Origin: Oscillospiraceae bacterium
Lineage (GTDB): Bacteria; Bacillota; Clostridia; Oscillospirales; Oscillospiraceae
Direction: 5' to 3'
Length of the DNA: 41,363 nt
Assembly (NCBI GenBank): GCA_016292255.1
Contig: JAEEZZ010000068.1
Location: forward strand, 1 to 41,363
Shown here: one piece after another, positions 1 through 41,363 of the stretch
Layout: every line of letters starts with the position of its first letter
How positions within the stretch are numbered: position 1 is the stretch's first letter
Notes under the pieces: model-generated
What the model saw: the letters and a program-made list of their open reading frames with translations, nothing else
Told to the model about the DNA's origin: nothing
The model's database searches: none
Translations under genes and position numbers: made by a program

Positions 1-384
1 GTGGCCCGTGCGCTCCCGCAGGGCGATGACCTCCGCCAGGGTGTTCTCCGGGCGCAGGTTGGAATCGCTGCGGACGAAGCCCGCCTTGTGATCCTTGGCC
101 CGCTTGACCATGGCAGCCTCGTCCTCCACGGACTGAGAGCCGTAGATGAAGCTGACGCCGCCCTCCTTGGCAAGGGCCACAGCCAGCCGGTCGCCGGACA
201 CGGACTGCATGATAGCCGACACCAGGGGGATATTCAGGCTGATCGCCGGCTCCTCCCCCCGGCGATACTTCACCAGGGGCGTTTTCAGACTGACGTTGGC
301 CGGAATGCACTCCGCAGAGGAGTAGCCCGGGATCAGCAGATACTCGTTAAACGTGCGGGAGGGTTCGGAAATGAAGGTCGCCAT
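1..384 (-). CDS. guaB: IMP dehydrogenase, N-terminal part (truncated by window start)
   Basis: Reverse-strand translation from ATG at 384: [76 protein letters not shown], typical IMPDH N-terminus; last gene of the purine cluster. Confidence 0.9.
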
Positions 385-407
385 CGTATTTCTCCTTTCA
401 CGCAGCG

Positions 408-3400
408 TCACATGGATTTGAAGTAGGAAACAGCGGATTCAAACAGATGCGCGTCATAGTTGCCGGGAACATTCTTGTAAAGGCCTGCGCCTACCCGCTC
501 GGAATGGCCCATCTTGCCCAGGACTCTGCCGTCGGGAGAGGTGATGCCCTCGATGGACAGGACGGAGCCGTTGGGGTTGAAGCGAAGGTCGGAGCTGGGC
601 ACGCCGTTCAGATCCACATACTGGGTAGCGATCTGACCGTTCTGGATCAGCGCCTGCAGCTGGGTCTCCGAGGCGATGAAGCGGCCCTCGCCGTGGGAGA
701 TCGGCACGCTGACGATATCCCCTACCCGCAGCCGGGAGAACCAGGGGGACTGATTGGAGACGATGCGGGTCTGCACGATGCGGGACTGATGGCGGCCGAT
801 GGTATTGAAGGTCAGAGTGGGGCTGTCCTCGTCGGGCTCCACGATACGGCCATAGGGCACAAGGCCCAGCTTGACCAGGGCCTGGAAGCCGTTGCAGATG
901 CCCAGCATCAGACCGTCCCGATGCTCCAGCAGCTCCGTGACGCCCTCTTTGATCTCCCCGTTGCGGAAGAAGGCTGTGATGAACTTGCCGCTGCCGTCCG
1001 GCTCGTCGCCGCCGGAGAAGCCACCGGGAATGAAGACGATCTGGCTGTCCTTCAATGCCGCGGCAAAGCGATCCACGGAGCGGCGGATGCCGTCGGCGGA
1101 GAGGTTATTGACGATCAGGATCTCCGGCTTGGCACCGGCCTCCCGCACGGCTCTGGCGCTGTCATACTCGCAGTTGGTGCCGGGGAACACGGGGATCAGC
1201 ACCTTGGGCTCGATGCAGAGCACCGCAGGGGCGGGACGGCGGGTGGCTTCATAGCAGGGTGCGGGCCAGTGCTTGGCGCCGCGATCCATGCCGGTGGGAT
1301 AGACGGACTCCAGGCAGGCCTCCCAGCGGCGGCAGAGGGCGTCGCCGTCCACCGTCTCGCTGCCGAAGCAGAAGGCGTTCTCGGCGGTGACGCTGCCCAC
1401 CAAGGCCGCGTCCTCCAGGGGCTGCGCCGCCTCCACCAGGAAGGAGCCATACTGCTTATTCCGCAGCTCGGACAGGGCGAAGTCGGGGGCGAAGCGGAAG
1501 CCGAGGCCGTTGCCGAAGGCCATTTTCAGCACCGCCTCCAGCACGCCGCCGGGGCCCATGGCCCAGCAGGACAGCAGCTCTCCGGCCCGCTGGAGCTTGG
1601 TCAGACGGTCAAACAGGGCCAGCAGGGACGCGGGCTTGGGCAGACCGTTTTCGTCCCGCTCCGGGGCAAGGAGATACACGGAGCTTCCCGCCTGCTTGAA
1701 CTCGGGGGAAAGTATGTGCTGCGTCTGATCCGTGGTGACGGCAAAGCTCACCAGCGTGGGGGGCACGTCCAGCTTCTCAAAGCTGCCGGACATGGAATCC
1801 TTGCCGCCGATGGCTGCGATGCCCAGATCCATCTGGGCCCGGAATGCGCCCAGCAGCGCGGACAGGGGCTTGCCCCAGCGCTTGGGATCCCGGCCGGGTT
1901 TTTCGAAGTATTCCTGGAAGCTCAGATACACGTCCTCAAAGGACGCGCCGGAGGCCACCAGCTTGGAAACAGAGTCCACTACCGCCAGATAGGCGGCGTG
2001 ATAGGGGCTGCGCTCCGAGAGCCAGGGGTCGAAGCCGTAGGCCATGAGAGAACAGTCGTCGCTGTGGCCCTGCTCCATGGAGATCTTATGCACCATGGCC
2101 TGGATGGGGGTCAGCTGGCGTTTGCCGCCGAAGGGCATCAGCACAGTGCCCGCGCCGATGGTGGAGTCGAAGCGCTCGGAGAGGCCCCGATGGGAGCAGA
2201 GGTTCAGATCGTCCGCCACAGCCTCGCAGGCCGAACGGAAATCGGTGACAGCCACGGCGCTCTCCCGCTCCGGGCAGGAGGTTTCGATGGTGATATGCTT
2301 TTCCGCGCCGTTGGAGTCCAGGAATTCCCGGGAGATGTTCACGATCTGCTTGCCGTTCCAATCCATGACCAGGCGGGGGGATTCCGTCACCACGGCCACG
2401 GTGCAGGCCTGCAGGTTTTCTCCCTGGGCCAGGGCCAGGAAACGATCCGCATCCGCGGCGGCGACTACCACTGCCATACGCTCCTGGGATTCGGAGATGG
2501 CCAGCTCAGTGCCGTCCAGGCCCTCATACTTGCGGGGCACGGCGTTCAGGTCGATCCGCAGGCCGTCCGCCAGCTCGCCGATGGCGACGCTGACGCCGCC
2601 TGCGCCGAAGTCGTTGCAGCGCTTGATCAGCCGCGCAGCCTCGGGATTGCGGAACAGGCGCTGGAGCTTGCGCTCCTCCGGGGCGTTGCCCTTCTGCACC
2701 TCCGCGCCGCAGGTCTCCACGGAGTGGGAGGTGTGGGCCTTGGAGGAGCCGGTGGCGCCGCCGATGCCGTCACGGCCGGTGCTGCCGCCGATGAGGATGA
2801 CCACGTCGCCGGGGGTGGGACGCTCCCGCCGGACGTTGGCCTGGGGCGCGGCAGCAATAACCGCGCCGATCTCCATGCGCTTGGCGGCGTAGCCGGGATG
2901 GTAGAGCTCCTCCACCAGGCCGGTGGCAAGGCCGATCTGGTTGCCGTAGGAGGAATAGCCCGCAGCAGCCGTGGTCACCAGCTTCCGCTGGGGCAGCTTG
3001 CCGGGAATGGTCTCGGAGACGGGTGCCTTGGGATCCGCAGCGCCGGTGACGCGCATGGCCCCATAGACGTAGGCACGGCCGGACAGGGGGTCGCGGATCG
3101 CGCCGCCGATGCAGGTGGCCGCGCCGCCGAAGGGCTCGATCTCCGTGGGATGGTTGTGGGTCTCGTTTTTGAACAGCAGCAGCCAGGGCTCCTGCCTGCC
3201 GTCCACCTCCACGTTGATCTTCACGGTACAGGCGTTGATCTCCTCAGACTCGTCCAGCTTGTCCAGGCGGCCGGTCTTTTTGAGATAGCGGGCGGCGATG
3301 GTGGCCAGATCCATCAGGCAGGGGGGCTTGGTGCGGCCCAGGCGCATCCGCAGGGCCAGATAGTCCTCATAGGTCTTCTGGAGCTCCCCGTCCGCGAAGC

Positions 3401-4106
3401 TGGCCTGGTCAATGATGGTATGGAAGGTGGTATGACGGCAGTGGTCAGACCAATAGGTGTCGATCATCCGCAGCTCGGTGATAGTGGGGTCGCGGCCCTC
3501 GTCCCGGAAATAGCGCTGGCAGAAGGCCAGGTCGTCCTTATCCATGGCCAGACCCAGGCTGCCGATCATCTCCAGCAGCTCCGACTCGGTGCGCTCCCGG
3601 AAGCCCTCCAGGGTCTTCACCGTGGTGGGGATGTCGTAGGCGATGCGAAGGGTCTCCGGCAGGGCCAGAGAAGCCTCCCGCGCCTCCACCGGGTTGATGA
3701 CGTAGCGCTTGATCTTGGACACGTCCTCCACGGTGAGCTCGCCGTAGAGGGCATAGACCTTGGCGGAGCGGATCAGAGGCCGCTCCGACCGAAACATCAG
3801 CTGGACGCACTGGGCGGCAGAGTCCGCCCGCTGGTCAAACTGGCCGGGAAGATACTCCACGGCAAAGACCGCGTCCGCCTCGGAGAGCTCGGGGTTTTCG
3901 CAGGCGATATCCACCTGGGGCTCCGAGAAAACCGTGGGGATGGCGGCGCGGAAACGCTCGAGGCTGATCTCCTCGGCGTCGTAGCGGTTCAGGATCCGCA
4001 GGCTGCGAAGGCTCCGGACGCCGAGGAAATCCGTCAGCTCCCGGCAGAGCGTCTCCGCCTCCTGTGCATAGGCCGCTTTCTTCTCTACAAAAACACGATA
4101 GACCAT
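408..4106 (-). CDS. purL: Phosphoribosylformylglycinamidine synthase, single-chain large form with C-terminal glutaminase domain
   Basis: [24 protein letters not shown] start chosen over the longer [52 protein letters not shown]-terminal [15 protein letters not shown]...[18 protein letters not shown] and GICNGFQAL motifs. Confidence 0.95.
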
Positions 4107-4113
4107 CAGAACT

Positions 4114-5382
4114 TCAGACCTCCTTTGCCGCAAGGGCTCTTGCGCCGATGTCCCGGCGATAGTAAGCATTGTCAAAATGGACGTTTTTCACCGCTTCGTA
4201 GGCCCGATCCAGGGCCTCGGGAAGGGTCTTGCCCAGGGCGGTCACGCCCAGGACGCGGCCGCCCGCGGTGATGAGGCCGCCGTCCTTCTCCTTGGCTCCG
4301 GCCACGAAGACCTGGGCGTCCAGCTCTGCGGGGACGGTGATGGGATAACCCTTCTCGTAGGCGCCGGGGTAGCCCTTGGAGGCCATGATGACGCAGGCGG
4401 CAGAATCCCCGGAGAACTCCACGGGGCATTCGGCAAGGCGCTCGTCGGTGACGGCGCGCATCACGGTGAACAGATCCGTTTTCAGCAGCGGCAGCACCAC
4501 CTGGGTCTCCGGATCGCCGAAGCGGCAGTTATACTCAATGACTTTGGGGCCGTCCTTGGTGAGCATCAGGCCGAAGTAGAGGCAGCCCTTGAAGGGTCGT
4601 CCCTCCCGGGCCATGGCCCGGACGGTGGGCAGGAAGATGGTATCCATGCAGCGCTTGGCCACAGCCGGGGTATAGAAGGGATTCGGGGCAACGGTGCCCA
4701 TTCCGCCGGTGTTGGGGCCGATATCCCCCTCCCCTGCCCGCTTGTGATCCATGGAGGACACCATGGGCACGACGGTCTTGCCGTCGGTGAAGGACAGAAC
4801 GGAGATCTCCGGGCCCTCCAGGTATTCCTCGATCACCACGCACTCGCCGCTCTTGCCGAAGCGCTTCTGCTCCATCATGGAGCGGACAGCCTCCTCCGCC
4901 TCGGGCAGGGTCTGGGCAATGATGACGCCCTTGCCCAGGGCCAGGCCGTCCGCCTTGATAACGATGGGCATGGACGCCTGCTGCAGGTAGGCCAGGGCCT
5001 CATCCAGCAGGTGGAAGCACGCATATTGGGCCGTGGGGATGCCGTAGCGCTTCATCAGATCCTTGGCAAAGGCCTTGCTGGCTTCGATCACGGCGGCATT
5101 CTTCCGGGGGCCGAAGCAATCCACGCCGATGGCCTCCAGCCGATCTACCGCGCCCAGGGCAAGGGGATCATCCGGGGCCACCACGGCATAGTCGATTTTG
5201 TGCTCCAGGGCAAAGGAGACGATGCCGTCCAGATCCGTGGCGGTAATGGGGACGCACACCGCGTCACGGGCAATGCCGCCGTTGCCGGGCAGACAGTAAA
5301 GCTCCGTAATGGACTTGTTTTCTTTCAGCTTTTTCACGATGGCGTGCTCACGCCCGCCTCCGCCGATGACCATTACTCTCAT
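4114..5382 (-). CDS. purD: Phosphoribosylamine--glycine ligase
   Basis: MRVMVIGGGGREHAIVKKL; GLALGKGVIIA; GPNTGGMGTVAPNPFY; YNCRFGDPETQVVLPLL. Confidence 0.96.
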   Translation of the reverse strand: MRVMVIGGGGREHAIVKKLKENKSITELYCLPGNGGIARDAVCVPITATDLDGIVSFALEHKIDYAVVAPDDPLALGAVDRLEAIGVDCFGPRKNAAVIEASKAFAKDLMKRYGIPTAQYACFHLLDEALAYLQQASMPIVIKADGLALGKGVIIAQTLPEAEEAVRSMMEQKRFGKSGECVVIEEYLEGPEISVLSFTDGKTVVPMVSSMDHKRAGEGDIGPNTGGMGTVAPNPFYTPAVAKRCMDTIFLPTVRAMAREGRPFKGCLYFGLMLTKDGPKVIEYNCRFGDPETQVVLPLLKTDLFTVMRAVTDERLAECPVEFSGDSAACVIMASKGYPGAYEKGYPITVPAELDAQVFVAGAKEKDGGLITAGGRVLGVTALGKTLPEALDRAYEAVKNVHFDNAYYRRDIGARALAAKEV

Positions 5383-5408
5383 ATTGTAACTCCTATATGT
5401 CGGTCGAA

Positions 5409-5482
5409 GTAATAGGTAATAGGTAATAAGTATTGCGAACGTCGTACGTTTTTACTTATTACTTGTTACTTATTACTTGTCA
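5409..5482. repeat. AT-rich inverted repeat (GTAATAAGTA...ACTTATTAC) inside the purine operon
   Basis: agtaataggtaataggtaataagta ... AACGTcgtACGTT ... tttacttattacttgttacttattactt. Confidence 0.6.
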
Positions 5483-5498
5483 GTTGTTTCCTGCTCTG

Positions 5499-6683
5499 TC
5501 AATGGTGGAACAATCTCATGCCGGTAAATGCCATGACCATATCGTGCCGGTTGCAGCAGTCGATCACGGCGTCGTCCCGGATGGAGCCGCCGGGCTCCGC
5601 GATATAGCGGACGCCGGAGCGGAAGGCCCGCTCGATGTTGTCAAAGAAGGGGAAGAAGGCGTCGGAGCCCAGGGCCACGTCCCTGCAGCTGTCCAGCCAG
5701 GCCCGCTGCTCCTCCCGGGTGAAGGGCTCGGGCTGCCGGGTAAAGCAGCGCTGCCACACGCCGTCGGCGCAGACGTCCTCCTCGTTCTGGTTGATATAGC
5801 TGTCGATGACGTTGTCCCGATCCGGGCGGCCCAGGTCGGGCCGGAAGGGCAGATCCAGCACCTTGTCGCACTGGCGCAGGAACCAGGTGTCCGCCTTGGA
5901 GCCCGCCAGACGGGTGCAGTGGATCCGGGACTGCTGGCCCGCGCCCACGCCGATGGCCTGGCCGTCATAGGCAAAGCAGACGGAATTGGACTGGGTATAT
6001 TTCAGCGTGATCAGAGAAACGATCAGATCTCTGGCCGCGCTTTCGGGCAGCTCTTTGTTGGCCGTGACGATGTTGTTCAGCAGGGCCCGGTCGATCTTGA
6101 AGTTGTTTCTGCCCTGCTGGAAGGTGACGCCGAAGACCTGCTTATGCTCCTGCTCGGCAGGGACGTAGGCAGGATCGATCCGGATCACGTTGTAGCCGCC
6201 CTTGCGCTTGGTCTTCAGGATCTCCAGGGCCTCCGGGGTGTAGCCCGGGGCGATGACGCCGTCGGAGACCTCCCGCTTAATGAGAGAGGCAGTCAGCGCG
6301 TCGCATTCGTCGGAGAGGGCCACCCAGTCGCCGAAGGAGCACATCCGGTCGGTGCCTCTGGCTCTGGCATAGGCGCAGGCCAGGGGGTTCTCATCCAGAC
6401 CCGTCACGTCGTCCACGAAGCAGGCCCGCTTCAGCCGCTGGCTCAGAGGCAGGCCCACAGCGGCGGAGGTGGGGCTGACGTGCTTGAAGGAAGCGGCTGC
6501 GGGCAGGCCCAGGGCCTCCCGGAGCTCCTTGACCAGCTGCCAGGAGTTCAGCGCGTCCAGGAAATTGATATAGCCGGGGCGGCCGTTCAGGATCTCCACC
6601 GGGAGCTCCGAGCCGTCCTCCATATAGATCTTTGCAGGCTTCTGATTGGGGTTGCAGCCGTATTTCAGTTCGTATTCTTTCAT
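5499..6683 (-). CDS. purH: Stand-alone AICAR transformylase (PurH C-terminal domain only)
   Basis: MKEYELKYGCNPNQKPAKIY...FLDALNSWQLVKEL...SFKHVSPTSAAVG...LKYTQSNSVCFAYDGQAIGVGAGQQSRIHCTRLAG...MRLFHH; no N-terminal IMPCH (MGS-like) domain. Confidence 0.92.
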   Translation of the reverse strand: MKEYELKYGCNPNQKPAKIYMEDGSELPVEILNGRPGYINFLDALNSWQLVKELREALGLPAAASFKHVSPTSAAVGLPLSQRLKRACFVDDVTGLDENPLACAYARARGTDRMCSFGDWVALSDECDALTASLIKREVSDGVIAPGYTPEALEILKTKRKGGYNVIRIDPAYVPAEQEHKQVFGVTFQQGRNNFKIDRALLNNIVTANKELPESAARDLIVSLITLKYTQSNSVCFAYDGQAIGVGAGQQSRIHCTRLAGSKADTWFLRQCDKVLDLPFRPDLGRPDRDNVIDSYINQNEEDVCADGVWQRCFTRQPEPFTREEQRAWLDSCRDVALGSDAFFPFFDNIERAFRSGVRYIAEPGGSIRDDAVIDCCNRHDMVMAFTGMRLFHH

Positions 6684-6694
6684 TCTGAACACCC

Positions 6695-7414
6695 TCACTT
6701 GTTTTTGTTGACGAGTCTTTCCGTCAGCTTCCCGGTGTGCAGGTCGGTGAAGCGGACGTAGAGGGAGATCTTGTTGTTTGCGTCCAGATTCTCCCAGAGC
6801 TCGGCGGTAAGGGCGTCGATATCGCTGCCCAGGCAGATGCGCTCCGGCTCCCCCTGGAAGGTGGGGATGGGGCTGCCGTCGCAGACGTAGGTGTGGATAA
6901 AGTGGCCCAGGCCGGGCTTGGCAGGATAGGAGAAGGTATAGCGGGCGCAGTCGCTGCCCACTGCGTCGATGCTCTTGAGAATGCTCATCTCATAGCGGGG
7001 GCGCGCCGCGTCCAGAGTCAGCAGGCCGCTGATCCGGGGGGTGAAGTTGGGCCCGTCCGGCTCGAAGCAGCGCTGCTCCAGGGCCTCGGAGAAGGACTTT
7101 CCGACGACAAGGCCCTCATAGACCGTGTCGGTCTGGTCGCCGTTGGTGACGATCAGCTGATCCTTATACTGCCGAACGGCGGCATAGATGATCAGGCTGG
7201 GATCCTCCACCTTGGAGACGTCGAAGGGCTCGGTGAAGAGCTCGCCGCCGCGGAGGGTGAACACCCGGTTGCGGGAGTTCTCACTGCGGCCCATGATGAA
7301 ATAGGCGGCAACGGCATTGGCGCCGTCCTCGGTGAGCCCCAGGACGATGCCGCGGCCGGGATAGCTGTTTCCTTTGATCCGATGGGAGATCGGAAGCGAT
7401 TCGTAAATATTCAT
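6695..7414 (-). CDS. Stand-alone IMP cyclohydrolase (PurO-like family)
   Basis: MNIYESLPISHRIKGNSYPGRGIVLGLTEDGANAVAAYFIMGRSENSRNRVF; lies directly upstream of the AICARFT-only PurH. Confidence 0.8.
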   Translation of the reverse strand: MNIYESLPISHRIKGNSYPGRGIVLGLTEDGANAVAAYFIMGRSENSRNRVFTLRGGELFTEPFDVSKVEDPSLIIYAAVRQYKDQLIVTNGDQTDTVYEGLVVGKSFSEALEQRCFEPDGPNFTPRISGLLTLDAARPRYEMSILKSIDAVGSDCARYTFSYPAKPGLGHFIHTYVCDGSPIPTFQGEPERICLGSDIDALTAELWENLDANNKISLYVRFTDLHTGKLTERLVNKNK

Positions 7415-7438
7415 CGTTTCTCCTCTTTGCTTAAGCAT

Positions 7439-8059
7439 TCAGCATTTTTCGTTCAACCGTTCCGCTGCGATCTGCTGGATCGCCTGGGGCAGGAGGATCC
7501 ATTCCGCCTGCTCCATGACCCGCCTTTGCAGGATCTGGGGGGTGTCGCCCGGAAGCACCGGGACTGCCTTTTGCAGCAGGATCTCTCCCCCGTCCGGGAT
7601 CTCGTTGACGTAGTGGACCGTTGCGCCGGTGACCTTGACCCCCCGTGCCAGGGCGGCCTCATGGGCCTGCAGGCCGTAGTAGCCCTTGCCGCAGAAGGCA
7701 GGGATCAGGGAAGGATGGATGTTGATGATCCTTCTCTCATAGCGCCGGGTAAAGTCGGCGGAGAGGATGGTCAGGAAGCCGGCCAGGACGATCAGATCCA
7801 CGGAGGACTCCTCCAGCGCCTTTGCCAGCGCCGCCTCAAAGGCCCCCTGGCCGCCCAGCTCCTTCTTGGAGAGGGTCACAGAGGGGATGCCCGCCAGACG
7901 TGCCCGCTCCAGGGCGAAGGCCCCGGGCTGGCTGGAGACCACCAGGACGATCTCCGCGTTTTGGATCACGGTCCCTCTGGCGTCCAGGATGGCCTGGAGA
8001 TTGGTGCCGCCTCCGGAGACCAGGACCGCCACCCGGAGCTTCCCGGGCCGGTTCAGCAT
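7439..8059 (-). CDS. purN: Phosphoribosylglycinamide formyltransferase
   Basis: [68 protein letters not shown]. Confidence 0.95.
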
Positions 8060-9096
8060 AGCTCGATCCTCCGCTCGCCGGGGACGATCTCGCCCAGCAG
8101 GTAGGCGTCCTCGCCCTGGTCGTGCAGGATGGACAGGGCCGTCTCGGCGTCGGCGGAGGATACGGTCAGGCACATACCGACGCCCATGTTGAAGGTGTTG
8201 AACATATCCCGTCTGGTAATCTTGCCGGTCTCGGCGATCAGATCGAAGATGGGCAGCACCCGCACGTCGGCCTCGCGGATCTTGGCGCAGAGGCCCTCGG
8301 GGATCATGCGGGGAATATTCTCATAGAAGCCGCCGCCGGTGATATGGCTGACGCCCTTGACGCGGACGCGCTCCATCACCGCCAGCACGGGCTTGACGTA
8401 GATCTTGGTGGGGGTCAGCAGGGTCTCCCCCAGGGAGCGGCCGCCCAGGGCAGCCACGGGGGCGCGGAGATCCGCGTGCTCCACGTCGAAGACCTTGCGA
8501 ACCAGGGAGAAGCCGTTGGAGTGGACGCCGCTGGAGGGCAGGGCGATCAGCACGTCGCCGGGCTTCATCTCGGCGTTGTTCAGGATCCTGGTCTTTTCCA
8601 CCGCGCCCACGGAGAAGCCGGCCAGGTCGTATTCGTCCACGGGATAGAAGCCGGGCATCTCGGCGGTCTCGCCGCCGATCAGCGCGCTGCCCGCCTGGAC
8701 GCAGCCGTCGCAGACGCCCTTGACGATCTGCTCGATCCGCTCCGGGATATTCTTGCCGCAGGCGATGTAGTCCAGGAAGAACAGAGGCTTCGCGCCGCAG
8801 CAGATCACGTCGTTGACGCACATGGCCACGCAGTCGATGCCCACGGTGTCGTGCTTGTCCATCAGGAAGGCGATCTTCAGCTTGGTGCCCACGCCGTCGG
8901 TGCCGGAGACCAGGACAGGATGCTGCATTCCGGTCAGATCCAGCTCAAACAGGCCGCCAAAGCCGCCCACGTCGGAGCAGACCCCGGCCGTCATGGTGGC
9001 GGCGATATGGCGCTTCATCAACTCGACCGCACGGTAGCCGGCGGTAATATCCACGCCGGCTGCTGCGTAGGCCTCAGATTTGGAAAACTCGTTCAT
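8053..9096 (-). CDS. purM: Phosphoribosylformylglycinamidine cyclo-ligase
   Basis: GGFGGLFEL...[67 protein letters not shown]. Confidence 0.96.
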
Positions 9097-9100
9097 AGCA

Positions 9101-10522
9101 TTATTCCTTTCCGTTCCAACAGTAGGTACACAGGTCGCAGGCCGGCAGGCCGATGGCCTCGATCACGCCTTCCAGCGACTGGAAATCCAGGGTAGAGAAT
9201 TGGAATTTCTCACAGATAGCCTTGCGAAGGGCCTTGCCCCGTTCGGTATCTCCGTCCGCATACTCCTCCAGGTGCTTGAAGCCCTCCTCGCCCTCCAGCT
9301 CCAGGATGACCCGGCGGGCGATCAGCTCCATCTCCGAGGTGGAGCGGGAGAAGTTCAGATACTTGCAGCCGAACATGATGGGCGGGCAGGCGGAGCGCAT
9401 ATGGACGGATCTTGCGCCGTTCTCATAGAGGAACTCCACCGTCTCCCGGAGCTGGGTGCCGCGGACGATGGAATCGTCCACAAAGAGCAGATCCTTGTCC
9501 TTGATCAGCTCCTTCACCGGGATCTGCTTCATCTTGGCGATCTTGTTCCGATCCACCTGCGTGGGCGGCATGAAGCTTCTGGCCCAGGTGGGGGTGTATT
9601 TGATGAAGGCCCGGGCAAAATGCCTGCCGCTTTCATTGGCGTATCCGATGGCGTGGGGCGTGCCGGAATCCGGGACGCCGCCCACATAGTCGATGGGAAG
9701 CTCTCCCCGCTCCCGATCCTTCCGGGCGAGGATCGCGCCGTTGCGGTAGCGCATGGCTTCCACGTTGACGCCCTCATAGGTGGAGGTGGGGTAGCCGTAA
9801 TAGCTCCACAGGAAGGAGCAGATCCGCTTTTCCTTGCCCGGAGGGGAAAGCTGGGTCAGGCCGTCCGGGGTCATGGCGATGATCTCGCCGGGACCCAGCT
9901 CCCGCTCAAAGCTGAAGCCCAGCTTTTCGTAGGCGAAGGACTCCATGCTCACCGCATAGCCGTCCTCCCGTTTGCCGATGGTAACAGGCAGGCGGCCCAA
10001 GCGGTCCCGGGCGGCGATCAGCGTGCCGTCCTCCTCCAGGATCAGAATGGAGGCCGTGCCCACGATGGATCTCTGGGCGAAGCGGATGCCCTCCACAAAG
10101 CTGGTTTTCTGGTCGATCAGAGCGGCAATCAGCTCCACCACGTTGACCTCGCCGCCGGTCTTGGCGTCGAAATGGCCGTGGGAGAAGTCCAGATACTGGT
10201 CGATCAGCTCGTCCGCGTTGTTGATCCGGCCGATGATGCAGATGGCATAGGTGCCGTGGTTGGAGCGGATCAGCAGGGGCTGGGGCTCCGCGTCGCTGAT
10301 GCAGCCGATGGCGGAGCTGCCCTCCATCTCGTCGAAGATGGTCTCGAAGCGGGTGCGGAACGGGGCGTTTTCAATGTTGTGGATCTTCCGCTGCAGGCCG
10401 ATCTCCCGATCCCAGGCCGCCATACCCGCGCGGCGGGTGCCCAGGTGGGAATGATAGTCCGTGCCGAAAAACACGTCGGCCATGCAGTCGTTGCGGGACG
10501 TGATCCCGAAAAAGCCTCCCAT
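9101..10522 (-). CDS. purF: PurF-family amidophosphoribosyltransferase with degenerate glutaminase domain
   Basis: PRTase motif [38 protein letters not shown]-terminus [33 protein letters not shown] has no Cys after Met; SD AGGAGGTCTTCTTATG supports the start. Confidence 0.88.
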
Positions 10523-10546
10523 AAGAAGACCTCCTGAATTACGAAT

Positions 10547-11236
10547 TTATTTTGCGAAGAAGAGCTTGGACAGGGTCATGGGGTCGATATACTTTCCGTC
10601 CTTGTAGACGCGCATATTGCCGGAGGCGATCTCGTCGATCAGCATGACCTTGCCGTCCTTGTCGTAGCCGAACTCGAACTTGATGTCGTAGAGCACCATG
10701 CCCTTGGCAGCCATATCGTCAGCCACGATCTGGGTGATCTTCTGGGTCATGGCCTTGATATCGTCGTACTGCTCAGCCGTCATCACGCCCAGGACCACCA
10801 GGCCGTCCTTGGTAACCAGGGGGTCGCCCTTGGCGTCGTTCTTGAAGGTGGTCTCCACGTAGGCGGGCAGGTCGGCGCCCTCGGCAATGTATTCGCCGTA
10901 GCGGCGGAAGAAGCTGCCCACTGCCTTGTGGCGGCAGATCACCTCCAGGCCCTTGCCGAACACCTTGGCGGGCAGGACTTCCATGGTGGTATCGGCCAGA
11001 TTCGCGGAAACGTAGTGGGTCCGGATGCCGGCGGCGTTGATCTTCTCGAAGAAATAGATGGACATCCGCAGGTTCACGTCGCCCACGCCGTCGATGGTCA
11101 GGCCGACGGAGTTCTCACCGGGATCAAAGACGCCGTCCTTTCCGGTGCAGTCATCCTTGAACTTCAGCAGATAGTTGCCGTTCTCAAGGGCGTATACGTT
11201 TTTGGTCTTTCCGGTGTAAACAAGCTTGTTTTCCAT
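10547..11236 (-). CDS. purC: Phosphoribosylaminoimidazole-succinocarboxamide synthase
   Basis: [32 protein letters not shown]...[13 protein letters not shown]...[31 protein letters not shown] upstream of ATG. Confidence 0.92.
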
Positions 11237-11282
11237 GGTTCCGGTCTCCTTCTTTTTGTTTGATTGAAAATTTGTGGAATAG

Positions 11283-11328
11283 AAAAACCCGGTTCACGCA
11301 GACGTACTCAGACCGCGCAAAAACCGGG
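11283..11328 (-). terminator. Terminator-like hairpin in the purC leader (possible attenuator)
   Basis: Minus strand: CCCGGTT(27 nt)AACCGGG followed directly by TTTTTCTATT; arms at 11322-11328 and 11288-11294. Confidence 0.55.
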
Positions 11329-11433
11329 CACAACGACAGATTCGGGATATGCGGGCACTGCGCCCGCGGCAACAAGCGGAGTAAGACCCTTGCAGCGGAA
11401 CTTGGGACGGTCGAACGCAAAGCAAGCAGCCAT
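11308..11433 (-). CDS. Candidate purC leader ORF, 41 aa
   Basis: Minus-strand ATG at 11433: MAACFAFDRPKFRCKGLTPLVAAGAVPAYPESVVVPGFCAV*; weak SD-like AGAGGT 8 nt upstream; stop lies in the loop of the terminator-like hairpin. Below the size of the supplied ORF list. Confidence 0.35.
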   Translation of the reverse strand: MAACFAFDRPKFRCKGLTPLVAAGAVPAYPESVVVPGFCAV

Positions 11434-11533
11434 AAAGCATACCTCTCAGAATCATTCGTGGCGGATCCGGGAAGCACAGAGCGTCTCTCGCCCCGCCGGA
11501 ACCGATCTCCTCACGCTTGGAACAACTGCACTT

Positions 11534-11562
11534 ACTCTACCACATCTTCCCTGTTTCGTCAA
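11534..11562 (-). promoter_or_regulatory. Sigma-A-type promoter for the purine operon
   Basis: Minus strand TTGACG-17 nt-TAGAGT; implies a leader of roughly 290 nt before purC. Confidence 0.6.
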
Positions 11563-11656
11563 TGCAAGAACCGGATCTTGTTTGAAATTTGTGAAAAGCG
11601 TCCGTTTCTGTTTGGGGCTGCGGAGACAAAGCAGGGCATTTTGACAATTTCTCCGA

Positions 11657-11685
11657 TTGATTATCAAAACTATTTATGATATAAT
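11657..11685 (+). promoter_or_regulatory. Sigma-A-type promoter for the PPTase gene
   Basis: TTGATT-17 nt-TATAAT. Confidence 0.65.
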
Positions 11686-11743
11686 CAAAAATAGTTTTTT
11701 GAACTGCAAAAATCATCTGAAATCATCACAGGGAGGGGCATCC

Positions 11744-12427
11744 ATGGAGATCCGGCTGTTTTGCGCTGACCTGCAGGCTTTGGAGGATCCCGCCCTGTTC
11801 CGGCAGCTGTACGAAGGGGTCTCCGAGACCCGCAGAGCCAAGGTCGACCGGATCCGTACCGGGCTCGGGCGGCTGCAGTCGCTGGGGGCAGGGGCGCTGC
11901 TGGAAGCGTCCCTGGCTGAGCTGGGGGTACGGGCGCCGTGTCCTGTGGAGGACGCCAACGGCAAGCCCTGTCTCCCCGGCCGGGCGGGGCTGTGCTTCAA
12001 TCTCTCCCATTCCGGGGCCAAGGTCCTCTGCGCCGTTTCTGACCGGGACATCGGCTGCGACGTGGAGCGGATCCGCGCCGCCAGGCTCAAGCTCGCGCAG
12101 CGGTACTTCTGCGCCGAGGAATACGAGGCTCTGCTGCGCTGCGGCGAAGGCCCGGCCAGGGATGCGCTGTTTTACCGCTATTGGACTTTGAAGGAGAGCT
12201 TTTTGAAGGCCGTGGGGACCGGCCTGCGAATCCCGCTGAACGCCTTCTGCGTGCTGCCGGAGGCTTCCGGGATCACCCTGCGCCAGCAGGTAGACCCGCG
12301 GCACTTCGAGCTCCGGGACTTTACCGCGGAGGGGTATCGATTCGCGGTCTGCAGCGCGGAGCGGCCGCTGGACGGACTCTGTCTCCGGACGCGGGACTTT
12401 ACCGAGATTGCGGCGCTGCTGCGCTGA
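11744..12427 (+). CDS. 4'-phosphopantetheinyl transferase, Sfp type
   Basis: MEIRLFCADLQAL; GLCFNLSHSGAKVLCAVSDRDIGCDVERIR; FYRYWTLKESFLKAVGTGL; SD GGGAGGGG. Confidence 0.92.
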   Translation: MEIRLFCADLQALEDPALFRQLYEGVSETRRAKVDRIRTGLGRLQSLGAGALLEASLAELGVRAPCPVEDANGKPCLPGRAGLCFNLSHSGAKVLCAVSDRDIGCDVERIRAARLKLAQRYFCAEEYEALLRCGEGPARDALFYRYWTLKESFLKAVGTGLRIPLNAFCVLPEASGITLRQQVDPRHFELRDFTAEGYRFAVCSAERPLDGLCLRTRDFTEIAALLR

Positions 12428-12458
12428 GCGCTGGGGACATACGAACATAGAAACGAAA

Positions 12459-12484
12459 TCGGGGCTGCCCTTCGGCAGCCCCGA
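12459..12484. terminator. Intrinsic terminator between convergent genes
   Basis: CGGGGCTGCC CTTC GGCAGCCCCG, flanked by short T-rich sequence on both strands. Confidence 0.75.
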
Positions 12485-12493
12485 CTTTTCATG

Positions 12494-15400
12494 TCAGTTC
12501 ATCATGCGATAGAGGAAGGTCACGACCTGGGCACGGTTGCAGACCGTATCCGGGCTGAAGCGATCCGTGGTGGTACCGGCGGTAATGCCGTTCTCCCAGG
12601 CCCACAGGACGGCGGGCGCGAAGTAGGCGTCCATGTCCAGATCCCGGAACGGGCTGACGCTGGTTTCCGGTTCGGGACTGCCGGCGAGACGCCAGAGGAA
12701 GGTCACGACCTGCGATCTGGTGCAGGTGGCGTAGGGGCTGAATCTGTTCTCACCGGTGCCGGCGGTGATGCCCATGCCGACGGCCCAGAGGACAGCCTTC
12801 TCATAATAGCTGCCGGGCTCCACGTCGGTGAAGGGATTCTCCATGCTCTCCGGCTCCGGGCTGCCTGCTGCCCGCCACAGGAAGGTCACGGTCTGGGCTC
12901 TGGTGCAGATCTGGGCGGGGCTGAAGGTGGTCTCGGTGGTGCCCGCGGTGACGTGCTTCACAATGGCCCAGTCGATGGCGTCGTGGGCCCAGTGTCCCTT
13001 GGCCGGCATATCGGTAAAGATCTTGCCGGGGCAGCCCTCGCCGCCGTCGCAGGGCAGGGTGGGCTCGCCGCCCTCTCCCTCGGTGGTGTAGTAGACCGTG
13101 CCGGAGGGCGTCTCTGCCCAGAGGCTGAGGCCGATCCCGGTGCTTGCGGTACACATGAAGAAGGAGCCGTAGCCGATGTAGGGATAGCTGGTGGCGTTCA
13201 CGTTCTTGATGTTGACCTCGCCGTTCTGCTGCATGGTGAACGACCAGTCGCAGGTCGCGGCGTCATAGCTGCTCACTGCCTGAAGCGCAAGGGTCTGCTC
13301 GGCAAGGTAGCTTTGCTTCTCCGCATTCTGGATCGCGTAGTTTCCGTTCTTGCTCTGCACGTCGAACACGTACAGCTCGGAGGCGCCGGAGATCGCGTCG
13401 TCCTCCAGGGTCATGCCGGAGGAGATGAAGGCGGTAGCGCCGCCGGAGTTGCCGGATTCGTAGCTTCCGCCGGCAATACCGGTGAGAACCGTGCAGGTGT
13501 TGGTCTTTCCGCGGGTGATCATCCAGCGGCCGCTCCAATCGGCAGGGGCCTCTGTCTGAAGGGTATAGACCACTTCCCCGTTGCCGCCCTCCACTCTGGA
13601 GAACAGGGCATAGAGGGTGATATTCTCCGGCGCGACGTAGTTGCCGTTCAGGATCCCGGTGGGCCGCACGGTCACGTTGTTGTAAGTCCCGGTGACCCAA
13701 CCCAGGAACTTGTAGCCCTCCGGCGCCTGGGCCGTGGGCAGGGTGATCCCCGTGCCGGTGTTGGATTCCATCGGCGCGATCACCGTGGTGTTGCCAAAGA
13801 CGGAGAAGGTGACGGTAAAGGTGTTGCCCAGGGCGGGAACGTAGCTGTCGATGAAGCTGTAGCCGCAGTGGACGCAGGTATGGGTGGTGTAGCCCTGGGA
13901 GGTCTGGGTGGGCGGCGTCACCACGTCCTCGTAGCTGCAGTTCTCCGTTGCCGTCTGGCCGCAGACGTTGCAGACGTGATCGTGGGTGCCGTCGTTGTTG
14001 GACGTGCAGGAAGCGCCCTCATAGTTGTGCTCGCCGGTGGCGGGAACCACTGTGTCGGCCAGGCTGATCTGATTCTGCCCCTGGGCGTCGGAGAAATACT
14101 TGCCGCAGATCGTGCAGCGCCAATACTCCGTGTTGCCGTGGGCGCCGCAGGTGGGGGGCACCGCTTCGTGGTGCTCCAGCTCGTGGGTGTGGTTCGCCGC
14201 TACCGGGTTGGTGGTATAATACGGCGTGCCGGTGGGCTCGCCCTTCCAGAGGAACACGCCCCAATAGTTTGTGCTGGAGGAGGTGTCCCAATAGTTGCTG
14301 GAGGTATAGCACAGGGCGTAAGTGGAGTAAATCAGGGAGGAGACCAGGAACTTGCCCTCGTAGCTGTCTGTGTCCTTGGTGACAGTCCACTTGGCGTTCG
14401 AAGAAACCGTATCCACCGCGTTCAGGCCGCTGCTGGCGTCGTTGACATAGACCCCGTCCATGCTGGCGGACTTGATGGTATAGGCCGCGGCGGTATCGCT
14501 GTGCTCAAAGATGAAGATGTTGGTCAGCGGCACGTCCGTCATTACGCTGCCGTCCGTGATGGTCGCGCCTGCGGTGGAGATCTTCGTCTCATACTTGTGG
14601 TTCTTGTATTGCTCGCCCTTGGGGATCGTGGGCAGGATATAGCTGTCGCTGGTCTTGCCGGAGCTGATGACATAGCGGCCCTCGATCTCATCCGGGGTCT
14701 CCGTCACCAGGCGGAAGAGCTCGCCGTCGTTGCCCTCAAAGCGCCGGAACATGGCGTAGAGCGTAGTATTCTCCGTCAGGGTGTACTGCTCCCGGGGGAG
14801 ATAGTAGTCGGGCGTCTGCTCCGTCTCCAGCAGGGTGGCTCCGTACCAGCCGATAAAGCTGTAGTCCTCGGTGAAGTTGGTGTTCTGGATCGTGCCGGGA
14901 AGCTGGATGGAATCGTTGAGGTAACCGGTCACGCTGCCCTCGTCTTCCCCGTTGGCCACAAAATGAACCGTGATCTGGGGTCTGGGCGCAAAGTTGACCT
15001 GGATGGAGCAGTCAGAGCTGGGATTCACAGAGATGGTGTTCCCGTTGATCACAAGCTCCGCCGTGCCGCTGAGCACCTGGGCGGACTCCACGTAATAGCC
15101 CTCGATGGGTTCTGCCAGGATGGAGCTGCCATAGACGGCAACGCTGCCCCAGGCGGGATTGTTGACGCTGGCGGTGATGGTGTAGCTCAGCTCCTCAGGC
15201 TGGGCAGTCGCCTCGTTCTCGGCGTAGTCGCCTGCGAAGACCTTGAGGTTTGCGGGATTGCTGATGCCGGAGATGTCGAAGCTGTAGGTGACGGTCTGGC
15301 CCCGGACGCTCTGCTCGGGGATCAGCTGCTGCACCGTGGTGCTGCCGTTCAGCAGCGCCAGCTTGGCGATCCAGTTCTCATCCTTGACTGTCACGACGAC

Positions 15401-18400
15401 CTGCGTGCCGTTTCGAATGGCGGAGAGGATCACGGGGGCGGTATTGTCCATGTAGAAGTCATAGCCCACCAGGGCGCCCTTGCCCAGGACGTTATTCTGC
15501 AGCACCCTTGCAAAGCCGGAGCTTGTCAGCACACCGGCGGTAACTGCGTTCAGATCCTCATTAACCTGCATGGCGTTGTATTCGGGGATCGCGTAATAGC
15601 CGAAGCGGATCCGGTCTCCCTCCTGGGCGCCGTAGGAGGCAAAGGTCTTATTCACAGACTTGGTTTTGCTGTAGTTGTTCTGCCATGCGCCGCTGGACTG
15701 GGCGTAGTACATTCCTTGAACATTGGTGTTGTCCACCGTGGAATCCAGAACGCCGGTCACCTGGCCCTGCTCATTGATCCTGCTGACGCCGATGCCGGTG
15801 GTACCGGCGGGCCGGACCAGCAGATAGCGGATCTGCTTGACGGTGTCGGTGGTACGCATGGCCAGACGATCCGCCGGGAAGGGAGTCTCGGTGAAGTAGG
15901 GGTTGCCGGTCACGTACTTGGTGGTGCTGGAGGAGCCGCGGGAATAGGTGATGTAGTTGGTGCTGCCGTCGCCGGCGTAGCCGGTGCGGGGGTCGCCGTT
16001 CACGTTCACGTCCACATAGGAGCTATGGTCGAACATATTGGGATCCGTCCAGGAGCCGTAGAAGCCCAGGATGGGGATGGAATGCCGCACGTCCAGCTTC
16101 GCGCCGTCGGTCGTGGTGGTCTGGCTCTCCACATAGGTAAAGCCTTCCACATATGCGCCCCGGGGATAGAGGGCGTCAAACTCGCTCATGTCGGCGGGAA
16201 TGGTGATGGTGACCGTCACAGTCTGGCTGCCGCCGGCGGGAACGGTCACGGTGCTGCCGGTGGAGTAGGAGACGGGCCAGTCCAGCAAAGTGGTGGACTG
16301 AGCCATATGGGCATAGCCGTCCTCGCCCACGTAGCGACCCTGGGTGAACAGGTCGGTGGACAGGGCGTAGGTCTGCGCCTGAGAAGCGGTGTTGTAGAGG
16401 TTGAACGACCAGGTATAGCTGCCGAAGCGGGCGGGCTTGTCGCCGATCTCCGCCTTGACCTTGCCGTCCGCGTAGGAGACGTTGGCGTCCTCGTTCATGA
16501 AAATGAAGGACGAAGCGTGTACCGCCTGCCGGACGTTCGCCAGGCCTGCGCCCTGCTGCAGAATGGAATAATAGGGGCCGTCCTCGCTGCCGATGTGCAT
16601 AGGCACTGCAGTGGACATCAGCAGGCTCTGCACGATCTGACGGGTGGTCTTGCCCGGGATGCTGATGTTGTTTTCCCGCAGATACTGCCCCAGGGTGCCG
16701 GTCAGGCCGGAGATATGGGGCGCGGCCATGGAGGTGCCGGACATCAGCTCATACTGATCCGAGCCGCCTTCGATCGCGCCGCTCTTGGCCTTGTTGGTGC
16801 CCCAGACAGAGTAGATACTGCCGCCGGGAGCCGTGATCTCGGGCTTCATGGTCAGCGCGCCGGGAGCGCCCCAGGAGGAGAAGTCGGACATCTCCGCATT
16901 CGCGGAGATCTGCGTCGATTCCGCATGGTCGGTCACCTGCACCGTTCCGGTGTAATAGGTAATGCTGCCGGCGGTGTGTGCCTCAGAGTTTTCCTTGATG
17001 GTCAGCGCATCGGCCAGGGTGATGGCTACCATGGGGAAGCTGCCGGTGTAATCGGTCAGAGACATGTTGACAGTGCCGGAGATGTCGTTGGCCACCACAA
17101 GGCCCTTGGGGTTGTAGCTGATGGCGTTGTTGCCCTTGTCTACAAAGCTGATCTCGCCGCGGTTGACCAGGACGATCTTGCCCGCCAGGGACAGCTGAGC
17201 ATTGACGGTGCTGTAATCCGAGGCGTTGCCCACGGCGTCAATGTACACGTAGTCGTAGCTGCCGGCCACGTCGGTCATCTTGCCGCCGCTGTTGCCGGTC
17301 TCCGTATAGAACACCTTCTGGCTGTCGTTAAAGATCATCGGCGTGCCGCGCACGTGCGTATTGTCCGCGGAGGCAACACAGAGGGAGTTGAGATAGGAAC
17401 CGGGATCGCCGCCGGTGTGCATATGCACGTCCTCGATATAGAGGTCGTAATTGTCGCCGTTGGCGTCCTGCAGGAATTCCGTGAAGGAAAAGCTGTTGCC
17501 TGCGGAAATGGAGACCACCATCTTGGTGTTGGCGTTCATATCTGCGATCTTGTTCCAGGTATTCTGATAGCTGCTGGCGTCAGAATAGCTGAAGCCCTGC
17601 GAGGCGGAGCCCAGGGACATATTCACCACGTCGCAGTCCAGCACAAGGGCGTCTTCGATGGCGCCCACATAGGTGGAATCAAAGGGGCCGTATCCGGAGC
17701 CGAAGACCTTCATGACAAAGATCTGGGCGTCCGGGGCCATGCCCAACGCGCCCACGGCGTCCGCAGCGTCCACGTAGTCCGAGCCGCTCTTGATAAAGCG
17801 GTTCGCGGCGGCGATGCCGGCCACATGAGAGCCGTGCTCGCTCTGCGTGTCGTTCAGGTGGTTGATGGTGGTATTATAATCCACATAGTTGTAGCCAAAG
17901 GGGATCTTGCTGGAGACGTAGACCGCGGAGCTGGCGTTCAGCTGGCTCTTGATGGCGTTCAGATCCGCCTGGGTAAAGAGATCCACGTCCTTGCCGGTCT
18001 CCTGGATCGCGTGCTCAAAGGCGTCCGCATCGAAGGACTGGTGGGTGGTGTCGATGCCGGTATCGATGATGGCGATACGGGTGCCGGCGCCGGTGTAGCC
18101 CTCGGCCCAGACCTCGGAGGCGCCGACCATATAGGTGGCGGTGTTGGCGGTGTTGGGCTGAGCAGGCTCTTCCTTCACCGGCTCATCATTCTGGAAGCAG
18201 CGCTCCAGCTCCACGCTCTTTACGCCGGGAACCTGTCTGACCAGATCCAGCTCGCCGTAGGGAAGCTCCACAGATATGGCGTTGGCCAGCAGCGTCAGGT
18301 TCATCTTCACATCGAGCTTGGCGCCGATGGCGTTTTCGATCCTTGCCTGGACGTCATTCTGCTTGGACTTCAGCTGATCGCGGTAGGCAACCAGAGAAGC

Positions 18401-18676
18401 GTTTCTGGAAACGTGATCCATGGAATAGCCCGCGTCGATGGGAGCGGGATCCTCCAGGAAGATGGACACACGAACGATCTCATCCGCGGCATAGGGTTCC
18501 TGCTCCGCGGAGCCGTCTGCTTCCTCAGCAGGCGCAGAAAAAATGCTCTGACTGTCTTCCCCTCCGTTCTGCACTGCGCCGGGGTCAGCGTAGGCCGCCG
18601 GGACAAGCAGGGTGCCGAGGATCGTCAGAACCAGAAACAGGGATAAGAGCTTGCGAACGGTTCTTGCGTTTTGCAT
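12494..18676 (-). CDS. Secreted S8 (subtilisin/lactocepin-like) serine protease with InlB-type repeats, CxxC modules and three C-terminal SLH domains
   Basis: Signal peptide MQNARTVRKLLSLFLVLTILGTLLVPAAYA; catalytic motifs IAIIDTGID (Asp), HGSHVAGIAA (His), GTSMAAPHISG (Ser); repeats ending ENTTLYAMF / ENITLYALF; three SLH motifs (DAIDWAIVKHVTAGTTETTFSPAQICTRAQTVTFLWR and two more). Confidence 0.93.
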   Translation of the reverse strand: MQNARTVRKLLSLFLVLTILGTLLVPAAYADPGAVQNGGEDSQSIFSAPAEEADGSAEQEPYAADEIVRVSIFLEDPAPIDAGYSMDHVSRNASLVAYRDQLKSKQNDVQARIENAIGAKLDVKMNLTLLANAISVELPYGELDLVRQVPGVKSVELERCFQNDEPVKEEPAQPNTANTATYMVGASEVWAEGYTGAGTRIAIIDTGIDTTHQSFDADAFEHAIQETGKDVDLFTQADLNAIKSQLNASSAVYVSSKIPFGYNYVDYNTTINHLNDTQSEHGSHVAGIAAANRFIKSGSDYVDAADAVGALGMAPDAQIFVMKVFGSGYGPFDSTYVGAIEDALVLDCDVVNMSLGSASQGFSYSDASSYQNTWNKIADMNANTKMVVSISAGNSFSFTEFLQDANGDNYDLYIEDVHMHTGGDPGSYLNSLCVASADNTHVRGTPMIFNDSQKVFYTETGNSGGKMTDVAGSYDYVYIDAVGNASDYSTVNAQLSLAGKIVLVNRGEISFVDKGNNAISYNPKGLVVANDISGTVNMSLTDYTGSFPMVAITLADALTIKENSEAHTAGSITYYTGTVQVTDHAESTQISANAEMSDFSSWGAPGALTMKPEITAPGGSIYSVWGTNKAKSGAIEGGSDQYELMSGTSMAAPHISGLTGTLGQYLRENNISIPGKTTRQIVQSLLMSTAVPMHIGSEDGPYYSILQQGAGLANVRQAVHASSFIFMNEDANVSYADGKVKAEIGDKPARFGSYTWSFNLYNTASQAQTYALSTDLFTQGRYVGEDGYAHMAQSTTLLDWPVSYSTGSTVTVPAGGSQTVTVTITIPADMSEFDALYPRGAYVEGFTYVESQTTTTDGAKLDVRHSIPILGFYGSWTDPNMFDHSSYVDVNVNGDPRTGYAGDGSTNYITYSRGSSSTTKYVTGNPYFTETPFPADRLAMRTTDTVKQIRYLLVRPAGTTGIGVSRINEQGQVTGVLDSTVDNTNVQGMYYAQSSGAWQNNYSKTKSVNKTFASYGAQEGDRIRFGYYAIPEYNAMQVNEDLNAVTAGVLTSSGFARVLQNNVLGKGALVGYDFYMDNTAPVILSAIRNGTQVVVTVKDENWIAKLALLNGSTTVQQLIPEQSVRGQTVTYSFDISGISNPANLKVFAGDYAENEATAQPEELSYTITASVNNPAWGSVAVYGSSILAEPIEGYYVESAQVLSGTAELVINGNTISVNPSSDCSIQVNFAPRPQITVHFVANGEDEGSVTGYLNDSIQLPGTIQNTNFTEDYSFIGWYGATLLETEQTPDYYLPREQYTLTENTTLYAMFRRFEGNDGELFRLVTETPDEIEGRYVISSGKTSDSYILPTIPKGEQYKNHKYETKISTAGATITDGSVMTDVPLTNIFIFEHSDTAAAYTIKSASMDGVYVNDASSGLNAVDTVSSNAKWTVTKDTDSYEGKFLVSSLIYSTYALCYTSSNYWDTSSSTNYWGVFLWKGEPTGTPYYTTNPVAANHTHELEHHEAVPPTCGAHGNTEYWRCTICGKYFSDAQGQNQISLADTVVPATGEHNYEGASCTSNNDGTHDHVCNVCGQTATENCSYEDVVTPPTQTSQGYTTHTCVHCGYSFIDSYVPALGNTFTVTFSVFGNTTVIAPMESNTGTGITLPTAQAPEGYKFLGWVTGTYNNVTVRPTGILNGNYVAPENITLYALFSRVEGGNGEVVYTLQTEAPADWSGRWMITRGKTNTCTVLTGIAGGSYESGNSGGATAFISSGMTLEDDAISGASELYVFDVQSKNGNYAIQNAEKQSYLAEQTLALQAVSSYDAATCDWSFTMQQNGEVNIKNVNATSYPYIGYGSFFMCTASTGIGLSLWAETPSGTVYYTTEGEGGEPTLPCDGGEGCPGKIFTDMPAKGHWAHDAIDWAIVKHVTAGTTETTFSPAQICTRAQTVTFLWRAAGSPEPESMENPFTDVEPGSYYEKAVLWAVGMGITAGTGENRFSPYATCTRSQVVTFLWRLAGSPEPETSVSPFRDLDMDAYFAPAVLWAWENGITAGTTTDRFSPDTVCNRAQVVTFLYRMMN

Positions 18677-18784
18677 GGATATGGCTCCTTTATCGATTTT
18701 GCCATTCGGCTGTTCTATTAAACCATTTTTTTCGGAAAAAAGCAACAGCTTTTGCAAGCTTTTTTGAAGAATATGTGAAGAACA

Positions 18785-18814
18785 GCATCCCCGCGGCTCC
18801 GGCCGCGGGGATGC
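18785..18814 (-). terminator. Intrinsic terminator-like hairpin downstream of recR
   Basis: GCATCCCCGCGGC TCCG GCCGCGGGGATGC perfect 13-bp stem; minus-strand sequence after it is T-rich. Confidence 0.65.
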
Positions 18815-18826
18815 GCTTGCACAGAT

Positions 18827-19429
18827 TCAGATCTCTCTGCGGCCCTCCAGGGCCCGCAGCAGGGTGACCTCGTCGGCGTATTCCAGCTGACTGCCCACGG
18901 GGATGCCGTAGGCCAGCCGGGTGACCTTGACCTCCATGGGGCGCAGCAGGCGGGAAAGGTACATTGCCGTAGCCTCCCCCTCGGTGTCGGGGTTGGTGGC
19001 CATAATGACCTCCCGGACGCCGCCCTGGGCGACCCGGGCCAGCAGCTCACGGATCCGGATGTCATCCGGCCCCACGTGGTTCAGCGGGGAGATCACCCCG
19101 TGGAGCACGTGGTACACGCCCTCGTATTCCCGGGCCCGCTCCATGGCGATCACGTCCCGGGGCTCCGCCACCACGCAGATCACGCCCTTGTCGCGCCGCT
19201 CGTCGGAGCAGATGGCGCAGCGCTCAGCGTCGGTGAGATTCTGGCAGATGGGGCAGGTATGCACCGTCTGCTTGGCCTCCACAATGGCGCGGGCAAAGTC
19301 CGCCGCTTCTTCATCGGGAAGGCTCAGCACGTAAAAGGCCAGCCGCTGGGCGGTCTTTCCGCCGATCCCGGGCAGCTTGGCAAACGCCTCCGTCAACCGC
19401 TCCAGGGGAGCGGGAAAATAGCGCTGCAT
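18827..19429 (-). CDS. recR: Recombination mediator protein RecR
   Basis: [79 protein letters not shown]. Confidence 0.97.
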
Positions 19430-19785
19430 CAGAACAGTCCGCCCAGGCTGCCCAGATTCAAGGAACCGGTGAGCTTGCTCATATTGGCGTTGGCTTCCTC
19501 CTCCGCCTTGCGCATTGCCTCGTTGACCGCGGCCACCACCAGATCCTGGAGCATTTCCACGTCCTCGGGATCCACGGCCTCGGGGTTGATCTCCATGGAC
19601 AGGACGGTATGCTTGCCGTTGACCACAGCCTTGACCATGCCGCCGCCCACGGTGGCCTCATAGGTCTGGTTCTCCATTTCCTCCTGCATCCGCAGCATAT
19701 CCTGCTGCATCTTCTGGGCCTGCTTGATCATGTTCGCGTTGATGCCGCCGCCCATAGGGCCGCCGCGAAATCCGCCTTTTGCCAT
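19429..19785 (-). CDS. YbaB/EbfC family nucleoid-associated protein
   Basis: [73 protein letters not shown]; recR-ybaB-dnaX synteny. Confidence 0.95.
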
Positions 19786-19835
19786 TTTTGTATCCTCCTT
19801 ATTCTGATGGAATCGTTTTTCCGTTTTTCGTTATG

Positions 19836-21428
19836 CTAATCCGTCACGCGTACCACGCCCGGATGCTCCTTGCCGAAGGCGACAAGCTTATTCAGCGGAT
19901 CGTTCTCTCCCCGCTTCTCGCCCCGCAGCACCACCCGGACACGGATCGGCCGGTGGAGCAGAACTCCTGCGCGCTGGGCCACGTGTTCCCGCACGTCATC
20001 CTGATCTACGATGCTCTTCACCATCTCCCCGGCGGCGATCAGCTCCAGCAGATCGCCGTGGAGGGCGGGAACCAGCAGATTGGCTTCATTTGTGTTGAAA
20101 TAGCCGCCCAGAGAGGGCCGCCACTTCCGCACCGCGTCCGCCAGATCCGCCCAGAACGACACGGGCAGGGGCTGATCGGGCTCCGGCTCCGGCTGAGTGT
20201 CCGGCTGGGGCGCGGCAGGGGCTGCCTGTTCCCCAGGCTCCGGCTCCGGGGTCGGCCTCGGCTGGGGGGCCGGGAGCACGCCGGATTCCAGCACGGTCTC
20301 CAGGTGGGAGAGCCTGGCGTTCAGGGCCTGGACGTCGGCGTCCAGCGTAGGCTCGCACATCTGCAGCAGGCAGAGCTCCACGTCGATCCGCCGGTTGGCG
20401 CTTTTGTTGAAGCCGGAGGCGGTGTCCTGCAGCAGCCGGGTGTGCCGCAGCAGCTCCCCGGCGGAGAAGCGGGGCAGCAGGGCCCGCAGCTCGGCGTCGG
20501 TGCAGACGCCGGTCAGCATGGAAGCGCCGGTCTGAGGTGCGGTTTTGAGCAGCAGCAGATCCCGGCAGAGGCTGACCAGCTCGTCCACCAGGGCGGCAAG
20601 ATCCTTCCCCTCCGCGTACTGCCTCGTGAGCAGGCTGAGCACCCGGCCGGTATCCCGATCCGCAGCGGCGCTGAGCAGCTCTCCGGCCGCCTTTGCCCCT
20701 GCGATGCCCAGGGTGTTGTAGACCGTCTCCGGGGTGATCTGCCCCGATGAAGCGGCAGCGCACTGATCCAGCAGGGAGAGGCCGTCCCGCAGGGCGCCGT
20801 CGGCCAGACGGCCCAGGAGCATCGCAGCCTCCTCCGTGACGTCCAGACCCTCCTCATAGGCCACGTAGTGGATCCGGGCGGCCACGTCCGCCGGGTCGAT
20901 CCGCCGGAAGGAGAAGCGCTGACAGCGGGAGAGGATCGTGGCGGGAACCTTGTGCAGCTCGGTGGTGGCGAGAATGAACATCAGGTGGGGGGGCGGCTCC
21001 TCGATGATCTTCAACAGGGCGTTGAAGGCCGACATGGAGAGCATATGGACCTCGTCGATGATGTAGACCCGCTTTTTGACCTGGGTGGGCGCGTAAACAG
21101 CGTCCTCCCGCAGGGTGCGGACGTTGTCCACGCCGTTGTTGGAGGCGGCGTCGATCTCCAGCACGTCCATGCAGGCGCCGCTGTCGATGCTCTGGCAGGC
21201 GGCGCAGCAGTTGCAGGGATTGCCGTCCACGGGATGCAGGCAGTTGACCGCCTTGGCCAGGATCTTGGAGCAGGTGGTCTTGCCGGTGCCCCGGGAGCCG
21301 GTGAACAGATAGGCATGGCTGAGCTTGCCCGTGACCACCTGGGTGCGGAGGATCTGGGTGATACTCCCCTGCCCCACCACGTCGTCGAAGGTCTGGGGAC
21401 GATATTTTCGGTATAGGGCCTGGTACAC
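19836..21428 (-). CDS. dnaX: DNA polymerase III subunits gamma and tau
   Basis: VYQALYRKYRPQTFDDVVGQ...GSRGTGKTTCSKILAKAVNC...IDEVHMLSMSAFNALLKIIEEPP; start set at GTG 21428 with SD GGAGGTGA, shorter than the supplied ORF. Confidence 0.95.
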   Translation of the reverse strand: MYQALYRKYRPQTFDDVVGQGSITQILRTQVVTGKLSHAYLFTGSRGTGKTTCSKILAKAVNCLHPVDGNPCNCCAACQSIDSGACMDVLEIDAASNNGVDNVRTLREDAVYAPTQVKKRVYIIDEVHMLSMSAFNALLKIIEEPPPHLMFILATTELHKVPATILSRCQRFSFRRIDPADVAARIHYVAYEEGLDVTEEAAMLLGRLADGALRDGLSLLDQCAAASSGQITPETVYNTLGIAGAKAAGELLSAAADRDTGRVLSLLTRQYAEGKDLAALVDELVSLCRDLLLLKTAPQTGASMLTGVCTDAELRALLPRFSAGELLRHTRLLQDTASGFNKSANRRIDVELCLLQMCEPTLDADVQALNARLSHLETVLESGVLPAPQPRPTPEPEPGEQAAPAAPQPDTQPEPEPDQPLPVSFWADLADAVRKWRPSLGGYFNTNEANLLVPALHGDLLELIAAGEMVKSIVDQDDVREHVAQRAGVLLHRPIRVRVVLRGEKRGENDPLNKLVAFGKEHPGVVRVTD

Positions 21429-21460
21429 GGATTTGTTCACCTCCCCGGATCTTGAGTTTT

Positions 21461-21790
21461 GATTGCGGCAAGCGCCGCAAGTTAAGATTGCCCGGGCGGG
21501 CAAGTTATGATTTGCCTGCGGCAAAGTTATGATTGCCCTGCGGCAAAGTTATGATTGCCCTGCGGCAAAGTTATGATTGCCCTGCGGCAAAGTTATGATT
21601 GCCCTGCGGGCAAGCTGCGGTATGCCTTCGGCATGAATTTAAAATCCATTTTTCAGATTGAAAATCTGAAAAATACCGAAACGCGCGCAGCGCTCTTAAC
21701 TTGTGCGAAGCACAATCATAACTTGCGAAGCAATCATAACTTTCGCGCAGCGAAATTTTAACTCCCGCCTGTCCCCCAGGGACAGGCGGA
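21461..21790. repeat. Array of short hairpins with GTTATGA/TCATAAC linkers around a central palindrome
   Basis: Three exact copies of gattgccctgcggcaaagttat at 21531-21596 with degenerate units on the left; right part has TTGTGCgaaGCACAA, TTGCgaaGCAA, TTTCGCgcaGCGAAA separated by tcataac; central ATTTTTCAGATTgaaAATCTGAAAAAT at 21648-21674. Confidence 0.85.
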
Positions 21791-22085
21791 CCGGCCCATG
21801 ACAAGATCGCACACCTACATTTGAACTTGCGTTATACCCGTTTCCCGGACAGCCAGCTCAGGAACGGCTGACTCACGGCACACGGAACTTGCCGCTTAAT
21901 GCTGCTCGGTTCCCCGCCTGACATGGTTCACGGGGTTCCGTTGCGTGAGACCGATCCCTCAACACCGCTTATACGGACAGCAGCACAACGCAAGCCCGGG
22001 TGTAGGGATTCACTCCTGCTGTAGCGGATTGCAGGTTACAGGGCACCGCTATCTCCCCGGCTAGTGCGACCTTGTCATGGGCCGG
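21791..22085 (-). ncRNA. ffs: Signal recognition particle RNA (large, Gram-positive type)
   Basis: Minus strand: ends pair (CCGGCCCATGACAAG / CTTGTCATGGGCCGG); CTAGCCGGGGAGATAGCGGTGCCCTGTAACCTGCAATCCGCTA; apical core CCCCGTGAACCATGTCAGGCGGGGAACCGAGCAGCATTAAG; next to dnaX. Confidence 0.92.
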
Positions 22086-22158
22086 TAAGCGCACGACAAG
22101 TCTATATTCTATTGTACACGATTTTGCGAGCTTTTGCAAGTGTTAATCTTGCCTGTTC

Positions 22159-22190
22159 CGTAGGGGCCGATGCCCACATCGGCCCTCCCG
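22159..22190. repeat. Dispersed palindromic intergenic element (GTAGGGGC type)
   Basis: gtaGGGGCCGATGcccaCATCGGCCCtccc. Confidence 0.6.
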
Positions 22191-22191
22191 A

Positions 22192-22410
22192 TCAATCCAG
22201 CTTAGACTCGATAAAGTCGGCCAGCTCGCCCAGCGTGGCCACCTTTTCCTCCAGCTCCAGATCCACGCCCAGCTCGGATTCCAGATCCATCAGCATCTCG
22301 ACGGTATCCAGAGAATCCAGGTGCAGGCTCTCAAAGGTGGTGTCCCGGTCGAGCTCCTCGGCGGGAACGTCCAGCTCCTTGGACAAATATGCGATCAGCT
22401 TTTCCAGCAT
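22192..22410 (-). CDS. Acyl carrier protein
   Basis: MLEKLIAYLSKELDVPAEELDRDTTFESLHLDSLDTVEMLMDLESELGVDLE; DSLD phosphopantetheine site. Confidence 0.93.
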   Translation of the reverse strand: MLEKLIAYLSKELDVPAEELDRDTTFESLHLDSLDTVEMLMDLESELGVDLELEEKVATLGELADFIESKLD

Positions 22411-22513
22411 TTGTGTTCCTCCATATCGATACGATCAGTACGAGCGCAGGCAGCGCTCCGTTTTTCTATCATGTATCATACAGATTTTTTTCGCTTTGTC
22501 AAGAATTATTTTG

Positions 22514-22561
22514 CGGGCAACAGGCACCGCCTGTTGGGACGAGCACTGCTCGCCCCTACGG
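22514..22561. repeat. Two abutting palindromes of the dispersed element family
   Basis: GGGCAACAGGCaccGCCTGTTGGGACGAGCActGCTCGCCCCTACGG. Confidence 0.6.
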
Positions 22562-22590
22562 ACTATGTACTCTGCACCCCAAACCGTGCG

Positions 22591-23202
22591 CTATCCCGCC
22601 GCGTCGATGATCCGGTCGGCGATGGCATACAGAAAGGCCTGCAAAGCTTCTTCCTGCTCAGTGATATCCTGCTCGGAAAGGCCCGCGGTTTCAAAGGAAG
22701 CGCTGACCGTATAGTAGTAGTCTCCGCAGAGCAGCCAGAGCTTCATGTATCGCTCCCGGGGATCCTCCGGGAAGGTTTCCAGCTTGATCCGCCGATCCCG
22801 GTATGTGCCCCCGTAGAGCTGAAAGCCCTCCGGCCGGAGCCAGCCGGTAATTTCCTCCGGGCGCAGGCCGTCCGCCTCCGCATCCGTCCAGGAAATGCAG
22901 TAGCCCTCCGGCTCGGCGTCGCGGGTGGTTTTATCCAGCATGATCTCAAAGGACTGCTGACCGCTGATCCGGTCGGAGGCGTCCACCACCACGAGCCCCT
23001 TCGTGGGTTCATGGGCGGCAAGCTCGGCTTGCAGCTCCGAGATCGACGTGGCGGGCTTGCTATAGGCGGGATAGACCGGCTCGTTCCGATGGATCCAGAC
23101 ACCCGTGAGGAAGTATTTCAAAACCACCAGCAAGCCCACGCCAACAATGGCAAGGATCGCCACCCGATCCACGTCCCGGAGCCGGTTCCAGTACTTTTTC
23201 AT
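22591..23202 (-). CDS. Hypothetical protein with N-terminal transmembrane segment
   Basis: MKKYWNRLRDVDRVAILAIVGVGLLVVLKYFLTGVWIHRNEPVY...; no family recognised. Confidence 0.75.
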   Translation of the reverse strand: MKKYWNRLRDVDRVAILAIVGVGLLVVLKYFLTGVWIHRNEPVYPAYSKPATSISELQAELAAHEPTKGLVVVDASDRISGQQSFEIMLDKTTRDAEPEGYCISWTDAEADGLRPEEITGWLRPEGFQLYGGTYRDRRIKLETFPEDPRERYMKLWLLCGDYYYTVSASFETAGLSEQDITEQEEALQAFLYAIADRIIDAAG

Positions 23203-23215
23203 AAAAATGGATGCC

Positions 23216-24343
23216 TCAGCTCAGGAAGTCCTTCAAAATCTTGGAGCGGGAGGGATGGCGCAGCTTGCGCAGGGCCTTGGCCTCAATCTGGCGGACCCGC
23301 TCCCGGGTGACGTCAAACTGACGGCCCACCTCCTCCAGGGTATGGGCGCGGCCGTCCTCCAGGCCGAAGCGCAGCCGAAGCACCTTGCACTCTCTGGGAC
23401 TCAGAGTATCCATGACCTCCGCTAACTGCTGGCGCAGCATATTGTAGGAGGCGGACTCGGCGGGCTCCTTGACGTCGCTGTCCGGGATGAAATCCCCCAG
23501 ATGGCTGTCGTCCTCCTCGCCCACCGGCGTTTCCAGGGAAACGGGATCCTGGGCGATCTTCATGACCTCCGCGATCTTGTCCTCGGAGATGCCCAGGTAC
23601 TGGCTGATCTCGGCCAGGGTGGGCTCGCGGCCCAGCTCCTGCACCAGAGCCCGGGAGGTGCGGGAGACCCGGTTGATGGTCTCCACCATGTGGACGGGGA
23701 TACGGATGGTCCTGGCCTGATCCGCCACAGCCCGGGTGATGGACTGTCGGATCCACCAGGTGGCGTAGGTGGAGAACTTGTAGCCCTTGGTATGGTCGAA
23801 CTTCTCCACAGCCTTCAAAAGGCCCATGTTGCCCTCCTGCACCAGATCCAGAAGCTGCATTCCCCGGCCCAGGTAATGCTTGGCCACGGAGACCACCAGG
23901 CGGAGGTTCGCCTCCACCATGCGCTTTTTGGCGTTTTCATCCCCCTCGGAGACCCGCTTGGCCAGCTCTGTCTCCTCCTCCGCAGAGAGCAGGGGGATCT
24001 TGCCGATCTCCTTGAGGTACATACGGACAGGATCGGTGGTGGCAGTCTCCTCCGAAAAGGTCTCCGGCTCGTCCAGCTCCGCCGGGAGCTGTTCATCCAG
24101 ATCCATCAGCTCGGAATCGGTGGGAAGCAGATCGTCCGCCGCCTCCAGGATCTCTGCCACGTCGGATACGTCGATCTCGATGCCCGCCTTCTCCAGGGCG
24201 TCATAGATCTGCTCGGTCTGCTTGTCGTCGGCGTCGATTGCGTCCAGGGTCTGCAGGAGCTGCTTGGAGGTGATCTTTCCTTCCTTTTTTCCGGTCTCGA
24301 TCAGCGCTCTGAGCTTTTGCTGGAGTAATTCGTTCTGTTCCAT
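23216..24343 (-). CDS. rpoD: RNA polymerase primary sigma factor
   Basis: [92 protein letters not shown]; start MEQNELLQQ. Confidence 0.97.
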
Positions 24344-24344
24344 C

Positions 24345-26108
24345 TTAATTCCCTCCGTATCCTTTATTCTTTGACAATTCCTTGGCAATATGCATCAGAT
24401 CTTCGTCGGTGTTGGCAGCGTGCTTTTTCCCGTTCTCCGAACGGATCACGGCGACGCAGTCGGTGTAGGCCCGCTGGTCGCTCACCCGGTCAAAGCGCCG
24501 GGAAATATCGCTGAGTCTGGCGCTCTCCTCCGGGGTGAAGTCCTGCAGGGCGGCCAGGCTGACGGTCAAGCCCTGCCGATGCAGGGCCAGCAGGGCGTCG
24601 TAGGCTCTGCCGAGAAAGGGCGCCGAAAACAGGCTGCCGCTCAGCTCCGGGCTCAGCTCCAGCAGGGTGGGATCCACCAGCACCAGCCCGATCACCTGCT
24701 CCTCGGCCCGGGCGGAACGGGGATTCGAATACTCCGCCCGCAGACGCCGATCCTCCGGAAGGCTCGTCACGGCGGGAGACAGATCCTCCCGCTCCTGCCT
24801 GCGTTTTTCCTGGTATGTACGCTTCTTGTAGGCCTTGGACACCTCTAAGAGCATGGCGTCCTTGGAGATCCCGGCGGCCTTGGCGGCGCGGTCGGCGTAG
24901 ATCTCCCGCTCCACCGCGTTGGAGAAGGTAGAAATCAGCCCCGCGGCCTTGGCCGTGAATTCCACCCGCTGGTCGTCCTTGCTCAGATCGAACTGATTTT
25001 GCAGGCTCAGCAGGCGGTAGTCCGCCTGGTTCTCGGAGCCCTGGATCAGCACCTCAAAGGGATCGGCGCCGAACTTGTGCAAAAACTCGTCAGCGTCCTT
25101 GGCGTCGTGGAGCTGCAGGATCTTCACCTGCACCCCTGCCCTGCCGAACATCTGGATGGCCCGCTGGGTGGCGTTCTGGCCGGCGGCGTCGTTGTCATAG
25201 GTCATGATGACCCGGTCGGTGTATTTGCTGATGAGATTCACCTGATCCTCCGTCAGAGCGGTGCCCTGGGAGGCCACGGCGCAGTCGAAGCCGAACTGGT
25301 GGCAGGCGATGGCGTCCATGGGCCCCTCGCAGACGATGATATAGGGGCGCTTGGATTTCTTGGCCAGGTTCATGGCGTAGAGGAACTTCCGCTTGGAGAA
25401 GATCAGGGTCTCGGTGGGGTTGATATATTTGGCCTTTGCGTCCTTGTCCAGAGCCCGGCCGGCAAAGCCGATCACGTTGCCCCGCAGGTCGATCTGGGGG
25501 AACATGATCCGGTTGCGGAAGCGGTCGTAGACGTTTTTGCTGTTCTTCTGGGAGACGGCGGCCAGGTTGGCGGCGATCAGCTCCTGCTCGGTGTAGCCCT
25601 TTTGGGTCATGGCGGGCAGGAGGCTGTGGAAATCGTCTGGGGCGAAGCCGATGCCGAATTTGACCACGGTTGGCCAGTCCAGGCCGCGCCGAAGCAGATA
25701 AGCTCTGGCAGCCTTTCCGGCGTCGGATTTCAGCGTCTCGTGATAGTAGCGGGCCGCGTCCTTGCAGAGCTTCCAAAGCCGCTCCTGTTCCTTATATTGG
25801 CTCTGGTAGCGTTCATCCTCGGGAACCTCAAGATTGGCGCGCTTTGCAAGAAAGCGCACCGCGTCGGCATAAGACAGGCCCTCGATGTCCATAATGAAGT
25901 TGACGACCCCGCCCCCCTTGTGACAGCCGAAGCAGTAGTACATCTGCTTGTTGGGGGTCACGGAAAAGGAGGGCGTCTTCTCCCCGTGGAAGGGGCACAG
26001 GCCGAAGTAATTGGTGCCGCTGCGCTTGAGCTGCACGTATTGGCCCACCACCTCGTCGATGGGGTTGCGGGCGATCAGCTCGTCCAGAAACGCCGCCGGG
26101 AATGCCAC
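24345..26108 (-). CDS. dnaG: DNA primase
   Basis: [57 protein letters not shown]; start GTG at 26108 with SD GGAGGTGATCC. Confidence 0.96.
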
Positions 26109-26127
26109 GGGGATCACCTCCTGTCGG

Positions 26128-26160
26128 AATGCAAAATGCATAATGCAAAATGCAAAATCG
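26128..26160. repeat. AT-rich short tandem repeat (TGCAAAATGCATAATGCAAAATGCAAAAT)
   Basis: Direct reading; a related sequence is at 26824-26851. Confidence 0.55.
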
Positions 26161-26182
26161 TTTTAATTCAAAATTCATAGCC

Positions 26183-26210
26183 CGTAGCGGCGCACACCGG
26201 TGCGCCACGG
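26183..26210. repeat. Dispersed palindromic element (GTAGCGGCGCACACCGGTGCGCCACGG)
   Basis: Same core as the paired copies at 28597-28659. Confidence 0.6.
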
Positions 26211-26303
26211 TACAGGGTTCCGGGTTCAGAGCCCATAGGGGCGGCCACCTGTGCCCTTTATGGGTAGACCTCTGGCCGCCGCCTTGTTTAGACGATGCAA
26301 AAA

Positions 26304-26334
26304 GAATAGGTAATAAGTAAGAAGTAAGCGTTAT
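26304..26334. repeat. AT-rich repeat AATAGGTAATAAGTAAGAAGTAAG, related to 5409-5482
   Basis: Shares aataggtaataagta with the element in the purine operon. Confidence 0.5.
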
Positions 26335-26708
26335 TTCCCGATTGCATGCAGGATCCTTTTCCTGTACGGCCAGGCGGCAAAAAGCGCGAGGCCGAGAAAT
26401 TGGAACAGCCCGACGATCCAAAACCAGGAAAAAGAGATCGTCAACCATACAATCGCTCCAAGGAGCAAAAGAACAAAGCCCGCAATTCTGAGATTGCCTG
26501 CGTTTTCCTGGATCGGGTCGTTCAGAGAGACAACAGCCATCACAAAAGCCAGAACGGCGGAGATCAAAGATGACAGCTTCATTTCGCAAAGCAGAATGCC
26601 GATCAGTAGGTCCGCGCCGATACAGAGACAAATCAGCATCAAAAGGCGCTGGCGGTGCTTCAGTTCAGTTCTGTTATATTTGGGCGGCGTCCACTTGGAT
26701 TTGGCCAT
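26331..26708 (-). CDS. Small hypothetical membrane protein
   Basis: MAKSKWTPPKYNRTELKHRQRLLMLICLCIGADLLIGILLCEMKLSSLISAVLAFVMAVVSL...; several hydrophobic segments. Confidence 0.65.
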   Translation of the reverse strand: MAKSKWTPPKYNRTELKHRQRLLMLICLCIGADLLIGILLCEMKLSSLISAVLAFVMAVVSLNDPIQENAGNLRIAGFVLLLLGAIVWLTISFSWFWIVGLFQFLGLALFAAWPYRKRILHAIGK

Positions 26709-26790
26709 GTGCGGTCCTCCGAATAGTATTGTGTTTCAAACGGCTTTTTGAAACACACCATCTTTTTCAACTTATTCCGGGCAGGGAGAA

Positions 26791-26820
26791 GCGGACAAGC
26801 AATGCTTGTCCCTACGGGCG
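26791..26820. repeat. Dispersed palindromic element (GCGGACAAGCAATGCTTGTCCCTACGGGCG)
   Basis: GGACAAGCAatGCTTGTCC palindrome, same layout as the copy in tmcAL at 31030-31053. Confidence 0.6.
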
Positions 26821-26850
26821 TGGTCATTATGCATTATGAATTCTGCATTC

Positions 26851-27864
26851 TCAGCGTACCGCCCAGCCGGTAGGGACGAAAATCTCCTCAAACTTATAGA
26901 CGGCATACTTGTCCGTCATGCCCGCCACGTAGTCGCAGACGATTCTGGGCAGGCCCTCCAGGTCCAGCTGGGGCTGGAAGTCCTGGGGCAGCTTCTCGGG
27001 ATGCTCCAAGTAGTATTTGTACAGCTCCTGGATGATCCGGCGGGCCTTGACCTCCTCGCCCTTGGCCACGGGGTTGCGGTAGACCCGCTCGAACATGAAC
27101 TCCCGCAGCTCCAGCATGGCGGCCTCCACGGCGGGGGTCATGGCGATCACGGGCCTGTTCCGGGAGGAGTTCACAACGTCGGACACCAGGGTATTGATCC
27201 GCTGGGAATGGGTCTCCCCCAGCACAGCCGCCAGATCCCGGGGTATGTCCTCGTTTTTCAGGATCCCCGCCCGGACGGCGTCGTCGATGTCGTGGTTGAT
27301 GTAGGCGATCCGATCCGAGAGGCGGACGATCTGGCCCTCCAGGGTCTCGGGCAGATCCGGGCCGCTGTGGCAGAGGATGCCCCGGCGCACCTCATAGGTC
27401 AGATTCAGCCCCCTGCCGTCCTTTTCCAGCTTGTCCACCACCCGCAGAGACTGCTCGTTGTGGTGGAACTCCGTGCCCATGACCTCGGTCAGGGCCTTCT
27501 CTCCGGCGTGGCCGAAGGGGGTGTGGCCCAGGTCGTGGCCCATGGCGGCGGCCTCAGTCAGATCCTCGTTCAGCCCCAGAGCCCGGGCGATGGTACGGGC
27601 GATCCGGGCCACCTCCAGGGTGTGGGTCATGCGGGTGCGGTAGTGGTCGCCCTCCGGCTGCAAAAAGACCTGGGTCTTGTGCATCAGACGGCGGAAGCTC
27701 CGGCTGTGGAGGATGCGATCCGCGTCCCGCTGGTAGCAGGTGCGGTCGTCCCGCTCCGGCTCCGGCCGGCCCCGGCCCTTGCTCTGGGCAGACAGCGCGG
27801 CGTAGGGCGCCAGGCTATCCCGCTCCCGCTGCTCGATCATTTCTCTGATGGTCATGTCAATCAC
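26851..27864 (-). CDS. dgt: Deoxyguanosinetriphosphate triphosphohydrolase family protein (HD domain)
   Basis: RTCYQRDADRILHSRSFRRLMHKTQVFLQPEGDHYRTRMTHTLEVARIARTIARALGLNEDLTEAAAMGHDLGHTPFGHAGE. Confidence 0.93.
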   Translation of the reverse strand: MIDMTIREMIEQRERDSLAPYAALSAQSKGRGRPEPERDDRTCYQRDADRILHSRSFRRLMHKTQVFLQPEGDHYRTRMTHTLEVARIARTIARALGLNEDLTEAAAMGHDLGHTPFGHAGEKALTEVMGTEFHHNEQSLRVVDKLEKDGRGLNLTYEVRRGILCHSGPDLPETLEGQIVRLSDRIAYINHDIDDAVRAGILKNEDIPRDLAAVLGETHSQRINTLVSDVVNSSRNRPVIAMTPAVEAAMLELREFMFERVYRNPVAKGEEVKARRIIQELYKYYLEHPEKLPQDFQPQLDLEGLPRIVCDYVAGMTDKYAVYKFEEIFVPTGWAVR

Positions 27865-27925
27865 CCTTTATGACGGGTTGGCGGGCTGATAGCCCGCGCT
27901 ACTATAATTATACCACATTTTCGGA

Positions 27926-27960
27926 AAATTTTCAACTTTCAATTATCAACTTTCAACTTG
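27926..27960. repeat. AT-rich repeat TTTTCAACTTTCAATTATCAACTTTCAACTTG
   Basis: Direct reading; overlaps the 3' end of the YigZ-like gene. Confidence 0.5.
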
Positions 27961-28575
27961 TACCGCCCGCAGCTCCTCGCCGACTTCGATGGGCGTCACG
28001 CTGCCCCGTGTCAGATCCACCACCCGGGCGGTGAAGGCCTCGGCCCGCTCCGCGGGCAGCAGGACGTGGAGGCAGATATCAGCGCTGTACTCCGTGTCGG
28101 ACACGATGCCCCCGAAGCGCTCCACCTCCTGCCGCAGCCGCTCAAAAAACGTGTAGGGCAGGATCAGATCCAGCAGCTTCCAGACCTGTTTCCGGGCAAT
28201 TCCTGCGGCCTGGAGGGCATCCTTTGCCGCTTTCCCGTAGGCACGAACCAGGCCGCCTGTGCCCAGCAGCGTCCCGCCGAAGTAGCGGGTCACCACGCAG
28301 CACACGTTCTCCACGCCGCTGCCCCGGAGGATCTCCAGCACAGGCATTCCTGCCGTGCCCTGGGGCTCTCCATCGTCGGTATAGCGGGTGGGGCCGTCGT
28401 GGATGATATAGGCGTAGACGTTATGGGTGGCGTCCCAGTGCTGCTGGCGCATGGCCTTGATATGGGCCAGGGCCTCGTCCTCGGTCTCCGTGACCCAGAT
28501 CCGCCCGATAAAGCGGGATTTTTTCTCGACAAATTCGGCCTCAGAATCCCGGGCGGGTATTTTGTATGCATCCAT
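27946..28575 (-). CDS. YigZ/IMPACT family protein
   Basis: EAEFVEKKSRFIGRI...HWDATHNVYAYIIHDGPTRYTDDGEPQGTAGMPVLEILRGSGVENVCCVVTRYFGGTLLGTGGLVRAYGKAAKDAL. Confidence 0.93.
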   Translation of the reverse strand: MDAYKIPARDSEAEFVEKKSRFIGRIWVTETEDEALAHIKAMRQQHWDATHNVYAYIIHDGPTRYTDDGEPQGTAGMPVLEILRGSGVENVCCVVTRYFGGTLLGTGGLVRAYGKAAKDALQAAGIARKQVWKLLDLILPYTFFERLRQEVERFGGIVSDTEYSADICLHVLLPAERAEAFTARVVDLTRGSVTPIEVGEELRAVQVES

Positions 28576-28596
28576 TTCTGTTTCCTCGCAGATGCT

Positions 28597-28659
28597 GTAG
28601 CGGCGCACACCGTGCGCCACCGCAGGCAGTTCCGTGGCGCACCGGTGTGCGCCGCTACC
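28597..28659. repeat. Inverted pair of palindromic elements between hflX and yigZ
   Basis: GTAGCGGCGCACACCG-TGCGCCACCG caggcagttc CGTGGCGCACCGGTGTGCGCCGCTAC. Confidence 0.75.
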
Positions 28660-29908
28660 GGGTGATCTCGTATTCGGCCAGCCTGCCGTAGAGCACCTCG
28701 TCCAGCTCGGCTTCGATCTCGATGCCCTCGGCCTTGTATTCCACCCGGAAGACCCGGGCGTTGTCGTGGAGCTTCTCCACCTGGCCCCCCAGGGAATAGG
28801 GCAGCAGGAAGACGGCGCGGCGCAGGCCCTTGCAGAGCTCCCGCTCCATTACCGCAAAGAAGGCCTCCATGCCTGCGCCGGTGCGGGCGGAGATGGCCAC
28901 GTTGTTGGGCCCCACAGGCAGGGCCTCCGGCTGCACCAGATCCGCCTTGTTGTAGCAGCGGATCACCGGGGTCTCGGGGTTGGCCAGCTCCCCGATCAGC
29001 TTTTCCACCACCTGGATATGCTCCTCCCGGTCGGGATCGGCGGCGTCGATGACGTGGATCAGCAGATCCGCGTAGCTCAGCTCCTCCAGGGTGGCCCGGA
29101 AGGCGTCCACCAGATGGTGGGGCAGCTTGGAGATAAAGCCCACGGTGTCGGACAGCAGCACCGTCAGCCGGTCGGAGACCGTCAGCTGGCGGGTGGTGGT
29201 ATCCAGGGTGTCAAAGAGCCGGTCGTTGGCGGGGATGCCCGCCCCGGTGAGCCGATTCAGCAGGGTGGATTTGCCGGTGTTGGTGTAGCCCACCAGGGCC
29301 ACCACGGGGATCTCGTTCTTCTGGCGGCGACGGCGCTCCACGGCTCGGAGCTTCCGCACCTGCTCCAGCTCCTCCTCCAGGCGGTCGATCCGGGCGCGGA
29401 TATGGCGGCGGTCGGTTTCCAGCTTGGATTCGCCGGGGCCACGGGTGCCGATGCCGCCGCCCAGCCGGGACATGGACTTGCCCATGCCGGACAGCTTGGG
29501 AAGCAAGTAGCGGTACTGGGCCAGCTCCACCTGGAGGCGGCCCTCCGCCGTCTGCGCCCGCTGGGCGAAGATGTCCAGGATCAGGGCGGAGCGATCCAGC
29601 ACCGTGGTGCCTGTGATCTCCTCCAGGGCCCGGATCTGGCTGGGAGAGAGGTCGTTGTCAAAAACCACCATTTCGGCTCCGTGGTTTTCCGCCAGCTGGC
29701 GGATCTCCTCGGCCTTGCCCTCCCCAACGAAGCTGTGGGGATCCGGGGCGTGGCGATTCTGCAAAACCTTGCCCACGCAGACGCCCCCGGCGGTCTCCAG
29801 CAGGGCCTCCAGCTCGTCCAGGCTGCGGTCGGTGGCCTGTTCTTCCTTTTTGAAGCAGTCCGCTGCCAGGCCGCAGAGAACTGCACGTTCGATTTTATGT
29901 TCTTCCAT
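28655..29908 (-). CDS. hflX: GTPase HflX
   Basis: HAPDPHSFVGEGKAEEI...LDRSALILDIFAQRAQTAEGRLQVELAQYRYLLPKLSG...SRLGGGIGTRGPGESKLE...ALVGYTNTGKSTLLNRLTG. Confidence 0.96.
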   Translation of the reverse strand: MEEHKIERAVLCGLAADCFKKEEQATDRSLDELEALLETAGGVCVGKVLQNRHAPDPHSFVGEGKAEEIRQLAENHGAEMVVFDNDLSPSQIRALEEITGTTVLDRSALILDIFAQRAQTAEGRLQVELAQYRYLLPKLSGMGKSMSRLGGGIGTRGPGESKLETDRRHIRARIDRLEEELEQVRKLRAVERRRRQKNEIPVVALVGYTNTGKSTLLNRLTGAGIPANDRLFDTLDTTTRQLTVSDRLTVLLSDTVGFISKLPHHLVDAFRATLEELSYADLLIHVIDAADPDREEHIQVVEKLIGELANPETPVIRCYNKADLVQPEALPVGPNNVAISARTGAGMEAFFAVMERELCKGLRRAVFLLPYSLGGQVEKLHDNARVFRVEYKAEGIEIEAELDEVLYGRLAEYEITR

Positions 29909-29945
29909 AGTTTCCTCCTTATTCGGGAGATGCGCGCTGCGGCAT

Positions 29946-30024
29946 TGTAGGGGCCGGCGCCCTCGACGGCCCGCTGTTCGGTTCGATTCACCGGTACGGG
30001 GCGTCGTAGGCGCCGCCCCCTACA
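29946..30024. repeat. Inverted repeat in the hflX-rpmE intergenic region (TGTAGGGGCCGGCGCC ... GGCGCCGCCCCCTACA)
   Basis: 16-nt arms with one mismatch; same GTAGGGG end motif as other elements. Confidence 0.65.
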
Positions 30025-30041
30025 GGGCGCGATAATAGAAA

Positions 30042-30070
30042 AAGCCCGCACCGAATACAGGTGCGGGCTT
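30042..30070 (-). terminator. Intrinsic terminator of rpmE
   Basis: Minus strand AAGCCCGCACC tgtattc GGTGCGGGCTTTTTC. Confidence 0.8.
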
Positions 30071-30078
30071 GGTCGATC

Positions 30079-30279
30079 TTATTTCAGGCCGTACTTCTTG
30101 TTGAAGCGATCCACGCGTCCACCGGAGTCAACAAGCTTCTGCTTGCCGGTGTAGAAAGGGTGGCACTTGGAGCAGATTTCAACCTTGATGTCCTTCTTGG
30201 TGGAGCCGGTCTCGATGATCTCGCCGCATGCGCATCTGATGGTCGTCTGTTCGTACTTGGGATGGATACCTTCCTTCAT
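30079..30279 (-). CDS. rpmE: 50S ribosomal protein L31 (zinc-binding type)
   Basis: [64 protein letters not shown]. Confidence 0.97.
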
Positions 30280-30415
30280 TTCAGTTCACCTCTTTCTGTT
30301 ATGGTAAAGGGCTGTTTTGCCCTGCGATTCTTAGTCAGCCCGCATATAATAACATAAGGCCTCTGAAAATGCAAGTGTTTTTTTCATATTTTTTAAAATT
30401 TTTTGAAAGAAGCCA

Positions 30416-31672
30416 TCAGCCGTCCGGCAGGCAGATCACCCGCTGCCGCCCCTCCTCCCCGGCGGGCCTGGGGCCCTGGGCGGAGAACAGGGAATACAGA
30501 TCGGCGGCCCGGCATTCCAGGGCGTAATAGGCTGCGTCTGCGGGCCGCTCCCCGGCGTTCACCAGGGGGAAACGGGGCTTCCATTCCCGGAGCAGGGCTC
30601 TCCCCTTTCGGTCGAAGCCCAGGACGCGGACGTAGGGAGGCTGTTTTTTCAGATCGGTCGCCGTCAGCCCCAGGACGGCGCAGAGCAGCATCCTGCGAAC
30701 GCGGCTCAGAGCGTAGCGCTTGGATTTCACTGCGCTGAGGATCTCCTCCGTGGAGCCCCAGGCGCGGCAGGCCTTCATCAGCTTCGACCAGAGGCCCTCG
30801 GAGCCGTAGGGCAGGGCCTGAAAGGCGGCGTCCGGCAGGGTACGGAGAATGGCCAGCATAGCCCGCTCCCCTGCCTGCAGGCTGTGCACAGGGGTGTCGG
30901 CGTAGAGGCTGTGAATCGAAACTGGGATCGCAGCGCGCCAGGGGGTAGCTGCTGCTGGCGGGAAGCCCCCCTCATCCGCCTCGCTGCGCTCGGCACCTTC
31001 CGCCAAGGGGGAAGGCTTTACGAAGGAGGCGGACGAGCAATGCTCGTCCCTACATAAGATACTGCGAATTGCTGTGGCGGAGGGGGCTGCGGGATCCAGG
31101 GTCTCGGCGTGGTAGCTGCCGGTGCGGCGGATGGGCAGGGGCTCCATGGAGCTGTGCAGCCGAAGCAGGGCTTTCAGATATTCCACTGCCAGCAGGTCGT
31201 TGGGCGCGTTCAGTCCTGCCCCGGCGCCCAGGGCCTCCAGGGCACGCTGACGGGCTGCGGCATAGGAGCAGCCGGTCTCCAGTCCGGCCCGGAGCAGGCT
31301 GTCAAAGGCCGGATCCAGATTGGCCTTTGCGGTTGACATAAGCAGATTATTGTCTTCCGATTCCATGCCGTAGCAGAGGTAGTCACAGCCCAGGGCGGAG
31401 AGGATCTCCACCCCGCCCGAAGCAAAGCCCTCGGCGGAGGACAGGGCCGCCGTCAGCGGCAGCTCCAGCACCAGATCCGCCCCGCAGCGAAGGGCGGCCT
31501 CCGTCCGGACGGCCTTGGGGAAAACCGCCGGCTCCCCCCGCTGGACGTAATTGCCGCTCATCAGGCAGACCAGAGCGCAGTCCTCCCCCACAGCCTCCCG
31601 GGCCAGGCGAAGCTGGCGCAGATGGCCGTTGTGGAAGGGGTTGTATTCGCAAATGATCCCGACGGTTTTCAT
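30416..31672 (-). CDS. tmcAL: tRNA(Met) cytidine acetate ligase-like nucleotidyltransferase (TmcAL/YlbM family) with repeat-derived internal segment
   Basis: MKTVGIICEYNPFHNGHLRQL; LMSGNYVQRGEPAVFPKAVRTEAALRCGADLVLELP; NDLLAVEYLKAL; KSKRYALSRVRRMLL. Confidence 0.9.
   Translation of the reverse strand: MKTVGIICEYNPFHNGHLRQLRLAREAVGEDCALVCLMSGNYVQRGEPAVFPKAVRTEAALRCGADLVLELPLTAALSSAEGFASGGVEILSALGCDYLCYGMESEDNNLLMSTAKANLDPAFDSLLRAGLETGCSYAAARQRALEALGAGAGLNAPNDLLAVEYLKALLRLHSSMEPLPIRRTGSYHAETLDPAAPSATAIRSILCRDEHCSSASFVKPSPLAEGAERSEADEGGFPPAAATPWRAAIPVSIHSLYADTPVHSLQAGERAMLAILRTLPDAAFQALPYGSEGLWSKLMKACRAWGSTEEILSAVKSKRYALSRVRRMLLCAVLGLTATDLKKQPPYVRVLGFDRKGRALLREWKPRFPLVNAGERPADAAYYALECRAADLYSLFSAQGPRPAGEEGRQRVICLPDG
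30963..31055. repeat. Palindromic intergenic-type repeat inside tmcAL
   Basis: ccccctcatccgcctcgctgcgctcggcaccttccgccaagggggaaggctttacgaaggaggcGGACGAGCAatGCTCGTCCctaca; the palindrome core resembles intergenic copies at 26791-26820 and 22541-22561. Confidence 0.7.
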
Positions 31673-31801
31673 GATTTTTTCTCCGAAAGACAAATTGTAC
31701 TTGCCATAATTGGTATTTTGGTATAAAATAAAAGAAGTGCTATGGTTATTGTAACACATATAGCCAAAAAATCATAGAACAAATTTAGGAGAGTAAACGC
31801 T

Positions 31802-32989
31802 ATGAAAATTCTGGTCATCAACGCAGGCAGTTCTTCTCTGAAGTATCAGCTCATGGATCCCGATTCCGGCGACGTGTTTGCCAAGGGTCTCTGCGAGCGC
31901 ATCGGCATCGACGGCCGCCTGACCCACAAGGCCCCCGCCAAGGACATCAAGGTCGTTTCCGAGATCCCCATGCCCACCCATGCTGAGGCCATCACCGCGG
32001 TGCTGGACATCCTGGTGGATCCCGTCAACGGCGTGGTTTCCTCTGTGGATGAGATCGACGCTGTGGGTCACCGCGTGGTGCACGGCGGCATGAAGTTCGC
32101 CGAGTCCTGCCTGATCGACGAGGCCTGCCTGGAGGCCGTCCGCGCCTGCATCCCCCTGGGCCCCCTGCACAACCCCGCCAACCTGCTGGGCATTGAGGCC
32201 TGCCAGAAGATCCTGCCCAACAAGCCCCAGGTCGCTGTCTTCGACACCGCCTACCACATGACCATGCCCCCCAAGGCCTACCGCTACGCCATTCCCGACG
32301 AGTACTATGAGAAGGACAGCCTGCGCCGCTACGGCTTCCATGGCACCTCTCACCGCTACATCGCCAAGCGCGTGGAAGCCCTCGAGGGCAAGGGCCTGAA
32401 GGTCATCAACTGCCACCTGGGCAACGGCTCCTCCCTGGCCGCCATCCTGGACGGCAAGTGCCAGGACACCTCCATGGGCCTGTCTCCCCTCTGCGGCGTG
32501 CCTATGGGCACCCGTGTGGGCGACATCGACACCACCGTGGCGCAGTACATCTGCAAGAACTACAACAAGTCCATGGACGAGGTCATGACCATCCTCAACA
32601 AGAAGTCCGGCGTGTTCGGTCTGTCCGGCGGCGTGAGCTCCGACTTCCGTGATCTGGAAGCCGCTGCTGCCCAGGGCAACGAGAAGGCCCAGCTGGCTCT
32701 GGACAAGTTCGCCTACGAGGTCAAGAAGTACATCGGCGCCTACGCTGCCGCTCTGGGCGGACTGGACGTTCTGGTCTTCACCGCCGGCGTGGGTGAGAAC
32801 GGCGTGCTGATGCGCTCCATGATCTGCGAGGGTCTGGAATTCCTGGGCGTCAAGCTGGACCAGGAGAAGAACAAGCTGCGCGGCGACGAGCGGATCATTT
32901 CCGCCGCCGACTCCAAGGTCAAGATCTGGGTCATCCCCACCAACGAGGAGCTGATGATCGCCCAGGATACCGCTGCGCTGGCGAAGTAA
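31802..32989 (+). CDS. ackA: Acetate kinase
   Basis: MKILVINAGSSSLKYQLMD; GHRVVHGG; VFDTAYHMTMPPKAYRYAIPDEYY; RRYGFHGTSHRYIAKR; NCHLGNGSSLAAI; VFTAGVGEN. Confidence 0.98.
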   Translation: MKILVINAGSSSLKYQLMDPDSGDVFAKGLCERIGIDGRLTHKAPAKDIKVVSEIPMPTHAEAITAVLDILVDPVNGVVSSVDEIDAVGHRVVHGGMKFAESCLIDEACLEAVRACIPLGPLHNPANLLGIEACQKILPNKPQVAVFDTAYHMTMPPKAYRYAIPDEYYEKDSLRRYGFHGTSHRYIAKRVEALEGKGLKVINCHLGNGSSLAAILDGKCQDTSMGLSPLCGVPMGTRVGDIDTTVAQYICKNYNKSMDEVMTILNKKSGVFGLSGGVSSDFRDLEAAAAQGNEKAQLALDKFAYEVKKYIGAYAAALGGLDVLVFTAGVGENGVLMRSMICEGLEFLGVKLDQEKNKLRGDERIISAADSKVKIWVIPTNEELMIAQDTAALAK

Positions 32990-33057
32990 CTCTGCGATTT
33001 CCAGGCCGCTGCGTTTATTGCAGCATTTCCGGCAGACGGGCGCTTCGCGTTTGGTCT

Positions 33058-33098
33058 GCAATAGAAAATCCCCCTTTTCGGGGGATTTTCTATTGCAG
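33058..33098. terminator. Bidirectional intrinsic terminator, perfect 18-bp inverted repeat
   Basis: TGCAATAGAAAATCCCCC ttttc GGGGGATTTTCTATTGCA between convergent ackA and the minus-strand gene. Confidence 0.8.
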
Positions 33099-33116
33099 GC
33101 CTTTCTTTTTTCGGCG

Positions 33117-34331
33117 CTATTTGGGCAAATTCCGCTCCGCGGCGACGCTCTCCAGGGTCTTGGACAGGGTCTTGAACCGGGCGTAGTCCTCCCGGGTGGG
33201 GGGCTCCGCACTGTAGCGGGTCTGCTCATAGATCGCGTGCAGCTCCGCGTTCTCCGGCTTGCCGGAGATTCCGGCCACAGCCTCCAGCTCTGCAGGGGTC
33301 AGGGTCAGCAGAGAAGCGTCCACCCGCGTCAGCCGAAGGATCAGCTTTTCATAGCGGCGACGGATCTTTTTCTCCCAGCCGGACAGCTTTTCCCGCTGGG
33401 TCTTCGCCGCTTCCTCCTCCAGCTGCTCTATGAGGATCCCGTCCCAAAGCTTGGGCGGGGGCAGCTTTTTGCGGTCAATGCGTTCCAGCAGGCTCTTGCC
33501 CAGCAGAAACAGAAGCGCCAGCAGCGCCAGAATAAACACCACAAGCAGGATCGTAAGCACGATGTCCGCGACGAGCTCCGCATTCTGGGGGACTGCAGTG
33601 TTGAGATGCTCGTATTCCTGTATCACATTGTCGGTGGCCACAGGCTCGGTCTCCGGTACAAGCTCCACCACACGCTGCCAGATCGGCCGCTGCTCCCGCT
33701 GCAACAGAAACGGCGTGGCACCGATCACCAAAAAGCCGATCAGCGCGTACACCGCGATCAGCCTGTAATTCTGCCGGATGATGCCGGAAAGGCCGATCTC
33801 CCCGTCGATGGACAGGCGAATATACTCCCGCAGTCGTACCAGATTGGTGTGAATGAGAAAATTGAGGGTCAGCAGCGCCGCCAGGATCACCGAAAAGCTC
33901 CCCAGCAGAGGCACGGAAAGCTTTTTCGAGATCACGTAGGCGATCAGCGTCAAACCCAGCGTGAAGGGAGACGGGATCGTAAAGATCAGCTTTCCCTTGT
34001 GGCGGGGCAGGAACACGCCGCTGAACAGGATCAGCAGCATCGGAACCAGATAGCCGATCCAACTGTGCTCCCGGTGCATCAGAAGCACGGTCAGTCCAAT
34101 GACAGCCACGGAAGCCAGAAAGCGCAATCCCTTCTTTTCGATCCGCTGGCAGAGCATCCGGATAAGCTGCACGGGGATCACCGCGCCGAATGCCCAGGGC
34201 AGATGGGTGATGTGCTGCTCATCCGCGTCAAAGATCAAGGCAATGGGAATGGAGAAGCAAAGGGTCAGAAGCGCCAGGTGCACACACTCGCTCCAGAAAA
34301 TGCTTCTTTCCAGATTTTTGTGTTCCTTCAA
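33117..34331 (-). CDS. Multi-TM membrane protein with cytoplasmic C-terminal domain, paralog B (DUF4129-like tail)
   Basis: Hydrophobic segments plus tail SGWEKKIRRRYEKLILRL...ELHAIYEQTRYSAEPPTREDYARFKTLSKTLESV; proposed TTG start at 34331 with SD GGAGG. Confidence 0.75.
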   Translation of the reverse strand: MKEHKNLERSIFWSECVHLALLTLCFSIPIALIFDADEQHITHLPWAFGAVIPVQLIRMLCQRIEKKGLRFLASVAVIGLTVLLMHREHSWIGYLVPMLLILFSGVFLPRHKGKLIFTIPSPFTLGLTLIAYVISKKLSVPLLGSFSVILAALLTLNFLIHTNLVRLREYIRLSIDGEIGLSGIIRQNYRLIAVYALIGFLVIGATPFLLQREQRPIWQRVVELVPETEPVATDNVIQEYEHLNTAVPQNAELVADIVLTILLVVFILALLALLFLLGKSLLERIDRKKLPPPKLWDGILIEQLEEEAAKTQREKLSGWEKKIRRRYEKLILRLTRVDASLLTLTPAELEAVAGISGKPENAELHAIYEQTRYSAEPPTREDYARFKTLSKTLESVAAERNLPK

Positions 34332-34356
34332 GGTTGAGCCTCCGAATTTGAACCGT

Positions 34357-35571
34357 TCAGGATAGCCGTTTTCCGTCAGAGACGGTCTCCAGGGTCTTGG
34401 ACAGGGTCTTGAAGCGGTGATAGTCCTCCCGGGTGGGGGGCTCCGCACTGTAGCGGGTCTGCTCGTAGATCTCATGCAGCTCCGCGTTCTCCGGCTGGCG
34501 GGAAAGGCCGGCCGCGGCCTCCAGCTCCGCAGGGGTCAGGGAATTCAGCCGCTTGCTGCCCGGCGTCCGGGCAAGGATCAGCTTTTCGTAGCGGCGTCGG
34601 ATCTTCTTCTCCCAGCCGCTGAGCTTCTCCTTTTGCCGGTATTCCCCGCTCTTTTCCAGCCGCTCCACCTGCAGGCCGTCCTCCAGATCCGGAAGGGGCA
34701 GCTTTCCTCTGCGGTCGATGTGATCCAGCAGATACTTGACCAGCAGGAAGATCAGCACGCCCAGCCCCAGGATCCCCGCAACGGTGAGAATGGTGGCAAA
34801 GGAGTCGAACACGAATATTGCATCATGCTTTTCCACGTTCTTGGACGGCCTGTAGTCCCGGTTGGGAGGCTCTGTGGTCTCCACAGGCCGGCTCTCCTCC
34901 TCCAGCTCCACCAGCTGCCGTGGGATGGGGGTCTGCTCCTTCTGCAGCAGCAGGGGCACTGCGGCGATCAGCAGGGCGCCGATCAGCGCATAGACAATGA
35001 TCACCCGGCGATTGTTCCGGACAATGCCGGCAAGGGAGATCTCAGTCTTCCTGGAAAAGCGGATATCCTGGAACAGGCGGGTCAGATTGATGTGGACGAA
35101 GAAGTTCAGGGTCAGCAGCGCCGCCAGCACCACCGACAGGGAGGAGATTAGCTCAATGGACAGCGCCTTGCCGATCAGATAGGGGGGCAGCGCAGCAAAC
35201 ACGGAGGGAATGGACACCAGGGTCAGAATCATCTTACCCCGATGCCAGGGCACGATCAGCCCGAAGATCAGAACGGGGATCAAGGTGACCAGATAGTAGA
35301 CCCAATGGTGATCATTGCGGGTCAGCAGCATGGTGAGGGCCACCACCACCGCGCAGAGGGGCGGCCGCAGCTTTTTCTTCTCCACCCGCTGGCAGATGAA
35401 GCGGACGAGCTGCACGGGGATCACCGTGCCCAGCGCCCAGCGCAGGCGGAACAGCTGATCGTCCTCGGTGTAGATCAAAGCAATGGGGACGGCAAGGCAA
35501 AGGGTCAGCAGCGCCAGCTGGATGCACTCGCTCCAATGAACGCGGCGCTGCAGCTTTTTCAGCTCCTTCAC
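34357..35571 (-). CDS. Multi-TM membrane protein with cytoplasmic C-terminal domain, paralog A (DUF4129-like tail)
   Basis: MKELKKLQRRVHWSECIQLALLTLCLAVPIALIY...; SGWEKKIRRRYEKLILAR...ELHEIYEQTRYSAEPPTREDYHRFKTLSKTLETV; overlaps the DUF58 gene by 4 nt. Confidence 0.8.
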   Translation of the reverse strand: MKELKKLQRRVHWSECIQLALLTLCLAVPIALIYTEDDQLFRLRWALGTVIPVQLVRFICQRVEKKKLRPPLCAVVVALTMLLTRNDHHWVYYLVTLIPVLIFGLIVPWHRGKMILTLVSIPSVFAALPPYLIGKALSIELISSLSVVLAALLTLNFFVHINLTRLFQDIRFSRKTEISLAGIVRNNRRVIIVYALIGALLIAAVPLLLQKEQTPIPRQLVELEEESRPVETTEPPNRDYRPSKNVEKHDAIFVFDSFATILTVAGILGLGVLIFLLVKYLLDHIDRRGKLPLPDLEDGLQVERLEKSGEYRQKEKLSGWEKKIRRRYEKLILARTPGSKRLNSLTPAELEAAAGLSRQPENAELHEIYEQTRYSAEPPTREDYHRFKTLSKTLETVSDGKRLS

Positions 35572-36671
35572 AGCAGCACCTCCCCCTCCCTGGCGTCCCA
35601 GTTGAGCAGCGTGATGCCGGCCTCAGTCCGGGTCTTGCCGTCGCCGTTGACGGAGAGGAAATAACCGCCCCGCGTCCCGGGCGTCTCCTGGAAGGCGCGC
35701 AGAGACTCCCCGGTGCAATCTGCGGAGATCACCACGGGAAGGGCCTTTTGCAGGGACTCCTTGGACACCCCGGCCAGGAAGCTCCGGAAGGACTCTGTGG
35801 CCGGGTGAGAGAGATTGATATACGCAAGGGTCTCGTCCACCGTGATCTGGTGGCCCGCGTCAGCGCCGGCTTTGACCCGGATGGGCAGGCCGTTCATGCA
35901 GTTCCGGCCGTTGGCCAGCAGGGACACACTGACGCCCCGCCGCAGGAACAGCTGACTCAGAGAGGAGGCCAGGCGGAGCATTTCCTCCCGGTCGTCCACC
36001 GTTCCGCTTTCCATATCCAGCAGGAAGATCAGCGCCTCGTCGGTGGTATGGTCGAACTGGTTGACCTTCAGCTCGCCGCTGCGGGCGCTGGCCTTCCAGT
36101 TGATGATCCGGGGGCTGTCATAGATCTCGTAGGGCCGGATGGCCTTCAGCGCGAAGGGATCCTCCTGGGCCATGCGCCGGGTGGCGATGGAGCCCAGCAG
36201 CAGACGCACCGGCAGGGCCAGCTTCTGCACCGGGATCTTGGCGGGATAGACGGTGAGCGAGGAGGCGCTTTCCGCCGTCCGCTCCAGACGGGAGACGTAA
36301 AACAGATCGGTGGCGGAGAGATAGACCTCCCCGATGGCGTAGACGCCCCGGGACAGGCTGTTGATCTTGGCCCGGTTGACCACCGCCCGCCGCGCAGGAA
36401 GGGCCAGCTTCCGTTTCAGCACCAGCGGCTCCTCGCCGGTGCCGCCGGAGGCGAAGTTGCGATAGACCTTATAGCGATAGCCAAAGATGGGAAGCGGAAG
36501 CAGCTTGCGGTTTTCGATGCGTTCCACAAGTCCGACGGAGTCTCCCTCCGTCACCGCCCGTTCCATAAAGCGGAAGTAGATGCGGAGCTTTCGGTCCCAA
36601 TATCTGGAATAGACAGACCATTGCACGGCGAACAGGATCACGGAGCCGATCAGGATCCATAGAATCAGCAA
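35568..36671 (-). CDS. DUF58 domain-containing protein
   Basis: ALPARRAVVNRAKINSLSRGVYAIGEVYLSATDLFYVSR; IRPYEIYDSPRIINWKASARSGELKVNQFDHTTDEALIFLLD. Confidence 0.88.
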   Translation of the reverse strand: MLILWILIGSVILFAVQWSVYSRYWDRKLRIYFRFMERAVTEGDSVGLVERIENRKLLPLPIFGYRYKVYRNFASGGTGEEPLVLKRKLALPARRAVVNRAKINSLSRGVYAIGEVYLSATDLFYVSRLERTAESASSLTVYPAKIPVQKLALPVRLLLGSIATRRMAQEDPFALKAIRPYEIYDSPRIINWKASARSGELKVNQFDHTTDEALIFLLDMESGTVDDREEMLRLASSLSQLFLRRGVSVSLLANGRNCMNGLPIRVKAGADAGHQITVDETLAYINLSHPATESFRSFLAGVSKESLQKALPVVISADCTGESLRAFQETPGTRGGYFLSVNGDGKTRTEAGITLLNWDAREGEVLL

Positions 36672-36703
36672 GCGAACACCTCCTTTCGGTTCATCCGCCT
36701 GCC

Positions 36704-37657
36704 TCAGCGCTCGAAGCGCTCCGTGGGAACCGGGATCTGATCCAGAAGCTCCAGCAGCAGCTGCTCGCCGCTGCGGCGGTCCAGGCTGCCGTGCTCCAGG
36801 GTGATGCGGTGAGACAGCACCGGCACCGCCAGCTTCTTCACGTCCTCGGGGGTGGCAAAGCTGCGGCCGTGGAGCATGGCCCAGGCGCGGACAGCGTTCA
36901 GCAGCGCCAGAGAGCCGCGGGGGCTGACGCCGGAGACGGTGCTCTGCTTCTTTCTGGTGCCCTGGATCAAATCTACCATGTAGTTCAGCAGAACGGGGTG
37001 GACGTAGATGGTCTTACGCATCTCCTGCAGCTCCAGCAGCTCCTTTCCGCCGCAGACCGGCTGCAGCTCGGCCAGGGGATCGTCCCGCATAAAGCGCTCC
37101 AGGATGGCCACTTCTTCGTCATGGGTGGGTAGGCCCATGGACAGCATCATGTGGAAGCGATCCAGCTGGGCCTCGGGCAGGGGGAAGGTGCCCACGGTCT
37201 CGATGGGGTTCTGGGTGGCGATGACCAGGAAGGGGGCGGGGAGCTTTCTTGTGACGCCGTCCATGGTAACCTGGCGCTCCTCCATGCACTCCAGCAGACT
37301 GGACTGGGTCCTGGGGGTGGCGCGGTTGATCTCGTCCGCCAGCAGGATATTGCCGAACACCGGGCCTGGCCGGAACACGAACTCTCCGGCCTTCTGGTTG
37401 TAGTAGTTGAGGCCCGTCACGTCGGAGGGCAGCAGGTCCGGGGTAAACTGGATCCGGTGGAATTCACCGTCCAGAGAGCGGGCCAGGGATTTGGCCAGCA
37501 TGGTCTTTCCGGTGCCGGGGACGTCCTCCAGCAGAACGTGTCCGCCGCAGCACAGGGCGGTGAGCAGCAGCTCCACCGTCTCGTCCCTGCCCACGATCAC
37601 TTGGTTGATGTTTTGCTTGATGCCGTTCAGCAGCGCGGCAGCCTGATTGACTTCCAT
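36704..37657 (-). CDS. MoxR family AAA+ ATPase
   Basis: GGHVLLEDVPGTGKTMLAKSLARSLDGEFHRIQFTPDLLPSDVTG; GNILLADEINRATPRTQSSLLECMEERQVTMDG; ATQNPIETVGTFPLPEAQLDRF. Confidence 0.96.
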   Translation of the reverse strand: MEVNQAAALLNGIKQNINQVIVGRDETVELLLTALCCGGHVLLEDVPGTGKTMLAKSLARSLDGEFHRIQFTPDLLPSDVTGLNYYNQKAGEFVFRPGPVFGNILLADEINRATPRTQSSLLECMEERQVTMDGVTRKLPAPFLVIATQNPIETVGTFPLPEAQLDRFHMMLSMGLPTHDEEVAILERFMRDDPLAELQPVCGGKELLELQEMRKTIYVHPVLLNYMVDLIQGTRKKQSTVSGVSPRGSLALLNAVRAWAMLHGRSFATPEDVKKLAVPVLSHRITLEHGSLDRRSGEQLLLELLDQIPVPTERFER

Positions 37658-37673
37658 AGTGTTTTCTCCTCCG

Positions 37674-38120
37674 TCAGATTTGTGATTCCAGAATGGCGGC
37701 AAAGGCCTCCAGGCCTTCCCTGTCCGCCTCGGTAAAGCGATCGAGCACCGGGCTGTCCACGTCCAGGACGCCGACGACCCGGCCCTCCTTCCGCAGCGGG
37801 ACCACGATCTCGGAGCGGGAGGCGCTGTCGCAGGCGATGTGGCCGCGGAACGCGTTGACGTCCGCCACCAGCTGCGTCTTGTCCTGGGCGGCTGCTGTGC
37901 CGCAGACGCCCCGGCCCATGGGGATCACGATGCAGGCCGTGTTGCCCTGGAAGGGGCCCAGGATCAGCTTCTCCCTCTCCCGCAGATAGAAGCCCGCCCA
38001 GTTCAGCTCCGGCAGCGTGTGCCAGAGCAGGGCCGCGGCGTTGGAAAGATTGGCAATGGGATACGGGATCCCGTCCACCAGAGCGCTGAGCTGTGCGTTG
38101 AGTTCGTTGTAGTCCGTCAT
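37674..38120 (-). CDS. GAF domain protein, free methionine-(R)-sulfoxide reductase-like
   Basis: LNWAGFYLREREKLILGPFQGNTACIVIPMGRGVCGTAAAQDKTQLVADVNAFRGHIACDSASRSEIVVPLRKEGRVVGVLDVDSP. Confidence 0.9.
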   Translation of the reverse strand: MTDYNELNAQLSALVDGIPYPIANLSNAAALLWHTLPELNWAGFYLREREKLILGPFQGNTACIVIPMGRGVCGTAAAQDKTQLVADVNAFRGHIACDSASRSEIVVPLRKEGRVVGVLDVDSPVLDRFTEADREGLEAFAAILESQI

Positions 38121-38137
38121 GTTTTTTCTCTCCCCGT

Positions 38138-39466
38138 TTATTCAGAAATATCGTCAGAAGCTTCGCCGCAGGTCTCGTTCAGCCGGACGCCCCAGGCCTC
38201 GTAGGCCGTTTCGTAGTCGGTGCCGAAGGCCTGCGCAAAGCCGCAGCGGCCGAAGCAGAAGGCGCTCACCCGGTCAAAGCCGTACTGATCCGCCAGATAG
38301 CCGATAAAGGACGCGGCCATAATGACGCTCATTTCGTTGCCGGCGTCCTTGTTGTAGCTGGGGCCGCCGAAGAGCGCGATGTTTTTCATCGGGTGGCTCT
38401 CGTAGCTGTCGCCCCAGTCCATGCCCTGCTCCAGGCAGGTATAGGCGATCGCGTCGTAGAGGCGCTGCCAGTTCTCCGGCGTGTTCTCCTCCGTGCCGCC
38501 GCAGCGGAGAAAGGCGTCCTTACAGGGGCTGCTTTCCAGATACGCAGGGTTGATCGTCCGTTCCCCGTAGGGATCCACGCAGGAGGCGAGATACCAGGCG
38601 TAGCCCAGCTCCTTCCACTCCGGCTTCTTGTTGCCGAGCAGCGAGAGCACGTAGAGCACGTCGCGATACCAGGTGGTGCTGCCGCCCATTTCGAGCATGA
38701 TGCGGTCGTCCTGTACCTTCCAGCCCAGGATCTCGTGCTTGCTGATCGAGAGCTCGACGTACTGGTTGATCCGCTCGGCGTAATACGCATCGGTGCAATT
38801 GGTACGCAGGTAGGTGCGCAGGTATTCAATGCTGCGGAGCGTGCGATCCAGATAGCCGGACAGGAAGCCGTCCAGCGGCTCATCCGTTCGCAGCGTGGGC
38901 AGATAGGCGGACAGGTGGAAGCTGTCAAACTGCGCGTCGAGGGCTTTCGCCTCCATCAGCTCCTCCGGGAACGCGAAGTTCGTCCGGTCGCCGATGCCGA
39001 AGACGACAACGGTCTGCGAATTCCAATCGTAGCCGACGCCGACCTTCTTTTCGCTTTCCTCGGCGAGCTTTGCGTTCTCCTCAGCCAGGGCTGCGTACTC
39101 CGAAGCCTTTTCCGCGTACTCGGTCGCAATGGCGGACATTTCGTCCGCCTTGGCCGCGTACTGCCGCGTCTTGGCGGATTGCAGCTTCAACAGCAGCACG
39201 GAAAGGCTCAGGATCAGAACGACGGCGAGCGCGCTTCCGGCCAGCAGCTTGATGCGGTCACGCTTGACCTTTTTCAGATAGTCCACCTCGCGCACCGCCT
39301 CGATGGGGAGCGGCTCCGGGCTGTTCATCTGCTGATAGATTTCTCTGCATGCGGCGCACTCGCGCAGGTGCGCCTGCACCTCCTCCTCGCTCTCAGGCGA
39401 AAGAAGGTTCTCCACGTACTGGGGCAGAAGATCCCGTACGACATTGCACGACAGTTGACTGCGCAT
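38138..39466 (-). CDS. Zinc-finger anti-sigma factor with TM segment, coiled coil and large extracytoplasmic domain
   Basis: VQAHLRECAACREIYQQM zf-HC2-like motif; TM LLAGSALAVVLILSLSVLLLKL; Ala/Glu-rich coiled coil; C-terminal ~300-aa domain; overlaps upstream sigma gene. Confidence 0.82.
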   Translation of the reverse strand: MRSQLSCNVVRDLLPQYVENLLSPESEEEVQAHLRECAACREIYQQMNSPEPLPIEAVREVDYLKKVKRDRIKLLAGSALAVVLILSLSVLLLKLQSAKTRQYAAKADEMSAIATEYAEKASEYAALAEENAKLAEESEKKVGVGYDWNSQTVVVFGIGDRTNFAFPEELMEAKALDAQFDSFHLSAYLPTLRTDEPLDGFLSGYLDRTLRSIEYLRTYLRTNCTDAYYAERINQYVELSISKHEILGWKVQDDRIMLEMGGSTTWYRDVLYVLSLLGNKKPEWKELGYAWYLASCVDPYGERTINPAYLESSPCKDAFLRCGGTEENTPENWQRLYDAIAYTCLEQGMDWGDSYESHPMKNIALFGGPSYNKDAGNEMSVIMAASFIGYLADQYGFDRVSAFCFGRCGFAQAFGTDYETAYEAWGVRLNETCGEASDDISE

Positions 39467-39953
39467 GGTTTAGACTCAACTCCTTTACAACCGATTGCTT
39501 TGCCCGGTAATACATCACCCGGGCCCAGGTTTCTGACTGTCCAAAGACACCGCCGATCTGCTTGAAGGACAGGCCGCCCAGCAGACGAAGGTGCATGATT
39601 TCCCGCCCCGGCTCCGGCAGACGGTGGATTGCGCCAAGGACGAGCTCCTGACTCATATCGTTCAGCACTGCGTCCTCCGCAGAGGAGACGGAAGGCTCCG
39701 GGATCTCCTCGAGCGAGACGTTCTCATGCCGCTCCTTCTTGTAGTAGGACAGGAGGACGTTCTTGGCGATCCCGCAGAGCCAGGTACTGATCTGACAGCT
39801 CCCGTCGTAGCGCTCAATGCTGCCGACGGCCTGGAAAAAGGTCTCCTGGGTCAGTTCCTCGGAGAGATCCGCAGACCCGGTCTTCGCCATCAAAAAGCGA
39901 TAGACCGTCGCCGCGTGCTGGCGGTAAATCGCATCAAGATCCTGCACTTTCAT
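39393..39953 (-). CDS. ECF-type RNA polymerase sigma factor
   Basis: MKVQDLDAIYRQHAATVYRFLMAKTGSADLSEELTQETFFQAVGSIERYDGSCQISTWLCGIAKNVLLSYYKK; MHLRLLGGLSFKQIGGVFGQSETWARVMYYRAKQ. Confidence 0.93.
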   Translation of the reverse strand: MKVQDLDAIYRQHAATVYRFLMAKTGSADLSEELTQETFFQAVGSIERYDGSCQISTWLCGIAKNVLLSYYKKERHENVSLEEIPEPSVSSAEDAVLNDMSQELVLGAIHRLPEPGREIMHLRLLGGLSFKQIGGVFGQSETWARVMYYRAKQSVVKELSLNHAQSTVVQCRTGSSAPVRGEPSFA

Positions 39954-39969
39954 CACCCCTCTGTCCGTT

Positions 39970-39996
39970 GATGTCAGAAACAAGGCATTCGTTACA
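39970..39996 (-). promoter_or_regulatory. Possible autoregulated ECF promoter
   Basis: Minus strand TGTAAC-15 nt-GACATC upstream of the sigma gene; TGTAAC resembles the AAC-type -35 of ECF sigma promoters. Weak. Confidence 0.3.
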
Positions 39997-40080
39997 CAAT
40001 TTTATAAAATTTTTTCAAAAAAAGCAACTGTTTCTTTCGTAATCGCAGTGTTTTTTGCCTCAAAAATCGCAGAATAGCAT

Positions 40081-40109
40081 TTGCATTTTAATAGTAGATG
40101 TGGTATAAT
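40081..40109 (+). promoter_or_regulatory. Sigma-A-type promoter for tsaE-tsaB-upp
   Basis: TTGCAT-17 nt-TATAAT upstream of tsaE. Confidence 0.75.
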
Positions 40110-40129
40110 GGCGTGACACTCAAAAAAGG

Positions 40130-40582
40130 ATGAATTTTATGGATTATATCACGCGCTCCGCCGCGGAGACGGAGCGTCTGGGGGCAGCGCTGGCCGAGCG
40201 TCTTCTGCCCGGAGACGTGGTCGCGTTTTACGGGGATCTCGGCGCCGGAAAGACGGCCTTTACCCGCGGGCTTGCCCGGGGGCTCGGGATCAACGAGCCC
40301 GTCACCTCCCCCACCTACACCATCGTGAACGAATACCCCCAGGGCAGGATCCCCCTGTTCCACTTCGATATGTTCCGGCTGCACGACGCGGACGAGCTCT
40401 TCGATCTGGGCTGGGAGGACTATCTGGGCCGGGGCGGCGTGTGCGCGGTGGAGTGGAGTGAAAACGTCTCGGAGGCTTTGGAGGATCCCATCACCGTCAC
40501 CATTTGCAAGCACCCGGAGGACGAGAACCTCCGCACCATCACCATCACGGGAGGACAAGCGTATGCGGATCTTAGCCTTTGA
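40130..40582 (+). CDS. tsaE: tRNA threonylcarbamoyladenosine biosynthesis protein TsaE
   Basis: GDVVAFYGDLGAGKTAFTRGLARGLGINEPVTSPTYTIVNEYPQGRIPLFHFDMFRL...AVEWSENV. Confidence 0.95.
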   Translation: MNFMDYITRSAAETERLGAALAERLLPGDVVAFYGDLGAGKTAFTRGLARGLGINEPVTSPTYTIVNEYPQGRIPLFHFDMFRLHDADELFDLGWEDYLGRGGVCAVEWSENVSEALEDPITVTICKHPEDENLRTITITGGQAYADLSL

Positions 40583-41282
40583 ATCCTCCGCCAAGGCGGC
40601 CTCCGTGGCTCTGCTCACCGACGGCGTCCTCACCGCCGAAAGCTACCAGAACGACGGCCAGACCCACAGCAGGACCATGATGAAGCTGGCCGCGGATCTG
40701 CTGGATACCTGCGGCCTCTCCCCTGCCCAGCTGGATCTGGTGGCCTGGGCCAACGGCCCCGGCAGCTTCACCGGCGTCCGGATCGGCGCGGCTGCGGCCA
40801 AGGGCCTGTGCTGGGGGGCGGAGCTCCCCTGCGTCCCGGTTTCCACCCTGGAGGCCATGGCCTGGAACGCCGTGGATCTGCCGGGCGTGATCTGCTGCTG
40901 CATGGACGCCCGCCGCAGCCAGGTCTACAACGCCCTGTTCCGGGGCGAAAACGGGAAAATTCTCCGGCTGTGTCCCGATCGGGCCATCTCTCTGGAGGAG
41001 CTGGCCGAGGATCTGCGAAGCTTCGACGAGCCCATCTGGTTCGTGGGAGACGGTGCAGTTTTAGCCTTCGAAGCTCTGGGCGCAGAGCTTGTAACCCCGC
41101 GTATCGTCCATGAGAAAAATCGCCAGCAGCGGGCCTCCGGCGTGGCGCTGGCGGCCTATGAGGCGGCCCGGCAGGGCATCCGGCAGGATCCCTCCGCTGT
41201 GACGCCCAATTACTTACGTCTGTCTCAGGCGGAACGAGAACGCCTGGAAAGAGATAATGCACAAAAAGGAGACAATCACTGA
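40563..41282 (+). CDS. tsaB: tRNA threonylcarbamoyladenosine biosynthesis protein TsaB
   Basis: MRILAFESSAKAASVALLTDG...GQTHSRTMMKLAADLL...WANGPGSFTGVRIGAAAAKGLCWG. Confidence 0.94.
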   Translation: MRILAFESSAKAASVALLTDGVLTAESYQNDGQTHSRTMMKLAADLLDTCGLSPAQLDLVAWANGPGSFTGVRIGAAAAKGLCWGAELPCVPVSTLEAMAWNAVDLPGVICCCMDARRSQVYNALFRGENGKILRLCPDRAISLEELAEDLRSFDEPIWFVGDGAVLAFEALGAELVTPRIVHEKNRQQRASGVALAAYEAARQGIRQDPSAVTPNYLRLSQAERERLERDNAQKGDNH

Positions 41283-41283
41283 A

Positions 41284-41363
41284 ATGGGTTCTTTACACGT
41301 TTTAGATCATCCGCTGATCCAGCACAAGCTGGCCATTCTGCGGAACAAAGACACCGGCGTCAA
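41284..41363 (+). CDS. upp: Uracil phosphoribosyltransferase, N-terminus only (truncated by window end)
   Basis: MGSLHVLDHPLIQHKLAILRNKDTGV. Confidence 0.85.
   Translation, partial: MGSLHVLDHPLIQHKLAILRNKDTGV

Follow-up and report, generated by a model that had tools for sequence, protein, structure and literature searches.

The four-helix-bundle proteins of the PF05635 family (FHB, for gene and protein alike; "23S rRNA intervening-sequence protein", TIGR02436) are widespread, and to our knowledge their function is not known. In the 23S rRNA intervening sequence (IVS) of Coxiella burnetii, GACAGAT heptamers lie directly upstream of the FHB (S23p) open reading frame (PMC4990558); the accessible text of that paper draws no general link between heptamers and FHBs. 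The family is also related to Avd (PMC10053308). Heptameric repeats of Nostoc and Xanthomonas (PMC4692102) and TAACTGA repeats of Beggiatoaceae (PMC4679880) were reported, in the accessible parts of both papers, without explanation, and for the latter a regulon of RNA-binding proteins was proposed there (PMC4679880). A search of open-licence PMC papers, with preprints and subscription journals outside its range, found no link between PF05635 and heptamer arrays.

The array between ffs and dnaX

The window, i.e., the whole stretch of 41,363 nucleotides that was analysed, belongs to a genome (G000) represented by a fragmented assembly that is about 86% complete. Between ffs (21807..22069, minus strand; bacterial large SRP RNA, Rfam RF01854, 194 bits) and dnaX (19836..21440, minus strand; GTG start at 21440-21438, GGGGAGG just upstream, the start having been picked by reading the sequence) lies a hairpin-tag array of two mirrored halves at 21456..21762; most relatives have none at this junction. 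On the transcribed strand it comes directly before the ribosome-binding site of dnaX. The left half (21456..21598, plus strand) carries the tags GTTTTGA at 21456, GTTAAGA at 21481 and GTTATGA at 21504, 21526, 21548, 21570 and 21592, with one complete hairpin between each pair. It is followed on the same strand, at 21599..21634, by the final left hairpin TTGCCCTGCGGGCAA, a decayed tag GCTGCGG and the hairpin ATGCCttcGGCAT; the core of this stretch recurs at locus C71 of G000 and in the same-genus genomes G016 and G004. The centre of the array is an AT-rich palindrome, ATTTTTCAGATTgaaAATCTGAAAAAT (21648..21674), with homologous cores in the G016 and G004 arrays. The right half (21683..21762, minus strand) contains the inverted tags TCTTAAC at 21694, TCATAAC at 21716 and 21734, and TTTTAAC at 21756, together with the hairpins GCGCGCAGCGC, TTGTGCGAAGCACAA, TTGCGAAGCAA and TTTCGCGCAGCGAAA, and is identical at the same site in the sister species G016.

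Re-examination of the sequence thus bore out the linkers, varied stems, mirrored halves and central palindrome of the original prediction. That prediction also let the array end at an 11-bp hairpin; the hairpin is real (21765..21789, adjoining ffs) but lies outside the array proper, and G003 and G021 have unrelated hairpins at that place.

The linker is exactly 7 nt long throughout (GTTATGA, with the variants GTTAAGA, GTTTTGA and GCTGCGG; TCATAAC, TCTTAAC and TTTTAAC in the other half), and the interval between two tags is normally one complete foot-to-foot hairpin with its outermost bases paired. Since the intervals are whole hairpins, taking them out turns the chain into a plain tandem heptamer. 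For the same reason the array is not a CRISPR, as had been stated from the outset: what lies between the constant repeats is self-complementary and not a set of unrelated spacers. An exception to complete pairing is TTGCCCTGCGGCAAA, present in three exact 22-bp copies with GTTATGA between them (21533..21591, plus strand), which forms a shifted 5-bp stem only and looks, from its letters, like a chimera of two adjacent stems (TTGCCC.. and ..GGCAAA). Locus C71 also has chimeric units (TTTCCC..GGGCAA), and slippage or recombination among units thus appears to shape the array as well; the three identical copies probably reflect recent slippage or amplification.

Chance is excluded as the origin of the array. 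The tag pattern matches five times in the window versus 0.24 expected, while the reversed-pattern control has no match in the whole genome. Covariation was measured by pair counting over 20 aligned distinct units: across six stem pairs, 96.7% of cells are standard-paired (72.2% when shuffled), 30 cells are changed on both sides (8.6 when shuffled, with none of 500 shuffles as high), and the covariation score is 0.618 versus 0.144. The four middle stem pairs change on both sides, whereas the T-A foot pair is invariant and the loop-closing C-G nearly fixed. Sliding the partner column by one reduces pairing to about half, and the arm-swap control gives a mean stem of 4.9 versus 2.6. The proposal that the units conserve their structure and not the sequence of their stems, for which a search for covarying stems had been suggested, therefore holds. 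As RNA, the array folds at -155.8 kcal/mol (z = -10.7), and its halves can pair with each other, as IVS ends do.

Five further short intergenic heptamer arrays were noticed in the window (5409-5480, 26128-26158, 26305-26327, 26825-26849 and 27927-27959), at least two of them with the tag of another G000 FHB gene. The mirrored plain array at 5409..5480 (GTAATAG/AGTAATA type) shares its tag with FHB G000:C85:32230 and the plain array at 26128..26158 (ATGCAAA) with FHB G000:C6:30695, while that at 27927..27959 (TTTCAAC/CTTTCAA type) resembles the tag of FHB G000:C115:18117; the automatic exact-tag scan matched AGTAATA, GTTATGA and ATGCAAA, and TTTCAAC was matched by eye only. The window also contains a GTAG-type REP, GGACAAGCAATGCTTGTCCCTAC (26793-26815), which matches palindromes beside a RAYT gene at G000:C67, and, on the minus strand at 12491-18757, a gene for a 2087-aa subtilisin-like secreted protein; the 2051-aa open frame opposite this gene is probably a codon-usage artefact.

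Distribution of the arrays

The original prediction called for copies to be sought in the genome and its relatives, and the same design was found in both. G000 has such arrays at seven other loci (C6 and C118 once each; C71, C85 and C132 twice each), the same-genus genomes G003, G004, G016 and G021 carry them, and other families of the order contain single cases. In a tag-pattern scan of 84,980 species, uncultured Clostridia had clear arrays of tags and hairpins; the remaining matches mostly look like chance or another design. Bacteroidota matches (L131, L144, L156, L161) were left out of the counts for their different design. Together with L133, these loci carry short AAGTTATGATT arrays, TGATT..AATCA palindromes and inverted ends, and neither of the two Bacteroidota genomes searched (those of L131/L133 and of L144) gave a PF05635 match, a further reason for leaving them out.

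At orthologous sites, arrays come and go. The ffs-dnaX junction is empty in about ten same-genus genomes, and the arrays of G003, G016 and G021 at this place are built of other units, that of G016 having the core and right half in common with the window and a different left half. The mutS-mutL junction likewise shows presence and absence, which fits the MITE-like reading first offered for the array. The ffs-dnaX flanks of different species were compared and are too diverged to measure a target-site duplication.

Different small elements are also nested in one another: a GTAG REPIN occupies the centre of a GTTATGA array (L022 1580-1750, G000:C118), and at C132 a RAYT gene lies between two arrays.

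FHB genes and their private heptamers

A candidate partner came from the arrays in other families, where a PF05635 gene stands right behind the GTTATGA array of L060 and an FHB remnant behind that of L149. Different families of the order (L060, L108, L109, L149) have a larger, nearly identical GTTATGA element, with an intact FHB in one copy and the remnant in another. The FHB has matches to PDB 2rld (E 1e-29; the entry contains five chains) and to TIGR02436.

G000 itself has 12 PF05635 genes. Each of the 12 is accompanied by repeats of a gene-specific 7-mer, and in most cases its reverse complement stands on the opposite side of the gene. Some tags form plain tandems (TTGAAAG, AGTAATA, ATGCAAA); with others (GTTATGA, GTGATGT, ATGAAGT) every junction holds a hairpin. 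Foot-to-foot hairpins occur at many different 7-nt tags in FHB flanks. One gene, G000:C85:34888 (C85b, L197), sits inside a GTTATGA/GTTAAGA hairpin array, i.e., has the tag of the window. The GTTATGA tag also accompanies an FHB of the same subfamily at L228 of G008 and at L060, which comes from another family.

This association was quantified by requiring an exact 7-mer at least twice upstream of the gene and its reverse complement at least twice downstream. In a set that includes syntenic within-genus orthologues, so that not all members are independent, 56 of 97 FHBs (45 of 83 in the genomes examined, 11 of 14 in named plasmids) have mirrored 7-mers, versus 6 of 216 control open reading frames (Fisher 2e-28); with at least three copies on each side the numbers are 27 and 0. 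A first control set turned out to contain RAYT loci and further FHB loci. About 40% of FHBs do not pass the strict exact test, which counts against the association, and by eye many of the FHBs have decayed or upstream-only arrays; a version allowing one mismatch separated FHBs poorly from controls, and the exact version was used instead. Among lags 3 to 15, only 7 and 14 give a peak of tandem signal in the FHB flanks; at lag 7 this signal amounts to 25 per mille (119 in the named plasmids) versus 3.9 in controls.

Closely related FHBs share tags. A repeated 7-mer is common to 75% of FHB pairs that are at least 85% identical and at non-syntenic loci, versus 1-7% of pairs less than 70% identical; permutation of tag sharing reached at most 0.135 versus an observed 0.21. 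Against this specificity, some FHBs of the C85 subfamily carry a different tag (L245, L246) or none that is clear (L219), which means that tags switch within a subfamily. Also on the negative side, no FHB with a GTTATGA tag was found in the 81-83% complete assemblies of G016 and G004 despite their GTTATGA arrays; most genomes compared are fragmented assemblies.

The pattern extends over several phyla, with examples in named Cyanobacteria, Treponema, Bernardetia, Chlorohelix and Monoglobus. Euhalothece has the order (ACCAGTG)n-FHB-(CACTGGT)n, Dolichospermum (TAATTCG)n-FHB-(CGAATTA)n and Nostoc (GTCGCAA)n-FHB-(TTGCGAC)n, and in Bernardetia a TAGTGAT array precedes the FHB. Twelve period-7 runs were counted in 50 kb of a Nostoc plasmid and none in 50 kb of the E. 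coli K-12 chromosome.

FHB elements were also observed in or beside conserved operons: cas1-cas2 (L288), beside cas1 (L296), hsdS-hsdR (L286) and mutS-mutL (L197). In Anabaena cylindrica an FHB lies between cas1 and cas2. A published survey scored PF05635 as CRISPR-linked (PMC10910872). The operon location may explain this score, and insertion into operons may more generally explain why PF05635 genes turn up between cas1 and cas2, hsdS and hsdR, or mutS and mutL.

Proposed solo and full elements, and how they compare with known systems

The relation between arrays with and without a gene is visible at mutS-mutL, where G016 carries a GTTAAGA-type array without FHB and G000 carries that array plus an FHB cassette; the two are about 95% identical once the cassette is skipped. 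On either side of the cassette stand direct repeats of the right half-array, of 73 nt and 81% identity in G000 (L197) and of 94 nt and 98% in G008 (L228). The direct repeats and the cassette-free site together define a full element of the G000:C85:34888 subfamily as left half, right half, FHB, right half, and a solo element as left half and right half. Loss of the gene between two direct right-half copies, or its insertion, would relate the two forms.

The window copy has no gene of its own, other copies with this tag do bear an FHB, and G000:C85:34888 (L197) supplies a same-tag FHB in the same genome; the array has the exact mirrored tags and the optional complete junction hairpins of such an element. 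It is thus probably a solo (gene-less) copy of a very small element family whose only gene is an FHB with a lineage-own mirrored 7-nt tag, GTTATGA in the window being the tag that would belong to the subfamily of G000:C85:34888. The element is probably mobile. We infer that the 7-nt tag is recognised by the FHB, perhaps as single-stranded DNA or RNA with each subunit taking one tag. The tags have a constant length of 7 nt, the hairpins take up whole junctions, and a chain stripped of its hairpins resembles the plain heptamer arrays of other FHBs; most simply, then, the tag would be recognised as a 7-nt single strand while the hairpins loop out and leave the tags contiguous. Hairpins would then be tolerated, with the tag conserved and the stems drifting yet staying paired. 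We know of no nuclease or recombinase activity of the FHB, and its movement may therefore need host enzymes. In a wider and tentative form of this proposal, which is possible but for which we would not claim the better odds, PF05635 proteins are dedicated 7-nt-tag readers: FHB subunits arranged in a ring would each bind one tag, in single-stranded DNA or in RNA, with the hairpins looped out, which would drive copying of the element, and the widespread heptameric repeats of bacteria would be the footprints of mobile DNA without a transposase of known type.

An alternative, which we regard as unlikely, holds that the array acts in cis, in the dnaX leader or in 3' processing of ffs, and that the dispersed tags form the regulon of an RNA-binding FHB. 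In its favour are the strong RNA fold and the fact that, on the transcribed strand, the array comes just ahead of the ribosome-binding site of dnaX; other arrays, too, precede such sites. Against it, dnaX, mutL and other neighbours have no arrays in most relatives, the units at a given site turn over between species, and FHB cassettes lie inside arrays. A part in ending ffs, also suggested at the outset, is possible as well.

It is quite improbable that a RAYT (TnpA-REP), the partner suggested in the original prediction, moves the array as a REP/REPIN-type element, with GTTATGA in the guide role of GTAG and the arms amplified in tandem. The tag 5' of the hairpin and the mirrored halves resemble a REPIN, and the RAYT of C132 lies between two such arrays; however, all units carry GTTATGA or a near variant and not GTAG/GTGG (or CGTC), and the three RAYT genes of G000, like those of the genus, have GTAG palindromes or no clear ones. 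GTTATGA arrays stand beside that one RAYT only and are absent near its closest orthologue, 89% identical in G021, while G003 has arrays and no Y1 match, and FHBs with the GTTATGA tag exist. The first interpretation of the locus is thus partly supported.

Replication slippage with template-switch (quasi-palindrome) correction alone, with no protein partner, is a most improbable source: template switching can make paired changes without selection, and the window has chimeric units and exact 22-bp copies and C71 has chimeras, but slippage gives no account of why each FHB has its own tag, why the halves are mirrored, why some sites are empty or how arrays reached unrelated loci, and the same tag-FHB pairing is partly seen across independent lineages.

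Linking PF05635 to heptamers provides a target for the protein that can be tested, its own 7-mer as DNA or RNA, and likewise an origin for the repeats that can be tested. FHB elements may account for many of the puzzling 7-letter repeats of bacterial genomes.

Among described systems, Avd of diversity-generating retroelements (PMC10053308) has a homologous four-helix-bundle fold and works with nucleic acids and a reverse transcriptase; unlike Avd, the FHBs examined had neither a reverse transcriptase nor template or variable repeats beside them. The repeats of Nostoc, Xanthomonas and Beggiatoaceae are, like those described here, intergenic 7-nt tandems that are sometimes inverted, and Nostoc plasmid FHBs carry such arrays; the accessible text of the reports (PMC4692102, PMC4679880) neither links the repeats to FHB genes nor describes hairpins between tags. 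REPINs and RAYTs (PMC3116915, PMC3733652) offer a short tag with a hairpin, mirrored pairs, a gene family with matching repeats, and scattered gene-less copies. The elements here differ from them in a variable 7-nt tag in place of GTAG or CGTC, in long tandem chains, and in having an FHB and not an HUH transposase. With the 23S IVS that contains an S23/FHB open reading frame they share the protein family, a reading frame between inverted repeats and tandem heptamers, the last being an independent hint, from the Coxiella literature, at the association of FHBs with 7-nt tags. Whereas an IVS lies within 23S rRNA and is excised by RNase III, the elements here, including the array between ffs and dnaX, stand between protein and RNA genes and add to that plan mirrored tag arrays, hairpins between the tags, and solo copies.
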